Positions 1 to 64,000 of a DNA stretch of 64,000 nt are shown here, piece after piece. Numbering within the stretch: the first letter of the stretch is position 1; every line of letters starts with the position of its first letter. The stretch lies in the NCBI RefSeq assembly GCF_000243335.1, contig NZ_JH597773.1, positions 1,729,550 to 1,793,549 of the forward strand. Reading direction: 5' to 3'. The translations under genes were made by a program, and so were the position numbers. The notes beneath the pieces were generated by a model. The model did not search any database and was not told where the DNA came from. It saw only the letters and a list, made by a program, of their open reading frames with translations. This stretch comes from Leptonema illini DSM 21528 (GTDB taxonomy: Bacteria; Spirochaetota; Leptospiria; Leptospirales; Leptonemataceae).

Positions 1-1
1 C

Positions 2-1063
2 TTTGAAGGCATCGTAGTATTCAAGGATTCGGGCTACGACGGCCAGTTCTTTTACCTGATCGCACGGGATCTCTTTGATCCTTCTTTTGACGAGCCCGTT
101 CTTGATACCTATCGCATGCGCATGGGTCGCATCGGCATGAGTCTTCTTGTCGGCCTGCCGGCCTCCCTGCTCGGCTGGCAGAGTTATGGGCTCATTGCCT
201 TTGCCATTCTACAACTCTTACAAATTCTCGCCTTTCTTTCTCTTCGCTCGATGCTTTCTGAGAAGAACAGGTATCTGGCGCTGTTCTTTCTTTTCTCGCC
301 TTTCTCGTATAACTCTTCGCTGCTTCTTGTGTCTGATTCACTCATGGTAGCCGTCGCCGTACTCGGCCTTTCCATGCTTGAAAAAGGCGGATTCAGGTTC
401 TCGGCCGACGGCGAAGACCGCACCGACTACCGCTCTCGCTGGACGATCGGAGCCACTTTGCTTCTCTGCTTTCTGGTCACGATTCGCGACACCGCTCTAT
501 TTGCTCTGGCTCCGATCGGGCTGCTTTTTCTTTACCGCAAGTCGCTGCGTGGAGTCATACTCGCCGCTCTGCCCGTTCTCGTTTTTCTCGCCTGGATGGC
601 CGTCGTTCGTCTGCTGGAAACGCATCCGGGCTCTAATCCCGTTCACTACGACGCAAAACTGGGCGGTCCGATGGTCGGTTTCTTCCAGAGTCTGAATGGC
701 GAAGCCTTCGCCTCGATAAAGGGCGCTGCACGAGAGATGTCGAAGTATCTGAACCTGCTCTATCTGCTGATCATGGTCTCCACTTTCTTCTATATTAGAA
801 GTCTGCCGACTGCCGCTCTTTTCTCGCCGCTGGTCTTTACAGCAGCTCTCTCAGTCTTCTCTGTTGTGGAGTACTGGGCCACCTTTGATAACGTCAATCG
901 CATGTTCACGCTAAGCATTCCCATCATGGCGCTTTTGCGTGATCGGATTCCGAACATGCGATCACACGGGTTATTCCTGTTGAGCGTTGTCTTCCTGTTG
1001 CTGCTTGCCGTGCGTCTTGTATGGTTAAAGCCGGCGATGGCCTTCACCACGATCGGACTGTAA
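2..1063 (+). CDS. Polytopic membrane protein, GT-C glycosyltransferase-like (5' partial)
   Basis: The reading frame is open from the first bases of the window, so the start lies upstream; 353 codons plus stop are visible. The N-terminal part reads FKDSGYDGQFFYLIARDLF. The Asp-Gly-Gln-Phe-Phe/Tyr stretch is typical of the first periplasmic loop of bacterial GT-C-like membrane proteins (mannosyltransferase or DUF2029-type). About seven to eight hydrophobic segments follow. The family is thought to transfer sugars from polyprenyl-phosphate donors in the membrane; the substrate cannot be read from sequence. The internal ATG at 116 lies after the conserved loop and is not the real start. Confidence 0.65.
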   Translation, partial: FEGIVVFKDSGYDGQFFYLIARDLFDPSFDEPVLDTYRMRMGRIGMSLLVGLPASLLGWQSYGLIAFAILQLLQILAFLSLRSMLSEKNRYLALFFLFSPFSYNSSLLLVSDSLMVAVAVLGLSMLEKGGFRFSADGEDRTDYRSRWTIGATLLLCFLVTIRDTALFALAPIGLLFLYRKSLRGVILAALPVLVFLAWMAVVRLLETHPGSNPVHYDAKLGGPMVGFFQSLNGEAFASIKGAAREMSKYLNLLYLLIMVSTFFYIRSLPTAALFSPLVFTAALSVFSVVEYWATFDNVNRMFTLSIPIMALLRDRIPNMRSHGLFLLSVVFLLLLAVRLVWLKPAMAFTTIGL

Positions 1064-1110
1064 GCCGTCCGTGACTTGCAAAACATCGGCAACGAATCTC
1101 TGGCTGAGCG

Positions 1111-1494
1111 TCAGCGGCGAAAGATGAAATAAACGGCCAGTATGAGAAAGACGAATCCGATCAGGTGATTGGTCGTGAAGTACTGATCCTTGAAAAAGAT
1201 GACGCTGAACCCGACAAAAACGGAAAGCGTGATCGCCTCCTGAAGTACCTTTAACTGAACAAGCGTAAACGGCCCGCCGTAGCCCGTATAACCGATGCGG
1301 TTGGCCGGCACCTGCAGCATATACTCAAAAAGGGCGATGCCCCAGCTGATAAGTATCACGGCCCAGAGACCGAGATCGGCCAGACGTCCGTACTCTTTGA
1401 ATTTAAGATGCCCGTACCAGGCAAGCGTCATGAAAGAGTTCGACGCGATAAGAAGAAGGATGGAGGTCAGCCCCCGGCTCATACTTGATTCCAT
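1111..1494 (-). CDS. DUF486 family small membrane protein
   Basis: This 127-residue protein has four hydrophobic segments. It matches the DUF486 pattern: an N-terminal helix containing SNSFMTLAWYGHLKF, the middle VPANRIGY, then FTLVQLKVLQEAITL and a C-terminal FVFLILAVYFIFRR. Members resemble one half of a drug/metabolite transporter, and the substrate is unknown. A second in-frame ATG at 1482 is an alternative start. It converges with the upstream membrane glycosyltransferase. Confidence 0.8.
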   Translation of the reverse strand: MESSMSRGLTSILLLIASNSFMTLAWYGHLKFKEYGRLADLGLWAVILISWGIALFEYMLQVPANRIGYTGYGGPFTLVQLKVLQEAITLSVFVGFSVIFFKDQYFTTNHLIGFVFLILAVYFIFRR

Positions 1495-1571
1495 ATACGA
1501 GCCAGCTATGGTAAATCGATCGGGGCGTCGACTCAGAACTCATCCCAGAATTGATTCTGCAACAAAGGAAG

Positions 1572-1642
1572 ACTCTCTCCTGAAACTCAGGAGAGAGTTC
1601 AAGAGCGGGTTCAGGACCGGCTCTTCTTAAGAAGAGATCCGG
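1572..1642. terminator. Double hairpin between two minus-strand genes
   Basis: Two strong inverted repeats lie side by side. The first is a 12-bp stem (1572-1583 with 1587-1598) around a 3-base loop. The second is the 16-base palindrome CTCTTCTTAAGAAGAG (1621-1636), extended by CCGG on both sides. They lie just past the stop of the anti-sigma-like gene, as a transcription end would. No long T-tract follows on either strand, so intrinsic termination is inferred only. Confidence 0.45.
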
Positions 1643-1657
1643 CTCATGCTAATCGGA

Positions 1658-2401
1658 TTACTGGATCTGCGCACGCAGCGCGGCGGCTTTTTCGGTCTGG
1701 CCGGTCGATTCGTAGATCTGAAGCAGCTGCTTCTGTAGCTCTTTACGCCTCGCCGGATTTCGCTCTGCCTGGATGCGAGCCTTCAGGTCGGCCTCAGGAT
1801 CGGCCGTCTCTTCATCCCACATGTCGCGGTGACGGGCGGCCTCAGGCGAAGGAGCGGCGAGTGCACCGGGCGTCTCGGGTGCGGATACACCCGGTGCGGT
1901 AGCATCTGGCGAGACTGCACCGGGTTTTACGCCTGATTCTGCCAGACCGGCCGGCGTTGCCAGCTTCTGTTCTTCTGTGATGGCCTTTCCTGTGGGGGAC
2001 TCTTCTGCCGTCTTTGCATTTGCTGATGGAATTTCAGATCTCTGCATGTATTGAAACGAGCCGATGCCGATACCGACGGCAACGAGCACCGCGGCACTGG
2101 CCTGCCAGAGCGTTCGGCTGCGCAAGAAGCCCTCGCCGGCATCGCCCGCTGAGGCGATCGGCAGAAAATCAGCATCATTCAGTGGAGGCAGTGCGGATGG
2201 GTTCTTGATCGCCTGATCAAGCCTGGCGAGCAGCGTATCGTTGAAATCGGCGCTTAACGCCGGAGCTCGATTCTTCGGCTCCCGACCTGCCTTTTCAAGA
2301 AGCAGGTGAAGATCGCGATGCATCTTTGCCTCTGCCGAAAGCGAAGCCTGCGCACTGATGCGCTCCGGTTCATGCAGAAGGATTTCATTCTCACGATCCA
2401 A
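1658..2401 (-). CDS. Membrane-anchored partner of an ECF sigma factor (probable anti-sigma factor)
   Basis: A 247-residue protein whose start overlaps the end of the ECF sigma gene by 11 bases, so the two are translationally coupled. Residues about 1-90 are a soluble, charged N-terminus. One hydrophobic helix (AAVLVAVGIGIGSFQYM) follows near residue 100. The rest is an Ala/Pro-rich linker and a charged helical C-terminal tail. This is the single-pass layout of anti-sigma factors, with the sigma-binding part in the cytoplasm. It has no cysteines, so it is not a zinc anti-sigma factor of the ZAS type. The role is inferred from position and topology. Confidence 0.55.
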   Translation of the reverse strand: MDRENEILLHEPERISAQASLSAEAKMHRDLHLLLEKAGREPKNRAPALSADFNDTLLARLDQAIKNPSALPPLNDADFLPIASAGDAGEGFLRSRTLWQASAAVLVAVGIGIGSFQYMQRSEIPSANAKTAEESPTGKAITEEQKLATPAGLAESGVKPGAVSPDATAPGVSAPETPGALAAPSPEAARHRDMWDEETADPEADLKARIQAERNPARRKELQKQLLQIYESTGQTEKAAALRAQIQ

Positions 2402-2960
2402 GCAGATTTCTCCCTTTTTCGTCCTGAAAGATGCGCCTTTTAAGAAGCTCTCTTGCCTTAAACAAGCGACTCTTCACGGTACCGACCTTCAAATTCTTCA
2501 CACGTGCGATCTCTTCGTAAGAAAGTTCGTCGAAGTATCTCATCCAGAGCAGTTCACGGAAGCGTGCATCCAGCGACCGAATCTGTTGGATTAGATAGGC
2601 CGTATGATCGGAAAGTTCATGATTTTTCTGAAGATCAGAAAGATCTTCTACATCGAAGGTCGACGGATCCACATAGTCGACCTGATCGGTCGATCGCTTG
2701 CGCAAAACGTCGGTACAACGGTTCACAAGGATTCTATACAGCCATGTATAAATACTTGCCTCGCCGCGAAAGCGATCGATTCCGCGAAACGAGGTAAGAA
2801 GAGCGTCCTGTAAGGCGTCTTCGGCGTCATCGGGCGAGCCAAGCATGGAGCATGCCTTGCGAAAGAGCCGCTCACGAAAAGGCTGCACGAGCTCTACAAA
2901 GGCCCGCGTTTCGCCCCGGCCGATACGCTCCAGCAGGATTTTCTGCTCATCCGGACTCAT
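2391..2960 (-). CDS. ECF-type RNA polymerase sigma factor
   Basis: A 189-residue sigma-70 family protein of group 4. Region 2 is seen in DAEDALQDALLTSFRGIDRF followed by the aromatic-rich EASIYTWLYRILVNRCTDVLR (residues about 45-85). Region 4 is seen in FRELLWMRYFDELSYEEIA followed by KVGTVKSRLFKARELLKRR, a helix-turn-helix binding the -35 element. The variable linker between them is acidic. It starts 8 bases after the lspA stop and overlaps the following membrane protein gene, giving an lspA/sigma/anti-sigma operon. The signal sensed is unknown. Confidence 0.9.
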   Translation of the reverse strand: MSPDEQKILLERIGRGETRAFVELVQPFRERLFRKACSMLGSPDDAEDALQDALLTSFRGIDRFRGEASIYTWLYRILVNRCTDVLRKRSTDQVDYVDPSTFDVEDLSDLQKNHELSDHTAYLIQQIRSLDARFRELLWMRYFDELSYEEIARVKNLKVGTVKSRLFKARELLKRRIFQDEKGRNLLGS

Positions 2961-2968
2961 AGAGAATG

Positions 2969-3679
2969 TCAGGCTTCCTGTTTTCGACGAGAGGCCTGAT
3001 GCGCTCGCCTCTCTTCTGTGTACATCGTGAGTATGAGCAGGCCGATTCCTATGACAATGAGGCTATCGGCGACGTTAAACGTCGGCCAGGACGGCCAGGC
3101 AAGCCAGCTGAGGCCCCAGATGCCGTCAAACTGCGACCATCCGAACCAGATGCATTCGACAAAGTCCACGACTCCGCTTACATGGCCGGATTGCGGACCG
3201 CCGGGCGAGAACACCCACTCCCGCGTCGCCACCGACTTCACAAAGAGCTTATCGATCAGATTGCCCACCGCTCCCGAGAAGACAAGCAGCCAGGCGGCAG
3301 AATGCCCCGAGGCCTCGTTCTTCCAGCGGTAGAAGAAAAGAAAGAGGATGGCAAAAGCGGTCAGATAGATACCGGCGACCGGAGCGACCGGGCCCGAACC
3401 GAAAACAAAGCGATCATTGAAGACGAGGCGAAAACGAATCAGATCGCCGCCCTCCCCGAGGATGGGAATGTCGGGCATAGCGTCAACAAGCGCATGCAGA
3501 GGCGCATCGGCGGCGTTCATCAACTGATGATGCGTGAGGTTAAAGTTCAGATGATCGGTAACGATTTTCTTGGAAACGAGATCGATGGTAACAAGCAGGG
3601 CGAAGGTGGCAAGCCAGAGCGGCGGAAAGACCGATAGAAAGGGTCTTGAGAAGGTAAAGAGTTTTTTAACGAACGCCAT
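2969..3679 (-). CDS. lspA: Lipoprotein signal peptidase II
   Basis: Inner-membrane aspartyl protease that removes signal peptides from prolipoproteins. The ATG at 3679 gives 236 residues with the first membrane helix in place; the open frame continues upstream, but that part overlaps the divergent radical SAM gene and is not protein-like. Conserved blocks are visible: DLVSKK after helix 1, GAVGNLIDKL, VVDFVE and FNVADS, the last two carrying the catalytic aspartates. It is longer than the usual 150-180 residues because of an insert of about 35 residues between helix 1 and the Asn-x-x-x-x-Phe-Gly block, plus a longer loop before VVDF. Confidence 0.9.
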   Translation of the reverse strand: MAFVKKLFTFSRPFLSVFPPLWLATFALLVTIDLVSKKIVTDHLNFNLTHHQLMNAADAPLHALVDAMPDIPILGEGGDLIRFRLVFNDRFVFGSGPVAPVAGIYLTAFAILFLFFYRWKNEASGHSAAWLLVFSGAVGNLIDKLFVKSVATREWVFSPGGPQSGHVSGVVDFVECIWFGWSQFDGIWGLSWLAWPSWPTFNVADSLIVIGIGLLILTMYTEERRAHQASRRKQEA

Positions 3680-3763
3680 CGGTGCAAAGATCCACGAGCA
3701 AAGCGGGCGGTCAAGTCGGGAAATCTGCTTTCCGGTGGTGCTTTTCAAGCTTTTCTGGTTCTG

Positions 3764-5092
3764 ATGTCCACGGCTCAAGCACAATCCCCCGCACCTCATA
3801 CGACCATCGCCGATCTGCAGAGTTTCGAGCGCCGCTACACAAACCTGCCATTCGAGGCCATTCTGAAGCAGGATATTCTGCGTCTGGGCCTGAGCTTTGA
3901 CGGCAAGGCATTGTCGGGCATCGAGTTCAAGACCAAGGATTACTTCATCTTCACCTTCGACCACGTGCCTCTGGCCGAACAATCCGAAGAGATTCGCTTC
4001 AGAGCGCCAGAAGAGATTCGACTCAGCGGAGGGCCGTTCTCGCTTGCAAAAACCGTCGTTTCTGTGCGCATCGATCCGTCGTCGCCCTACAGGGTTTCGA
4101 CGACAGATCGCGGTCCGGCGCTCTTTCTCGGCGACCAGTTCCTGGCCGACGTCGACTTCCCGCCCGTGCCTGCATGGTACCGACATACGACGTCGTCGGG
4201 CAAATCGCCGGGCGAGATCGCTCCCGTCATCGAATGGGGCTACCTGATCTATTTAACCGTCTTTCGTAACTGCCAGTATTTCGGTAAGGACGAAGAATGC
4301 GCCTTCTGCGACATCAATCATAACTGGCGACAGCAGCGCCTGCAGGGTCGGCCATACACGGGCATCAAGAGCATAGAAGAGATTCTCGAAGTCCTGTCGT
4401 TCATCGATAAAGAAGATACGGTCGCCGAGTGTTATACAATCACAGGCGGATCGGTCGTCACCGACTTACAGAAAAAAGGCGAGACGGATTTCTATTTTCA
4501 GTACATCCGAGCCATCGAAGAACGCTTCCCGGGCCGATGGATGGGCAAGATGGTCGTGCAGGCCTGGGAAAAGGCCGATCTTCTGCGCTTCAAAGAGGCA
4601 GGCATCAAGGTCTATCATCCGAATTACGAAGTCTGGGATCCGGAGTTATTCACGAAGCTCTGTCCCGGCAAAACTCGCTTCATCGGACGGGAGAACTGGA
4701 TTCGTCGCATCGTCGAGTCGGTGGACGTCTTCGGGCCGTCGCATGTGATTCCCAACTTCGTCGGCGGGGTCGAACTGTCGAAGCCTTATGGTTTCAAAAC
4801 CGTCGCCGAGGCCGTGAAGTCGACGGCAGAAGGCCTGGATTTCTTCATGAGCCACGGAGTGGTGCCGCGCTTTACGACGTGGTGTCCCGAGCCGTATACG
4901 ACGCTTTCGACGCTTGAAAAGCAGGAGAAGCCGCCTCTTGTGTATTTCCTTGAGCTGCTCAGCGAATGGAAGCGCATCTTCGAGAAGTATAAACTTCCGA
5001 CGCCTCCGGGATACGGCCCTCCGGGTCCGGGCCAGGCCGTCTTCTCGGTCAGCGCCTTCATGGACGTCATCGGTTACGAAGGGCGGGCCTGA
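3764..5092 (+). CDS. Radical SAM protein with CX8CX2C cluster motif
   Basis: A 442-residue protein. The three cysteines likely to hold the 4Fe-4S cluster are in CQYFGKDEECAFC (residues about 170-182), followed by DIN. A TGGS block about 55 residues later matches the SAM-binding Gly-rich strand of the radical SAM barrel. The spacing CX8CX2C differs from the standard CX3CX2C. Proteins with this CxxFGxxxxCxFC signature are usually annotated only as radical SAM proteins, and their reaction is unknown to me. It is divergent from lspA and is followed 12 bases later by a sulfatase-like gene. Confidence 0.8.
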   Translation: MSTAQAQSPAPHTTIADLQSFERRYTNLPFEAILKQDILRLGLSFDGKALSGIEFKTKDYFIFTFDHVPLAEQSEEIRFRAPEEIRLSGGPFSLAKTVVSVRIDPSSPYRVSTTDRGPALFLGDQFLADVDFPPVPAWYRHTTSSGKSPGEIAPVIEWGYLIYLTVFRNCQYFGKDEECAFCDINHNWRQQRLQGRPYTGIKSIEEILEVLSFIDKEDTVAECYTITGGSVVTDLQKKGETDFYFQYIRAIEERFPGRWMGKMVVQAWEKADLLRFKEAGIKVYHPNYEVWDPELFTKLCPGKTRFIGRENWIRRIVESVDVFGPSHVIPNFVGGVELSKPYGFKTVAEAVKSTAEGLDFFMSHGVVPRFTTWCPEPYTTLSTLEKQEKPPLVYFLELLSEWKRIFEKYKLPTPPGYGPPGPGQAVFSVSAFMDVIGYEGRA

Positions 5093-5104
5093 CGGTCAGG
5101 CGCT

Positions 5105-6877
5105 ATGCCCGATATGCTCAAGCGATCAGCGGTCTTCCGCGTAACGCTGACTGTCGGCGCCCTGCTCTTCTTTCTCGCTTACCGACTTTATCTGATCCCG
5201 GCCAGGTCGATCGGTCAAATGTTGCTCGGCTGGGGATTCGAGGTGACCGTCTTCTCGACGATTCTCCTGTTCTTTTTTGTGTTTTCTTTTGTGTTCTCTT
5301 TCGTGTTGCAGCGCCTGACTTGGAGCGAGCATCTTTCCTTTGTTTCTCATCGTTTCTCACTGCACTCTCTCTTCTCTATTCTCTTTAATGCCTTCTTTCT
5401 CTCTGCCTTTGTTCTTCACTTCGCCTTCTTCTTCTTTTTCGCCGAGGCCACATGGCGCCGGTACTCGCTTCTTGATACGGATTCCTTTCAACTGCTTTAC
5501 TTCTTCACCGACGTACTGCCCTTCACTGGATGGCTGCTGCTTATCTCGTCCCTGATCATCCTCTATATTGTCGCCCGTTATGTATCGAATCGCCTTGCCG
5601 AGATTGAGTCATTGCCTTCTTTCTTGCATCATACCCTGTACCATGCGGGGCGCCCAGGGCATGCAGGCGCCGCTGCTTTTATGGCGCTTGGCGGACTGAT
5701 CAGCACGCAGATAGCAGCCGCTCCCATCGATTCACCGGTCGCCTATATCGCCGTCGATCTCTACGAGGCATTCTCAGCTCGGTCATTGACGATCGACGCC
5801 GCATCACCTCCCGCATCCTACAATACCTGGGATCGCCCCGAACCTGAGACGCTACGGTATAAAAAGATCGTCGTCTTTGTCATGGAATCGGTCACCCTGA
5901 AGGCGCTTGAAGAAGGGACGTCGCGACTCGAACCCGAGCGGATGTTTGCACATATAAAAAAACAGTCGCATCGTTATACAAATATCATCGCTTCGAATAT
6001 GGACAGCCGCACCGGCATGCTTGCCATGCTTTCGGGACGCTTTGTTCCCTTTGAAGCCTACAGCGATGCCGACGTCGCTCGCTACGCCTTTCTCTCAGGC
6101 GAACGATCGCTTGTCCATCGCATGAATGAATACGGTTACGGAACGGCCTTTTCGGCAGCCGTGACGGAACAGGAGGCCGTCGTCTTCGATCTTCCGTGGA
6201 GCGAGCGCTTCGTCCTTACCGAGTCGGATCGCGATCGGGCACGCAAACAGGGCTTCCTCTGTATGACGCCGTATGAATTCGAACACAGCTGCGACGATCG
6301 TTATCTGCTTCCGCGTCTCGTCGATTTCGTCGCCGCTCATGAGCGAGCGTTCCTGTATCATGAGTTCATCTACGGCCATTCACAGGAATACATGGATGCG
6401 CTTCAAATCGATCCCGTGCGCTATTACTCCGACTATGTCGAAGCCTTCACCGAAGCTCTGAAGAAGCGGGGCTTGCTCGATGAGACGCTGATCGTCATCG
6501 TCGCCGATCACGGCATACGCATGAAAGGATACGAAACGGAACGATCGACATATATACTTCCGCTGTATTTCTTTCATCCACAGTTTCAGGGCCGCATCGA
6601 TGCCTCGCTCTACGCCCATTTCGATTTCAAGGATCTGCTCCTGGCCGAAGCCTCTCATACATCGCCGCCTTTAGCTCGTGATCATGCTCCGTTTATCGGC
6701 ATGACAAGCTCGGCTATCATCGGCGCCGTCGATGCAAGAGGTGGTCTGACCGTCATCAAAGATCGACGGTGGAGGCCGTATGCTCTCATGACGCCTGATC
6801 AGGCAGAGGCAGAACGATTGCTTGCTGGCATTCGATCGTATCGCGACAGATTTACAGAATCAGACTTTTCTTATTGA
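5105..6877 (+). CDS. Membrane-bound sulfatase / LTA synthase-like phosphotransferase
   Basis: A 590-residue protein with about five membrane helices in the first 200 residues and a C-terminal alkaline-phosphatase-superfamily domain. Visible elements are KIVVFVMESVT (metal ligand Glu near residue 260), DSRTGMLAMLSG with the likely catalytic Thr, and IVIVADHGIRMKG with metal ligands Asp and His. This is the architecture of lipoteichoic acid synthases and phosphoethanolamine or phosphoglycerol transferases, which modify envelope glycans or lipids on the outer face of the inner membrane. The exact donor and acceptor are not known. It starts 12 bases after the radical SAM gene, probably in one transcript. 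Confidence 0.75.
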   Translation: MPDMLKRSAVFRVTLTVGALLFFLAYRLYLIPARSIGQMLLGWGFEVTVFSTILLFFFVFSFVFSFVLQRLTWSEHLSFVSHRFSLHSLFSILFNAFFLSAFVLHFAFFFFFAEATWRRYSLLDTDSFQLLYFFTDVLPFTGWLLLISSLIILYIVARYVSNRLAEIESLPSFLHHTLYHAGRPGHAGAAAFMALGGLISTQIAAAPIDSPVAYIAVDLYEAFSARSLTIDAASPPASYNTWDRPEPETLRYKKIVVFVMESVTLKALEEGTSRLEPERMFAHIKKQSHRYTNIIASNMDSRTGMLAMLSGRFVPFEAYSDADVARYAFLSGERSLVHRMNEYGYGTAFSAAVTEQEAVVFDLPWSERFVLTESDRDRARKQGFLCMTPYEFEHSCDDRYLLPRLVDFVAAHERAFLYHEFIYGHSQEYMDALQIDPVRYYSDYVEAFTEALKKRGLLDETLIVIVADHGIRMKGYETERSTYILPLYFFHPQFQGRIDASLYAHFDFKDLLLAEASHTSPPLARDHAPFIGMTSSAIIGAVDARGGLTVIKDRRWRPYALMTPDQAEAERLLAGIRSYRDRFTESDFSY

Positions 6878-6925
6878 CGGAATTCCTGTCCACTCCAGGC
6901 TATTCCAGAAACGCGCGCAACTTAG

Positions 6926-7443
6926 AGGCTGATTATTGATGAAAGGCGTCGTTTTCACTTCCCTGAAACCTACATCGATCTGGATATCTGTCAGCACTGC
7001 TCCCTGATATGGTTCGTTAGCAGGCTGCTGAAAAAGCAGCCTGCTAAGGCAAAACAGGATGTTTTGCCAAAATGGCCTTTTTGCAAAAAGGCCATTTTGT
7101 AAGGATTTTTGGGCTTAGCTCAAAAATCCGTCAGCTGAAAAAGTCCACGGATGGACTTTTTCAGCAGCCTGTTAGAGATGAAATCGAGCATTTCCCCATT
7201 CAAAACCGGAAAAAACTGGGGGATCACGCAACGACCTTGATCCAGGATCGCGGTCCACTGATCGATGCCGATGCGAAGGCCCAGTATTTACTGGCCAACC
7301 TGAAACTCGAACAGATGGCACGACGGGCTCGCAACAAGGCAAAATACTGGAATTTGCGACGCATGATCAATACACCGTGGATGCTGGATGCCGTCGTCCA
7401 GGATCTTCTTGATTATACAGGACTCGACGATCGAGTAGACTAA
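6926..7443 (+). pseudogene. Remnant of a zinc-ribbon (zf-TFIIB-like) protein, interrupted by a MITE
   Basis: Bases 6944-7020 encode RRRFHFPETYIDLDICQHC and then SLIWFV, resembling the second half of a zf-TFIIB zinc ribbon (Cys-x-x-Cys then Trp-Phe/Leu). The frame is broken at 7021 by a 151-bp inverted-repeat element. It continues after the element as RDEIEHFPI..., ending in WMLDAVVQDLLDYTGLDDRVD at 7443. Removing the element and one TTAG copy joins the two parts in frame. No ATG or Shine-Dalgarno site is found before the first part and the first Cys pair is missing, so the gene had probably also lost its 5' end. Confidence 0.7.
7021..7171. mobile_element. MITE-like non-autonomous element, 151 bp, with TTAG target duplication
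   Basis: The element begins CAGGCTGCTGAAAAAG and ends with the inverse, CTTTTTCAGCAGCCTG. It is flanked on both sides by TTAG (7017-7020 and 7172-7175). Inside are several further nested palindromes: CAGGCTGCTGAAAAAGCAGCCTG, GGCAAAACAGGATGTTTTGCC-like, AAAATGGCCTTTTTGCAAAA region and a GGATTTTT/AAAAATCC pair. There is no transposase, so it would need one supplied in trans by an IS with matching ends. The insertion breaks a zinc-ribbon gene. Confidence 0.8.
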
Positions 7444-7565
7444 CGATCTCTGATATCACAATAGTTGATATTCAAATAACGATCCTTCCATATTCGAAAG
7501 AAAAAACTCTTGCAATTCTGTTACCGCCTCAATCAATGGTGACAGGTATCGTTTTCACAACAAAT

Positions 7566-7735
7566 GCCGCCTTCCGTGCGGCTTCAAGGCGCTCCGGCGT
7601 TTTTTCATCCCACCTGGGTTTTTACTGACGATACCGCCCGCAGACTGAGAAAAGGAAAGCCGTTCAAGGACGGCAGCAACATGCCCTGAATTCGCATCCT
7701 CAATGCGAAGGGTCGCGTTCCTTTTCGCAGCGTAA
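7566..7735 (+). promoter_or_regulatory. Structured 5' leader of the betaine-synthesis operon (possible riboswitch)
   Basis: The 305-base gap before the glycine methyltransferase gene contains two structures. At 7566-7605, CGCCTT pairs with AAGGCG and is followed by a run of six T, a possible intrinsic terminator. At 7650-7733, GAAAAGGAA pairs with TTCCTTTTC (9 bp) and encloses two hairpins: GCCGTT/GACGGC-type (7669-7684) and TTCGCAT/ATGCGAA (7690-7709), the latter extended by CCC/GGG. This gives a three-way junction with the conserved-looking joiner AGCAAC. I cannot match it to a known class; S-adenosylmethionine, S-adenosylhomocysteine or an osmotic signal would fit the genes behind it. Confidence 0.4.
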
Positions 7736-7751
7736 TTTATGGAGGCTGTTC

Positions 7752-8573
7752 ATGAGCAGTAGCAAACAGAACTACGGAGCGAATCCGTTAGCGAAACGCG
7801 AAACCGATCATTACAAAAACGAATACATCGAGTCCTTCGTCTCTAAATGGGATGAACTGATCGACTGGGATGCCCGCGCAAATAGCGAAGGCGATTTCTT
7901 TCTGCGAACGTTGAAAGAACGAAACGCACATAAGGTGCTTGATGTCGCCACCGGCACGGGCTTTCATTCCATACGCCTCATCGAGCAGGGATTTGAAGTC
8001 ACAAGCGCCGACGGCAGTCCTTCGATGCTTGCGCGCGCCTTTGCAAACGGCCGTAAACGCGATCACATCCTGCGCACGGTGCAGGCCGACTGGAGATGGT
8101 TAAACCGAGATATTCACGGCAAGTACGACGCCGTTATCTGCCTCGGAAACAGCTTCACACATCTATTCGAAGAACGTGACCGACGCAAGTCCCTCGCCGA
8201 ATTTTATGCAGCGCTGCGCCATGACGGTGTTTTGATCATCGATCAGCGCAACTATGACATGATCCTCGACGAAGGATTTCGCAGTAAACATATCTATTAT
8301 TACGCGGGCGAGAACGTTCGCGCCGAACCCGAGCATGTGGATGACGGCCTTGCTCGTTTCGTATACGAATTCCCCGACGGAGCGAAGTTTAACCTGAACA
8401 TGTTTCCGCTACGCAAAGAATACATGCGCAAACTACTCTACGAAGTGGGATTTCAGAAAGTCACGACCTATGGAGATTTTCAGGAAACGCATCATCAGGA
8501 CCAGCCTGACTTCTACATTCACGTCGCCGAGAAATACTACGGCACGGAATACGAAGGAGAGGCGCGCCCATGA
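7752..8573 (+). CDS. gsmt: Glycine/sarcosine N-methyltransferase
   Basis: A 273-residue class I methyltransferase. The SAM-binding motif I is VLDVATGTGFHSIRLIEQGF (residues about 60-80). Motif II follows as TSADGSPSML, and DAVICLGNSFTHLFEE is typical of the glycine/sarcosine methyltransferases of halophiles. It methylates glycine to sarcosine and dimethylglycine with SAM in the cytoplasm, the first two steps of de novo glycine betaine synthesis. The start has a good GGAGG site. Its stop overlaps the ATG of the next methyltransferase (ATGA), so the two are coupled. Confidence 0.85.
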   Translation: MSSSKQNYGANPLAKRETDHYKNEYIESFVSKWDELIDWDARANSEGDFFLRTLKERNAHKVLDVATGTGFHSIRLIEQGFEVTSADGSPSMLARAFANGRKRDHILRTVQADWRWLNRDIHGKYDAVICLGNSFTHLFEERDRRKSLAEFYAALRHDGVLIIDQRNYDMILDEGFRSKHIYYYAGENVRAEPEHVDDGLARFVYEFPDGAKFNLNMFPLRKEYMRKLLYEVGFQKVTTYGDFQETHHQDQPDFYIHVAEKYYGTEYEGEARP

Positions 8574-9400
8574 GCACCGTGGAAATCACAAAACAGTACT
8601 ATAACAGTCCCGATGCCGACGTCTTCTACCATGAAGTATGGGGCGGCGACGATATTCACATCGGCCTTTATACGACGACGCAGGACATTCGCGAGGCATC
8701 CCGATTAACCGTCGAACGTATGGCCTCTTTGATCGAGAATCGAATCGACGAAACGTCGACCGTTCTCGACCTCGGTTCGGGCTATGGCGGAGCGGCGCGC
8801 TATCTGAACGATCGCTTTCACTGCCGTGTGATCTGTCTTAACCTGAGCGAGGTCGAAAATCAGCGCAATCGCAACAGAAACAGCGAAACGGGACAATCCG
8901 AAGCGATCAGCGTCATCGACGGATCTTTCGAAGAGATTCCGCCCGTCATCCTCGACCACTCCGTCGACCTTGTATGGTCGCAGGATGCCATGCTTCACAG
9001 CGGATCAAAAGAGAAGATCTTCGCCTGCGTGTCTCGCATACTGAAACCAGGAGGCCGCTTCATCTTTACCGATCCCATGCAGAGCGAGAAGGCCGATCCG
9101 GCGCGTCTGCAGCCCGTCTATGATCGTATTCACCTGAAAGAGATGGGCAGCTTTGAACTCTATCAAAGGCTTGCCAGGCAGCACGGCATGACGACCGAAC
9201 GAATCCTCGACCTTTCGCCGCAGCTTCCCGTGCATTACGGCCGCGTTCTTGAAGAGCTGAACAGTCAGGATGCTCGCCTTCGCGCGAAGATCAGCGGCGA
9301 GTATATCGACCGCATGAAGATGGGCCTGCAACACTGGATCGATGCCGGCAACCGAGGCGATCTCGCCTGGGGCATCATCGAACTCAGTCGCAACTCCTGA
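8570..9400 (+). CDS. sdmt: Sarcosine/dimethylglycine N-methyltransferase
   Basis: A 276-residue class I methyltransferase that begins within the stop codon of the glycine/sarcosine methyltransferase. The SAM motif is VLDLGSGYGGAARYLNDRF, followed by NLSEVENQRNR, VDLVWSQDAMLHS and ILKPGGRFIFTDPMQ. These match the dimethylglycine methyltransferase family, which completes glycine betaine formation. Two separate genes of this type form the salt-stress betaine pathway described in Halorhodospira and Aphanothece. With the symporter downstream, the operon would let the cell both make and import a compatible solute. Confidence 0.85.
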   Translation: MSTVEITKQYYNSPDADVFYHEVWGGDDIHIGLYTTTQDIREASRLTVERMASLIENRIDETSTVLDLGSGYGGAARYLNDRFHCRVICLNLSEVENQRNRNRNSETGQSEAISVIDGSFEEIPPVILDHSVDLVWSQDAMLHSGSKEKIFACVSRILKPGGRFIFTDPMQSEKADPARLQPVYDRIHLKEMGSFELYQRLARQHGMTTERILDLSPQLPVHYGRVLEELNSQDARLRAKISGEYIDRMKMGLQHWIDAGNRGDLAWGIIELSRNS

Positions 9401-9406
9401 ATAGCC

Positions 9407-10804
9407 ATGACTGCCATCACCTTTCTATTCTTCCTGTTCTGCTTCACTCTGATCGGCGTAGCGTCGATCAGAGCAAGCAAACAGACGACGGACGATTACC
9501 TGCTCGCCGGCCGCAGCGTCTCACCGCTCTTTACGGCTCTTTCGGCCGTGGCGACGAATAACAGCGGCTTTATGTTTATCGGTCTGATCGGTTATACCTA
9601 CGCCGTCGGGTTATCCTCTATATGGATCATGGTCGGATGGATCGCCGGCGATTATCTTGCCTGGAGATGGATCTATCCGCATCTGCGACGCGAATCTGAG
9701 ATGCGCGACGTCGCCACCGTCCCTTCGTACCTCAGCCATACGGGCGACCGTTACGGACCGGCCGTTATGCGCATCGCCGCCGTCATTCTCATCGTCTTTC
9801 TTGGCGTCTATGCCGCCGCGCAGTTGAATGCCGGCTCCAAAGCGCTGCACACGCTGTTCGGATGGCAGTATGAAACCGGAGCCATCATCGGCGCCGTCAT
9901 CGTTCTTGTGTACAGCTGGTCGGGAGGCATTCGCGCCTCGATCTGGACTGACGTCGCTCAGTCCGTCGTTATGGTCGCCGCCATGCTTCTTCTTGTCATC
10001 AGCATCGTCGTCGAGGTCGGCGGCGTTCCGGCAGCGATCGAACGGCTGGCCGAAATCGATCCGTCTCTGTTAACGCTGATTCCTGCAAATCTCAAGTTCG
10101 GCTTTGCCGCCTTTCTTCTCAGCTGGATAGCCGCCGGCATCGGCGTTACGGGACAGCCGCACGTCATCATTCGCGCTATGGCCATCCGCTCTGTCACAGC
10201 GATGAGTACGGCCCGGCGGGTTTATTTTCTATGGTACACGCTCTTCTCGGCGCTTGCCATCGCCGTCGGCCTTGGAGCGCGCATCCTGCTCGATCATCCC
10301 GAGACGTTCGACGCAGAGTTAGCCCTGCCCATCATCTCAACGCAGCTGCTGCATCCGATATTGATCGGGCTGATCCTTGCCGGCCTTTTTGCAGCCACGA
10401 TGTCGACGGCCGATTCACAGGTGCTCGCCTGCTCGGCGGCCTTCACACAGGATCTGCTGCCCGAACGCTACTGGAAGAACTATATTCTCGCGAAAATGGG
10501 AACGGCCCTTGTTACGCTTCTGACGTTAAGCATCGCGCTTTTCGGCAGCCAGAACGTCTTCGGTCTCGTCGTTCTCTCCTGGTCCATCCTTGCATCGACG
10601 CTCGGTCCGCTGATCATGCTGCATTCCTTACGGCGCCCCGTTTCGGGGCCTGTGTCCATTCTCATGATGGTTGCCGGTATGGCGGCCGTATTCCTGTGGC
10701 GGGCCATGCCCGGATACTCCGATGCCGTGTATGAAACGCTGCCCGGTATGGCAGCCGGTTTTCTTGTGTATCTGATTTCTCAGCTCAATCAGAAAAAGAG
10801 GTGA
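9407..10804 (+). CDS. Sodium:solute symporter (SSS family, PutP-like)
   Basis: A 465-residue integral membrane protein with about 12-13 hydrophobic segments. Family hallmarks are DDYLLAGRSVSPLFTALSAV near the N-terminus, the conserved FMFIGLIGYTYAVGLS block, GVTGQPHVIIRAMAIRS, and LFAATMSTADSQVLACSAAF with Ser/Thr residues of the Na2 site. It imports a small organic solute with sodium; the PutP branch includes proline and betaine carriers. It starts 6 bases after the betaine methyltransferase gene, so uptake of betaine or its precursors is the likeliest role (inferred). Confidence 0.85.
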   Translation: MTAITFLFFLFCFTLIGVASIRASKQTTDDYLLAGRSVSPLFTALSAVATNNSGFMFIGLIGYTYAVGLSSIWIMVGWIAGDYLAWRWIYPHLRRESEMRDVATVPSYLSHTGDRYGPAVMRIAAVILIVFLGVYAAAQLNAGSKALHTLFGWQYETGAIIGAVIVLVYSWSGGIRASIWTDVAQSVVMVAAMLLLVISIVVEVGGVPAAIERLAEIDPSLLTLIPANLKFGFAAFLLSWIAAGIGVTGQPHVIIRAMAIRSVTAMSTARRVYFLWYTLFSALAIAVGLGARILLDHPETFDAELALPIISTQLLHPILIGLILAGLFAATMSTADSQVLACSAAFTQDLLPERYWKNYILAKMGTALVTLLTLSIALFGSQNVFGLVVLSWSILASTLGPLIMLHSLRRPVSGPVSILMMVAGMAAVFLWRAMPGYSDAVYETLPGMAAGFLVYLISQLNQKKR

Positions 10805-10832
10805 GAACAGGCCATCTGTCACTTTACTGACT

Positions 10833-10860
10833 CCACAGGCCGATCCCCAACGGCCTGTGG
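10833..10860 (+). terminator. Perfect 10-bp hairpin between the symporter and AbrB genes
   Basis: CCACAGGCCG (10833-10842) pairs with CGGCCTGTGG (10851-10860) around an 8-base loop. It lies 28 bases after the symporter stop. No T-tract follows and the Shine-Dalgarno region of the AbrB gene starts at once. It could be a transcription barrier or a structure controlling translation of the next gene. Confidence 0.45.
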
Positions 10861-10868
10861 GAGCCAGT

Positions 10869-11177
10869 ATGTCAAAAACAACGTCAAAATCAGCGTCACA
10901 CTCTTCATCGGCCTCAACAGCGGACTCAAGCGACCGCAGCGCCTGCGGACCGTGCTGCCGCATCGAATCCATCGTCAGCACGGACGAAAGAGGCCAGATG
11001 GTGCTGCCCCGCGACGTCAGGGAAAAGGCAGGCATCAAGCCCGGCGATAAGCTCGCCCTCGTCAGCTTCGAAAATAACGGGAAAATCACCTGCATTGCCC
11101 TTGTTCCGGCCGACAGCCTGTCGGGCACGGTGCAGGATCTGCTCGGCCCGCTTCTTGGAGTCGCCCCGGTCGGATAG
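10869..11177 (+). CDS. AbrB/SpoVT-type DNA-binding protein (HgcAB-associated family)
   Basis: A 102-residue protein. The ATG at 10869 follows GGGAG. After a Ser/Thr-rich N-terminus comes CGPCCRIESIVSTDERGQ and then MVLPRDVREKAGIKPGDKLAL, the swapped-hairpin AbrB fold. A C-terminal helix with LLGPLLG follows. The Cys-Gly-Pro-Cys-Cys cluster before the domain is typical of the proteins named HgcAB-associated, which are also found beside arsM. Here it lies 145 bases upstream of arsM, so it probably regulates arsenic methylation, with the cysteines sensing a thiophilic metal(loid). That role is inferred. Confidence 0.75.
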   Translation: MSKTTSKSASHSSSASTADSSDRSACGPCCRIESIVSTDERGQMVLPRDVREKAGIKPGDKLALVSFENNGKITCIALVPADSLSGTVQDLLGPLLGVAPVG

Positions 11178-11237
11178 CGGCTGGCAGAGGGAGTGGAACC
11201 GCTCGTGCGCTGTCCGCGTCCAATCTGCCGGTATTGC

Positions 11238-11264
11238 TGATTTTTCTGATTTTTCTGATTTTAT
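11238..11264 (+). repeat. Three tandem copies of TGATTTTTC before arsM
   Basis: The 9-base unit TGATTTTTC occurs twice and is followed by a third copy ending in A. It lies about 60 bases upstream of the arsM start, between the AbrB-type gene and arsM. It could be a slippage-prone spacer or a protein-binding array. Confidence 0.6.
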
Positions 11265-11322
11265 TGACGATTCCAGCAAATTGCCTTTATTGGATCTGGC
11301 GCTATTGTCGCCGGAGGATAGT

Positions 11323-12132
11323 ATGAATCAGGAAACTGTAAAAGAGTATGTGAGAGATCGCTACGGAAGTATCGCCTCACGCGGAGGCGGCGGTTGCTGC
11401 GGATCAGCTTCCCGGCAATCCGAAAAGCTCAGCGAGTCTGTAGGCTACTCGCATGAAGAGATGAATGCCGTTCCCGAAGGAGCCAATCTCGGACTGGGAT
11501 GCGGAAATCCGCTTGCCAGCGAATCAATCAAAACGGGCGAAACCGTGCTCGACCTCGGCTCGGGTGCCGGCTTCGACGCCTTTCTTGCGGCCAGACAGGT
11601 CGGGCCCGAAGGCAAGGTAATCGGAGTGGACATGACTCCGCAGATGATCGCCCGGGCTCGTGCGAACGCAGAGAAGGCAGGCGTGAAGAACGTCGAGTTC
11701 CGACTCGGCGAAATCGAGAACCTGCCTGTCGCAGATGGCGCCGTCGATCTGATCATCTCGAACTGCGTGATCAATCTCGTTCCCGACAAAGCGACCGTCT
11801 TTCGCGACGCCTTTCGCGTATTGAAGTCGGGCGGACGTATGATGGTCTCTGATATCGTCGTGAAATCCCCTCTGCCCGACGAGGTGAGCTCGTTTCTACC
11901 GGCGATCGGAGCCTGCGTCGGCGGCGCTTCTCTGCTTGCGGATTATACGGCAGCGATAGCGGCAGCTGGATTCAAGGATGTTCGCATCCTCCAGGAATCG
12001 GGTATTCCCGCCGAATGGCTCGATGATCCCGACCTGCGAGCACTCGCTACAAAGCAGGGTTATTCATCCGAGCGCGTCGCCGCTCTTGCCGCCGACGTCG
12101 TAAGCATCAAGGTATCGGCGGTTAAACGTTAA
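11323..12132 (+). CDS. arsM: Arsenite S-adenosylmethionine methyltransferase
   Basis: The ATG at 11323 follows GGAGG and gives 269 residues; the open frame extends upstream but without protein-like sequence. Motif I is VLDLGSGAGFDAFLAARQVG. The cysteines that bind As(III) in this family are present: Cys60 in GLGCGNP, Cys148 in ISNCVINL and Cys198 in GACVGGAS, plus a Cys pair near residue 25. It methylates arsenite to mono-, di- and trimethyl forms in the cytoplasm. Its last 60 bases are repeated exactly at 15111-15170. Confidence 0.92.
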   Translation: MNQETVKEYVRDRYGSIASRGGGGCCGSASRQSEKLSESVGYSHEEMNAVPEGANLGLGCGNPLASESIKTGETVLDLGSGAGFDAFLAARQVGPEGKVIGVDMTPQMIARARANAEKAGVKNVEFRLGEIENLPVADGAVDLIISNCVINLVPDKATVFRDAFRVLKSGGRMMVSDIVVKSPLPDEVSSFLPAIGACVGGASLLADYTAAIAAAGFKDVRILQESGIPAEWLDDPDLRALATKQGYSSERVAALAADVVSIKVSAVKR

Positions 12133-12133
12133 A
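12074..12133 (+). repeat. Left copy of a 60-bp direct repeat (arsM 3' end)
   Basis: Bases 12074-12133 are identical to 15111-15170. The left copy is the true end of arsM. The similarity continues past the exact part, with several mismatches, into sequence resembling the ychF 3' end. The two copies bracket a segment of about 3 kb. Confidence 0.9.
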
Positions 12134-12220
12134 TCCGAAGTAGCCGACGTCTCCGTCCTGAACGATGCATTTCTTAGCATCGCTCAGGCGGCGGCGACCG
12201 GTCGCTTTCCCGACTGATGC
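12122..12220 (-). pseudogene. Fragment of a diverged ychF 3' end
   Basis: Read on the minus strand this encodes GKATGRRRLSDAKKCIVQDG and then DVGYFGFNV before a stop. It aligns with the C-terminus of the complete YchF at 15159-16250 (AGRLRLEGKEYIVQDG, DICYFRFNV). The rest of the gene is missing. The differences show it is not a recent copy of the resident ychF but came from a related genome or an old duplication. Confidence 0.7.
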
Positions 12221-12369
12221 GACGGGTGTCGCTGGCCTGGCGCAAGGTATATGCTTTACAGCCAGAACACGACAGCGGAGAATCATCCGGAGAAATAGTT
12301 TACCTGGATATGACAGGCAAAAAGTAGTGGATAAATCTGAGATTGGATTCTTCAACATCCGGAGGCTAA

Positions 12370-13659
12370 ATGAGACGAATTATCGCTATGATCATCTTGA
12401 GTATTCCGTTTGCGATGGGAATTGGAATCGTCTACATGATCGCCTCCCAATGGAAGGCCTCTACGCCGATCGATTATTCCAGGCTCAGTGATCAACCGGA
12501 CGTAAAATTCGCACTGGACCGTCTGATCAAAGGAGACTTCGCCGACTATGCTCCTCCCGCTACACGTGCGGCGGAGAACTTTGACAGAGCGAACGAGCAG
12601 ATACGAGGAATACTTCTCAACGCGAGCGAGTATACTCTGATCGAATACGGGTCTGTGACTCAGCATTCCAACAACCGGAATACAACACAGGTCAACCTCG
12701 CCTTTCAGGCCAGACTGTCTTCAGGCAGCTTTGCTCTGATTCGAATGGCTCTTTTAAAAAATGACAATGAACCGCTCCTGATATCGGCGTTACAGGCTCA
12801 ACCGATTGCCGATGAATGGTTCAAGCTATACAACGTATCTGCCCTGCCTTTTACATGGAAACATGGAATGTTGCTTGGCTTTATGGTACTGTCACTGGGC
12901 ATCGTTGCATGGTCGGCATATCTTCTGCTTTTCAAGAGCCCTCAGAAAAACCTGATTCTCTGGAGCATAGCCATCATCATCGGATTGTCTAAACTGACAT
13001 TGAACTGGAATGATGAATCGTGGAATCTGCAACTGATAAACATTGCTCTGCTGCCAGGAGGGTTCGTCCGCATGGGAAACCTCGGTATCTACGTTCTGTC
13101 AGCCCATATTCCCGTATTCGGAATTGTCTATATCGTAAAACATCTTCTGTCCAAACAACGGAGCAGTCAGCCTGCAACGCAATCGGCTACACCAAACGAC
13201 GATGCAACAATAGACGCATGGATTGAGAAGCTGTCGGGCTTCTATGACGATTCCATTCCTCAAGAGGTGCAGGAAGAAGCGGTCGCACACCTATCGTTAA
13301 CAATTCCTGACGATCAACTCTGGAAGCTCCTTCCGCCTCACAAAGGCAAAGGCTACTGGGAGAATGCGGCAAGAGTACTCGTGCAAATCGGCTTTCCGCG
13401 ACTGTGGATCGTCGAAGAAGGACTGGTAAAATGGCTACAGGATATGAACTGGCCCGGTGCAAGAAGAATCTACGATCTTCTCATGACTCTACCAGATAAC
13501 GAATTTATCGCCATGATCGAGAAGACTCTACGTAAGGCCGACAGCGAAGACGATACAGTATGGATCTACTGGTTGAAGGAGTTGATAGAAGATAAAGGCG
13601 TTCTTGCGAGGCTCAGTGAGGAAGGCAGGGTGATTCTGGAACGGGCGGAGGATGGTTGA
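12370..13659 (+). CDS. Membrane protein with C-terminal DUF5071-like domain
   Basis: A 429-residue protein with GGAGG 4 bases before the ATG. It has an N-terminal signal/anchor helix (residues 4-26), an extracytoplasmic region to about 165, then three to four helices to about 265. The cytoplasmic C-terminal part contains GLVKWLQDMNWPGARRIYDL and then LMTLPDNEFIAMIEK, which matches DUF5071. DUF5071 proteins often occur near polymorphic-toxin immunity genes, so an immunity or stress role is possible. The function is unknown. It is the first gene of the segment inserted between arsM and ychF. Confidence 0.6.
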   Translation: MRRIIAMIILSIPFAMGIGIVYMIASQWKASTPIDYSRLSDQPDVKFALDRLIKGDFADYAPPATRAAENFDRANEQIRGILLNASEYTLIEYGSVTQHSNNRNTTQVNLAFQARLSSGSFALIRMALLKNDNEPLLISALQAQPIADEWFKLYNVSALPFTWKHGMLLGFMVLSLGIVAWSAYLLLFKSPQKNLILWSIAIIIGLSKLTLNWNDESWNLQLINIALLPGGFVRMGNLGIYVLSAHIPVFGIVYIVKHLLSKQRSSQPATQSATPNDDATIDAWIEKLSGFYDDSIPQEVQEEAVAHLSLTIPDDQLWKLLPPHKGKGYWENAARVLVQIGFPRLWIVEEGLVKWLQDMNWPGARRIYDLLMTLPDNEFIAMIEKTLRKADSEDDTVWIYWLKELIEDKGVLARLSEEGRVILERAEDG

Positions 13660-13822
13660 TGGGGGGATAGAGGGAAAACTTTGTGCCGTCTCAAAAAAGT
13701 CCCGAAGCCATGAAAACATCATTGAAAATTTGATTTACAATCAAACGAGTAGCAACAATATGTAAAGTAAACAGGACTGATCTTCAAGGCTTTTGTATCA
13801 AATAGCATGGTGAATTGGTTGT

Positions 13823-14353
13823 ATGGTGCCCGCAAGTGATCTTAAGTTGAACCGGAATGACCTGCTTTCATTGTGGGTAGCTATGCGGCGGGGTGATTCG
13901 ACAGCCTTCGCTCCCGGGAAAGCCCTCGAATACTTGATTATTCGATCCTTTGAATTGGAGCAATGCCGGGTAGAATATGCCTTTGAAGTAAATCTCCTTG
14001 GAAATGTTATTGAGCAGATTGATGGATTTATAGAAATTGAAGGAACAGGTTTTCTGTGTGAGTGCAAGGACACTCCCAGCCACAATGTGTTTTTTGATCC
14101 GATTGCCAAAATGGTCGCTCGACTTAACCGCAGGCCCTCTTCTGATGTAGGGGCCATTTTCGCAACGAGCGAGTTCACCGAGCCGGCTCTTGTTCTTGCA
14201 AATTTTACGTTCCCCAGAACAGTGCTTTTGTGGAATGTGGACGAAATAGAATACGCATTGAAGAAGCAATATTTTCGCGCAGGCATGAAGGCAAAACTCA
14301 GACAAGCTCAAATGCGTGGAATTTCTGACTATAATATCATGGTCGAGGAATGA
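13823..14353 (+). CDS. PD-(D/E)XK nuclease-fold protein (restriction endonuclease-like)
   Basis: A 176-residue protein. Residues about 30-85 show the core of the PD-(D/E)XK fold: a helix with ALEYLIIRSFELE (candidate early Glu), then QIDGFIEIEGTGFLCECKDT, where Asp and the Glu-x-Lys of CECK are the expected metal and catalytic residues. The rest is alpha/beta without a known DNA-binding domain. It is AT-richer than its neighbours. The next gene starts 1 base after its stop, so the two form a unit. A role in phage or plasmid defence is inferred. Confidence 0.65.
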   Translation: MVPASDLKLNRNDLLSLWVAMRRGDSTAFAPGKALEYLIIRSFELEQCRVEYAFEVNLLGNVIEQIDGFIEIEGTGFLCECKDTPSHNVFFDPIAKMVARLNRRPSSDVGAIFATSEFTEPALVLANFTFPRTVLLWNVDEIEYALKKQYFRAGMKAKLRQAQMRGISDYNIMVEE

Positions 14354-14354
14354 A

Positions 14355-14870
14355 GTGAAGCCCATCGCAATCACCGAAAGCAAACACGATTTGTATGCCC
14401 TGGAAAGGATTCTTGGAGTCCTGCCATCGATTAGCTTTTCTGGATTTGCTGCGTCTGGAAAAAATGCGGCCATATCGTACGCCCGTTCGGCTCTTCTCAG
14501 TCCGAACAGGCGCGTTGTTCTTGTTATCGACAGTGATTCCCTTGATCCAGGGAAAATTGATGAAGGGCGTCAATTCGTTAACGATTACTTAGCAAAACCC
14601 GATAGAAACCGCTTCTTACTCGTTCAGATGATTCCGGAATTCGAAAGAGTTTTTTTCTATAATGAGTACATGGTTACCAAGGGAACAGTAGAAAAAATTC
14701 ATCTCGCACCAAGGCAAGGTCTCTACGATCTAAAAGGCATAGCTTCGGAAGATGATTACTATGAATATATTGATGGCCTATCAACGAAGGAACTGGAAAG
14801 TATCGCCAGAAATGCGCCCGAGATCCAGGAAATTGCGTCTTTTCTTTCTATCTCAGTTTCTGCCGTATAG
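14355..14870 (+). CDS. TOPRIM-like small protein, partner of the preceding nuclease
   Basis: The in-frame GTG at 14355, next to the stop of the nuclease gene, gives 171 residues; an ATG at 14316 lies inside that gene. The protein opens with IAITESKHDLYALERIL, resembling the first TOPRIM strand (Glu then Gly/Ser-Lys-x-Asp). It continues to RRVVLVIDSDSLDPGKI, a hydrophobic strand ending in Asp-x-Asp as in TOPRIM domains of OLD nucleases and primases. No ATPase domain is present. The fold is inferred from these motifs and the function is unknown. Confidence 0.5.
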   Translation: MKPIAITESKHDLYALERILGVLPSISFSGFAASGKNAAISYARSALLSPNRRVVLVIDSDSLDPGKIDEGRQFVNDYLAKPDRNRFLLVQMIPEFERVFFYNEYMVTKGTVEKIHLAPRQGLYDLKGIASEDDYYEYIDGLSTKELESIARNAPEIQEIASFLSISVSAV

Positions 14871-15110
14871 CCTCACCGGGATTCGCCCGCACAAAGCAGT
14901 GTTGAAAGCCGGTTTATTCTATTGAATACCTGTGATCTCGCCTTCGTAAAACCCACGATCGACGAGTACTCGCCTGATGGCGTAGAATTCCATAGGCCAC
15001 GATAGAAATCACGTTCCCTCTGGAGTCACCTTTAAGACCTATCCTATAAAGGAATACTCTGTCGTTGAAAACATCGGTTCAATGAATAGCAGTGCTAACA
15101 CAATTTGAAA

Positions 15111-15170
15111 GCGTCGCCGCTCTTGCCGCCGACGTCGTAAGCATCAAGGTATCGGCGGTTAAACGTTAAA
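15111..15170 (+). repeat. Right copy of the 60-bp direct repeat (arsM remnant / ychF end)
   Basis: Identical to 12074-12133. Here the arsM coding tail has no gene in front of it, so it is a remnant. The ychF stop codon (15159-15161, minus strand) lies inside the repeat, showing that arsM and ychF once ended tail to tail with overlapping stops. The 240 bases before it (14871-15110) hold no gene that I can see. Confidence 0.9.
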
Positions 15171-16250
15171 CCGGAAGTAGCAGATGTCTCCGTCCTGGAC
15201 GATGTATTCCTTTCCTTCCAGGCGCAGGCGTCCGGCCTCTTTCGCGGCGTTCATCGTGCCGTATTTATCGAAATCGGCGTACGACGTCACCTCCGCGCGG
15301 ATGAAGCCGCGCGAGATGTCGCTGTGGATCTCGCCTGCGGCGTCCTGTGCGTTGGTGCCGCGCCGGATCGTCCACGCCCTCACCTCGACCTCGCCCGCCG
15401 TGAAAAACGTAATGTAACCGAGAAGGCTGTAGGCCTCGCGGATCATGCGATGCAGACCGGATTCTTCGACGCCAAGCGATTCCAGATACTCTTTCTGTTC
15501 TTCGGGCGGCAGAGAGGCGAGCTCTTCTTCGATGCGACCGCAGAGCATGACGTATCCACTGCCTTCTTTCTTCGCATGTGCTATAACCTGTTCGGTGAAG
15601 GCGTTGCCTTTGCTCAGCGAGTCTTCGTCGACGTTCAGTACATAGAGCACCGGACGGGCCGTAAGAAGAGCGATCTCTTTCAGCAGAAGCTCCTCTTCTT
15701 CGGTGTAGGATAACGATCGAGCCGGCTTCTCGTCTTCGAGAACGGCCATCACCTTTTTCGCGAAATCGTAACGCTTCGCCGCATCTTTGTCGCCAGACTT
15801 CGCCTTCTTCTCATGCTTCTGCATGAGCTTCTCGATCGTTTCCATGTCGGCGAGAATCAGTTCAAGATCGATGATGCGGATGTCTTCCAGAGGCTCCACC
15901 TTGCCGCGCACGTGGATGATCTGTCCGTCGTCGAAGCAGCGCACGACGTGAGCGATGGCATGCGTCTCTCTGATATGCGTGAGGAATTTATTACCGAGGC
16001 CTTCGCCTTTATGAGCCCCTTCGACGAGGCCGGCGATATCGACGAATTCCATGAAGGCAGGCACGATGCCTTTCGGCTTTACGACCTCGATGAGCTTATC
16101 CATGCGCGGATCGGGCACATCGACCCGGCCGACGTTCGGCTCGATCGTGCAGAACGGATAGTTCGCCGATTGGGCCCCGGCCTTTGTCAGAGCATTAAAG
16201 ATGGTCGACTTACCGACGTTCGGAAGTCCAACGATACCGCAGCGTAGCAC
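15159..16250 (-). CDS. ychF: Redox-regulated ATPase YchF (Obg family)
   Basis: The GTG at 16250, preceded by GGAGG at good distance, gives exactly the family length of 363 residues. The P-loop is GLPNVGKST (residues 8-16), followed by G2/G3 blocks including VDIAGLVEGAHKGEGLGNKF. The base-recognition loop is NVDED rather than NKxD, as expected for this ATP-preferring member. A coiled coil (METIEKLMQKHEKKAK) and a C-terminal TGS domain with AWTIRRGTNAQDAAGEIHSD complete it. It binds ribosomes and is linked to stress and translation control. Confidence 0.95.
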   Translation of the reverse strand: MLRCGIVGLPNVGKSTIFNALTKAGAQSANYPFCTIEPNVGRVDVPDPRMDKLIEVVKPKGIVPAFMEFVDIAGLVEGAHKGEGLGNKFLTHIRETHAIAHVVRCFDDGQIIHVRGKVEPLEDIRIIDLELILADMETIEKLMQKHEKKAKSGDKDAAKRYDFAKKVMAVLEDEKPARSLSYTEEEELLLKEIALLTARPVLYVLNVDEDSLSKGNAFTEQVIAHAKKEGSGYVMLCGRIEEELASLPPEEQKEYLESLGVEESGLHRMIREAYSLLGYITFFTAGEVEVRAWTIRRGTNAQDAAGEIHSDISRGFIRAEVTSYADFDKYGTMNAAKEAGRLRLEGKEYIVQDGDICYFRFNV

Positions 16251-16352
16251 AGATTGCCTCCAGTGAAGGGCCAGTTTTCGGCGAGAAGCGACGCAGCCAA
16301 ACGAAAAAGAAAGGGCGCAGCGAAGCCCCCTGGTTTTCTTTGGTCTATCGCT

Positions 16353-16736
16353 ATGAAAATCGTTCTTGATGTGGGTCAGTGCCGCCCTGACCATTCCTCC
16401 CTTGCACGTCTGGTTACTTCGGTCGGCGCCGAAATCGAGAAGGTCACTCTGCCGGCCATCGCCCTTGAGAAGTTACGCGAAAGGCGTTACGATCTCGTGC
16501 TTGTGAACCGCAAGATCGACGAGGACTACACAGACGGCCTGGATCTCGTAAAGGCCATGCAGGCCGACCCCGAACTCAAGCATATTCCCATCATGCTCAT
16601 CTCGAATTACGTCGAAGCGCAGGAAGAGGCCGTCCGGCACGGCGCCATCCGCGGATTTGGAAAAAGCGAGATCAACGACCCGGCGACGCGCGAACGTCTG
16701 CGTATGGTGCTCGGATTGCATCAGGCGTCGGCCTGA
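16353..16736 (+). CDS. Degenerate response-regulator receiver (pseudo-receiver)
   Basis: The ATG at 16353 gives 127 residues with the alternating alpha/beta pattern of a CheY-like receiver. The expected phospho-acceptor aspartate is replaced: the strand reads YDLVLVNRKID where active receivers have LxD. The usual N-terminal Asp pair is also absent. The distal Lys is kept (GFGKSEI), and IPIMLISNY holds the Ser/Thr position. It is thus unlikely to be phosphorylated in the usual way and may bind a partner constitutively. The next gene is an MBL-fold hydrolase 63 bases downstream. Confidence 0.7.
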   Translation: MKIVLDVGQCRPDHSSLARLVTSVGAEIEKVTLPAIALEKLRERRYDLVLVNRKIDEDYTDGLDLVKAMQADPELKHIPIMLISNYVEAQEEAVRHGAIRGFGKSEINDPATRERLRMVLGLHQASA

Positions 16737-16799
16737 TCCTCTTGCCATATCTGCAAAAAATCCTTCCATTTCTGAGCACGGTGCACATTGTGGGCCGTC

Positions 16800-17759
16800 A
16801 TGAAGGTGAAATTCTGGGGAGTGCGCGGTTCCATTCCTTCGCCGGTTCGCGGCTTTGCGATTCGCGAGAAGATGAAGCGCATCCTCACCCTGGCCTCGCC
16901 TTCTGATATTCTCGACGAAAGTTCGGTAGAACGCTTCTTGCGCTCGTTGCCGTTCTCACTCACACAGACCTACGGCGGCAATACGACCTGCCTCGAGATA
17001 CGTTCGAAATCCAACGATCTGATGATTATCGATGCAGGCACGGGGCTTCGCGATCTCGGCAATCGCATGATGGCCGACGAGTTCGGCGACGGCAAAGGAG
17101 AATGCCATTTTCTCTTCACACATTCGCACTGGGATCATATCCAGGGATTTCCGTTTTTCGTACCCGCCTACATCGAAGGCAATACCTTTCATATTCACGC
17201 CGTCTCGGATCATTTCGAGAACCGCATGCGTTATCAGCATGACTTCGAGCATTTTCCTGTCGCCTTCGAAGGCCTTCAGGCGAAGAAGATCTTTCATCAA
17301 CATCAGCCCGACGAGACGTGGCAGCTGCACGGTATCAATATCAGCACGCATAGCATGCGGCATCCGGGCGGATCGTGGTCCTATCGCCTTGAAGAAGACG
17401 GTAAGGTTCTGATCTTCGGGTCGGATGCGGAGTTTCGAGCCGATGAGATGGAGAACCTCGAGGCCTCCCTCGATTACTTTCGCGGCGCCGATATTCTGAT
17501 CTTTGATACGCAGTATACGTTCGAAGAGCAGCTGCAGAAGATCGACTGGGGCCATTCGTCGGCATCAATCGCCACCGATATTGCGATGAAGGCCGGCGTA
17601 AAAAAGCTTGTGCTCTTTCATCATGATCCCTCTTATACAGATGAAAAGCTCGACGAGGTTTATATGCGGGCGATCCGCTATAAAGAGATGATGGATATCG
17701 AGGGCGAGAGCAATCTCGAGATTCACATCGCCTACGAAGGCCTTGAGCTCATGGTCTGA
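16800..17759 (+). CDS. MBL-fold metallo-hydrolase
   Basis: The ATG at 16800 (MKVKFWGVRGSIPSP) gives 319 residues. The start VKFWGVRGSIPSP, the loop TQTYGGNTTCLEI and the metal motif FTHSHWDHIQGFPFF place it in the metallo-beta-lactamase superfamily branch related to PhnP and ribonuclease Z-like phosphodiesterases. Further ligands are in STHSMRHPGGS, IFGSDAE and LFHHDP. The family cleaves phosphodiesters, including cyclic ones; the substrate here is unknown. It follows the pseudo-receiver gene and may work with it. Confidence 0.75.
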   Translation: MKVKFWGVRGSIPSPVRGFAIREKMKRILTLASPSDILDESSVERFLRSLPFSLTQTYGGNTTCLEIRSKSNDLMIIDAGTGLRDLGNRMMADEFGDGKGECHFLFTHSHWDHIQGFPFFVPAYIEGNTFHIHAVSDHFENRMRYQHDFEHFPVAFEGLQAKKIFHQHQPDETWQLHGINISTHSMRHPGGSWSYRLEEDGKVLIFGSDAEFRADEMENLEASLDYFRGADILIFDTQYTFEEQLQKIDWGHSSASIATDIAMKAGVKKLVLFHHDPSYTDEKLDEVYMRAIRYKEMMDIEGESNLEIHIAYEGLELMV

Positions 17760-17771
17760 GCCTCCGTTTTT

Positions 17772-17789
17772 GTTGACATTGACGTCAAC
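17772..17789 (+). promoter_or_regulatory. Inverted repeat GTTGAC-N6-GTCAAC before icmF
   Basis: GTTGAC and GTCAAC are exact inverses around ATTGAC, with an inner palindrome TTGACGTCAA (17779-17788). The left arm overlaps TTGACA, a match to the -35 consensus. It lies 42 bases upstream of the icmF start, as an operator for a dimeric repressor would. No regulator gene is adjacent. Confidence 0.45.
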
Positions 17790-17830
17790 GTTCAGCACTG
17801 TTGCCGTACGCCACCGTGCGGGGAGTATTC

Positions 17831-20800
17831 ATGCAATTAGAAACACAGAAAACCGCCCATTCAGCGGGCACGACCGAGCGCCTGCGCATTCTGACCGCAG
17901 CGTCGCTTTTTGACGGCCATGATGCGGCCATCCATCTGATCCGGCGACTGCTTCAGGATCAGGGCGCAGAAATCATCCATATCGGACACAACCGCGGAGC
18001 TGAAGAGATCGTCGACGCGGCCATCGAAGAAGGCGTGCATGCCATCGCCCTCACCTCCTATCAGGGCGGCCATAACGAGTTCTTCCGCTACATGTATGAT
18101 CTTCTACGGCAGAAAGATGCCGGCCATATTCGCATCTTCGGAGGCGGCGGCGGAACGATCCTGCCCTCTGAGATCGCAGAGCTGCAGAACTACGGCATCG
18201 AACGCATCTATCATCCCGATGACGGCCGATCGCTCGGTCTTGTGGGCATGGCCGTCGACGTCGTCGAGCGCTGCGCGAAAGAGCGTCCGGGCATGCAGCC
18301 GGGCGATATCGAAGCGGCCAGACGCAAAGATGCGGCTGCCCTTTCGCGAGTGTTAACGACGATCGAGAAGCTGTCGTCCGGCCATGCAGGAGATGCGGCT
18401 AACGAAGCACAATCAGCGACCCGCCACGCTGCGTCGACCGGGGCGGCCGCCTCGGCTGCGTTGAAGGCGGATTCGCCCGAGGCCATAGCGTTAGCCGAAT
18501 TCCTGAGAAGCGGCGATCCTTCCAGTCTGCCCGCCGGTTCGAACCGGCCACCCGTTCTTGGCATCACGGGGCCTGGCGGATCGGGCAAATCTTCGTTAAC
18601 CGACGAGCTGGTGCGGCGCTTTCTTAACGACTTCGCCGACATCCGCATCGCCATTCTTTCGATTGATCCGACGCGCAAGAAGACGGGCGGTGCGCTGCTT
18701 GGCGACCGTATTCGCATGAATTCGATCGCCGACAGCCGTGTTTTCATGCGCTCTCTGGCGACGGGCGGGGAGCATGATGGGTTATCCTCCCTCGCCTCGG
18801 ATTTTCTGCGCTGCTACAGGGCGGCCGGCTTCGATCTGATCCTGCTTGAGACGGCGGGCATCGGCCAGGCCGACTCTGCGGTGTCAGAGATCGCCGATAT
18901 GACGTTATACGTGATGACGCCCGAATACGGGGCCTCGACGCAGCTTGAGAAGATCGGTATGCTTGACTACGCCGATCTGATCGCCCTGAACAAGTCGGAT
19001 CGCCGCGGCGCCGAAGACGCCCTGCAGGCCGTGCGCAAGCAATACCAGCGCAACCGACAGCTGTTTCACGAGCCTCTGGAACGCATGCCCGTCTATGGCA
19101 CGACGGCCTCTCGTTTCAGCGATCCGGGTACGGACCGCCTTTTCGAGGCGCTTGTGACGCTGACCGGCAGCCTTGCAGAAAAGCGCACGAGAAGCGATCG
19201 AGCAAGCATCTTACAGACGGGCGCCCTGATTCCACAACGCAGAGTGCATTATTTACAAGAGATCGTCGACGATGCCGAGCGCTATCGCAAAGAGACGGCA
19301 GAGTTAAGCGCCCTTGCCGGCCAGCTGCAATCGATCGAAAAAACGATCGGTCTTATTAAAGAGGAAGCCCGCAGCGATGGCGGAACCGAGCTCATCAGCG
19401 CCCTTGAGCAAAGGGCCGAGGCGCTTCGCGAGCGTATTCCCTCCGACGTTCTTGAAATCATTCGAAGCTTTCCCGAGAAGGTGGCCGCCTATCGAGCGCC
19501 GGAGTCGGTGTATAAGGTCAGGGATCGCGAGATTCGCGTGCCGAATTATACGACGTCGTTATCAGGACTGCAGATTCCGAAGATCGCCGTGCCGCGTTTC
19601 GCCGATTCAGGGGAGATCGTGCGCTGGTCGCGCAGCGAGAACTTTCCGGGAGAGTTTCCGTTTACGGCCGGCATCTATCCGTTCAAGAGATCTGAAGAGG
19701 ATCCGATTCGCATGTTTGCGGGTGAAGGCGGGCCGGAACGCACCAACCGACGTTTTCACTATCTTTCGCAGGGCATGCCGGCCGTGCGTCTGTCGACGGC
19801 CTTTGATTCCGTTACGCTGTACGGCGAAGATCCCGATCGACGCCCCGATATCTTCGGCAAGGTGGGTAATTCGGGCGTTTCGGTCTGTTCGTTAGACGAC
19901 GCCAAGCGTCTGTATTCGGGCTTCCGGCTCTGTGATCCGCGGACGTCGGTGTCGATGACGATTAACGGTCCGGCGCCGATGATCCTGGCCTTTTATTTCA
20001 ATGCCGCCGTCGATCAGGAATGCGAGATATACTTACGCGAAAACGGCATGCTTGAAGAGGCGAATCGCAAGATCGATGAGATCTATCGGGCGATGAATCA
20101 GAAGCGCCCCGTATATCACGGCGATCTGCCGCCCGGTCATGACGGCCTCGGCCTTGCCCTTCTTGGCATCACAGGCGACCGGTTGCTTGAGCGCGACGTT
20201 TACGAGAAGATTAAAGCGAACACGCTCGGCCATCTTCGCGGAACGGTGCAGGCCGATATTCTTAAAGAAGATCAGGCGCAGAATACGTGCATCTTCTCGA
20301 TCGAGTTCGCTCTGCGTATGATGGGCGATATACAGGAGTTCTTCTCGAAGAATCGCATCCGCAATTTCTATTCGGTTTCGGTGTCGGGATACCATATCGC
20401 CGAGGCCGGAGCGAATCCGATCAGCCAGCTTGCCTTCACGCTGTCGAACGGCTTCACGTATCTCGAATACTATCTTTCGCGCGGACTGCATATCGACGAG
20501 GTCGCTCCGAATCTGTCGTTCTTCTTTTCAAACGGCATGGATCCGGAATACTCGGTGATCGGTCGCGTCGCACGGCGCATCTGGGCGATGGCGATAAAGC
20601 ATCGCTACGGCGGCAACGAACGCAGTCAGATGCTCAAGTATCATATTCAAACGTCGGGCCGATCGCTGCATGCGCAGGAGATCAGCTTCAACGACATCCG
20701 CACGACGCTGCAGGCGTTATACGCCATCTATGATAACTGTAATTCGCTGCATACAAACGCCTACGACGAGGCGATTACGACTCCGACAGAGGAGTCGGTG

Positions 20801-21337
20801 CGCCGCGCCGTCGCCATCCAGCTTGTCATCAACCGCGAGCTGGGGCTTGCGAAGAACGAGAATCCGCTTCAGGGCAGCTTTATCATCGAAGAGCTGACCG
20901 ATTTAGTCGAAGAGGCCGTCTTCGCCGAATTCCTGCGCCTGTCGGATCGCGGCGGCGTGCTTGGCGCCATGGAGACGATGTATCAGCGCAATCGCATCCA
21001 GGAAGAATCGATGCATTACGAGACGCTCAAGAACAGCGGCCAGCTTCCGCTGATCGGCGTGAATACGTTTCTTGATCCGTCGGGTTCGCCGACTGTGCTG
21101 CCGCCCGAGATCGTGCGATCGACCGACGACGAAAAGCTGCGACAGATCGAGCAGCGCGACGCCTGTCAGGCACGCTTCGCCGACGAAACGACGGCTGCCC
21201 TCGAACGCCTGCAGCGCACGGCGATGGCCGGCGAGAACGTCTTCACCGCTCTTCTCGAAACGGCAAAGACGGCGACGCTGGGCCAGATGACGCATACGCT
21301 TTACAGGGCCGGCGGAGAATACCGAAGAAGCATGTAA
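17831..21337 (+). CDS. icmF: Fused acyl-CoA mutase with its G-protein chaperone (IcmF)
   Basis: The ATG at 17831 gives 1168 residues. Order of domains: B12-binding (residues about 10-150; [10 protein letters not shown] with the cobalt-ligand His and a Gly-rich GGGGGT), MeaI-type GTPase (P-loop GPGGSGKSS near 246, [13 protein letters not shown] near 385), a helical linker, then the TIM-barrel mutase (about 600-1168; [32 protein letters not shown]). It interconverts isobutyryl- and n-butyryl-CoA or a relative with adenosylcobalamin, and the G domain loads and repairs the cofactor. It is slightly longer than the usual 1090 because of an Ala-rich stretch after the B12 domain. Confidence 0.92.
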
Positions 21338-21441
21338 AGCGGGCGCCGCATACACAGTCGAAGGCTGTCTCAATAAGAACCGCTTACTTGCGAACTCTCA
21401 CAATTTTTTGCGAGCAGGCGGATTATTCTTTCTAAGAAAAG

Positions 21442-23073
21442 ATGTTAGACGTCTTATGCGTTATGCTGAATCGGACGTCTGCGTTACTTCGCGCTCGTAG
21501 AAAGAAGATCCCCCGGGACAAAGAACAGAAGAAAGTTGAGACAGAATTGAGCGGTGTTGAGAACCGCATGGATGCGGGCACGACACTGATCACGAAAACC
21601 GATCTGAACGGGCGTATAACGTATGCAAACGACAGATTCGCCCATATTTCGGAGTCGACGGTTCACGATCTTCTCGGCAAGCCGCACAGCATCATACGAC
21701 ATCCGGCTATGCCGCGAAGCGCCTTCTACGATCTATGGCAGACGATTCAGGCGGGCAATCCCTGGAGAGGGATCGTAGTTAACAGAGCTCTATCGGGCAA
21801 CCATTACTGGGTCGATGCGAACGTCGCCCCTCGCAGAGAAAACGGCGAGGTCGTCGGTTATATCTCGGTGCGAAGAAAGCCCGACGAAGAGACGCGACAG
21901 AAGGCCGAACGACTTTACTCGGCGATCCTTTCGGGTAAAGAGGAGCTGCCTCCTTCTAACCGACACAGGCTTTCTATTTCTGGAAGACTGTTCCTTTTTG
22001 CGGCCGCCGTTGCGCTTTTCTGTCCGCTGACTGTGGGGATCGCCAGGTTCCACTTTCTGACCGGCCTGTTGTGTTCGCTCCTCTGCGGCGGGGTCGCCAT
22101 TGCAGCGGCCCTGCATCTGAAACGCATCATTGTCGAGCCCATCTTACACACGGCAAAGCTCGGGAACCGAATGGCTACGGGCGATCTGACCGTTCAGCTC
22201 AAGCACGATCGCAACGACGAGATCGGAGAAATCCAGAAGGCCATGCTGAACCTCATGATCAACACGGCCGGCATCATCGGCCAGATCGGCGAGGCCAGCG
22301 AACGGCTTGAAGCCAATTCCGCCGAAACAAGAAAGAGCGCGGCCAATCTGAAAGAAGGCAGCGGACACATCTCCATGGATGCAGTTGAGATCGCCTCAGG
22401 AGCCGAAGAGATGAATCGTTCGCTGCAATTCCTTGCCTCTTCGGTCGAAGAGCTGAGCATCTCCATGCATGAAGTCGCATCACAGGCCTCGGGTGCGAAT
22501 ACGCTCGTTAAGGATTCCCGATCAGAGATCGACCGCGCAACCGAGGCCGTTACCTCTCTTTCGGCCTCGGCCAAACATGCCGGAGAGGTCGTCGACACGA
22601 TTCAGTCTATCGCGGCGCAGACGAATCTGCTCGCTCTCAATGCTACGATTGAGGCTGCGGCCGCCGGTGAGGCCGGCAAGGGATTTGCCGTCGTCGCCGG
22701 CGAAGTAAAGGCCCTTTCGCAGCAGGCAGGCAAGGCGGCAGAAACGGTTCGCGACCGCATGAAAGAGATCCAGAAAAAGGTACAGGAAACGCTGTCCATC
22801 GTCACCGAGGTGCGTAAAGGATCGTTAAGCCTGCAGGAGATCAGCACCGGCATCGCCGGAGCGGCCGAAGAGCAATCCGTTACCGTGAAAGAAGTGGCTA
22901 AATCCATCTCTGAGGCTGCGACCGCCTCATCAGACGTAGCCCGCCGTATCAGCTCGATCAGCCAGACGACGCAGAACGGATTAAAAGATGCTATGTCGTT
23001 GGAAGAAGCGGCGACATCGACCGACGAAGCGGCAAAGGTTCTGAGGCAGACGGTCGCCAGCTTTCGCGTTTGA
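21442..23073 (+). CDS. Methyl-accepting chemotaxis protein with N-terminal PAS (Aer-like)
   Basis: A 543-residue chemoreceptor. Residues about 35-140 form a PAS domain of the Aer type (ITKTDLNGRITYANDRFAHI, then HSIIRHPAMPRSAFYDLW and GNHYWVDANVAP), which in Aer binds FAD and reads redox state. Two adjacent hydrophobic helices follow near 180-215, then a HAMP segment, and a long cytoplasmic signalling coil with the hairpin tip QTNLLALNATIEAAAAGEAG. There is no periplasmic ligand domain, so sensing is internal. It would signal to CheA/CheW for energy taxis (family knowledge). Confidence 0.88.
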   Translation: MLDVLCVMLNRTSALLRARRKKIPRDKEQKKVETELSGVENRMDAGTTLITKTDLNGRITYANDRFAHISESTVHDLLGKPHSIIRHPAMPRSAFYDLWQTIQAGNPWRGIVVNRALSGNHYWVDANVAPRRENGEVVGYISVRRKPDEETRQKAERLYSAILSGKEELPPSNRHRLSISGRLFLFAAAVALFCPLTVGIARFHFLTGLLCSLLCGGVAIAAALHLKRIIVEPILHTAKLGNRMATGDLTVQLKHDRNDEIGEIQKAMLNLMINTAGIIGQIGEASERLEANSAETRKSAANLKEGSGHISMDAVEIASGAEEMNRSLQFLASSVEELSISMHEVASQASGANTLVKDSRSEIDRATEAVTSLSASAKHAGEVVDTIQSIAAQTNLLALNATIEAAAAGEAGKGFAVVAGEVKALSQQAGKAAETVRDRMKEIQKKVQETLSIVTEVRKGSLSLQEISTGIAGAAEEQSVTVKEVAKSISEAATASSDVARRISSISQTTQNGLKDAMSLEEAATSTDEAAKVLRQTVASFRV

Positions 23074-23105
23074 CAGGCGGGCATTCGTACCCTATAGTAG
23101 GAGCG

Positions 23106-24560
23106 ATGAATCGCTTCCTGATCGCCCGATTGTCGTTCGCACCGTTATCGCCTGCCCGGTTGCTTCTCGCCGCCCTGCTTCTTGCTCTTTTGCCCGTCGG
23201 CACCATGGCCGAGCAGCCCGCCGCCGAGAAGTATCTGTATCGCGTCTCGATTAAAGGGGCGATTACGCCGGCGACGATGGGCACGTTGCGCCGGGCCGTC
23301 GAAAAGGCGAATGAAAAGGCGACGGAGCTGCGCGTTGCCGGCAACAACGATCCATCGGCCGTCGCCCTGCTTGTGACGCTTGATACGCCGGGCGGGCTGA
23401 TGGCGTCGATGGATGAGATGATCCGCGATATCATCAACTCAAAGGTTCCCGTCATCACGTATGTGTCGCCTCCTGGCGCCTCATGCGGATCGGCCGGCGT
23501 CTATATTCTCATGGCCTCGCACGTAGCGGCGATGGCACCGGCGACGAATATCGGCTCGGCGACGCCCGTGCAGATGTCGCCCGGCGGACAGGAAAAGCCC
23601 GCTCCTGGCGAGAAGACGGATCGCATTCCCGAAGAGGCCGGCGCCGACGATGCATTAAACATGAAGCGCAAGCTGCTTCATCATGCCATAGCGCAGATCC
23701 GCGGGCTTGCGGAGTTTCACGGACGCAACGCCTCGTTTGCAGAAAGCACCATCACACGAGCCGAGAACGTCACATCGACCGAGGCCTTGCGCCTGCGCGC
23801 CATCGACGTGCTTGCCATCAGCGAGACGGAGCTTCTACAGCAGATCGAAGGACGCACGGTACGCATGACGGACGGAACGATCACGCTCTCGCTGAAAGAG
23901 GCGACGGTCGTCGATGTTGAAGACGACTTTCGCGACCGACTGCTTCTTTTGATCGCTGATCCGAACCTTGCCTATATTCTGATGATGATCGGCATCGTCG
24001 GCATTATGGCCGAGATTCAGTATCCCGGTTCGATCTTTCCAGGCGTCATCGGATCGATCTGCCTGATCCTCGGCCTCTATGCAATGCAGACGCTGCCCGT
24101 TAACTGGGCCGGCTTTGGATTGATACTGCTTGGATTCCTTTTCTTCATACTGGAAGTAAAGATCATCAGTTATGGCATGCTGAGTATAGCCGGCGCCATC
24201 AGCATCCTTCTTGGCTCGATTCTTATGGCGAAATCGGGCGACGATGTGGCCAGCGTTTCGCTCATGACGGCGCTTACGACATCGGGCCTGGCCATGCTCG
24301 TATCGCTCTTTCTCGTATATAAAGCGGCGCAGGCGATGCGACGCACGCCCGTCAGCGGCGAAGAGGCGCTGTTTCAAGAAACGGGCAAGGTCATACACGA
24401 GGTGCGCGAAAACGATGGACGGATCTTTATTCATGGCGAATACTGGAATGCACGCTCCGAAGACGGAAGCGTCATCGCCGTCGGATCAACCATCCGACCC
24501 GTGCGCCGCGACGGCATGCTTCTTTTCGTGAAGGTCATCACCGAAGAGAAGAACGGTTAA
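23106..24560 (+). CDS. nfeD: NfeD/ClpP-class membrane serine protease
   Basis: The ATG at 23106 follows AGGAG and gives 484 residues with a signal peptide (LLLAALLLALLPVGTMAEQ). The ClpP-like domain spans about 40-270. PPGASCGSAGVYILMASHVA carries the nucleophile Ser, and MAPATNIGSATPV follows as in the 1510-N family. Four to five membrane helices and a C-terminal OB-fold-like NfeD domain complete the long form. Such proteases cleave stomatin-type partners; a slipin gene follows 122 bases downstream. They are linked to membrane stress and quality control. Confidence 0.88.
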   Translation: MNRFLIARLSFAPLSPARLLLAALLLALLPVGTMAEQPAAEKYLYRVSIKGAITPATMGTLRRAVEKANEKATELRVAGNNDPSAVALLVTLDTPGGLMASMDEMIRDIINSKVPVITYVSPPGASCGSAGVYILMASHVAAMAPATNIGSATPVQMSPGGQEKPAPGEKTDRIPEEAGADDALNMKRKLLHHAIAQIRGLAEFHGRNASFAESTITRAENVTSTEALRLRAIDVLAISETELLQQIEGRTVRMTDGTITLSLKEATVVDVEDDFRDRLLLLIADPNLAYILMMIGIVGIMAEIQYPGSIFPGVIGSICLILGLYAMQTLPVNWAGFGLILLGFLFFILEVKIISYGMLSIAGAISILLGSILMAKSGDDVASVSLMTALTTSGLAMLVSLFLVYKAAQAMRRTPVSGEEALFQETGKVIHEVRENDGRIFIHGEYWNARSEDGSVIAVGSTIRPVRRDGMLLFVKVITEEKNG

Positions 24561-24682
24561 CGAAGCGCTCCGGTTCCGGCGGGCGCTCGCATCTTTCATA
24601 TGATGAAGGATGAGATGTGCCCCAGCGTCAGATACAGATTTGCAGAGATAACGTATAAACAAGAATAACAAAGGAGTATCAA

Positions 24683-25441
24683 ATGGGTCTCTATCCGATA
24701 ATACTGATCGTCGCGGCGACTGTGCTGTTTTTCTCGCAGGCCATCCGCGTTCTTAAAGAATACGAGCGAGGTGTGGTCTTTCGTCTCGGTCGCTTCTCAA
24801 ACGTCAAGGGTCCCGGTCTGATCATCCTGATTCCCTTCATCGATAAGATGGAGAAGGTCAGTCTGCGCACCGTGGCCATGGACGTTCCTCCGCAAGATAT
24901 CATCACGAAGGATAACGTTACGACGAAGGTGAACGCCGTCGTATACTTTCGAGTGATGGACGCACAGCGCGCCGTCATCGAGGTGGAGGACGTTCTCTAT
25001 GCCACATCGCAGCTCGCCCAGACGACGCTGCGTTCGATTCTGGGCGAGTCGGAGCTCGACGAGATCCTATCTGAACGAGAAAAGATCAACGAGCATCTGC
25101 AGACCGTTCTCGACCGGCAGACCGACGCCTGGGGCATCAAGGTCTCTCTCGTCGAACTCAAGCATATCGACCTGCCGCAAGAGATGCAACGAGCCATGGC
25201 CCGTCAGGCCGAAGCGGAGCGCGAACGCCGTGCAAAGATCATCTCGGCCGAAGGCGAATTCCAAGCATCGCAGAAGCTTTCTGACGCTGCCGCCGTCATC
25301 GAGCAGCATCCTGTCGCCATCCAGCTGCGTTATATGCAGACGCTGGTCGAGATCTCGGCCGACAAAAACTCCACGATCGTCTTTCCCCTGCCCGTCGAGA
25401 TGCTGAGCGGCATCATCGACAGCCTCGGCAAAAAGAAGTAA
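24683..25441 (+). CDS. Slipin (SPFH/stomatin family membrane scaffold)
   Basis: A 252-residue SPFH protein with an AAGGAG ribosome site. A hydrophobic N-terminal anchor is followed by [42 protein letters not shown] and a long charged helix with [19 protein letters not shown], all typical of bacterial slipins. It forms oligomeric membrane scaffolds and is the usual partner and substrate of the NfeD protease encoded just upstream. Confidence 0.92.
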
Positions 25442-25452
25442 TCTTAACGCAG

Positions 25453-25488
25453 GCCGCTGATTTCGAACTCAAAAACGAAATCAGCGGC
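25453..25488. terminator. 13-bp perfect hairpin after slipin
   Basis: GCCGCTGATTTCG (25453-25465) pairs perfectly with CGAAATCAGCGGC (25476-25488) around a 10-base loop. It starts 12 bases after the slipin stop. There is no T-tract, but stem length and position suggest transcript end or 3' stabilisation. Confidence 0.55.
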
Positions 25489-25554
25489 GACTTCTGATCG
25501 GGACTTCCAGTAAAACTTCCTTGACAGAATCAGACAGAGCCTGTGCGATTGGAG

Positions 25555-25790
25555 CGTGGGGCGGATTGGTGTGTCCGGAGGGGCGCGCGGGCAAGCCATG
25601 TACGCCGGGTTGCGGGTAATGCGTTCCGGGCGGGGATTATACGCATGCGGGAAATAGGGCGGGAAGGGCGGATTGTGCGCATGCGGGAAACACGGGGACG
25701 GGCGGATTGTGCGTAGGCGGGGAAGACGCCGGGCGGGACGGATTATACGCATGCGGATAACGCGGGATTAAGCGAATGCGTATAGAACAA
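25555..25790 (+). repeat. Degenerate GC-rich tandem repeats, about 30-bp period
   Basis: This part of the 383-base gap before the first cassette gene has no credible gene. It holds four to five imperfect copies of a unit like GGCGGATTRTRCGCATGCGG followed by GAAA (near 25632, 25669, 25703, 25735 and a shorter one near 25763). ATACGCAT in the fourth copy can pair with ATGCGTAT at 25775-25782, followed by GTTATGC at 25791. This could be a decayed recombination site at the left edge of the cassette array. Confidence 0.55.
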
Positions 25791-25824
25791 GTTATGCGAA
25801 AGCGACAATAGATGAGAATGAAAT

Positions 25825-26676
25825 ATGAAACCCGGCACAGAATATGAAATTCTAACCAAGGATATTTTCAAGGAGATCCTATCTCAGGATTCTGTCGAAA
25901 ACCTCAGAGTCGAGCATGACATTATAATTCCTGGAAAAACTACTTCTCACCAAATTGATGTTTTCTGGGAATTCAAGATTGCTGGTGTTACTTATCAAAC
26001 AATAGTACAGGCAAAACACTGGAATTCTCGCGTTGATCAAGGAGAATTACTAAAATTTAAATCCGTCTTAGATGATATCCCAGGACAACCACGCGGAATC
26101 TTTGTAACACAGAAAGGATATCAATCCGGTTCTGTTGATTACGCTAATGCCCATGGAATTTTGCTGTATGAATTAAGAGAACCATCAAGGCATGAAATTG
26201 GCACAAGGGTAAAAAGTGTTGAGATTCAAATCAATGGCTTTTTCCCCATGACAAAAGTAATTGGAGTCTTAACGGACAGCCATTGGTTTAAAAAAGAAAT
26301 AGAGCAGAGAAATATATCGCCTGAAGAATTAGACAAAATACAAATTGATGGGGATACCGATGAAATCTCCCTCCTCGACTCTAACCTCAATACCTATTCA
26401 AATTTGTATGATCTAATCAATAGCGGATTGGAGACAGGATTTTATGAATTGCCACCAACGGAAAAAGAAGTTTTCGTTGATCGAGATACATTTATAAAAA
26501 CTAATTCTGATAGATTACCATTTCTTAAAATAAGGGGAACAAGGGCTGAATACTCTGTATCTCGTTCATCAGAAGTTCACAAATTTGAACGGGATGATTT
26601 TCCAGAATACGTATTAAAAAATCTCCACGATGACACGAGCCATCTGTTTTCAAAACAAAGAAAGATCATTGAATGA
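25825..26676 (+). CDS. Mrr-like restriction endonuclease (cassette A, gene 1)
   Basis: A 283-residue protein. The N-terminal half is an Mrr-type nuclease: TKDIFKEIL, then SHQIDVFWEF with the metal-binding Asp, then TIVQAKHWN with the Gln-x-Lys pair that replaces Glu-x-Lys in many Mrr proteins. GIFVTQKGYQSGSVDYANAHGI and a final LYELRE strand also fit this family. The C-terminal part is unassigned. Base composition is clearly AT-richer than the flanking chromosome. It would cut foreign, perhaps modified, DNA (inferred). It lies 34 bases after a GTTATGC cassette boundary. Confidence 0.75.
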   Translation: MKPGTEYEILTKDIFKEILSQDSVENLRVEHDIIIPGKTTSHQIDVFWEFKIAGVTYQTIVQAKHWNSRVDQGELLKFKSVLDDIPGQPRGIFVTQKGYQSGSVDYANAHGILLYELREPSRHEIGTRVKSVEIQINGFFPMTKVIGVLTDSHWFKKEIEQRNISPEELDKIQIDGDTDEISLLDSNLNTYSNLYDLINSGLETGFYELPPTEKEVFVDRDTFIKTNSDRLPFLKIRGTRAEYSVSRSSEVHKFERDDFPEYVLKNLHDDTSHLFSKQRKIIE

Positions 26677-26705
26677 ATTATCACGTCGCCTAAGTAGAGG
26701 TTAGG

Positions 26706-27758
26706 ATGAACAAATGTTTATATTGTGATGCGACCGAACCCACCGTTACCTTTACTTCCCAAGAGCATGTTTTCCCGGCAGGTCTAGGGGGTATATTTCA
26801 GCTGCCCGTTGGCACAGTCTGTGACAAATGCAATACGGAAATTTTCTCACCACTCGAGCTCGATTTCATGCGAAATTCCTTCATCGGTCTACCACGACAG
26901 TTTTACGGTCCAGGTAAGCGAGGTTCACTCAATCCGAATGATGCAACATCCTCATTGGTTCACTTAATGGCCTTCACTGATGATTCCGATGAAAAATCTC
27001 TCGGGGTTATGCAGACTGGAATCCCTTTTCAGATCCCGCAATTTCGCTTTCTGGGACCGGACACTGTAGCAGTTGTCCTTGATCCACGGCATGGAAATGT
27101 AGACACCCAATTGGCAGATTTCTCGAAAGCTATGCGTGGTTTTACAGATAGTAGTAAGTATGTACACCTAACAGATGAACTCCTCCAAGAAGACGAAATC
27201 TACTTTGGTTTTTGGGAGAACAAATACTATCTCTGTGCGCGGGAACGCAGTTCAGTCTCCGTGGTGCTCGAATACTTGGACCTACTCCGGAAAGGAGAGC
27301 TGGTTGAAACCACTGGACGTGAACACAAGAAAGCTCAAGTACAAAGCCGACAGCAATTCGGATTCAATATCAAAGCATTTGAAAGAGTCTCTGCCAAAAT
27401 CGCCTTTAATGCCCTCTGCTATCTGAATTCCCCAGAATTTTGTCGCCAACAGCAATTCAACGGTATTCGCCAATTCATTGCATCCGGGGGAGAGAACAGT
27501 TTCGTCTCGCTGCTCGACGCAAGCCATGCACCATTAAATACACACATCAATGTTGCATTTCCATTACACTCGCACCGAGTCTTTATCTTCCCTGCAAATG
27601 ACCAAGGACATCTCGCTCTGCTGAATTTCTATGGCTCTTTCAACCTCGTAATTAGATTGGCCACAGATCCAGCACCAAGAGGTTCTTTTGTTGGGGTTAT
27701 TTGCGACTGGCGCAATCGGAAGGATTACAACCTTAGCGACTATATGAGGTCCCTGTGA
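26706..27758 (+). CDS. HNH-type endonuclease-like protein (cassette A, gene 2)
   Basis: A 350-residue protein. The N-terminus has CLYCDATEPTVTFTSQEHVF followed by PAGLGGIF, and then VCDKCNTEIFSPLE. This pairing of two Cys-x-x-Cys knuckles around Glu-His and the closing Cys-Asn is typical of HNH_5-like nucleases. The large C-terminal domain is not recognised. The gene starts 29 bases after the Mrr-like gene and ends 20 bases before attC1, so both ride in one cassette. Confidence 0.6.
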   Translation: MNKCLYCDATEPTVTFTSQEHVFPAGLGGIFQLPVGTVCDKCNTEIFSPLELDFMRNSFIGLPRQFYGPGKRGSLNPNDATSSLVHLMAFTDDSDEKSLGVMQTGIPFQIPQFRFLGPDTVAVVLDPRHGNVDTQLADFSKAMRGFTDSSKYVHLTDELLQEDEIYFGFWENKYYLCARERSSVSVVLEYLDLLRKGELVETTGREHKKAQVQSRQQFGFNIKAFERVSAKIAFNALCYLNSPEFCRQQQFNGIRQFIASGGENSFVSLLDASHAPLNTHINVAFPLHSHRVFIFPANDQGHLALLNFYGSFNLVIRLATDPAPRGSFVGVICDWRNRKDYNLSDYMRSL

Positions 27759-27777
27759 ACACCTCGGTGACGCCTTC

Positions 27778-27901
27778 GCATAACTGTCGATTTCACGCTG
27801 CGGCTCCACTGTCGTGGCGCCTTGGTCTTCGCTCCTTTCGTCGCTGCTCGCTCAGACACATGCTCCTGTCGTCGCACGTCGTGAAATCTTTTTCGTTATG
27901 C
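27778..27901 (+). other. attC recombination site 1 (integron cassette boundary)
   Basis: A 124-bp imperfect palindrome. R'' is GCATAAC (27778-27784) and R' is GTTATGC (27895-27901). L'' GATTTCACG (27789-27797) and L' CGTGAAATC (27880-27888) are perfect inverses. The 4-base and 6-base spacers are asymmetric, as in folded attC hairpins. Length and layout resemble the long attC sites of chromosomal integrons. The central part shares TTGGTCTTCGC and CAGACACAT with attC2. Confidence 0.85.
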
Positions 27902-28950
27902 GTCATTGCAAAAAAGTATAATTCTTAGAGAGAAAAAATGTCAAAAAAATACCGTGCTATTCTATTAATAATATCGCTCATCCTTCTTCTGATAATAAGT
28001 TTTACTGTCAAAGGGAGCATAATCCCTCCGGTTCAAGATTTCTGGTTTTCATCAGGGATATTACTATTAATATTGCTATCTCTTATAGACCAGCCTCATT
28101 TTTCAAAGGATGCAAATATTTTCATTAATGCTGCAACTGCAGCGGTTTCATTGTTATTAATAAACAAAACAGATCGAGATTGGATTTTTTGGTCGTTTGT
28201 TTACTTTATATTATATCTATTTGCATCAAGTTATTTTTTAATATGGTTGAGAAATAATCCTCTTAATGAAGAAAATAAATACATCCAGCTATTTTCCAGA
28301 ATAAACAGAAACCTTGGAAAGCCTTCTACTATTTTTTCTGCTTTCTTCCTTTGGGGGGCAATAAAACAATTCGGCCTCAATAGCAATGAAACAATTGCTC
28401 TTTTTTGGTATTGGTTCGCTTTCATGCTCTTTAATGCACCGAGTATTGCAAAAATCATTGAATCTTTTTTTGATAATAAAATAGTCCAGATCAATGAATC
28501 CTCCATAGGGAGTATATTTGGAGTTCAATCCAAAAAAATGTTTCTAACAAAGCTTTTCGAACAAAGAAAAAGCATCTCAAAATTTGATATAGTTCATTTT
28601 CGTTACTCAATGCAAGATAGTAACGACCTTCTTGTACGTGGGATTGTTTTCGATACTTATTTACTGAATGAAGCAAAATGGGCAAAAATACTGCAGTTAG
28701 ATATAGTAAAGGATACAAACGAAAATCTGGCAAAAAATATTGTTCATTTAGTTAGCCCAGATGAGAAAGAAAGAATTGCTGAAGAGCTTTCAGTTAATAG
28801 ATTTATTGGAATTATCACGGAAGGATCTGGAATAGGGAAAATAAAGTTTGAGTATTCCAAAAAGCAAGACAATTTACAAGAAGGCGATTTAATAGAACTC
28901 ACTGTTGCGAATCGCAGACTCTTTTACCAAGTCATTAACGGTTTTACCAC

Positions 28951-30328
28951 GATTATGTCCCGAATTTAGTTAGAGTTTGAAAAGGCGGAACCCTGGCCCA
29001 AAATGGGCCAAACACCACATTCCCTTACGGAGGGTTCCATATGAAGAAGAACGAACGGGCAGAAACCAGTCAAACACAAAGCCTTACGGCCGAAGGTTTT
29101 CGGGATTATATTCGAACCAGCCTCGATGCTCGAGTGCGCGAATTTGCACTCGGTTACGTAGGAGCTTTGATTCTCGAAGAAATCGAAACGTTATGCGGCA
29201 AGACAGGGGAGCATAAGAGAGGCCGTGGATTTGCTCATCGAGGCGGCAGCCAGCGAGGTTCCATTGTGCTCGATGGAGAAAGGGTGGCCATCCAGAGGCC
29301 CAGAGCTCGACGTAACGGCAAGGAGGTGAAGCTGGAGCGATATGAGATCCTTCAGGATCGCTCTGATCTTCGCGAGCATGTTGAGCGCCTGATGCTGGCG
29401 GGCATCAGCACCCGGAACTATGAAAAGACGCTGAGAAAGACAGAAGCCTCTCTCGGCCTTTCGCGGAGTGCGGTTTCGCGGGAGTTTGTGAAGTCCAGCC
29501 GTGAGTCGCTCAATCATTTGAATTCACGCAGGTTTCCTGATCAGACATTCTGGTGTATTGTTCTTGATGGCATCGTATTCGGCGGCTCTGTCGTAATCGT
29601 TGCTCTCGGGGTCGATACGGCCGGAAACAAGCATTTTCTGGGCATTTCTGAGGGGTCTACAGAGAATGCTGATAGCGCACTCAGTGTCCTTCAATCAATC
29701 GAGAGCCGTGATATCCGCTTCACAGATCGTGTGCTTGTCGTCATGGATGGATCAAAGGCTCTCGAAAAAGCGGCCAGAGAATTCTTCGGTAGCAGAGCTG
29801 AAATTCAACTCTGCTACCTTCATAAACAGAGGAATGTCCTTGCAAAACTCCCACGGAAGTATCATGCAGAATTCTGCAAGAGATACAAGCAGGCATTCAG
29901 TGCGAACAGTTACGAAGATGTCGCAAGCGAAATGCGGTCCGTGCTATCATGGCTCGAATCCATCAGCTACAGCGCCTCTCAGAGCCTTCAGGAGGGCTTT
30001 GAAGCATTGTTAACGCTGCATCGCATCAACATGCCGCCGAAGTTGAGAACATCCTTCTACACAACCAATCTGATCGATTCGGCATTCTCGAATCCCAGGT
30101 CTCAGCTCAACCGGGTTAAACGATCAAGGCCTCAGACAGACCAGGTGCTCCGATGGGTCGGCAGTCTCCTGCTATCACAGGAGGAACAATTCCGTAAGGT
30201 GCGGGCCTACACTCATATCCATGAGTTCTTAAACACCTTCCTGGATAAAAAGATTGACGAGCGGATCTCGGCATAGGATGCATTCAGTGGGTCCCGCCTC
30301 AAAGTCTAACTATCACTGGGACATAGTC
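28951..30328 (+). mobile_element. IS256-family insertion sequence, 1378 bp, with 9-bp target duplication
   Basis: The left end starts GATTATGTCCC and the right end, read inversely, starts GACTATGTCCC. The inverted repeats stay similar for about 40 bases (GTTAGAGTTTGA and GTTAGACTTTGA, then GGCGG). TTTTACCAC flanks both sides (28942-28950 and 30329-30337). A single transposase gene fills the interior. Composition is GC-richer than the surrounding cassette. The intact ends and gene suggest recent arrival. Confidence 0.92.
29041..30276 (+). CDS. IS256-family (Mutator-type) transposase
   Basis: A 411-residue DDE transposase of the usual length, with GGAGG before the ATG. Recognisable parts are the N-terminal GRGFAHRGG region, the first catalytic Asp in CIVLDGIVFGG, the second in VLVVMDGSKALEKAA, and the family signature IQLCYLHKQRNVLAKLP. 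A C-terminal YTTNLIDSAFSNPRSQLNR block is also typical. The frame is complete, so it is probably active. Confidence 0.95.
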   Translation: MKKNERAETSQTQSLTAEGFRDYIRTSLDARVREFALGYVGALILEEIETLCGKTGEHKRGRGFAHRGGSQRGSIVLDGERVAIQRPRARRNGKEVKLERYEILQDRSDLREHVERLMLAGISTRNYEKTLRKTEASLGLSRSAVSREFVKSSRESLNHLNSRRFPDQTFWCIVLDGIVFGGSVVIVALGVDTAGNKHFLGISEGSTENADSALSVLQSIESRDIRFTDRVLVVMDGSKALEKAAREFFGSRAEIQLCYLHKQRNVLAKLPRKYHAEFCKRYKQAFSANSYEDVASEMRSVLSWLESISYSASQSLQEGFEALLTLHRINMPPKLRTSFYTTNLIDSAFSNPRSQLNRVKRSRPQTDQVLRWVGSLLLSQEEQFRKVRAYTHIHEFLNTFLDKKIDERISA

Positions 30329-31299
30329 TTTTACCACAATCGAAAGATTGGAAGAGCGAAATGAATCTGGTTTCATAGAGGGCGAAGCTATTCAATTGGG
30401 GGAATGGATTAACAGCGAATTACATTTTCAAAAATTCGGTTGGGTGCCTCCAGTAAATACACCTATTTTTTTTGCTGATACAACTAATATTCAAATTCCT
30501 CGGTTTAGACATCCCAAAGTACAATTAGGAAAAATACCGAATACAACACTTCCATCGATAATGGATTTAAATTTAGCAATAAGCCATCACTTAGCCATTC
30601 TTGGAATAACAGGATCCGGAAAGTCTTTTATAGCAAAAGAAATTATCCAAGGCTTAAAATCGACAACGAAAGTCATTATTGTGGACTTTACTAGCGAGTG
30701 GAAAAAGAAATTTTCCGCTTCCGACAATATAACTTTAAATTTGGACCAAAATACAATTTCTCGATTTTTGAATAGCGATAACCAAATTGGTATCGTAGAG
30801 TTGCCTTCTCTGAGTAATACAGTCGATGTATTAGAATCTACTGAGAAGGTGCTTGAGAAAATTTTCAATTTCGCCAAAACACGATACGATGAGGAAAATC
30901 CAACTAAAATCTGTCTCGTATTGGAAGAAGCTCATACAATAACGCCTGAGTCATCGTTTCTAAGCGATCTTGGTCAATTTGGTAGTGCCAAGGCCATAGT
31001 TAACAAAATGGGTCAAGTAGCCCTCCAAGGAAGAAAATATGGTGTCGGTTTAATAGTAATTGCTCAAAGGACAGCCAATGTATCAAAAACTGTTTTAACC
31101 CAGTGCAATTCGATTATTTGCTTTCAAGCATTTGATGAAACCAGTTTCAATTTTTTGGGAAATTATGTTGGGAAAGAATTTGTTCAAGCACTTCCCAATT
31201 TAAAACAATATCATGCAATCGTTACGGGAAAAGCCTTTAAATCGAGTTTACCAATGATTGTAGATTTAAGCAAATAACTAACAAACAAAGAGCAACGAC

Positions 31300-31433
31300 G
31301 CATAACTTCTGATTTATTGCTGCGTCCTCCCGTTCGGTCGTCCTTGGTCTTCGCCGGGTATGCTCCCATTCGGTCGCCCGGCTTCAGACACATTGGCCTG
31401 ACGGCCAACGTCAATAAATCGTTTTCGTTAGAC
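31300..31433 (+). other. attC recombination site 2 (integron cassette boundary)
   Basis: A 134-bp imperfect palindrome. R'' is GCATAAC (31300-31306), L'' GATTTATTG (31311-31319), L' CAATAAATC (31412-31420) and R' GTTAGAC (31427-31433), which fits the GTTRRRY consensus exactly. R'' is complementary to the start of its own cassette (GTTATGC at 27895) rather than to its own R'. This is what is expected when R' belongs to the next cassette. Confidence 0.88.
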
Positions 31434-31468
31434 GCCATGCCACTGGGGGCAACCAAGGGTAAACGACT

Positions 31469-31831
31469 ATGAACGAATGGACAATTGAAATCGAAGGTCC
31501 TCCCCTGACTAAATTAGAAGAATCTATCAGGCAGGGAGCAATTCGCGCTGATGGCCGCCGTCTCCTTACTGAGGAAACAGTGGGCAATATTGGCGGACTG
31601 AGGGTTCAAGTATTTTCCAGAGAGCATCCACCGCCACACTTTCGCGTCATTCACCAAGGGATAAGCAACAATTTCACTATTAAAGATTGCCAGCCATTGA
31701 ATGGTGAGGCACTGAAGAGATTCTTTCGCAACATCCGCGAGTGGCATGCGGAACACAAACCAGGCTTGATTGAAGCATGGAATCGAAACCGACCTGCCGA
31801 CTGCCCGGTTGGTAGGTATACAGACGATTGA
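31469..31831 (+). CDS. DUF4160 family protein (cassette C, gene 1)
   Basis: A 120-residue protein with the DUF4160 signature: GLRVQVFSREHPPPHFRVIH, a short strand, then RFFRNIREWHAEHKPGLIEAW. DUF4160 genes are usually paired with a small partner (often DUF2442) in a toxin-antitoxin-like arrangement common in integron cassettes. The start is 36 bases after the GTTAGAC boundary. Its activity is not established. Confidence 0.7.
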   Translation: MNEWTIEIEGPPLTKLEESIRQGAIRADGRRLLTEETVGNIGGLRVQVFSREHPPPHFRVIHQGISNNFTIKDCQPLNGEALKRFFRNIREWHAEHKPGLIEAWNRNRPADCPVGRYTDD

Positions 31832-31856
31832 ATGAAATTCCACACTGGAGAAAAAT

Positions 31857-32162
31857 GTGAAACAGATATGGGAGCAGAAATATTCTCACGGCGGAAAAGC
31901 TTTCCGACTGGCTATAGTTGCATCCGGCGCAAACCTCCGCGTCCAGGCTTCTAATATGGATGGGCGACCTGCACTATTCAGATTTGTGGATGAAGCGGGA
32001 AAGGAAAAAAGCATGGAAGTCTGCGCTTATCTCGATTGGATAATGCAAGAAGAGTTGGTTTTTGACGGCCGTGATCCAAAGCATTGGCTGTCTGTTTTAG
32101 TGAACAAGGTTAGGGAAATGATTGAACTTGCAATAGACAACAATCGCTCGGTGAACCTTTGA
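31857..32162 (+). CDS. Small protein of unknown function (cassette C, gene 2)
   Basis: A 101-residue protein starting 25 bases after the DUF4160 stop. It is predicted alpha/beta, with FRLAIVASGANLRVQASNMD and a C-terminal helix VREMIELAIDNNRS. I do not recognise a family. The position suggests a partner of the DUF4160 protein. The stop lies 16 bases before the next attC half-site. Confidence 0.5.
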   Translation: MKQIWEQKYSHGGKAFRLAIVASGANLRVQASNMDGRPALFRFVDEAGKEKSMEVCAYLDWIMQEELVFDGRDPKHWLSVLVNKVREMIELAIDNNRSVNL

Positions 32163-32178
32163 ACTACCGTGGCACGGC

Positions 32179-32185
32179 GTCTAAC
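32179..32185 (+). other. attC half-site (R'') closing cassette C
   Basis: GTCTAAC matches RYYYAAC and is the exact inverse of GTTAGAC at the start of cassette C (31427). The rest of an attC does not follow: the first long-repeat unit begins at once. The site is therefore truncated or interrupted. Confidence 0.65.
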
Positions 32186-32697
32186 TGTAAACCGGCACCG
32201 ATAGTGACCCACCCCCGGCAATTATCGTGACCCGGGGGCGGCACATTTTGTGACCCCCCCCGGCAAAAATGATGACACACCTTCCGGCGAGTCTTGTGCT
32301 CCACTCATTTGCTACGTTAGCAGCTTTGCAATGGGAGGATCACATCGGCGGGGCGGAGATCAGCATACCGGCATTGGAAGCCGGCGGGCGGATCGAGGTA
32401 GCTGGGGCTGGAGCGGGAGACTTGTGGCGGTCAGGGAGGCTGGAGTCTTGTCGCGGCCAGGGAGTCAGGGGGGTGACGGGAGGCGGCGCCGAGATTTTTT
32501 ATTGACAGAGCGGTGCGACCGAGAAGAATCGTGCGGGGGGATCATGGCCATTTGCTCGGAAGCGACGGCCGTTAACCGGCACTCGAAATAACTCTCCTCT
32601 CCCCATTTCGCGCTAAGAATTTTTTGTTCCCCTTACTCCCCTCCGCGCCCGCTGTGCCCTCTGTGGTTATCCTCTTGCTTTCGCCCGCCCCGATAAA
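32185..32697 (+). repeat. Long direct-repeat unit 1 with IS21-like iterons
   Basis: About 513 bp, starting CTGTAAACCGGCACCGATA and ending CTCTGTGGTTATCC...CCCCGATAAA. The left end carries five iterons of about 23 bp with the core GGCA-N7-TGACCC. After that come GCATTGGAAGCCGGCG, GTCGCGGCCAGGGAGTCAGG and TTTTTTATTGACAGAGC blocks shared with units 2 and 3. No coding capacity is credible here. Iterated end sites of this kind occur in IS21-family elements, so a non-autonomous relative is likely. Confidence 0.7.
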
Positions 32698-33085
32698 CTG
32701 TAAACCGGCACCGATACTGACCCTCCCCCGGCAATTATCGTGACCCGGTGGCGGCACATTTTGTGACCCACCTCGGCAAAAATGATGCCCCACCTTCCGG
32801 CAGGTTTTGTGATCCGCTCATTTGCTACGTTGGCAGTCCTTCAATGCGAGGATCATATCGGTGGGGCGGAGATTAGCGAGCCAGCATTGGAAGCCGGCGG
32901 GCGGATCGAGGCGGCTGGGGATGGATGAAGCGGGAGGCTTGTCGCGGCCAGGGAGGCTGGAGTCCTGTCGCGGCCAGGGAGTCAGGGGGGTGACGGGAGT
33001 CGGCCCGAGATTCTTTATTGACAGAGCGGTCCGATCGGAAAGAATCGGGCGGGGGGGATTCTTGATTATACATGAATTAGCCAGA

Positions 33086-33598
33086 ATGAGAACACAGATA
33101 GTCGATAGAATCACTATAACACTATCAATAAGCCTCTGGCTGATTGCTGCATGCATGGAAGAAAAAGATGGAGAGAGGCAAATGGGCAATGATCTATCTC
33201 AGATACACATCACTGAGTCATGGAAGGTTCTGAATCTTCAGACTGGTACAACAAACGCAATAGTGCGAATAAACGAAGGCCTTAGCTCTATCAAGGGGCA
33301 TCCATCACTCTCGAATCGTATCGGCATAGCGATGCCATTACCTCCAGAAATCAGCATGGATGATCTGAATTCGATCGAAGACTTCTTGTTTGATTCATCG
33401 GAGGCCTCAAACAACAGATTTATCATTGCCGTAATCATCACGGCGCCAGAATTTCGAGAATTTGTCCTCTATTTGAACGATCCCTCAGATGCTATAAAGG
33501 TCATTGAGAATATGAAGAGGAAATATCCAAAATGGCAATTTCAATATTATGTAAAATCCGATCCCAATTGGGAAGGCTATTCTGAATTTCTGCGATAG
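33086..33598 (+). CDS. Lipoprotein with DUF695-like domain
   Basis: The ATG at 33086 gives 170 residues; the open frame upstream is repeat sequence. The N-terminus has a signal peptide ending in the lipobox IAAC (residues about 20-23), so the protein is lipid-anchored in the envelope. The C-terminal half resembles DUF695 (FREFVLYLNDPSDAIKVIEN, then YYVKSDPNWEGYSEF). The function is unknown. It is embedded in long-repeat unit 2. Confidence 0.6.
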   Translation: MRTQIVDRITITLSISLWLIAACMEEKDGERQMGNDLSQIHITESWKVLNLQTGTTNAIVRINEGLSSIKGHPSLSNRIGIAMPLPPEISMDDLNSIEDFLFDSSEASNNRFIIAVIITAPEFREFVLYLNDPSDAIKVIENMKRKYPKWQFQYYVKSDPNWEGYSEFLR

Positions 33599-33702
33599 CT
33601 GTGGCTAAAGCGATTAACTCAACGATTGCCCCCTCCGCTCGAACCAGAGTTGTCCGGCCATGCAGGCAGTCACAACGGAATACTCTCCGGTCCCAAAAAG
33701 AT

Positions 33703-34035
33703 ATGGCAACATACTACATTGAACAATTCGCAGATGAGACATGGGCAAGCGTTAGCAAGTCCCTTGCCCGTTGGATCACTGAGCACGGCGCATCTACCAG
33801 CATAGGGTGGAGCGAGGGCGATAGTTTGACACTCGAACCCGCTCTTCACTTCTGTTGCCTGAACATCCCGGACCACCTGGGCGATAAAAGCGATCTTGTA
33901 TTTGGTTGGGCACAATCTACAAATCGTATTTGGGGCATTGAAAGAAATGGCCGGATTACTTTCTCACATGATCCGGAGCTTGTGGTCGAATTACCAGAAC
34001 CGGAAGACGTAAAAATCCCGAGATGGTTGACCTGA
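33703..34035 (+). CDS. Small protein of unknown function
   Basis: The ATG at 33703 gives 110 residues (MATYYIEQFADETWASVSKS). It is acidic, probably alpha/beta, without membrane segments. The frame extends upstream to 33601, but that part is Arg/Ser-rich and unlike a protein. No family is recognised. It lies with the DUF695 lipoprotein inside repeat unit 2. Confidence 0.45.
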   Translation: MATYYIEQFADETWASVSKSLARWITEHGASTSIGWSEGDSLTLEPALHFCCLNIPDHLGDKSDLVFGWAQSTNRIWGIERNGRITFSHDPELVVELPEPEDVKIPRWLT

Positions 34036-34098
34036 TTTCCCCTCCGCGTCCGCTGTGTCCTCTGTGGTTATCCTCTTGCTTTCGCTCGCCCCGATAAA

Positions 34099-34563
34099 CT
34101 GTAAACCGGCACCGATACCGACCCACCCCGGCAAAAATGATGACACATCTTCCGCCGGGCTTTTTGATCTACTCATTTGCTACGTTAGCAGCTCTTCCAT
34201 GCGAGGATCACATCCGTGAGATGAAAAATAGCGAGCCGGCATTGGAAGCCGGCGCGCGGATCGAGGCGGCTGGGGCTGGGCCGGAGACTTGTGGCAGTGA
34301 GGGAGGCTGGAGTCTTGTCGCGGCCAGGGAGTCAGGGGGTGGCGGGAGACGGGCCGAGATTTTTTATTGACAGAGCAGTGTGATCGGGAAGAATCGTGCG
34401 GGGGATTCTTGACTATTCGCCCGGAAGCAACGGCCGTTAACCGGCACTCGAAATAACTCTCCTCTCCCCTTTCGCACTAAGAATTTTTCTCCTCCTTCCT
34501 CCCCTCCGCGCCCGCTGTGCCCTCTGTGCCCTCTGTGGTTATCCTCTTGATTTCGTCCGCCCC
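34099..34563 (+). repeat. Long direct-repeat unit 3 (two iterons fewer)
   Basis: It repeats the unit 1 sequence with scattered differences. Only three of the five GGCA-N7-TGACCC-type iterons remain. The right end contains GCCCTCTGT twice in tandem before GGTTATCC. No gene is seen. It ends about 40 bases before a minus-strand oxidoreductase gene. Confidence 0.7.
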
Positions 34564-34600
34564 TCCAGGAGAAACCACACATACAGAGCGACAGCCCATA

Positions 34601-36019
34601 TCACGATGCAATCACTCGTCCCATCTTATTGAAGATGTATCCATGAAACGGGAGGACGGCATACCAGTACGCTCTTCCAGAAAGCCCGAGAGGGCGAAAT
34701 GTAGCCGTTTGATGCAGACCCCCTTCTGCATCTATCCGGAACTCAATCCATGCCTCGCCCGGGAGTTTCATTTCAGCATACAGCAGGAGCCGCCCCTCGT
34801 TTCGATCCGCATAAAGGACTCTCCAGAAATCGAGAGCATCTCCCGGCTCCAGACGGTTCGGATGCGTTCTTCCTCTACGAAGACCTGGACCACCGAATGC
34901 CTTGTCGATCAAACCGCGAAGTGACCAGAGCAGAGGGGCCGCATACCAGCCTCTCTCTCCTCCGATCGACCAGATTTTCTCAAGGGATCGTTCTCTATTC
35001 TGAGTTTGAAAGGTTCGTCTGTCCTGAAAGCAGCCATGAGTCGGAATCTGTACATGATCGATTATACGAAGAGGAACCCTTCCCGGCGCCGTGACCATGG
35101 AATCCTTCCAGCTCGATACGACATCGTTCTGTTCAATTCGCTGAAAGGCGATTCGAATGGCCTCATCAAAACTGAGAAGCTCGATATCGAGATCTTCAGC
35201 CAGAGAGTTGGGGCGAGCAATGACTTCAACCTTCATACTGTTTACAAGGTTAACAGCAAGACTGTAAGAGGTGGCCGTTACAAAATAAAGCCAGTAAGAG
35301 GAGAGTCTGGGCGTCATAATGGGGATCGTGATGATCACCCTTCGCAGGCCTCTTATCTTCGCAAAAGAGAGTAGCATCTCTTTATATGTCATGGACTCTT
35401 TTCCAGCGATGTCAAAGCTCTTACCGAAAGCAGGTTCAAACATCAGAACACCCGAAAGAAACTGCAGCACATTTCGAATCGCGATCGGCTGAGATTTTGT
35501 ATTGAGCCAGCGAGGAGTCACCATAACGGGGAGTTTTTCTACAAGATCCCGCATGATTTCGAAGGAGGCACTTCCCGATCCCAGGATGATCCCTGCGCGA
35601 AGAGTGGTCAGCGCATATTTCCCTGTAGAGAGAATCTCTTCTGTCCGCTTGCGAGAAGCGAGATGTTTGGATAACGAGGTATCGTTTACGATTCCAGAAA
35701 GATAGATTACCTGGCGGACAGAGGTTCTGTTGATGGCTGCCAAAAAATTCCGGGCCTGTCTCTCTTCGAGAAGAGAGAAGTCGCCGCGAGTGTCGCTCAT
35801 AGAGTGCATCAAATAGTAGGCCGCATCGATATTCTGAGGGATGGACTCTGGCGGGCTTTCTGCGAGAAAATCGGCTTCGATCACCTCAAGAGCAGGATGA
35901 ACCTCTCGAAACCGATTCTTATCCCGAACCACTGCAGTTACAGTATGCCCCTGCTCGAGCAGTATGGGAAGGAGCCTGCGGCCAATGTAGCCTGTGGCGC
36001 CTGTGAGAAGTATATGCAT
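34601..36019 (-). CDS. Atypical SDR NAD(P)-binding protein with C-terminal DUF2867
   Basis: A 472-residue protein. The nucleotide-binding motif TGATGYIGRRLLPILLEQG starts at residue 6, and IDAAYYLMHSMSD and IYLSGIV follow in the extended/atypical SDR pattern. The last 160 residues (from about RSLEKIWSIGGERGWYAAPL) match DUF2867, ending in LSGRAYWYAVLPFHGYIFNK. This two-domain layout is a known oxidoreductase family, but its substrate is not established. Confidence 0.82.
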   Translation of the reverse strand: MHILLTGATGYIGRRLLPILLEQGHTVTAVVRDKNRFREVHPALEVIEADFLAESPPESIPQNIDAAYYLMHSMSDTRGDFSLLEERQARNFLAAINRTSVRQVIYLSGIVNDTSLSKHLASRKRTEEILSTGKYALTTLRAGIILGSGSASFEIMRDLVEKLPVMVTPRWLNTKSQPIAIRNVLQFLSGVLMFEPAFGKSFDIAGKESMTYKEMLLSFAKIRGLRRVIITIPIMTPRLSSYWLYFVTATSYSLAVNLVNSMKVEVIARPNSLAEDLDIELLSFDEAIRIAFQRIEQNDVVSSWKDSMVTAPGRVPLRIIDHVQIPTHGCFQDRRTFQTQNRERSLEKIWSIGGERGWYAAPLLWSLRGLIDKAFGGPGLRRGRTHPNRLEPGDALDFWRVLYADRNEGRLLLYAEMKLPGEAWIEFRIDAEGGLHQTATFRPLGLSGRAYWYAVLPFHGYIFNKMGRVIAS

Positions 36020-36172
36020 CGATAGATCTCCCTGAATGCCCTGACTGTATTCGCGAACCGCTGATTCACTGTGATACGGATCCCGCCGGCAATTCCAACA
36101 TTTTTTCGTTCCATGAAAGTGCTCCGAAAATGCTCAGCTTACAGTACAGGAGCAGATTATGTGTCGTAGGGC

Positions 36173-36229
36173 CGGCTGCGCCCTCTGTGGTTATCCTCTT
36201 GATTCTCCACGCTCAGCCGCCCCGATAAA
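36173..36229 (+). repeat. Isolated right-end fragment of the long repeat
   Basis: CTGCGCCCTCTGTGGTTATC, then CTCTTGATT and CCGCCCCGATAAA, matches the right arm of the 32.2-34.6 kb units. The left arm is absent. It marks a former fourth copy or a separate dispersal of the end sequence. Confidence 0.6.
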
Positions 36230-36279
36230 TCCTTGACGTCTTCTTGCGTCCTTGATCTCATGAGACGCAGGCAGATCTC

Positions 36280-36930
36280 ATGAAGAAGTGGCTCAAACGA
36301 TACGGAATTCTTTTCTTTATTTCGCTGCATGGCTACTTCCTCATCATCATGCATTACTTCTTTCAGAAAGACGTCTCGTATGCGGCCGTCATTGCCATCG
36401 CCATTGCCGTCGCTCCGTGGATACTGACGATCATCCGACGGCTTGAACTGCCACAGGGCTGGGCCGTCGAGTTTCGAGTGGAAGAGGAGCTGCGCGAGAT
36501 CCAGGAGCGGGCCATCAAAAGCGGCCTGGTCAAAGAGAATCAGAAGACCGGCGCATCCTATAGCTTTCAAACGGTGCTCGACACCGATCACCGCCTCGCC
36601 CTCGCCGGATTGCGAATCGAGATCGAATCCCGCCTGCGCAAGATCGCCGATTCCTACGGCATCAATACGAATCATAAAGGCGTTGGACATCTCATTCGAG
36701 ACCTCTCGGGCAAAGGCTCGATCACCGAAGAGCAGATCGCCGTCATCCGTGACCTGCTCGGATTGCTCAACCGCGCCATCCATGCCGACGATATCGATCT
36801 GACCTCGGCGCAATGGGCGGCGAACGAAGGGGCGGCGCTTCTGAACGGTCTTGATCGCCTTTCCGCTTCACGAGCGGAGCGGCGAGTCGAGACAAAGAAG
36901 ACGGTGCGGCGTCCGACACGACCCGGTTAA
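36280..36930 (+). CDS. Membrane protein of unknown function with DUF4145-like helical domain
   Basis: A 216-residue protein with two N-terminal hydrophobic helices (GILFFISLHGYFLIIMHYFF and AAVIAIAIAVAPWILTII). A cytoplasmic helical region follows, with LALAGLRIEIESRLRKIAD, ITEEQIAVIRDLLGLLNRAIHA and a basic tail. The helical part resembles DUF4145-type regions often seen with defence or restriction proteins, but the match is weak. It stands tail to tail with sixA. Confidence 0.45.
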   Translation: MKKWLKRYGILFFISLHGYFLIIMHYFFQKDVSYAAVIAIAIAVAPWILTIIRRLELPQGWAVEFRVEEELREIQERAIKSGLVKENQKTGASYSFQTVLDTDHRLALAGLRIEIESRLRKIADSYGINTNHKGVGHLIRDLSGKGSITEEQIAVIRDLLGLLNRAIHADDIDLTSAQWAANEGAALLNGLDRLSASRAERRVETKKTVRRPTRPG

Positions 36931-36937
36931 CGTCGGA

Positions 36938-37492
36938 TCACATCTTCGCTATACGTCGCAGCGTGCCAGGCGAGAAGAAGGCTTCAAGAGCGGCGCCTTC
37001 ATCAGAGAGCTCGACGACGGCCAGCGACGCCTTCTTGAGCTCAAAACGGGCGCAGGCAGCCGGCTGGTAGACAAAGCGACGATCTTCATCACGTCGGATG
37101 TTGTTCTCAATCATATGACCGAGGAACTCCCCCAGTTCGGGCTGATGGGTAACGACGGCGATACGCAGCTCATCGAGCGACCCTTCGTCGGCGGCAAGAT
37201 CGTTCAGGGCCGAAACGTAGTCCTTCATCTCAGCACCAGGATTCAGCGCCGATACGGATCGGATGTCGCGACACTTCCAGACCCCGCTCAGCACCTCGGC
37301 CGTCTGCACCGAGCGAAGCGCCGATGACGTGAGGATGATATCTGGCGCAGGATACAGGGCGGCCATTCCGCGAGCGGCCCGCTTCGTCTTTTTGCGACCG
37401 TCGTCGGTCAGGGGCCGCCGCAGGTCGTCTTCGGTACTGTGTTGCAGCGCGCTTTCGGCGGCAAGCCCGTGACGGATCAAATAAAGAATCAT
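36938..37492 (-). CDS. sixA: Phosphohistidine phosphatase SixA
   Basis: The ATG at 37492 gives 184 residues, close to the family norm. The histidine phosphatase motif LIRHG is at residues 5-9. PLTDDGRKKTKRAARGM, ILTSSALRSVQTAEVL and VVTHQPELGEFLGHM supply the remaining active-site Arg and His. SixA removes phosphate from histidine on phosphotransfer or PTS proteins in the cytoplasm. Confidence 0.85.
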   Translation of the reverse strand: MILYLIRHGLAAESALQHSTEDDLRRPLTDDGRKKTKRAARGMAALYPAPDIILTSSALRSVQTAEVLSGVWKCRDIRSVSALNPGAEMKDYVSALNDLAADEGSLDELRIAVVTHQPELGEFLGHMIENNIRRDEDRRFVYQPAACARFELKKASLAVVELSDEGAALEAFFSPGTLRRIAKM

Positions 37493-37634
37493 ACGCTTCC
37501 TTGCCCTGATCGAGTGCGACGACAATACCTTTTCGGCCGCAAAGATGACAGATGCGTGAAAAGAAAAGCCGCTCAGCAAGCGAGCGAGAGACATTTTTGG
37601 TTTGTCGGATAAATGCGCCAGGGCAGAATTCGCC

Positions 37635-38489
37635 ATGCTGCGCCGCCTCTGGACCATCATCGATGAACGACTGATCATGCCCTTCCGGGAATCTCATGCT
37701 CCGGTAGAAGAGGTGGCGCGAGGCACCGTCGTCGGATTGATCTGGGCCCTGACTCCGCTTGTGGGGATTCAGATGTATCTTGTCTTTATGACGTGGACGA
37801 TCGCCCGACTTCTGCGCATTCGATTCTCACTCGCCATCGGTATCGCACTCGTATGGATCACCAATCCGCTCACCATGGCCTTCTTCTATTACGGATTTTA
37901 CGAAACCGGGCGTTTCTTCCTGCAATTCATGAACCTCATGCACTCCGATCCGATCACCATGGAGCGCATCGCCGTGCTTGTCGACGCCGCCGGTCAGAAA
38001 TCATTGATAGACGGACTCATCTACTGGTTTGAGACGTTCTTGCGCGATTTCGGTATTCCGTCGCTCATCGGCGGCTTCGTCTGGGGAGGCATCAGCTCCG
38101 TGGTAGCCTATCCATTCACGATTCGGATGATGAATCGCCACCGCACGCGCCTTGCTGAAAAAGAAGGCCTGACGTTAGCCGAATGGGAGAAACGCCATAT
38201 TCATCGCTTTGCCGATCTCGCCCGTCACGGCAAAGAAGAGCTTCCTCCGTATGTGGGAGAGCACGAGGCACCCGCTGAGGCCGTTGCACGCACGGGCTTC
38301 CAGCCGCCTTCGACAGGTCGCCCCGCAAAACCAGCCGCGAGACCGGCAAAGAAGGCCACGTCGCAAACGAGGAATAAGTCGAGTGCGAATGCAAAGCAAG
38401 CCAGCGCTAAGCATGCGAACTCTAAGACAGGGAAGAAAAAGGCGTCCTCCTCCGACAAAGCGGGCCCGCGCAAAAAGAAATCCGCCTGA
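37635..38489 (+). CDS. DUF2062 membrane protein with Lys/Ala-rich C-terminal tail
   Basis: The ATG at 37635 gives 284 residues. DUF2062 is seen in SHAPVEEVARGTVVGLIWAL, TPLVGIQMYLVFM and IGIALVWITNPLTMAFFYYG, with about four membrane helices to residue 170. The last 70 residues are rich in Lys, Ala, Ser and Pro (KKATSQTRNKSSANAKQ and onward), like a histone H1 tail. The role of DUF2062 is unknown. Confidence 0.78.
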   Translation: MLRRLWTIIDERLIMPFRESHAPVEEVARGTVVGLIWALTPLVGIQMYLVFMTWTIARLLRIRFSLAIGIALVWITNPLTMAFFYYGFYETGRFFLQFMNLMHSDPITMERIAVLVDAAGQKSLIDGLIYWFETFLRDFGIPSLIGGFVWGGISSVVAYPFTIRMMNRHRTRLAEKEGLTLAEWEKRHIHRFADLARHGKEELPPYVGEHEAPAEAVARTGFQPPSTGRPAKPAARPAKKATSQTRNKSSANAKQASAKHANSKTGKKKASSSDKAGPRKKKSA

Positions 38490-38580
38490 TGCCCGAGCAA
38501 CAGAAGGGCGCGACTCCTCCGAGTCGGAGTATCAAAGCTCGAGCAGTTCGGGTGGTTTGACTGCGCCGGGGGGCCGGATG

Positions 38581-39063
38581 CTATGTTTGTAGCGTTCTCG
38601 TGAGTTTTCTGGCGACAGCATCGACGCAAATGGTGCAAAACACCTCCGCATTCCAATGTCCCCCCACGTAAGATGGTTCAGTTCCACCAGTCTCAAGGAT
38701 GATCACCCCCATTGCTACAAGCATCAGGTAGACAAAGATATAACACCTCGAATACCCCGTCGCATTAGAAATCGCCGACAGCCGCCCCCAATCCCGGTCA
38801 TCGGGATAAAAATTCACCCGCTGCAATTCCTGCCCTTCCTCCTGATACTGCTTCTTCCATTTACCGCTGCTCTCAAGAAAGCTCAGTTTGTATTCCAGCA
38901 AAGGATCATCCATAAGCCCGCTTAAAAAGGAGGAAAGCGCCCAATGCTCGATCTTAATGTAAGGACTCCGCCAGAAGTATTGCTTAAAGTAACAATCCGG
39001 GATAAGTAAGGTGGAGCGGGTCCGGTAGTAGGGCTCTCGATCGGCTCGCGTCTGTTCGTTCAT
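38581..39063 (-). CDS. DUF1564 family protein
   Basis: A 160-residue protein. The motif VNFYPDDRDWGRLSAISNAT, then GYSRCYIFVYLMLV, is characteristic of DUF1564, which I know mainly from Leptospiraceae, where it occurs in many paralogues. The N-terminal part RSTLLIPDCYFKQYF also fits. The function is unknown. This gene is the best lineage marker in the window. Confidence 0.8.
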   Translation of the reverse strand: MNEQTRADREPYYRTRSTLLIPDCYFKQYFWRSPYIKIEHWALSSFLSGLMDDPLLEYKLSFLESSGKWKKQYQEEGQELQRVNFYPDDRDWGRLSAISNATGYSRCYIFVYLMLVAMGVIILETGGTEPSYVGGHWNAEVFCTICVDAVARKLTRTLQT

Positions 39064-39118
39064 ACAAACGGAAGGTCAAGGGCGAGCCAAATTGCTGCAG
39101 AAAAAACTGTGTCCGACA

Positions 39119-39150
39119 TAAAAAAGGCGCCCCCTGAGAGGCGCCTCTTC
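39119..39150 (-). terminator. Intrinsic terminator of the thiolase gene
   Basis: On the minus strand AGGCGCC and GGCGCCT (39140-39146 with 39125-39131) form a stem with an 8-base loop, followed by a run of six T. It lies about 35 bases past the thiolase stop. Confidence 0.85.
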
Positions 39151-39183
39151 GGTCAGCGTAACCGATTCGTTATCGAAACAGAC

Positions 39184-40491
39184 TCAATTCTCAGCGCCGA
39201 TCACGAACGTGTAGTTCGTCGTCGCCGAACCACCGATGTTCAGCATCAGTCCGTTCTTAGCTCCGGGAACCTGATAGCCGCCGGCCTGATCGGTTACCTG
39301 CTTGTACAGGTCGAGCGCCATACGCACGCCCGATGCACCAACCGGGTGACCCGCTCCGATCAAACCGCCCGACGGATTTACAGGCTTGCGCTTCAAGCGC
39401 TTCACGCTGTCGGCGTCGGTGATGCCGTCCATCGAGATCGTTCCGTCTTCAATGACCGTATGCTCTTCGCCCGGCTTTGTCATGCCATACGCCGAGATCG
39501 AAGCGTACTCGCTCGAAGTAAAGCAGTCGTGCGTTTCAATAACGTCGATCTTATCGATATCAAGGCCGGCGCGCTTGTAGGCGTCGACGACAGCCTGACG
39601 TGTCCACGGAAGGATGTACTCGTTATCCTTTGATTCGGCCATCTTCTTCTCGAAAAGAACGGGGGCAACACGATGTCCCCAGCCTTTCAGTTGTGCGAAG
39701 GTTTTCATGGTACGCCCGGTCTTCTTCGAGAACTCCGACGCATACGAAGGAGAAGCGAGCACCAGCAGAGCCGCTCCATCGGTAACCTGCGAACAATCCG
39801 AGATTGCAAGCCGTCCGCCGACCTCGGCGTTATACTTGCCGCCACGCGTCGTGGCCTGCTCTCTGTTCATGAACCATGTGCGGGTTTGCGCGTTCGGATT
39901 TTTCTTCGCGTTGCCATAGTTGATGCGCGAGATCTCGCCGAGACCGTCAAGGATACGCTTATCGCCGATTTTCGAGCCATAGCGCTCGATCACGCGGTCC
40001 GCAAGCTGTCCGAACAGCTTCGGGAACGGCAGGCTAACGCCCTTCGCTTCCTTCTCGTAGTAGGCGGCCGTTCCGAGGAAGTCGCCACCGACCATCGAGC
40101 TTACAGACTTCATGACCTCGACGCCGACCACGATCGCTACGTCGTAATCTCCGGCGCGGATCTTTGCATTTGCAGAATCAAGGGCAACGGACCCCGATGC
40201 GCAGGCTGCTTCGTAGCGGGCGCCCGGAACACCGTAGAAGGCCGGATGAACCTCGGTCAGGAAGGCGCCCAGATGGCCCTGATTTGCGTACTGCTCTGCA
40301 TCAAAGTTGCCGACGAAAACGGCGACTCGGTTTTCTTTATTCAATCGGATGATTTCATCATAGTCCAGACCGACCTCGGCCAGTCCGTCATCCACAACCT
40401 CTCGCAGCATGGACATGAAGGTTTTTCCTTCTTTCGTCCAGTTTCTCGAAAAGTCAGTCTGAGCTCCGCCCAGAATATACGTTGCACTCAT
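39184..40491 (-). CDS. Thiolase-family acyl-CoA acyltransferase
   Basis: Start at the ATG at 40491; 435 residues. The acyl-accepting Cys is in [15 protein letters not shown]. The His region is [34 protein letters not shown] is typical of the SCP2-thiolase/acetyl-CoA acetyltransferase branch. The second catalytic Cys of classical thiolases (CxG near the C-terminus) is replaced by GGSATTNY, so it may act in synthesis or on unusual acyl chains. It is divergent from hipBA and has its own terminator. Confidence 0.82.
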
Positions 40492-40766
40492 CACTTCCTC
40501 CAGGTTTGGCCTCGGGCCACGGACAGCAGAGACGATCTCAGCACTCCGGATAGGAAGTGCCCGGACCGTCTCTACGACGTTCTGATTACAGCATCCTGAA
40601 AAGTCGGCCTGGTGGCAACAAATCTTTGAGTAGCAGCTACATGCAAACCTACAACAAACTCACCTGCTTCCGCCTCCTGAGAAATCGAACTCTTTTGCCC
40701 ATCGTTGTCTCTGATGACACCCGACTGAGCAAAAGTCTGAGTGGTGTGCATAGCAAAGCCAAAATT

Positions 40767-40816
40767 GCTCCAATTATGAACCAAAAAATAGTATGATGCT
40801 CCAATCATGAATCAAA
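40767..40816 (+). promoter_or_regulatory. Direct repeat before hipBA (candidate HipB operators)
   Basis: GCTCCAATTATGAACCAAA (40767-40785) and GCTCCAATCATGAATCAAA (40798-40816) match at 17 of 19 positions, spaced 31 bases apart (three helical turns). They lie 40-90 bases before the hipB start, with TAGTAT between them as a possible -10 element. Autoregulation by HipB is the likely role. Elsewhere the gap 40492-40855 holds nothing else that I see. Confidence 0.5.
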
Positions 40817-40855
40817 TCTGCTTGCCGGGCTCTCGACCTCCTTCTACCTTGAATC

Positions 40856-41194
40856 ATGAGCCGGCCGGCAGAACGCGTTTACTCCCGCTATACAACCGAA
40901 GCTCTAACGCTTTTCGGTCGCTTGATTCGCATCTCTCGCCTGCGAAGACGCATGTCGGCCCAGGAGCTGGCCAGGCGTGCCGGGATTTCTCGAGGGTTGC
41001 TGCAACGCATTGAAAAAGGCGATCCTCGCTGCGAGATCGGTGTTGCCTTTGAACTGGCTGCCCTGCTTGAGCTGCCGCTCTTTCATGCCGATCAAGAGCA
41101 ATTGCAGTCCCGCAACCGCCTTGCAGACGAAATGATTGCGCTCCTGCCTCAGCCTCGAGCTGGTAAACTGCAAGAGGTAGACGATGACTTCTAA
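40856..41194 (+). CDS. hipB: HipB-type antitoxin, XRE-family regulator
   Basis: A 112-residue protein with an XRE helix-turn-helix (RRRMSAQELARRAGISRGLL, then QRIEKGDPRCEIGVAFELA), residues about 30-85. It overlaps the hipA start by 11 bases. In HipBA modules the antitoxin binds operator DNA as a dimer and neutralises the kinase toxin. Confidence 0.82.
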   Translation: MSRPAERVYSRYTTEALTLFGRLIRISRLRRRMSAQELARRAGISRGLLQRIEKGDPRCEIGVAFELAALLELPLFHADQEQLQSRNRLADEMIALLPQPRAGKLQEVDDDF

Positions 41195-42491
41195 CGCCCC
41201 GACAGAGGCCTTTGTATGGGCATGGCTGCCTGGCGCTCTGGAGCCCGTCGTCGTCGGTCGCCTGAAAGAACAGTCCGACAGACGGCTGCTTTTCCACTAT
41301 GGCCGCAGCTATCTTGATCGCCCCGATGCCATTCCACTCGATGATCGCGAGCTGCCACTACAGAAGGGATTCTTGCCCCTTTTTAACGGATTGTCCATAC
41401 CCGGATGCCTTCGCGATGGTTCTCCGGATGCATGGGGCAGACGCGTTATACTGAACCGCATCGTCGGCGCATCGGACGATACGATGCAGCTCAACGAAAT
41501 CACTTATATGCTGGAATCAGGTTCTGATCGCGTGGGAGCTCTTGACTTTCAGAGGTCTGCGACGGAGTACGTGCCCCGGCTTGCCGGTCCGGCTACGCTT
41601 GAAGATCTTCTTGAATCGGCCGATCGCATCGAACAGGGCAAACCTCTATCTCCCGATCTTGTGCAGGCCTTACAACACGGAACCTCAATCGGAGGAGCCC
41701 GGCCCAAGGCCTTGATCGAAACGAATTCCGAAAAGTACATTGCAAAGTTCTCAAGCAGCACGGATATCATGAACTTCGTTAAGGCTGAATTTGTCGCCAT
41801 GCGCATGGCCGACCGACTCGGCCTTGATGTGGCGCAGGTTCGTCTTGTGAAGGCAGCAGGCAGAGATGTTCTTTTGATCCGGCGCTTCGATCGACTGCAT
41901 ACATCAAAGGGATGGCAGCGACGATTGATGCTCTCCGCTCTCACATTGCTACAGCTTGATGAGATGATGGCACGCTATGCAAGCTACGAAACATTGTGCG
42001 AAATCATTCGCCATCGTTTCGGGTCTCCTGAAGCGACACTGCGAGAACTCTTCGCACGTCTCATCTTTAACATCCTCTGCGGGAACACAGACGATCACGC
42101 CCGCAACCATGCGGCCTTCTGGAACGGCACGACCCTTCAGCTAACGCCCGCCTACGATCTATGTCCGCAACCGCGTGCAGGCAATGAAGCGACACAGGCT
42201 ATGCTGATTCAAGGCGAGAACCGATTCAGTCGCCTTGACGTCTGCATCGGCGCAGCAGCACAGTTCCTGTTGTCACGGGAAGAGGCAATAGCCACCATCG
42301 ACAGGTTGATTTCCGGAATTCAGGAACACTGGCAGGCAGTCTGTGACGAGGCTGAGCTTTCAGAGGTCGATCGACGTCTGCTCTGGAGGCGTCAGTTCCT
42401 GAATCCTTTTGCCTTTACTGTTAGTGCAGAAGCCTCTAAAAAAGGCTCTTTTAGCGATAAACTGTCCGAGCACTGGAAGAGATTCCTCTGA
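41184..42491 (+). CDS. hipA: HipA-type serine/threonine kinase toxin
   Basis: A 435-residue protein of usual length. It has the N-terminal subdomain ([20 protein letters not shown]), the P-loop-like GGARPKAL, then KYIAKF with the ATP-binding Lys. Catalytic and metal sites are in NTDDHARNH and YDLCP, as in the HipA kinase family. HipA kinases phosphorylate glutamyl-tRNA synthetase or related targets and cause dormancy. It is coupled to hipB. The pair sits between two acyl-CoA metabolism genes. Confidence 0.88.
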
Positions 42492-42552
42492 CGCACCTGC
42501 CCGCCCCCGGTTTGCGCTTGCTTTCACGCTTCGCTTTCGGAGCCTGACCTAT

Positions 42553-43728
42553 ATGGCAAACATACAGGCACCAGGCATCGAGGAGATCGCTGGCAGCGTT
42601 CCCTTCCAGAAAGATGCTATCATTCAAAAAGAGTACGGCCGGTTCCTTGAGGATTTCGTCGACGGCGACCTCTACGTGCATCCCCGCGCCTTTACGATCT
42701 CGCACAGCTTCGCTCAGGAGTATGCGACCACCTTCCACGAAGCCGCTCCGCTGTTTCTGAGCGCTCCTTATGCGAAGGCGCACGGGTTTAACGACATGCT
42801 TGTTTCGCCGCTGCTTGTGTTTAACATCGCCCTGTCTCTCGGAGTGCAGAACAACTCCGAAAAGGCGATGGCCAATCTCGGTTATTATGATGTTACCTTC
42901 CTGAAGCCCGTGTATCCGGGCGATACGCTGCGTTCGCGAACAAAAGTTCTCTCGAAGAAGGCCCGCGGTGGGGACAAGCCCGGTATCGTGCACGTGCGCA
43001 CCATCTGCACCAACCAGAACGGCCAGCCCGTTCTTCAGTATGAGCGCAAGATTATGGTTCCGCCGCGAGGCGATCGACCCGCATCCAGCTCGAATATCGC
43101 CTCCACGCCCGATGCGACGTTCCCCGAGCAGAGCAAGCCTGTCATCGAGCTGCCCGAGCTGCCGACGCTGAACAGAGATGTAATCGAGCATACGGGCCGC
43201 AATACCTACTTCGAAGATTTTGCAGCCGGGCAGATCTACGTTCACCGCAACATGCGCACGATCTCTGACGAGCATATGCCGTGGACCTATCGCGTCGGTA
43301 ACACACATCCGCTGCATTATGATCGTCTCTATTCAAAGGCACAGTCCGGACCGATGAGCGGCGAGCCCATCGTTTACGGCGGCCTCGTTTTCGGCTGGCT
43401 GGCCGGCCTTGCAAGCCGTGATACGGCAGAAAACATGCTCTGGGATCTCGGTTATACCGAGGGCTACCATACGCAGCCTGCCTTTGCCGGCGATACGGTT
43501 GGTTCGATCTCGCGCATTTTGAAGACAGAAGACGGTCCGATTCCCGGAACGGGCATCGTTCACATCCAGCTGATCGGCGTGAAGAACATGCTCACCATGG
43601 AAGCCGTTCAGAAGTTCGGCGAAGACCTCTTCATCAAAGAGAACAACAAGAAGGATCTCGGCAAAGAGAAGATCCCCGAGAAGATTTTCGAGATCGAGCG
43701 CAAGCTTCTGATCAAGAAGCGCCCGTAA
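42553..43728 (+). CDS. Double hot-dog MaoC-family acyl-CoA hydratase
   Basis: The ATG at 42553 ([14 protein letters not shown]) gives 391 residues. Two MaoC hot-dog repeats are visible: [20 protein letters not shown], and later [20 protein letters not shown] with [14 protein letters not shown]. The layout resembles mesaconyl-CoA and related hydratases. It hydrates an enoyl-CoA in the cytoplasm; the substrate is unknown. With the thiolase on the other side of hipBA it may belong to one acyl-CoA pathway. Confidence 0.8.
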
Positions 43729-43767
43729 AAAGCCGGGCCTGAAAAGCGGGCCCGCGTTCATTTCTGC

Positions 43768-43792
43768 TTGCACGGATGAGAAATCCGTGCAA
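43768..43792. terminator. Hairpin between the MaoC-family gene and glpD
   Basis: TTGCACGGAT (43768-43777) pairs with ATCCGTGCAA (43783-43792) around a 5-base loop, followed by an AT-rich stretch with short T runs. A GGGCC-containing inverted repeat precedes it at 43733-43755. It is a probable transcript end for the MaoC gene. Confidence 0.55.
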
Positions 43793-43863
43793 ATCATTCT
43801 TTAATTCAGATAGCGTCTCAAAATGATCCCGGGACGCCCTCTATACAAAACTGGAGTCGCCGT

Positions 43864-45684
43864 ATGTTGCAGATTGGAAAGGAACTGAGTTCCGGCCGTT
43901 ATGATGTTCTGATCGTCGGGGGCGGCATTACGGGCATCGCCATCGCCCGCGAAGCCGCTGAGCGCGGCCTTTCCGTATGCCTTGTCGAAAAGAACGATTT
44001 CGGCGGAGCGACCTCGGCATCAACGTCAAAGCTGATCCACGGCGGATTGCGTTATCTGGAGAACTTTGAAATCGGCCTTGTGCGCGAGTCTCTTGCCGAG
44101 CGGCGCATTCTCGGTCTGGCCGCTTCTCATCTTGTGAAGCCGCTGCCCTTTATGATTCCCGTTCTGCCGTGGAGCAAGCCCGGCAAGCTCATCCTTCGAA
44201 CGGGCCTGTATATGTATGACGCCCTTTCGTATGACCGCAATCGCGACGTACCCGAAGGGCATCAGATTCCAGGCTCCGTTTCGCTCTCAGAGCGTGAGGT
44301 GCAGGCCGTTGATCCGATGATTGCATCGATTGCGAAAGGGGCGCTGCTTTACTACGACTACCAGAGCCTTCATCCCGAGCGCCTTACCCTGGCCTTCCTG
44401 AAATCCGCCTTACAGAAAGGAGCCGTCTTCTATAACCACACCGAAGCTACGGGCTTCATCGTAGAAGAGGCCGGAGGTCGACGCAATCTGCAGGGCGCTG
44501 AAGTGCGCGATACGATCACCGGAAAGACGGCGACGATCCGCGCAGGTATAACGATCAACGCCTCGGGCCCCTGGATGGATCTCGTGCTCGGCCTTGCCGA
44601 TCGCAAATCCGAAACAAAGCTCTCTCGCTCGACCGGCATCCACTTTCTTACGAAGCCGCTTTTCAAGCATAACAACGCCGTGCTCTTCCGCACACGCAGC
44701 GGTCGTCACTTCTTCGTCGTTCCGTGGGAGGGCTTCTCGCTCATCGGTCCGACCGATCGGCCTTACACAAAGCATCCCGACGAGCTGCGCCCCGGTCAGG
44801 ACGACTTCGATCAGCTTTTCGAAGACATCAACGATACGTTACCCGGTGCTCCGCTCACGCGCGATATGATCGTCGATATTCCCATCGGCATCAGACCGCT
44901 GATCTTTTCGGGCAAGAGCACCTACAAGGCTTCGCGACGCTATGAGATCCTCGATCACGAATCGAAGGGCCTGCATGGCCTCATCTCGGTCGCCGGCGGC
45001 AAATGGACGACGTCGCGCCAGCTTGGCGAAGATGTGATGACGCTTGCGTTATCGAAGCTGCCCGATCCGGGCAACGTGATGAACGTCAACACCGGCGAGC
45101 TACCGCTTTTCGGATCTCCTGGCTTCGGCAATCCCGACGACATCTATATCGACTTCAGCCTGAAGAACTTCTCAACCGAGGGCATCTCACCCGAGGTGCA
45201 CCGGCACCTTATCTCGATGTATGGTACCGAACATACGCGCATCCTCGAATACGTTCACAAGAAGAAAGCGCTTGCGAAGCCCGTTTCGGATCGCTTCCCG
45301 ACGAAAGATATCATGGCTCAGGTGCTTTTTTCCGTCGAGCATGAAGGTGCGCGCACCGTATCTGACATCATCCGGCGACGCATTGCGCTCGGTACCTACG
45401 GCCTGCCAACCGAGAAAGAGCTGCTTGCCGTTGCACAGCTTGCAGCGCCTTTACTCAAGTGGAATCAGACGGAAGTCCGCCGGCAGGTAAAAGAGGCCCT
45501 GGCCGAATATCCGACAGAACTGATGGGCGGGAAGGCGCAAGGACCGGCCGGCTCCCGGACGACTGCGAAGAAGTCTGCCCGCACAGCGGCGAAAAAGGCG
45601 GTCAAGAAGTCCGTGAAAAAGACTGCTAAGAAGGCAGCCAGAAAGACCGGCAAGAAGACCTCGAAGAAGGCGGCACGACGCTGA
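43864..45684 (+). CDS. glpD: FAD-dependent glycerol-3-phosphate dehydrogenase with basic tail
   Basis: A 606-residue protein. The FAD-binding motif is VLIVGGGITGIAIAREAAER (residues 16-35). GGATSASTSKLIHGGLRYLE, HFFVVPWEGFSLIGPTDRPY and the C-terminal helical region match GlpD. It oxidises glycerol-3-phosphate to dihydroxyacetone phosphate at the membrane and passes electrons to quinone. The last about 50 residues are a Lys/Ala/Arg-rich tail (KKAVKKSVKKTAKKAARKTG) not found in typical GlpD. Confidence 0.9.
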   Translation: MLQIGKELSSGRYDVLIVGGGITGIAIAREAAERGLSVCLVEKNDFGGATSASTSKLIHGGLRYLENFEIGLVRESLAERRILGLAASHLVKPLPFMIPVLPWSKPGKLILRTGLYMYDALSYDRNRDVPEGHQIPGSVSLSEREVQAVDPMIASIAKGALLYYDYQSLHPERLTLAFLKSALQKGAVFYNHTEATGFIVEEAGGRRNLQGAEVRDTITGKTATIRAGITINASGPWMDLVLGLADRKSETKLSRSTGIHFLTKPLFKHNNAVLFRTRSGRHFFVVPWEGFSLIGPTDRPYTKHPDELRPGQDDFDQLFEDINDTLPGAPLTRDMIVDIPIGIRPLIFSGKSTYKASRRYEILDHESKGLHGLISVAGGKWTTSRQLGEDVMTLALSKLPDPGNVMNVNTGELPLFGSPGFGNPDDIYIDFSLKNFSTEGISPEVHRHLISMYGTEHTRILEYVHKKKALAKPVSDRFPTKDIMAQVLFSVEHEGARTVSDIIRRRIALGTYGLPTEKELLAVAQLAAPLLKWNQTEVRRQVKEALAEYPTELMGGKAQGPAGSRTTAKKSARTAAKKAVKKSVKKTAKKAARKTGKKTSKKAARR

Positions 45685-45695
45685 TCAGAAAAAGG

Positions 45696-45719
45696 ACCGG
45701 GCATTGCCCGGTTTTTTTT
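45696..45719 (+). terminator. Intrinsic terminator of glpD
   Basis: ACCGGGC (45696-45702) and GCCCGGT (45706-45712) form a 7-bp stem with a 3-base loop, followed by eight T. It lies 12 bases past the glpD stop and overlaps the stop of the convergent phhB gene. Confidence 0.93.
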
Positions 45720-46017
45720 ACGTATGAACCAGCGATAGAGCAGCCGCTTCACTCATCAGACGGGCCAGGTGCAGATCACGGCTTGTAACGGAATCTGCAT
45801 CATGGGTATAAAGCTCCACCTCCACCCTGTTGTAAACGTTCCTCCAATCCGGGTGGTGGTCCAGGTGTTCGGCATGAATCGCACAATGAGCCATGAAGCC
45901 GAAGGCCTGCGCAAAATCCGAAAAGCGGAATTCGGCACGAAGTCGGCCTCCTTCATAACGCCAGCCGTGCAGATCTGTAAGAGCGGCACGGATTTCTGAA
46001 TCGGTCAGTGCTTTCAT
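45718..46017 (-). CDS. phhB: Pterin-4a-carbinolamine dehydratase
   Basis: A 99-residue protein of normal family length. The active-site motif HAEHLDHHPDW with its His cluster and VYNRVEVELYTHDADSVTSRD are diagnostic. It dehydrates 4a-hydroxytetrahydrobiopterin for recycling after aromatic amino acid hydroxylation, and the family can also moonlight. No hydroxylase gene is in the window. Confidence 0.9.
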   Translation of the reverse strand: MKALTDSEIRAALTDLHGWRYEGGRLRAEFRFSDFAQAFGFMAHCAIHAEHLDHHPDWRNVYNRVEVELYTHDADSVTSRDLHLARLMSEAAALSLVHT

Positions 46018-46035
46018 ACACCGAACGTAACAGGT

Positions 46036-46401
46036 TCAGGCGCTTCGGACGAGCAGAAAAACGCCGCCTGTAATCAAAAGTGTGCCGCCGATTCGCTCCC
46101 ACGTGACCGTTTCGCCGCTGTAAATCCCGTAAATCAACGTCAGCAGGTAGCCGACCGACATCAGCGGACGCACAAGACTCAGATCCTGCACGGAAAGCAC
46201 GGCCAGCCAGAGCAGAATCGAAAGTCCGTAGCAGACGACGACGCCAAGTAGAGGCGGCGAAGTGAGCGCTTTGAAGAAATAAACGACAAGCGCCGCCGTT
46301 CCATCATGCAGAGGAACGGGCCCGGCCTGCTTCATTCCGATTTTCATGAGAATCTGACCCAGCGCCCCGAGCAGGATGGCCAGGGCAAGAAATGTCCACA
46401 T
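46036..46401 (-). CDS. Small DMT/EamA-like membrane protein
   Basis: The ATG at 46401 gives 121 residues with four membrane helices (MWTFLALAILLGALGQILMK to GGTLLITGGVFLLVRSA). It resembles half-size DMT transporters such as the EamA/ArnE-like group. A GTG at 46416, overlapping the stop of the upstream lipoprotein gene, is an alternative start and would give translational coupling. The substrate is unknown. Confidence 0.7.
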   Translation of the reverse strand: MWTFLALAILLGALGQILMKIGMKQAGPVPLHDGTAALVVYFFKALTSPPLLGVVVCYGLSILLWLAVLSVQDLSLVRPLMSVGYLLTLIYGIYSGETVTWERIGGTLLITGGVFLLVRSA

Positions 46402-46412
46402 TGTTCCCGGTT

Positions 46413-47054
46413 TCACGGAACCGTTCTGCGAGCCGGCGGCAGGTGGTCGAGCATTCCCCACAGGAACTCGCCCAGCAATCCCTCGACGACCGATTCGATA
46501 CGCGGCAGCTCCTCGCCCGGAAAGGCCTCGCCCTCCACCTGTCGGGAAAAGTCCCACTGCTGACCGTTTGCGTATGTGACCTGAATTTTCAGATGAACGA
46601 GATAACGACCCCGTCGATGCGGCCTGACGGTCTGTATAAACTCCTGCGGAGGATACCACTGAAGTTCTCGCTCTAAGAGAACGATTTTCAAGACGTCGTC
46701 GGCCTTCTCGTCTACGATGTAATCGCTCCCTTGCAATGCCGATGCAACAGACGGCCCTACGATATCGACAAACGAACCGCTGCGATTCGTCGCCCGATGC
46801 GAGAAGAGGCGGCTAACGGCAAAGGTGCGAAGCCATTCTTTATCGTGGATCTGTTCTCCTTCATAAACGACTCGGATCGGTCGCATGCGTGTCGTATCAC
46901 GAGCGGAAGGCGGCACGACAGGAGGTTTAAAATTCGTTTCACTGCATGCGGCCAGAGCGATCAATATGGCCGCCATCAGAGGGAAGAGAACGGACCTCCC
47001 TGTATGCAGGAAGGTTAGTCCGACCGAACTCTGAGAAAGCTCTGGCTGATTCAA
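46413..47054 (-). CDS. Lipoprotein of unknown function
   Basis: A 213-residue protein. A hydrophobic stretch ending in LIALAAC (lipobox) near residue 38 makes lipid anchoring likely; a start nearer the signal peptide (PLMAAILIALAAC) is possible. The mature part contains PIRVVYEGEQIHDKEWLRTF and a strand-rich middle. The end resembles outer-membrane assembly or LptE-like small lipoproteins only loosely. It overlaps the next upstream gene by 4 bases, in one operon of lipoproteins. Confidence 0.6.
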   Translation of the reverse strand: MNQPELSQSSVGLTFLHTGRSVLFPLMAAILIALAACSETNFKPPVVPPSARDTTRMRPIRVVYEGEQIHDKEWLRTFAVSRLFSHRATNRSGSFVDIVGPSVASALQGSDYIVDEKADDVLKIVLLERELQWYPPQEFIQTVRPHRRGRYLVHLKIQVTYANGQQWDFSRQVEGEAFPGEELPRIESVVEGLLGEFLWGMLDHLPPARRTVP

Positions 47055-47716
47055 GATTCGGCCTTCTTCAGATGCAGACCAAAAAGCAGTACGCCCTCGG
47101 GAAGCATCTCGCTTTTAAAATGCGAGAGCATGGAATGCATCTCTTTCAGCTCTTCTTTACGTCCGTCGAGCGGCGTGTGGATATACAGACTTGCATGCAC
47201 GGGTAACTCAAGCGGCTGCATCGGAATATGCAAATCGTTGATACCAAGCGGAATGCCCGATCTGACCGGAAAATGATAGTGCCCGTTTTCGATCATCACA
47301 AGAGGCGGCATACCCGCCATAAACACCCTGACCATGGCAAAAGAGGCGTCTTCCTGCGTAGCATCAGAAATGGAAAGCGTCGCCGCCGCGACAAGCAGAC
47401 CATTCTCTTTCGCGAATCGATCAAGCTCGGTACGCAACGAATCGCCGTTGATTTCAGACCTATCGTTAGCCGAGCGAAAGAAATCCTCCACTGCCGAAAG
47501 GCGATCTTTCACATCCTCTACGGAGCAGGCAACAAGCTGCACAGATCGGCCTTCATTGCTCTGCATCAAGAGCGCCCTGTAGCCGTTTCCCGCTTTGAAT
47601 CGAACGCCAAAAACCCCTGCGCTTATCGAACCTTTTTTTTCGGATTCAGCCGGAGCAAAAACATAGGCCATAAACCGGTAAGGGCCTACGGTCAGGTCGC
47701 TGTGCTCATAGATCAT
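47051..47716 (-). CDS. Conserved-looking cytoplasmic protein of unknown function
   Basis: The ATG at 47716 follows GAGGAAGAG and gives 221 residues (MIYEHSDLTVGPYRFMAYVF). No signal peptide or membrane helix is seen. It is an alpha/beta protein with VQLVACSVEDVKDRLSAVED and LVAAATLSISDATQ. The spacing of motifs faintly recalls PP2C/SpoIIE-like domains, but the catalytic residues are not clear, so no function is assigned. It is co-transcribed with lipoprotein genes on both sides. Confidence 0.55.
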   Translation of the reverse strand: MIYEHSDLTVGPYRFMAYVFAPAESEKKGSISAGVFGVRFKAGNGYRALLMQSNEGRSVQLVACSVEDVKDRLSAVEDFFRSANDRSEINGDSLRTELDRFAKENGLLVAAATLSISDATQEDASFAMVRVFMAGMPPLVMIENGHYHFPVRSGIPLGINDLHIPMQPLELPVHASLYIHTPLDGRKEELKEMHSMLSHFKSEMLPEGVLLFGLHLKKAES

Positions 47717-47733
47717 TCTCTTCCTCGCACGTT

Positions 47734-48264
47734 TCAGAGCAGCTGCAGGTTGGATTGCACCGTCTGTAATCTCTTTTTCATCAATTCCTGATTCGCCGTC
47801 GGAGCAAGCCCTTGAAGCTGAATCATCTTTCCCTTCCATTGCAGATGCCGCTCGATGGCCGTCTTTTTGCCGTCTTCGATCGTGAAGACGAACTCCCGCC
47901 CTTTCTGGCCGGCGACAAGAACCCATCCTTTTTTCAAGATATTACAGCCGCATTGCTTCTGGAAAAACGTCTCATAATCGCCGGCAAGGTGATCGCGAAA
48001 ACCCGCGCCGAGAATGCGAATCTCGATACGCGACGAAAGCGACTCGCCATCCCACCATTCAAAAACGTAGAAGTCGTAATTCGTTCCTTCGAAGGAATGC
48101 GCGACCGATCCGGACGGAATGCGCGTCTCTAAAAGCTCTGTTCGGTCGCGGAAAACGATCTCTTCGGGAGAGCCCGGCGCGTCGTCGGTTGAAATGGTTT
48201 TGCAACTGATAACGGAAAATACGACAAAAAACAGAAAAACTATTGCTGAACGGAAAAGGACCAC
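47734..48264 (-). CDS. Lipoprotein of unknown function
   Basis: The GTG at 48264 is the first sensible start before the signal peptide (VVLFRSAIVFLFFVVFSVISC); 176 residues. The lipobox is VISC. The mature region has NYDFYVFEWWDGESLSSRIE and later CGCNILKKGWVLVAGQKGRE. No family is recognised. It is divergent from mqnA, 78 bases away, and is first in a four-gene minus-strand operon. Confidence 0.55.
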   Translation of the reverse strand: MVLFRSAIVFLFFVVFSVISCKTISTDDAPGSPEEIVFRDRTELLETRIPSGSVAHSFEGTNYDFYVFEWWDGESLSSRIEIRILGAGFRDHLAGDYETFFQKQCGCNILKKGWVLVAGQKGREFVFTIEDGKKTAIERHLQWKGKMIQLQGLAPTANQELMKKRLQTVQSNLQLL

Positions 48265-48342
48265 AGTATCAAGAAGCCGCGAAAAGCCTGCATGTAAACT
48301 GATTTTTGAATGCAGCCCTCGCTTTCGCCGAAAAACTGGTTT

Positions 48343-49101
48343 ATGCGACTGGGGCTTGTGCGATACCTGAACGCACGTCCGCTTGACTTTGCCTTCCAGA
48401 CCGATACGGAGCGCTGTACGGGCGTTACCTGTCATCCCGATACGCCGGCCCGTCTCGTTGAGCAGCTTCTTGCCGGCGAGCTTGATGCGGCGCTGATCAG
48501 CTCGGTCGAATGCTTTCGTAATGCCGATCGCCTCGCCTGGTGCGACTCCGTCGGCGTTGCCAGCGAATCCGAAGTGCAATCCCTGCTCTATCTGCGTCGT
48601 GAATGCGACGACTTAGACATCCCCGTAAAAAGGATCTATCTCGACGAAGGCAGCCGCACGACGGTCGCCCTTGTTCGTCTGCTCTATCTGCGTCGTTTCG
48701 GCCACCTGCCGGAATGTGTTTCCCTGCCGCCCGAAGAAATCCCCGCAATGCTCGACGCCGATACGGCAGGGCTGCTGATCGGCGACGCGGCGCTGTCAAT
48801 GTTCAAATCGCCGGCGGGGTTTCATTTTCACGACCTTGTAACATGGTGGCGTTCTGAGACCGGTCTGCCCTTTGTTGCCGCTCTGTGGGCGTATCCGAAA
48901 GAAAAGGCCGCTCTATTCAAAGACGGGTTCTTTGAATCATCCCTTGAATGGGGGCTGGCTCGCATGGACGAGATATTAGCCCGATACGGAGAAGAGTACA
49001 GAGCTTACTTAACGGAAGCCCTGCATTACCGCCTTACGGCAGAGGACCGCCGGGCCCTTGCTGTGTTTTCGGGCCTTCTTCAGGAGAAGGGTTTGCTTTA
49101 A
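48343..49101 (+). CDS. mqnA: Chorismate dehydratase (futalosine menaquinone pathway)
   Basis: The ATG at 48343 (MRLGLVRYLNARPLDFAF) gives 252 residues. The N-terminal signature VRYLNARPL, PARLVEQLLAGELDAALIS and GLLIGDAAL match MqnA, a periplasmic-binding-protein-fold enzyme. It converts chorismate to 3-enolpyruvylbenzoate, the first step of the futalosine route to menaquinone. A UbiA-type prenyltransferase gene 0.7 kb downstream fits the same pathway. Confidence 0.88.
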   Translation: MRLGLVRYLNARPLDFAFQTDTERCTGVTCHPDTPARLVEQLLAGELDAALISSVECFRNADRLAWCDSVGVASESEVQSLLYLRRECDDLDIPVKRIYLDEGSRTTVALVRLLYLRRFGHLPECVSLPPEEIPAMLDADTAGLLIGDAALSMFKSPAGFHFHDLVTWWRSETGLPFVAALWAYPKEKAALFKDGFFESSLEWGLARMDEILARYGEEYRAYLTEALHYRLTAEDRRALAVFSGLLQEKGLL

Positions 49102-49759
49102 TCTCGACGCTCCAGAGCGTCTCTTTCGGTTGAAGCATCGTGCGATCGAGCGGAAAGGCGAAATAGACGACACCCGGTGAAGGCAGCGTACCCTGATTCG
49201 ACGACAGGTCAAAATACCAGGGGCAAACGATCGTAAACTTCATCGTGCGACCTTTCAGCTGTTCGAGAATCGTGCGGTAGGCCATTCTGTAGACACGAAT
49301 CTGTCTGCCCTCTGTTCCCGATTCAAGGCCGGGAAAGGATCTGTACAGCCGCAACGTGCCCGCCCCCTGAAAGATCTGCGTATCACCCGGCAGATAGGTC
49401 TCCAGCTCTTTCACCTCATGAAAGCGGATACGATAGCTGACCTTCGCCTGCTGGAACGGCTCACCGGGAATGCGCTCTGCGACAAAATCCTGTAACTCGG
49501 GCTTCACAGGAAGATGATTGTAACGGGACTTTACATCGACAAGCTGTGACGGTAAGAAGGCGATCAGCGACTTTCCGGTTTCTTCGTCGATGGGAACCGT
49601 ATAATTGAATTCTATGACGCCCGAAAAGTCTCGATGAAATACGATCTTCTCTTCGTATTCGAAGCAGCTCGCGAGCATTAAGGACATACCGATCCAGGCA
49701 AGCAGGCGAACGCTGCGAGCGTGTTTTCGGAATTTGCTTTGCCTGCACACACTGCTCAT
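49034..49759 (-). CDS. Lipoprotein of unknown function, 3' end overlapping mqnA
   Basis: A 241-residue protein with a signal peptide (VRLLAWIGMSLMLASC) ending in the lipobox LASC. The mature part begins FEYEEKIVFHRDFSGVIEFNYT, a strand-rich pattern seen in spirochaete lipoproteins. The last 68 bases run antisense to the end of mqnA. A nearer stop is not available, so the overlap appears real; the C-terminal tail is Pro/Gly-rich and may be dispensable. Confidence 0.6.
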   Translation of the reverse strand: MSSVCRQSKFRKHARSVRLLAWIGMSLMLASCFEYEEKIVFHRDFSGVIEFNYTVPIDEETGKSLIAFLPSQLVDVKSRYNHLPVKPELQDFVAERIPGEPFQQAKVSYRIRFHEVKELETYLPGDTQIFQGAGTLRLYRSFPGLESGTEGRQIRVYRMAYRTILEQLKGRTMKFTIVCPWYFDLSSNQGTLPSPGVVYFAFPLDRTMLQPKETLWSVEIKANPSPEEGPKTQQGPGGPLP

Positions 49760-49798
49760 AAATCTGTTCGATAGCTTTTAAGGGGCCTCTCTGCCGTC

Positions 49799-50695
49799 AT
49801 GCAAAAACCGATCCGACGACTTTCAGACTATTTGCGGATGATCAAATTCTCGCACAGCCTTTTCGCCCTTCCCTTCGCCGGTGTCGCCCTCGTGCAGCTT
49901 CTCTACTACGATCCTTCTGTTCTGGAGCGATCGGATTTTCTGAAGCTGCTTGCCGGTATCGTCATCTGTATGGTCGCCATGCGCAGTGCGGCGATGGGCT
50001 TTAACCGCATCGTCGACCGGCGTTTTGATGCGGCCAATCCACGCACGGCGAACCGCGAGATTCCGTCGGGAACGATCTCTCTTTCAAGCGCCGTCTTTTT
50101 CGTCGTACTCTTCCTTGCGATATTCGTCGCCGCCGCCTTCTGGATTCAACCTCTTGCCGGATGGCTTTCGCCCATACCAATCATCGTCACGCTCGGATAT
50201 TCGTTTACAAAGCGCTTTACCTGCCTCTGCCATCTCGTACTCGGCCTTGCTCTTGGCCTTGTTCCTCCGGCCGTCTGGGTCGCCGTAGCGGGAACAATCA
50301 CGATTGAGCCTCTACTCTGGATGCTCGGCGTCGCCTTTTATACGGCGGGTTTCGACATCCTGTATGCGTCGCAGGATCTTGAATTCGATCGCAACGTCGG
50401 ATTGCGCTCTATTCCGGCACGGTTCGGCCTTTCAAAGGCCTTCTGGATCGCGCGTAGCTTTCACCTGCTTTCGTTCCTCACGTTTGTCAGTGTTGCCCTG
50501 CTGGCCGGGACGGGATGGTTCTTCGCCTTTACGCTGGCCGTCGTCGGTGGGCTGTTTGTCTTTCAGCATGTGCTTGTGGGGAACGGACGGCTTGATCGTA
50601 TTCCCATCGCCTTTTTTAATGTCAATGCCGCCATCAGCGCCGTCATCTTTATCGGATTGCTTGTGGACAGATTTATTCTGCCGGGCTTTCTTTAA
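49799..50695 (+). CDS. mqnP: UbiA-family prenyltransferase, probably for menaquinone (MqnP)
   Basis: A 298-residue membrane protein with about eight to nine helices. The two Asp-rich motifs are NRIVDRRFDAANPRT (residues about 75-90) and ILYASQDLEFDRN (about 185-198), binding the Mg-prenyl diphosphate. The first motif resembles the 4-hydroxybenzoate octaprenyltransferase branch, which in futalosine-pathway organisms prenylates 1,4-dihydroxy-6-naphthoate. mqnA nearby supports that. Confidence 0.8.
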   Translation: MQKPIRRLSDYLRMIKFSHSLFALPFAGVALVQLLYYDPSVLERSDFLKLLAGIVICMVAMRSAAMGFNRIVDRRFDAANPRTANREIPSGTISLSSAVFFVVLFLAIFVAAAFWIQPLAGWLSPIPIIVTLGYSFTKRFTCLCHLVLGLALGLVPPAVWVAVAGTITIEPLLWMLGVAFYTAGFDILYASQDLEFDRNVGLRSIPARFGLSKAFWIARSFHLLSFLTFVSVALLAGTGWFFAFTLAVVGGLFVFQHVLVGNGRLDRIPIAFFNVNAAISAVIFIGLLVDRFILPGFL

Positions 50696-50799
50696 GGTAC
50701 AGACGGAAGCCACGAATTGAGACAGCGATCGGGCTCTTGCCTTTCAGGGAAGCGGCCTTGAGTTCCGTGGCCGGAATCCTGTATCGGGGTATTGTATAA

Positions 50800-51438
50800 A
50801 TGACAGAACAGATACCGATCTTTCCGCTTAATACGGTGCTCTTTCCAGGCATGCCGCTTCTACTGCATATCTTCGAGCCGCGCTACCGCCTCATGCTGGA
50901 TCGCTGCCTCGAAGAAGGCCTGCCTGTCGGCATCTTTCTGATCAAAGACGGCCGCGAGGCGCTTGGCCCCGTCGCCGAGCCGCATCCGGTCGGTACGCTC
51001 GCCCATATTCGCGCCGTTCATCGTCAGGGGGATGGGCGTTCGCATGTCGAGCTGATCGGCGATTCGCGCATTCGCCTCGTTTCGCAGCAAACGCACGCCG
51101 ATGGTTATACGATGGGCGAATGTGAAAGGCTTTCCGAAGATCTGTCGGCGCTGCCCTCAGAACCGGAACGCATGCTTTTTGAGTCGGAGCTTCGGCGCCT
51201 TCTCGATCTGGACGGAACGGTTCCAGTGGACCCGCTTCTTCTCTGCCATTCCGCCCTGCGCCTTCTGGATCTGCCGCTTCCCGAAAAGCAGACCATTTTG
51301 AAGATGGATCACTTTATAGACCGCTGGAACGAAACCGAAAGGCGCCTGCATCAGAAGCTCGAATACAGAATGCTGGCGAAAAAGCTCAGTCGCCGCAGCG
51401 ACGACTCTCCTGAACTTCCCGGTGAATCGCTGAACTGA
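50800..51438 (+). CDS. LON N-terminal-domain protein (no protease part)
   Basis: A 212-residue protein. IPIFPLNTVLFPGMPLLLHI, then FEPRYRLML, GTLAHIRAVHRQGDGRSHVE and GDSRIRLV are the PUA-like substrate-binding domain of Lon. There is no AAA or protease domain, as in the stand-alone family. It may bind unfolded proteins or RNA; the role is unknown. The 104-base gap before it includes GCCACG and CGTGGC arms (50710-50771) that could fold in the leader. Confidence 0.8.
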   Translation: MTEQIPIFPLNTVLFPGMPLLLHIFEPRYRLMLDRCLEEGLPVGIFLIKDGREALGPVAEPHPVGTLAHIRAVHRQGDGRSHVELIGDSRIRLVSQQTHADGYTMGECERLSEDLSALPSEPERMLFESELRRLLDLDGTVPVDPLLLCHSALRLLDLPLPEKQTILKMDHFIDRWNETERRLHQKLEYRMLAKKLSRRSDDSPELPGESLN

Positions 51439-51477
51439 AGACCCGGCTTTTTCTTTTTTTTAACAGAGGATTAGTCA

Positions 51478-52053
51478 ATGAACGATCGCTGCCCCTGGGT
51501 CGATGTAACGAAGCCCGACTACCTGTCCTATCACGACGAGCAATGGGGTGTTCCCGTCTACGACGATCGCCTGATCTTTGAATACCTGACCCTCGAATCG
51601 GCGCAGGCCGGATTGAGCTGGTACACGGTACTGAAAAAACGAGAAAACTATCGAAGGGCCTTCGCGAATTTCGAACCGGAGAAGGTCGCCCGTTTCACTC
51701 AGGCGAAGATTGAAAAACTTCTTCTTGATCCGGGAATCATACGTAACCGCCTCAAGGTCGAGGCTGCCGTGAATAACGCCCGGCTTTTTATAAAGGTGCA
51801 GTCCGAATTCGGATCATTCTCTGACTATATCTGGAGATTTGTGGACGGCCGCCCCAGGGTAAACACTCTGCGCGAGAAAAAGGATTATCCGGCGACAAGC
51901 GCCGAATCCGACGCCCTGAGCAAAGATCTGAAAAAGCGCGGCTTTAAATTCCTCGGATCAACCGTCTGCTACGCTCACATGCAGGCAACGGGAATGGTTA
52001 ACGATCATTCGCTGAATTGTTTCAGACGACAGCAGATCATCGACTCATATTGA
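51478..52053 (+). CDS. tag: DNA-3-methyladenine glycosylase I
   Basis: A 191-residue protein of normal length. CPWVDVTKPDYLSYHDEQWG, VPVYDDRLIFEYLTLES and AQAGLSWYTVLKKRENYRRA are diagnostic, and GFKFLGSTVCYAHMQATGMV supplies the C-terminal part with the zinc-site Cys and His. It excises 3-methyladenine from alkylated DNA. Confidence 0.95.
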   Translation: MNDRCPWVDVTKPDYLSYHDEQWGVPVYDDRLIFEYLTLESAQAGLSWYTVLKKRENYRRAFANFEPEKVARFTQAKIEKLLLDPGIIRNRLKVEAAVNNARLFIKVQSEFGSFSDYIWRFVDGRPRVNTLREKKDYPATSAESDALSKDLKKRGFKFLGSTVCYAHMQATGMVNDHSLNCFRRQQIIDSY

Positions 52054-52120
52054 GGATTCACTTCTTTCGCAATCAGGACGCAATCAAAACGCCGATTCCG
52101 AGAATTCAAACACCAACCGG

Positions 52121-52621
52121 TCAACGCGTCAGGCTTGTGATAAGATTGGCGTATTCGGGAAAATCCTTAATGAGACGGGAACGCTCGGCCATCTCGAAGT
52201 CGGCGAAATCAAAGCCGGGAGCGACGGTGCATCCGACCAGAGAGAACTCGCCTGCGCTTTCTGAGGCAAACCAGGCGCCGGCCGGCACAACGGCCTGATA
52301 CGCCAGCCCGCGACCAAGTTCAATCCGCTGATAGCGCTCAGCACGATTTGCATGCAGCACGTGAACTATGATGGGATCGCCGGCATAGAAATGCCACATC
52401 TCGTCGGATTTGATACGATGAAAGGCCGAGAAATCCCCTCGCTCCAGCAGGTAATAGATACCTGTTGATGCCGACCGGGGCCCCGGGAAAAGACCGGGCA
52501 ACTGGATTTCGCATGAGGAACGGTAGGTTTCCCGGTAGTAGCCGCCTTCAGGATGCGGTTGCATCTGCAGACGTTCAATCAGAGACGCTGCCGATTCCGT
52601 CGATTCCGTCGATTCCGTCAT
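52121..52621 (-). CDS. DUF985 cupin-fold protein
   Basis: The ATG at 52621 overlaps the fur-family stop (ATGA); 166 residues. MQPHPEGGYYRETYRS, then STGIYYLLERGDFSAFHRI, DEMWHFYAGDP and VVPAGAWFAS are the DUF985 cupin signature. The function is not established (epimerase-like or sugar-binding roles have been suggested). Right after the start, three tandem copies of a 9-base unit encode repeated Thr-Glu-Ser. Confidence 0.85.
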   Translation of the reverse strand: MTESTESTESAASLIERLQMQPHPEGGYYRETYRSSCEIQLPGLFPGPRSASTGIYYLLERGDFSAFHRIKSDEMWHFYAGDPIIVHVLHANRAERYQRIELGRGLAYQAVVPAGAWFASESAGEFSLVGCTVAPGFDFADFEMAERSRLIKDFPEYANLITSLTR

Positions 52622-53055
52622 TGGTCCTCCCGACAATCGGCACAGAGCCCGTAGACCTCAAAGACGTGCCCCATCGGCTTGAATCCCGCCGCCTTCAGCT
52701 CTTTCTCAATGCCCGGTTGCGAGCTGATCTCGCCGATACATACCGATTTGCGACACTTCAAGCAGATGGCATGGTGATGGTGGTCCTGGCCCTGATATTC
52801 GAAGCGCGCCGAATCTCTGTTCTGCAATCCGACCTGCGAAACGAGGCCGGCTTCGGTAAGAGTAGTAAGATTTCTGTAAACGGTATCAAGGCTTACCGCC
52901 GGTTGCCGTTCGATGATATTCTGGTGGATCTCCTGAGCCGAAAGAGGGGCCTGCGCTTGAATAAGTATACTCAGTATCTCGGTACGCTGCGGAGTAAGCC
53001 GCAATCCAAGATCCCGGATGCGCTTGAGAGAATGATCCAGCTCCTGTTGGCTCAT
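52618..53055 (-). CDS. Fur-family metalloregulator
   Basis: A 145-residue protein. The winged helix includes LTPQRTEILSILIQAQAPLS and VSLDTVYRNLTTLTEAGLV. The dimerisation domain has the metal motif DHHHHAICLKC and a second CADC, giving a structural zinc site of two Cys-x-x-Cys. Which of Fur, PerR or Zur it is cannot be told from the motifs alone. It is co-transcribed with the DUF985 gene. Confidence 0.9.
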   Translation of the reverse strand: MSQQELDHSLKRIRDLGLRLTPQRTEILSILIQAQAPLSAQEIHQNIIERQPAVSLDTVYRNLTTLTEAGLVSQVGLQNRDSARFEYQGQDHHHHAICLKCRKSVCIGEISSQPGIEKELKAAGFKPMGHVFEVYGLCADCREDQ

Positions 53056-53133
53056 CGGTACCAGATTGCGCTAAAACCTGACACTGACGAGCCTTTTCTG
53101 TCAGGTCGTCGGAGGCCGGCCTGAATGGCCGCT

Positions 53134-54978
53134 TTACCGGAACGGTCCGAAATACCCCGTAGTCGCACGCCTCTCTTCTGTCGTAACGGCACGTCCTCCG
53201 GGTCCACCGTCGGCCTCGATATCACGATAGGGATGCATGACGGTGGCGAAGAAATACAGCGAGCCGTCGCCCAGTCGAATCCAGGAGGGAGACGTGATCT
53301 CGGCTCCGCGCGGACCATGCAGAAGGCGACGAAAATTCCCCGTGCGAACGTTATACGACCAGAGAAAGTTCAGGCTATGGCCGTCATCGGCATCTTCGGC
53401 GATAAAGAGCAGGTCGCTTCCTGGCAGAAAGGCGATGTTGTCGGGCTCGGCCATGCGGTCCGGATCACAGAGATCGGTCTTTCGTCCGGCCACCTGCGAC
53501 TCGGCCAGCGGTCGCCCCAGCACAAGAGGGTACAGCTCACCGATGACATAATCACTATTGATAGATGTATCGGCCTTCAGATCGGCCGCAAAAACGGCCC
53601 CACAACGATTCGCAGTAAGGCGAATATGATCCGCTGCGATGCCCTTTCCTTTTTCAGGTTGCATGGCCTTTTCGATTCGCGAAACGGCAAAGTACAGACG
53701 ATTGCGCACATCGTCATAGGCGACGCCTTCTTTTTTATTGAACTCGGCCGTAGCACCGAGCATGACGGCGTACCGTCGGCTTTCCAGCCTTGAAGCAAGC
53801 ACCGATACTGGCACTCCCTTAAACTCACCGCTTTTCAGCTTCAGGCATTCCAGCTTCGAATCAGGAGCGCTGAGGTTAGACGTTCCCGCCTCCACAGCGG
53901 TGAATCCTTCCGGGCAGGCGTTGTTAACCGGAGCGACGGCATCAAAAAGATCCTGAAAGAGAGGACCCGAAGGGCCCGCAGCGCCGGGAACGATATCACT
54001 TTTCAAGACGGATTCGATCTGAGCCTCTGTGGCATGGCCGAGAGAGACCCACTGCAGATCGGCGATGACTGAAGATTCCCGCAAAACGTCGGCCTTGCGT
54101 TGATTCCAGCGAGCGGCATAAAGCGTTCCCGCCGTAAGATCGCCCGGCTTATCGGCGACAAAGAGAAAGAGCGTGCCGTGTTTTCCGTCATCGCTCATGT
54201 AAACGGTGCGGCGATCGGGCATAACGACGGCAATTTCATGCGAGAAGCGGCCCAGGGCATAACGCTTGCGAGTTTCGGTCTTTCCCGAGCCATCAAGCAG
54301 GATCACCTCAGGCGTCCATCCGTACAGATACGGGTTCATGTTACGCAACACGTCGGTGTGCGAAGCATCACCCGAGAAAAAGCCGGCCATGGCGTTATAC
54401 CGGGCATCGATGCGCCCAAGCGTATCGCGCATTCCCGCGTTCGGTTCATACTCCTCAGATCCTATATGCGATCCCCACGGCGTTATGCTTCCGGCACAGG
54501 GGCTGTAAACGCCTCCCTGTTCGGCAAAGTCCAGGTTCCGCGTCGACAGAGGAATCAGCTTTCCTTCTTCATCCCGCTTTACGGACGTTATATAAACGGC
54601 TCCCGGTACGGATTCAAAATGCTGGACGACGAACAGATTGCCGTCGCGCTCCAGCATCGTTGTGAAATCGTTGAAATTGCTAACGCCGGCAAGCGGACCG
54701 TCGTTCACTCCAAGCGAACGGAAGACGTTGCGAACGGGCTGCCCGGTCCGCGACAGCACCTGACCGTACACTCCGCCTGTAATCGCATCGCCGGAACGCA
54801 GAAACGTCTGGTATTTGATCGGCATATCCTTTCCCTGAAAAACGGCCGAATCAGTGCTGCGAATCGAATGTCTGCCCTCTTCGCCTTCGGGCCAGCCAAT
54901 GCCGCGAAAATCAAGGGAGATTCGCGAGCAACTGACGGCAATCGGGAAGATCAGGGCGAAGAGTATTGCATTTTTCAT
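53134..54978 (-). CDS. phoX: PhoX-like (DUF839) phosphatase, lipoprotein form
   Basis: A 614-residue protein. Its N-terminus is a signal peptide with lipobox AVSC, so it is lipid-anchored outside the inner membrane. SITPWGSHIGSEEYEPNAG, the early NLFVVQHFE, and the late FLPGSDLLFIAEDADDG are the DUF839/PhoX beta-propeller blocks that hold iron and calcium. PhoX releases phosphate from organic esters. Its start overlaps the end of the cyclase gene (ATGA), so it is the last gene of a four-gene coupled operon. Confidence 0.8.
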   Translation of the reverse strand: MKNAILFALIFPIAVSCSRISLDFRGIGWPEGEEGRHSIRSTDSAVFQGKDMPIKYQTFLRSGDAITGGVYGQVLSRTGQPVRNVFRSLGVNDGPLAGVSNFNDFTTMLERDGNLFVVQHFESVPGAVYITSVKRDEEGKLIPLSTRNLDFAEQGGVYSPCAGSITPWGSHIGSEEYEPNAGMRDTLGRIDARYNAMAGFFSGDASHTDVLRNMNPYLYGWTPEVILLDGSGKTETRKRYALGRFSHEIAVVMPDRRTVYMSDDGKHGTLFLFVADKPGDLTAGTLYAARWNQRKADVLRESSVIADLQWVSLGHATEAQIESVLKSDIVPGAAGPSGPLFQDLFDAVAPVNNACPEGFTAVEAGTSNLSAPDSKLECLKLKSGEFKGVPVSVLASRLESRRYAVMLGATAEFNKKEGVAYDDVRNRLYFAVSRIEKAMQPEKGKGIAADHIRLTANRCGAVFAADLKADTSINSDYVIGELYPLVLGRPLAESQVAGRKTDLCDPDRMAEPDNIAFLPGSDLLFIAEDADDGHSLNFLWSYNVRTGNFRRLLHGPRGAEITSPSWIRLGDGSLYFFATVMHPYRDIEADGGPGGRAVTTEERRATTGYFGPFR

Positions 54979-56981
54979 ACCTCAAGCTCCTCATGTGCTG
55001 CGCGCAGGCGCGTCATCAGATATTTTGCCGCGCCGTCGGCGGGGTTCTCTTTCAAAATCTCTTTCAAGAGCGGAGCCGCTTCGGTCATATGCCCTTTTTC
55101 GATCAAACGTACGGCCTCTTCAAAACGCTCTCTGTAACGAATAAGGGGCTCCTTCTCAACGGCGGAGTAGGCCTCAAGCCATTCGTAGACGACGACGGGC
55201 TTATGCTTTCCTTTTACGTTCACACGACCGAGATACCTTTTCAAGAAGAGGTCTCTCTTTTCATCGAGAGAGTCGATGACCTGCTCGCTAACGATGACAT
55301 GCGCTCCATACGTTTTTGTCAGGCTTTCGAGGCGCGACGCCAGGTTAACGGCATCTGAAATGACCGTGCTGTCCATACGCATCGCCTCGCCGACCGTTCC
55401 GAGCATCAGGTCACCTCTGTGAATGCCGATGCCGATGGAGATGGGCGGTAGCCCTTCTTTCGCTCTCATCAAATTGAAATCAACCAGTCGGTAGGTCATA
55501 TCCTGCGCTGCACGCAGAACGTCATCGGCCGATCCCGGGAACAACGCCATGATGGCGTCGCCGATAAATTTGTCGATAAAGCCGCCGTTGTTGCGAATCG
55601 CCGGACTGATATAACTCAGATACGAGTTAATAAACCGAAAATTCTCTTCAGGCGTCATATTTTCGGATAACGTAGTGAACGATCGAATGTCTGAGAAGAG
55701 AATGGACATCTCACGCTTCACACAGTCGCCGGGAAGAACGTCAAGAATATCATTCTTGTTCAGATAATCGAGAAACTCCCGCGGAACAAAGCGGTAATAG
55801 GCGCTGTTGGTTTCGATCAGCTTCTTCTCGCTTCGAATGCGCCGGCGGATGTTCACCGCCAGGACGGCGATCACAACGAGCAGGAAGGTGATCAGCGCGA
55901 GAAATCCGAAGATATAGCTGCGATAACGCTCGTAAAACTCGCGAAACGTAACCGGCTCGTTGATCAGGTGAGACCCATAGGGCAGATCGCCTTCAGAGAT
56001 ACTGAAGCGGCGCAGCTGTTTATAGTCGAAAATATACTCGTTCGGGCTCTCGGTGACGACGGGGATCTCAGACATCGGAACTCCGTCCAGCAGTCGAATG
56101 GCAATGGCGGCGGCGGCCTCTCCCTGCGCCCGACCGCTGATGATCTTGCCGCCGACGGCGCCGTTCCCGAGATAAAAATCCCAGTAGGTATAGACGGGAA
56201 CGCGTGCCAGGCCTGCATAACGCTCGAAGGCCTCTTCATACGTATAGAAGCGGTTATTCGAATCTCTGTTGAAAAGCATAGCCAGGACGATGGCGCCTGG
56301 TTCGAGTTTTTCGATCTCTCGACGAAACTCCTCGATGCGCGCCCCCGTCATATAGCGGAACTTTATTCCCTTTTCTTTATAGTCGGGCTCTACTTTCTGA
56401 AGAGCTCGATTGTTTGCGACTGACGTCACCGAATCGTCGCCGATGATAACGAACTCCTTCGTCTGCGGATGAAGCCTCAGAGCGAGATCGATCGTATCCT
56501 TTGCCGCAAAGGCCTCGACGACTCCAGTGTAGTTTTTTTTTCCAGCCAGAAGCTCGGGCGAGTAGAAATTCACGCCGCAGAAAACGACCGGCGTCGGTTC
56601 GCCAAAGATCTCTTCGCGATGCTTGAACAGAAACTGAAGAGCGGCGTCGTCGACGCTGATGATGACGTCATAGTGAACGCGCTGCGCCTTGTATTTCAGG
56701 GCAGGAACAAGAAGCTCCTGATACTCCGGATCTTCAAATCGTTTCGTATCCATATATTCATAGAAGATACGCACCTTTGTACCCGAGAAGTTACTCTGGT
56801 TAAAGGTATTCTCGATTCCTGAAACGGCCCGTTCCGTCCAGCTCAGTCCTTTATGATACGAATGCAGCACGAGAACGTTCTTTTCCGCCCCCGACGGCGC
56901 TGAAAGAAGAGGAAGGGACTGCCCGACAAACAGGAGCAGCCCGAGGCATAGCAATCTCTTTGTATATAGAAGTGTGCGCAT
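54975..56981 (-). CDS. Class III adenylate cyclase with periplasmic ABC_sub_bind sensor
   Basis: A 668-residue protein. Signal peptide, then a periplasmic binding-protein domain of the ABC_sub_bind type (residues about 33-325; NVLVLHSYHKGLSW, SVDDAALQFL). A membrane helix follows (about 350-372) and a cytoplasmic cyclase domain from about 415 to 600: SILFSDIRSFTTLSENMTPE with metal Asp, GFIDKFIGDAIMALFPG with the adenine-selecting Lys and second metal Asp, and AVNLASRLE with the transition-state Asn and Arg. A helical repeat tail ends it. It should turn binding of an outside ligand into cAMP. It overlaps both neighbours by 1-4 bases. Confidence 0.88.
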   Translation of the reverse strand: MRTLLYTKRLLCLGLLLFVGQSLPLLSAPSGAEKNVLVLHSYHKGLSWTERAVSGIENTFNQSNFSGTKVRIFYEYMDTKRFEDPEYQELLVPALKYKAQRVHYDVIISVDDAALQFLFKHREEIFGEPTPVVFCGVNFYSPELLAGKKNYTGVVEAFAAKDTIDLALRLHPQTKEFVIIGDDSVTSVANNRALQKVEPDYKEKGIKFRYMTGARIEEFRREIEKLEPGAIVLAMLFNRDSNNRFYTYEEAFERYAGLARVPVYTYWDFYLGNGAVGGKIISGRAQGEAAAAIAIRLLDGVPMSEIPVVTESPNEYIFDYKQLRRFSISEGDLPYGSHLINEPVTFREFYERYRSYIFGFLALITFLLVVIAVLAVNIRRRIRSEKKLIETNSAYYRFVPREFLDYLNKNDILDVLPGDCVKREMSILFSDIRSFTTLSENMTPEENFRFINSYLSYISPAIRNNGGFIDKFIGDAIMALFPGSADDVLRAAQDMTYRLVDFNLMRAKEGLPPISIGIGIHRGDLMLGTVGEAMRMDSTVISDAVNLASRLESLTKTYGAHVIVSEQVIDSLDEKRDLFLKRYLGRVNVKGKHKPVVVYEWLEAYSAVEKEPLIRYRERFEEAVRLIEKGHMTEAAPLLKEILKENPADGAAKYLMTRLRAAHEELEV

Positions 56982-58003
56982 CAGTGCACCTCTTCGAAAT
57001 AGTTATTCGTAGCGCGTGCGAAGGCCTCGATCAGGCCAGGAACCTGCAAGTTGCGCCTGCGAATGCTCTCTTCGCGAATATAGATAACGAAAAGATGACT
57101 CGTCTGAACGGGGATCTCCCGCGGAGCGATCTTCTCTTCGATGACGCGAACGGCCATGCGGGCGGCCTCTTCTCCCTGCTCGTATGGCGACACGGCGACG
57201 GCCATCATGCCTCCGTCTTCGACATAAAAGCCCCAGCTGCCGATGGCGGGTATTTTCAGCCGCGGCTCCATACGCTCGATAACCTTGCGCGGCTCGATCA
57301 CGATGCCTTTATCGTCTTTCAGTGTATGGTAGTGCGTCACAAACAGAACGTCGGCCTCGCGGTTCGCACGATCGATGGCGCGATCCCAGTCCTCCATCGT
57401 ATCACAGAGGATCGTTTCAGTCAGAACCATCGGGCCCCAGTCATAGGCCTCAACCTCATGCTGAATAAAGACCGACGTTGACGATGAGTCGGCAATATGC
57501 ATGACCTTGCGCCGATTCGGGGGCAGGATCTGCACAAAGACTTCTTTAAAAGCCTCGAAAGGCAGTCGCTCCAGTATACCCGTGGCGTTCTTCGCCTTAT
57601 CAAATCCGTAATCCTCGGGAAAGGCGTTCACGCCCGTATAGATGATTTTTATTTTCGGATCATCTATGAAGTGGCGCGCCGCGAACTTCTGAGCGTCGTC
57701 ATCGACGGCAATTAAGATGTCGGGATTCCAATCGCGGATCATCTTCACCACCGTCTCGCCCGTCCGCTGCTTGTATTCAACGCCCGGATTTCGCTTGGTA
57801 TTCATGTAGAAGTAGCGCGTATTGTAGGCCTTGTTCTTCAAAACGCGAGCAAAGCCCTCGTTGATATCGGTTACCCAGGAGTAATCCGTATCATAGCTGT
57901 GCAGAATAAATACTCGCGGTTTGTTGAGGTTGTAGGCGATGAGGAAGACGACGACCATCGACACGAAGGCGAAGGCCATCAATTTTTCTAATTGTATTTT
58001 CAT
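56981..58003 (-). CDS. ABC_sub_bind family substrate-binding protein
   Basis: The ATG at 58003 overlaps the transporter stop (ATGA); 340 residues. One N-terminal hydrophobic segment acts as signal or anchor, then RVFILHSYDTDYSWVTDINE, AVDDDAQKFAARHFIDD and RIIYTGVNAF-type sequence parallel the sensor domain of the downstream cyclase. It is probably a periplasmic, membrane-tethered binding protein that presents the same ligand. No ABC permease or ATPase is nearby, so it does not seem to serve an ABC transporter. Confidence 0.78.
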   Translation of the reverse strand: MKIQLEKLMAFAFVSMVVVFLIAYNLNKPRVFILHSYDTDYSWVTDINEGFARVLKNKAYNTRYFYMNTKRNPGVEYKQRTGETVVKMIRDWNPDILIAVDDDAQKFAARHFIDDPKIKIIYTGVNAFPEDYGFDKAKNATGILERLPFEAFKEVFVQILPPNRRKVMHIADSSSTSVFIQHEVEAYDWGPMVLTETILCDTMEDWDRAIDRANREADVLFVTHYHTLKDDKGIVIEPRKVIERMEPRLKIPAIGSWGFYVEDGGMMAVAVSPYEQGEEAARMAVRVIEEKIAPREIPVQTSHLFVIYIREESIRRRNLQVPGLIEAFARATNNYFEEVH

Positions 58004-59856
58004 AAGAGACCCAGCCATTTCCAGAAAGGTATGGAGGCGAAGACTGCGACGATGCGCAGGGCATTCGACACGGCATTGAAGCGATAAAAGGTTTTCGTAT
58101 CAAGATGCGGATCTTTCTCCACCAGTGATTCGATCTGCACGTAATACGTACATTGATACGGAAAAAACCATATATCAGAAAGCATCAAAAGAATAAAACC
58201 GACAACCCAGGGATTCACACCGAGCGCCTGAGCCATGGGAAAAAGCACCGATGCAAGGATGGCCACCGCCGTATTCGTCGGCACGAAAAAACGCAGAACG
58301 ATCACCGTGGCGCTGAGGATGATGACGAAGAGCCAGAACTGGTTCTTCATATAATGCCCCATAAAACTTAACGATGCCGCCGCCTCTTTATCCAGTCCCA
58401 GATAGGAGATCGTACTTACAAAACCGATCAGAGTTCCGAGGTAGAGCAGAAAGGTCCAGTCCGTACTGACCCGGAACTGCTTCGGGCTCAAAAGACCGAC
58501 TGCAAGCGTGGCATAGAGCACCATGAGTCCGATCCACGGAAGCTGAATCTTATGAAGCGATTCCGTTGAAATGCCCACAATAAACAGCATCACGCCGCCA
58601 AGCGCCGCCCATTCCGGCAACGACATCGGACCGAAAGCCCTGTATTGCATCTTGATCTGCTCGCGCGTTACGCCGGGATCTTCTTTGCCGCGACTGTAGT
58701 ATTCGAGCAATAGAAAAATGCCTATCACAAGAACGGCGCCGGCAGCAAGAGAGGCGAGAAGCCAGTAGCCCCAGCTGAAACGCTCTTTTACCTGTTGCGG
58801 CAGAAGTCCGAAGATGACGAAGTGAATGGTCTTACTCGAAAGAAAGATCGTCGAAAGCATCGTAAACCCGGCAAAGCCCGACATGAAAAGATACGTCGAC
58901 GTGCGCCCGCCGGGCTTGTAGTTCGATGAATCGATCAGATCTTTCAGAACGGGCATCATCAGCGCGATACGACCGTTGGCCGAGGGCAGAAGCGGCGTTA
59001 ACAGGGTGCCGATCGAGAAAAGGCTCCATGCATGCCACCGCGGTGAGACGGGTACGGCTCGCAGCATCCACAAGACCATACGAAAGGCCAGGCCCGACGA
59101 TACGATAAGCGAACTGAGACCGAAAATACTGAGGGCAAGATAGAAGGATCCATCCGTGAAGCCCACAAGGGCCACCTCAGGCGGGGCTATGTTCAAGATC
59201 AGAATCGAGAGTATCGCGAAGATGCTCGGAATAAACTCATTCATGAGGCGAAACCCCCACATAAGCACCGTCGCAAGCGATATACACAGGAAGACCAGCT
59301 GATTGCCTTCAGCGATCGTCCCGCGGCCGAAGACAAAAAGAAGCGGAGGCAGGATCATCGTCGCAAGCCATCCAATCGTTTTCAGCCAGTCAGGGCCCTG
59401 CTCACCGTTTGTGCTTTCGACAGAGTCGACGGCCTTAATACCATGGCCCGTCAGGCGACGCATCAGAGCAGACAGCAGCCCCTGAAAAGCCGAAGAACCG
59501 GCAAAGAGGCTTCGCGACCAATCGGCCGCCAGCCTGACGACAAGCGCCTTCTCGGTTACGTGAGCCTTCTGCGCATAAACGCCTTCGGCCTGTAGCGCCT
59601 CTTCGCCGAAGGTATCGCCGGCGACGATCTTCTGATCTCCAGAAGGGGCGCTCAGCGTCACCTCGCCTTCAATCACCCAGTACATAAAATCTGCCGGCTG
59701 ATCCGCAATAAAAATCTCGTCGCCGACCGACAATCGATAACACTCCATCCTTGAAACCACACCGGCGATCTTACGTCGCGGCAGGTTTTGCATGGATGGC
59801 ACCACAAGGATTCGATCCAGAATATCGGGACCGAATTCCACTCTCTCTCCTGGCAT
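58000..59856 (-). CDS. SLC13/DASS-type anion transporter with N-terminal cyclic-nucleotide-binding domain
   Basis: A 618-residue protein. Residues about 15-120 are a CNMP-binding domain (VGDEIFIADQPADFMYWVIE, then AGDTFGEEALQAEG). Residues about 155-618 form 11-13 membrane helices with the SLC13 pattern (LLPSANGRIALMMPVL and FFVPTNTAVAILASVLFP, the paired Ser/Pro-Asn-Thr motifs). It probably imports a divalent anion such as dicarboxylate, sulfate or phosphate with sodium. The usual phosphate-binding Arg of the nucleotide pocket is not conserved. It is first in the operon. Confidence 0.85.
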   Translation of the reverse strand: MPGERVEFGPDILDRILVVPSMQNLPRRKIAGVVSRMECYRLSVGDEIFIADQPADFMYWVIEGEVTLSAPSGDQKIVAGDTFGEEALQAEGVYAQKAHVTEKALVVRLAADWSRSLFAGSSAFQGLLSALMRRLTGHGIKAVDSVESTNGEQGPDWLKTIGWLATMILPPLLFVFGRGTIAEGNQLVFLCISLATVLMWGFRLMNEFIPSIFAILSILILNIAPPEVALVGFTDGSFYLALSIFGLSSLIVSSGLAFRMVLWMLRAVPVSPRWHAWSLFSIGTLLTPLLPSANGRIALMMPVLKDLIDSSNYKPGGRTSTYLFMSGFAGFTMLSTIFLSSKTIHFVIFGLLPQQVKERFSWGYWLLASLAAGAVLVIGIFLLLEYYSRGKEDPGVTREQIKMQYRAFGPMSLPEWAALGGVMLFIVGISTESLHKIQLPWIGLMVLYATLAVGLLSPKQFRVSTDWTFLLYLGTLIGFVSTISYLGLDKEAAASLSFMGHYMKNQFWLFVIILSATVIVLRFFVPTNTAVAILASVLFPMAQALGVNPWVVGFILLMLSDIWFFPYQCTYYVQIESLVEKDPHLDTKTFYRFNAVSNALRIVAVFASIPFWKWLGLL

Positions 59857-59879
59857 CCTGCAACCTCTCTATTTTAAGG

Positions 59880-59907
59880 CCCCCTAAAATTGCTTCCTTT
59901 TAAGGGG
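59880..59907. other. Inverted repeat upstream of the transporter/cyclase operon
   Basis: CCCCCTAAAA and TTTTAAGGGG can pair around a short loop, 25-50 bases before the transporter ATG in the divergent gap 59857-60150. A similar CTTTTAAGGGGCCTC occurs at 49777-49791 before the prenyltransferase gene. It may be a promoter-proximal operator. The rest of the gap holds one palindrome described separately. Confidence 0.3.
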
Positions 59908-60107
59908 CTCTACAGTGCTTAATCGTCCAGCTCATATCTGTAAACAATATTTAAGATTTCGCGAAACCCTCCTACGAAAATTTCCGCGCATCTACCCGGT
60001 TTGCTGGCAATCGCCCACCTCCGCATATGGATTGTTCTCTCGGGAAGTCAGGTTGCAGACTCTGCAAATTCACACCCGGATGCAGAGAAATCCGAGCAAT
60101 TAAATAG

Positions 60108-60121
60108 CGAGCGTTCGCTCG
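60108..60121 (+). promoter_or_regulatory. Palindrome CGAGCGTTCGCTCG, likely TetR operator
   Basis: Six-base arms CGAGCG/CGCTCG around TT lie 30-45 bases before the acyl-CoA dehydrogenase start. The pattern GAGCG-N2-CGCTC is typical of TetR-family operators of fatty-acid genes. A TetR-family gene is second in the same operon, which suggests autoregulation. Confidence 0.5.
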
Positions 60122-60150
60122 ATTTTTTCGGATTGACAGGCAACGCCGGT

Positions 60151-61371
60151 ATGCCGCTTTTCCGTATGGACTTCACAATCTCAGAAAAGATGCAAATGAC
60201 GCTCGATCTGATCCGCACATTCCTCGCAAAAGAGGTCGATCCGCTTGAGCAGACCTTTTTTCGTAAGCCCTTTCGCGAGCTCCTGCCCGAGCTGGGTCTT
60301 CTGCGCGCGAAAGTAAAGCAGATGGGATTGTGGGGACCGCAGCTGCCCGAAGAACTCGGCGGCATGGGCCTCAGCCTGGTCGAGCATGGCCTTGTCTCTG
60401 AGGCGCTGGGCCGCTCCCCGCTGGGGCATTATCTATTCGGATGCCAGGCGCCCGACGCCGGCAATATCGAAATCCTGCACATGTTCGGAACTGAAGAACA
60501 GAAAGAGCGCTATCTCAAGCCCCTTGCTGCCGGCGAGATCCGCAGCTGCTTCGCCATGACGGAGGTGAACACGGCAGGATCGAATCCGACTCTGCTTGAA
60601 TCGACGGCCGTGAAAGACGGCGACGAATACGTACTGAACGGCCATAAATGGTACACTACCGGCGCGGATGGCGCCTCGTTTTCCATCGCCATGATGGTGA
60701 CGAATCCGAAGGCCTCGCCTGCTCTTCGCGCAAGTATGTTCATCGTGCCCACCGACAATCCGGGCTTTCAGCTCATGCGAAACATTCAGATCATGGGCGA
60801 ATCCGGTTCGGATTACTTCAGTCATGGCGAGGTGATGTTTCAATCCTGTCGCATTCCAAAAGAGAACCTTCTCGGTCGCGAAGGGCACGGCTTTCGCATC
60901 GCTCAGGAGCGACTCGGTCCCGGCCGTATTCACCACTGCATGCGCTGGCTTGGCATCTGTGGTCGAGCCTTTGATATGCTCTGCGAGCGCGCCAATGAGC
61001 GCGTGATCACGCTCGACGGAAGGACGCTGGCCGATAACGATGCCATACAGCATAAAGTGGCCGAGCTGTATGCCGAGATTCAACAGGCCCGGCTCTCGGT
61101 GCTTCATGCAGCCTGGATGATCGATAACGACGGAGCGACGAAGGCACGAGATCATATCGCCGCTATCAAGTTTTCGGTGGCCGGTACCATGCAGCGCGTC
61201 ATCGACGCCGCTCTGCAGATTCACGGAGGGCTGGGCATGTCGGATGATACGATCCTCGCCTATCTCTACAGGCATGAACGCGGGGCGCGCATCTACGACG
61301 GAGCGGACGAGGTTCATAAATCCTCGCTCGGGAAGCGAATCCTCAAAGATTACGCGAAAGGAAAGCGTTAA
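60151..61371 (+). CDS. Acyl-CoA dehydrogenase
   Basis: The ATG at 60151 (MPLFRMDFTISEKMQMTLDL) gives 406 residues; 60166 is an alternative, and the frame before has no protein-like sequence. ACAD blocks are clear: LWGPQLPEELGGMGLSLVEH, CFAMTEVNTAGSNP, EYVLNGHKWYTTGADGA, QIHGGLGMSDDTILAYLYR and YDGADEVHKSSLGKRIL. It oxidises an acyl-CoA to the enoyl-CoA with FAD. It resembles the larger-chain ACAD10/11-like group. The TetR gene starts directly after it. Confidence 0.9.
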   Translation: MPLFRMDFTISEKMQMTLDLIRTFLAKEVDPLEQTFFRKPFRELLPELGLLRAKVKQMGLWGPQLPEELGGMGLSLVEHGLVSEALGRSPLGHYLFGCQAPDAGNIEILHMFGTEEQKERYLKPLAAGEIRSCFAMTEVNTAGSNPTLLESTAVKDGDEYVLNGHKWYTTGADGASFSIAMMVTNPKASPALRASMFIVPTDNPGFQLMRNIQIMGESGSDYFSHGEVMFQSCRIPKENLLGREGHGFRIAQERLGPGRIHHCMRWLGICGRAFDMLCERANERVITLDGRTLADNDAIQHKVAELYAEIQQARLSVLHAAWMIDNDGATKARDHIAAIKFSVAGTMQRVIDAALQIHGGLGMSDDTILAYLYRHERGARIYDGADEVHKSSLGKRILKDYAKGKR

Positions 61372-61372
61372 C

Positions 61373-62104
61373 ATGCCTGCTCTTGCCGAACTGCCGCTTC
61401 GTTTTCGTGATTTTTCGGCCGAGTATCCGCTTTCGACGGCTCGTCTTGCGCGACAGATCTACCATGATCGGTTGTTTCAGGGCCGCATCAAAAAAGAAGA
61501 GAAGGCCGTCGCGAATCTCGAACGCATTATAAGGGCCGTATTACGTTTAAGCCAGAAGCAGGGATTTGCGGCGATGAGTCTTCGCGATCTCAGTCGCGAG
61601 GCTGAGATGAGTATGGGCGGGCTCTATGCGTATTTCGACAGCAAGGAAGAGCTTCTTCGCATGATCTTCGAGCGCGGGCAGCGTACCGTGCTTGAAATCT
61701 TTGACGAGCTTATGATCTCTTTTTCGGAAGCTGGCGCGAAGCTACAGGCGGCCATCTGCGCGCATCTTTACCTGAGCGAGGCCTTCCCGAAAATATTCTA
61801 TTTCTTTTTTATGGAAGCAAAGGGCCTCACGCACGAAGACCAGCGGCGCTCTATCGTGCTCGAACAATCGACGGAGTTGATCTTTGCAAGCATTATCGAA
61901 GAAGGAGTGCAAACGGGCGTTTTCCATTGTGAAAATCCTCTTATGACAGCGGCGATGATCAAGGCCCTGCTGCAAGATTGGTATCTGAAGAGATATAAGT
62001 ATGTGCGCAGAAAGATCTCCGTTGAGGACTATGCGACGCAAGTCCTCAATCTTGTGATTCCGTATTTGAAGCAACACAGAAGCGGTTATTCAAGCATTTC
62101 GTAG
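61373..62104 (+). CDS. TetR/AcrR-family transcriptional regulator
   Basis: The ATG at 61373 overlaps the dehydrogenase stop region; 243 residues. After an unusual 45-residue N-terminal extension comes IIRAVLRLSQKQGFAAMSLR, DLSREAEMSMGGLYAYFDSK and EELLRMIFE, the TetR helix-turn-helix. The C-terminal ligand domain is all-helical. It probably represses the acyl-CoA dehydrogenase operon and answers to an acyl-CoA (inferred). Confidence 0.88.
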   Translation: MPALAELPLRFRDFSAEYPLSTARLARQIYHDRLFQGRIKKEEKAVANLERIIRAVLRLSQKQGFAAMSLRDLSREAEMSMGGLYAYFDSKEELLRMIFERGQRTVLEIFDELMISFSEAGAKLQAAICAHLYLSEAFPKIFYFFFMEAKGLTHEDQRRSIVLEQSTELIFASIIEEGVQTGVFHCENPLMTAAMIKALLQDWYLKRYKYVRRKISVEDYATQVLNLVIPYLKQHRSGYSSIS

Positions 62105-62182
62105 CTCGCAGCCGGTTCCCGAAGCCACCAGAAAACGGGAGTCGAGTTTTATCAGTACAGAATAACTATAAGGAGTTTTATT

Positions 62183-63016
62183 ATGAGCCCGGTATTTCTC
62201 GTCGTCGGCGGATCAAGCGTCGCCGGTCAGGCAGCCCTAAACGTGCTGCGAAGGCGTTACCCCGACGCACGTCTTTTCGGTACGTCCTCCGGTGAAAAAA
62301 CCGTAAACGGAGCCAGCTTTACCATCGACCACATCGACCTTAATAGTGACAATGCCGTCACCCTTATCTGCGATGAGCTGCAAAAAGCCGGCGTATCGGC
62401 CGTCGACGGCCTCGTCTTCACTCCGGCCTTCGGCCCGATCGGCTATCCCATTAAGAAAACTCCCGACGAAGACATCAGAGCCGCTCTGCGATTCTCCGTG
62501 CAGCCCATGATCGAGCTGCATGAGCGTCTCAAGAGCCCGCGCACGATCGGATTTTCGGCCTTCTACTGGCTGCCGCATACGTTAACCGCATACGGGTCGA
62601 TGGCCTTTGCGAAGATCGCTCAGGAACGTCTGGCCGTCACCGATCCATCGTTTCAGATGATTCGAGCCGGCACGTTCGAAAGCCGCGCCACACGAGGCAT
62701 CGGCCTGCTTTTACAGCGCTCTCTTCGCGACACGCTCCATAGCGAGATCCTTGATCTCGGCGCTCGCTGGAAGGAATCGGGAAAGAAGTTCTCGGATTTC
62801 TTTTTTGACTATGCCTTTCAATCCGAGCGCGAGGCGTTTGGATCTCGTTTTTCTGAGCCGCACCGAGCGACCACACAATCCGACCTTGAAAGGGCGCTTC
62901 TGCGCGCACTTGACGAGGATCGGCCGCCCATCGTCAACGTCATCGGCGACTGGATGTGGACCGATTCAGAAATGCCTGACCTGCCGCCAGAGCTCAACAG
63001 GCTGACAGAACAGTAA
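62183..63016 (+). CDS. SDR-family protein with FabI-like YX6K active site
   Basis: A 277-residue protein with AAGGAG before the ATG. The nucleotide motif is VGGSSVAGQAALNVLRRRYP at residue 8. The likely catalytic pair is AYGSMAFAKIAQE: Tyr and Lys are six residues apart as in enoyl-ACP reductases FabI/InhA, not three as in classical SDRs. The C-terminal third is divergent. It may reduce an enoyl or keto thioester; the substrate is unknown. It follows the acyl-CoA dehydrogenase/TetR pair. Confidence 0.6.
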   Translation: MSPVFLVVGGSSVAGQAALNVLRRRYPDARLFGTSSGEKTVNGASFTIDHIDLNSDNAVTLICDELQKAGVSAVDGLVFTPAFGPIGYPIKKTPDEDIRAALRFSVQPMIELHERLKSPRTIGFSAFYWLPHTLTAYGSMAFAKIAQERLAVTDPSFQMIRAGTFESRATRGIGLLLQRSLRDTLHSEILDLGARWKESGKKFSDFFFDYAFQSEREAFGSRFSEPHRATTQSDLERALLRALDEDRPPIVNVIGDWMWTDSEMPDLPPELNRLTEQ

Positions 63017-63205
63017 ATATCGCAGGATGTATCCCAAATTTTGAGACTGATCCTCAGCCCTTTATCGTTGACGTAAACGGCAGGCTGTTCTGAATCGGAT
63101 TCAGAAAAAACAATGCATCTTTATCAGATCAGTGCTGACTTCAAGAGCCCTCGACCGAAGAAGGCTCAAGCTGGTTCAGCCAGATAAAGAGCAGATGAGG
63201 TGTAC

Positions 63206-63835
63206 ATGCAATCACGCAAATGGATGATGATCGTCGCCATAGCCGCCGGTCTTCTCTATATGATCGTCGACAACACAGTGGGTCGATTCGCCTTTGATTT
63301 TATCCCGAAAACGATTCCGATCTGGCTTCTCTGCTACCTCGTTTTCACGACGGTGCGCAACCTTGAGGGACGCCTTGTCGCCCTGGGCCTGCTTTTCGGA
63401 TCAGGCGGAGACGTTGCCCTGGCACTCGGCCACTTTGTGCCGGGCCTGAGCAGCTTCCTGATCGGTCATCTCTTCTATATTGCCGCATGGACGCGCCGCT
63501 ATAAGTTCAGCGCTACACGCGCCGTTCCGGCCGTCGCCGTTCTTATAGTCGCCGCCCTGCTTTCCGTCTGGCTGAGTCCGATGCTGGGCGAGCTTGCCAT
63601 TCCGGTCTACGCCTATATCGGCGTCATCGCCGCCATGTCGGCACTCTCGTTCCTGCGAAGTCGGGATTCGCTCATCCTTCCCATCGGAACGGTGCTTTTT
63701 GTAATCTCGGACGCCATCATCGCCGTGAACAAGTTCCATACGCCCGTTCCGCTTTCGGGGCTCTGGATCATGCTCACATATTATGCGGCTCAGGCCATGA
63801 TCGCCCTTGGCTTCATCGGCGAGCAGGACGAATAA
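63206..63835 (+). CDS. YhhN family membrane protein (lysoplasmalogenase-like)
   Basis: The ATG at 63206 has GAGG six bases before; 209 residues, about seven to eight membrane helices. KTIPIWLLCYLVF, LLFGSGGDVALAL, SSFLIGHLFYIAAWTRR and FVISDAIIAVNKFHTP match YhhN/TMEM86. The Asp residues in these helices are the conserved polar ones. Eukaryotic members hydrolyse vinyl-ether lysophospholipids; the bacterial role is less clear. Confidence 0.85.
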   Translation: MQSRKWMMIVAIAAGLLYMIVDNTVGRFAFDFIPKTIPIWLLCYLVFTTVRNLEGRLVALGLLFGSGGDVALALGHFVPGLSSFLIGHLFYIAAWTRRYKFSATRAVPAVAVLIVAALLSVWLSPMLGELAIPVYAYIGVIAAMSALSFLRSRDSLILPIGTVLFVISDAIIAVNKFHTPVPLSGLWIMLTYYAAQAMIALGFIGEQDE

Positions 63836-63848
63836 CTCGCGCATTACT

Positions 63849-63881
63849 GCCCGTATAACGGCAGGCAGCCGCTATACGGGC
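63849..63881. terminator. Hairpin between convergent genes
   Basis: GCCCGTATA (63849-63857) pairs with TATACGGGC (63873-63881), with an inner CGGC/GCCG stem and a 5-base loop. It starts 14 bases after the YhhN stop and before the end of a convergent gene. No T-tract follows. Confidence 0.55.
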
Positions 63882-63935
63882 CCGTCTCGAAACGATCCTG
63901 TCGTCTCTCTGCTTCGGAAAAACGACCGGAAGCCC

Positions 63936-64000
63936 TCACCCCCACTTAAAGAAGCGGCGGCCGACGGTAAACATGGCCGCCCCCGATGCGACAAGAATAA
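63936..64000 (-). CDS. 3' end of a gene running in from the right edge
   Basis: The minus strand encodes ILVASGAAMFTVGRRFFKWG followed by a TGA stop at 63936-63938. The hydrophobic helix with a basic end looks like the last segment of a membrane protein. The rest is outside the window, so no function is given. Confidence 0.5.
   Translation of the reverse strand, partial: ILVASGAAMFTVGRRFFKWG

Follow-up and report, generated by a model that had tools for sequence, protein, structure and literature searches.

The locus lies in a window of 64,000 nucleotides from Leptonema illini DSM 21528, whose genome (G000) comprises 4.52 Mb in three contigs. Four genes on the minus strand make up the operon and, together with the domain at the start of the first gene, can be listed as follows:

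58000..59856, minus strand: carrier with matches to PF00027 (31.4 bits) and PF00939 (80.8 bits)
59440..59840 (approximate limits), minus strand: cyclic nucleotide (cNMP)-binding-like domain of the carrier, without the phosphate-binding arginine, placed by alignment and structure match
56981..58003 (alternative start 58018), minus strand: PF04392 binding protein (49.1 bits) with a predicted N-terminal membrane helix and no lipobox
54975..56981, minus strand: receptor cyclase with a periplasmic PF04392 sensor, a membrane segment and a class III PF00211 domain, assigned from profiles
53134..54978, minus strand: PhoX-type phosphatase (PF05787, 78.5 bits), a predicted lipoprotein and accessory component

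The genes are joined by ATGA or TGATG overlaps. The binding protein may start at 58003, where it shares an ATGA with the carrier, or at the alternative ATG at 58018. A preliminary description of the locus had given the same four genes, order and overlaps, and it was also correct in reading the first gene as a fusion of a cNMP-binding-type domain to an SLC13-type carrier and in finding the binding-protein fold twice, once as the standalone protein and once as the sensor of the cyclase. Promoter-like sites at the locus are no more frequent than in shuffled sequence. A Fur-family regulator and DUF985 cupin are encoded on the same strand (window 52121–53055), 78 bp downstream of PhoX.

In the AlphaFold2 model of the carrier (pLDDT 83.9), residues ∼7–136 form the cNMP-like domain and residues ∼155–618 adopt a DASS fold that is intact throughout. 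Known DASS structures (NaS1, NaCT, NaDC3, AtDiT2.1, Pho90 and VcINDY) match the model with Z-scores of 30–37 over 414–457 residues, with values of 37.0 for NaS1, 34.8 for AtDiT2.1, 33.1 for Pho90 and 31.9 for VcINDY. The TRAP protein SiaQM is a more distant structural match (Z of 17–25). At the profile level, the PF00939 score is above the family cut-off, as is that of the DctM-type family PF06808 (40.3 bits), with PF00939 and the DASS folds scoring higher. The carrier misses the cut-off of the NCBIfam dass model TIGR00785 (91.0 versus 198.6 bits), and its relatives score 88–93 bits. The tandem SNT sites, which were located by alignment only, have the sequences PSANGR and PTNT in the window carrier and vary among relatives.

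The model of the binding protein (pLDDT 93.3) contains a helix at residues 2–31 and matches the structures of CD0873 (6hnj), 3LKV and 3LFT with Z-scores of 22–25. The ligands of CD0873, VC_1101 and SP1069 are the aromatic amino acids tyrosine, phenylalanine and tryptophan (PMC6816091). A profile search gave no match of the binding protein to DctP or TAXI models. Because the N-terminal segment is hydrophobic and a lipobox is absent in all 20 sequences that we checked for these two features, the protein is likely to be tethered by an N-terminal membrane helix that appears to be uncleaved. Among 296 spirochaete genomes, the six best matches to the binding protein are the six loci where it adjoins a carrier, and the next two matches are much weaker. 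The nearest relatives away from a carrier (genomes G083 and G073) adjoin hybrid histidine kinases, which places the family in sensing and not in uptake alone. The standalone relatives found directly before hybrid histidine kinases occupy L096 5514–8948 and L097 1524–5310, in two spirochaetes. The binding proteins have Asp-Asp, His-Ser-Tyr, Trp and Glu positions in common with the cyclase sensors and with further sensors of the family; of 45 conserved positions, the cyclase sensors match 20–23 and the other sensors 13–20. Because this pocket-like motif is family-wide, it does not demonstrate a common ligand of binding protein and cyclase sensor.

Relatives of the carrier were sought in 48 genomes of the class, in 296 of the phylum and in genome contigs, with further searches of 343 and 337 genomes from the groups around two hits and of 289 genomes around a third, the last of which returned the query genome only. 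Carrier matches were found in 20 genomes overall. In 18 of them, representing Spirochaetota, Alphaproteobacteria and metagenome-assembled genomes of other groups, the carrier is followed directly downstream and on the same strand by a PF04392 protein of one clade (20 loci). Of the other two genomes, G012 has a truncated carrier whose chromosomal position corresponds to that in G013, and G415 has a distant match. By this computation the linkage between carrier and binding protein is strict. Across the 19 loci where the spacing was measured, it ranges from −19 to +72 bp, 13 of the pairs overlap and −4 is the commonest value. At 12 loci the pair occurs with no cyclase nearby, as is the case in most of the alphaproteobacterial and other non-spirochaete genomes. 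This core is older and more general than the preliminary description supposed. The arrangement is not a product of chance, given that four further spirochaete genomes have relatives in which carrier, binding protein and receptor cyclase follow one another in this order. The preliminary description had left conservation of the neighbourhood to be checked; carrier, binding protein and cyclase do form a conserved unit, and the objection that the grouping is not conserved fails.

Two of the spirochaete loci look defective. In G013, the carrier is split between two overlapping frames and the cyclase contains an in-frame stop (L030 6485–8484 and 9472–11457), and in G012 all that is left in the equivalent position, downstream of groEL, is the truncated carrier (L031 8602–10245). 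Either decay of the operon or errors in the assembly of draft genomes would account for these defects. Two near-alike carrier/binding-protein loci, L033 and L034, are filed as Phycisphaera and Chitinophaga, indicating that the names of these metagenome bins are unreliable.

All six spirochaete carrier/binding-protein loci have a class III cyclase. At five of these (G000, G013, G115, G187 and G065) it is an orthologous PF04392-receptor cyclase within the same operon, with a metallophosphoesterase placed between binding protein and receptor cyclase in G065. In the 296 spirochaete genomes, the sensors of these carrier-linked cyclases rank first to fifth among the matches (E-values of 1e-168 to 1e-180, the next being 1e-102), and a cyclase domain is present in none of the five unlinked relatives that we examined. 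A divergent dCache cyclase lies beside the carrier in G059. In the alphaproteobacterial genomes G298 and G972, the sole class III cyclase match is in each case a dCache-HAMP cyclase that adjoins the carrier or is one gene away. Overall, 8 of the 18 genomes have a cyclase next to the carrier, against an expected 0.23 (P about 3e-12). This above-chance linkage was computed from per-genome cyclase counts and a span of 6 kb per carrier copy, and the figure serves as a guide only, since the model assumes random placement and independent genomes.

The class III catalytic residues of the window cyclase are intact. The segments FSDI, KFIGDAIM and SDAVNLASR align with OaPAC and contain the two metal aspartates, the Lys/Asp substrate pair and the Asn-Arg pair, and the enzyme is predicted to make cAMP. 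The circuit had been described as self-contained, which is doubtful because the whole genome (4.5 Mb) holds 27 class III cyclase domain matches, 26 of them besides the operon cyclase. In a midpoint-rooted tree of 22 sequences, in which some forks are open and one row is long, a single clade unites the carrier-linked binding proteins, and the sensors of the cyclases fall among other spirochaete sensors. Because the cyclase sensors fall outside the carrier-linked clade, the receptor is more likely to have been recruited than copied from the neighbouring binding-protein gene; a local duplication of the fold within the operon was ruled out by the tree, where the two are old, separate lineages.

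The PhoX protein keeps the equivalents of Cys179, Glu194, Glu273 and Asp292 of Pseudomonas fluorescens PhoX, which we take to be metal-ligand residues, and reads Lys in the region of Arg385. In the neighbourhoods compared, PhoX is absent beside the carrier at relatives' loci; it is specific to the window locus and was ruled out as a core part of the system. The presence of PhoX had been taken to suggest phosphate or a phospho-ester as the ligand. Since PhoX lies outside the conserved core, phosphate as the ligand, or phosphate ester chemistry at the locus, is only a hint; what stands of the suggestion is that other phosphatases recur near the carrier. Genes for HAD-IIA hydrolases of the TIGR01459 type lie beside four alphaproteobacterial carrier loci (L069 10177–11034, L070 1187–2074, L071 11092–11904 and L073 7475–8368), and in two genomes the carrier/binding-protein pair is followed by a gene for a PstS-family-like binding protein (L072 8472–9392 and L074 11254–12192). 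This recurrence is descriptive, and some of the genomes are probably related.

The reading that we favor, with a probability of about 0.58, is a binding-protein-dependent DASS-type secondary transporter that in spirochaetes is coupled to a receptor adenylate cyclase reporting the same or a similar solute. From sequences, gene context and predicted models, we infer that the PF04392 protein, which its N-terminal helix would anchor to the outer face of the inner membrane, would capture a small solute and hand it over to the DASS-fold elevator carrier, which would transport it at the expense of an ion gradient. In the spirochaetes, we infer that the receptor cyclase, with its related PF04392 sensor, would respond to the same or a similar ligand and signal it as cAMP; because the cyclase is made from the same operon, uptake and signalling would be expressed together. 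PhoX, an exported phosphatase of local occurrence, may release the solute or its phosphate or may scavenge either.

Before TAXI-GltS was described, only the TRAP and TT transporters were known among secondary carriers to use a soluble binding protein (PMC12344293). Judged by the families of its carrier and binding protein, the pair described here is none of TRAP, TTT and TAXI-GltS, and with all three excluded on this basis we would count it as a further form of binding-protein-dependent secondary transporter. The TAXI-GltS system (Bordetella BP0403/GltS) consists of a binding protein and a GltS secondary carrier (PMC12344293). The two systems are alike in that the gene for a membrane-tethered binding protein is coupled in translation to that for an elevator-type secondary carrier belonging to neither TRAP nor TTT. 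They differ in the carrier, which is DASS-like here and GltS there, and in the binding protein, here a PF04392 protein with an N-terminal membrane helix and there a TAXI lipoprotein. In addition, a cNMP-like domain is present in most of the carriers described here, and in spirochaetes the pair is linked to a receptor cyclase. It has been proposed that an elevator carrier may be required for binding-protein dependence, which further classes would test (PMC12344293). Such a test case would be provided by a carrier that belongs to DASS, an elevator family of this fold that has been studied in depth, and that is strictly linked to a tethered binding protein.

TRAP transporters (DctPQM, SiaPQM) likewise combine a binding protein with a carrier of the same fold superfamily, as seen in the SiaQM and PF06808 matches given above, but here there is no DctP or TAXI protein, the carrier is nearer to DASS in fold and profile, and no gene for a TRAP-type small Q subunit lies between carrier and binding protein in the window or in relatives. 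The DASS/SLC13 proteins (VcINDY, LaINDY, NaS1, AtDiT, Pho90) share the fold and the PF00939 profile with the carrier, which differs from them in its sub-cut-off NCBIfam score, altered-looking SNT motifs, constant binding-protein partner and N-terminal cNMP-like domain. The binding protein has the PF04392 fold of TrpX (SP1069), CD0873 and VC_1101, but is only 16–18% identical to these proteins, has Asp-Asp where the 3LKV sequence reads Ala-Thr-Pro, carries a membrane helix and is partnered with something other than an ABC transporter. SLC9C1, the sperm Na+/H+ exchanger with a cyclic-nucleotide domain, also places a secondary carrier and a cNMP domain in one chain; its carrier is unrelated, however, and the domain described here is without the phosphate-binding arginine. 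In the literature searched, no paper was found on PF04392 sensor domains or on SLC13 proteins carrying a cNMP domain. The operon looks like an uptake system of a kind not described before, dependent on a binding protein and equipped with its own reporter. Its recurrent association with receptor cyclases, whose sensors are of at least two types in different lineages, would make for a simple system that encodes uptake and second-messenger signalling side by side.

Several points count against the favored reading: the hybrid kinases beside the nearest relatives of the binding protein, the family-wide spread of the pocket-like motif, the scarcity of neighbouring cyclases outside the spirochaetes and the fact that, to our knowledge, the DASS proteins studied so far function without a binding protein. 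The last of these would favor an ordinary DASS carrier whose co-expressed neighbours are mechanically independent, the binding protein serving the cyclase or another receptor. However, the binding protein is tied to the carrier and not to the cyclase, as the 12 loci without a nearby cyclase attest, and we consider this the least probable of the readings. Alternatively, the carrier could be the sensor or regulatory platform of a transceptor, to which the tethered binding protein docks to report its ligand, with transport minor or lost and the cyclase as a second input. The hybrid kinases beside relatives of the binding protein, the altered look of the SNT motifs, the unusual regulatory-type domain at the N-terminus of most carriers and the frequency of cyclase neighbours are all consistent with a transceptor, which is unlikely but comes foremost among the alternatives; the intact carrier fold argues against it, as does the pair in most alphaproteobacterial and other non-spirochaete genomes, where no cyclase is nearby.

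The preliminary description had further suggested that cAMP made by the cyclase binds the cNMP domain of the carrier and gates transport directly. The N-terminal domain does match the nucleotide domain of MloK1 (Z of 18, rmsd of 1.9), the Gly-Glu of the phosphate cassette is retained in most carrier versions, and every spirochaete carrier paired with a binding protein has both the domain and a nearby cyclase. However, none of the 14 aligned carrier domains has the arginine of the phosphate-binding cassette, and a Tyr and a second Glu often stand in its place; in the window carrier the MloK1 arginine is not aligned to an Arg and, as we read the alignment, the β2–3 loop has apparently lost its glycine too. 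This phosphate-contacting arginine has been called invariant, and even its change to Lys disrupts cAMP allostery (PMC2275311). Because this residue is missing from all 14 domains, binding of cAMP is doubtful, and a different nucleotide as ligand or a structural role is possible. Nor is the correlation between domain and neighbouring cyclase strict across all loci. Carriers without the domain occur, one of them adjoining a cyclase (L056), and seven loci (L033, L035, L067, L069, L070, L072 and L074) have the domain with no cyclase nearby, as is the case for most domain-bearing carriers outside the spirochaetes. With 26 other cyclase matches in the genome as well, direct gating by cAMP is quite improbable. 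The transporter that we favor might still be extended to a further transporter class, a DASS elevator with a tethered binding protein, in which the cyclase responds to the ligand of the binding protein and the carrier is subject to feedback, through its divergent cNMP domain, from the cyclic nucleotide so made or from a different nucleotide; this seems improbable, ranking between the transceptor and direct gating.

In G187, the product of the gene after the receptor cyclase (L046 2566–5874) is a TLC/MFS-like membrane protein that has HEAT repeats together with a cNMP domain of its own. That domain keeps the GE...RSA cassette, including the phosphate-binding arginine, and the protein is a possible candidate for the cAMP receptor of the G187 operon.
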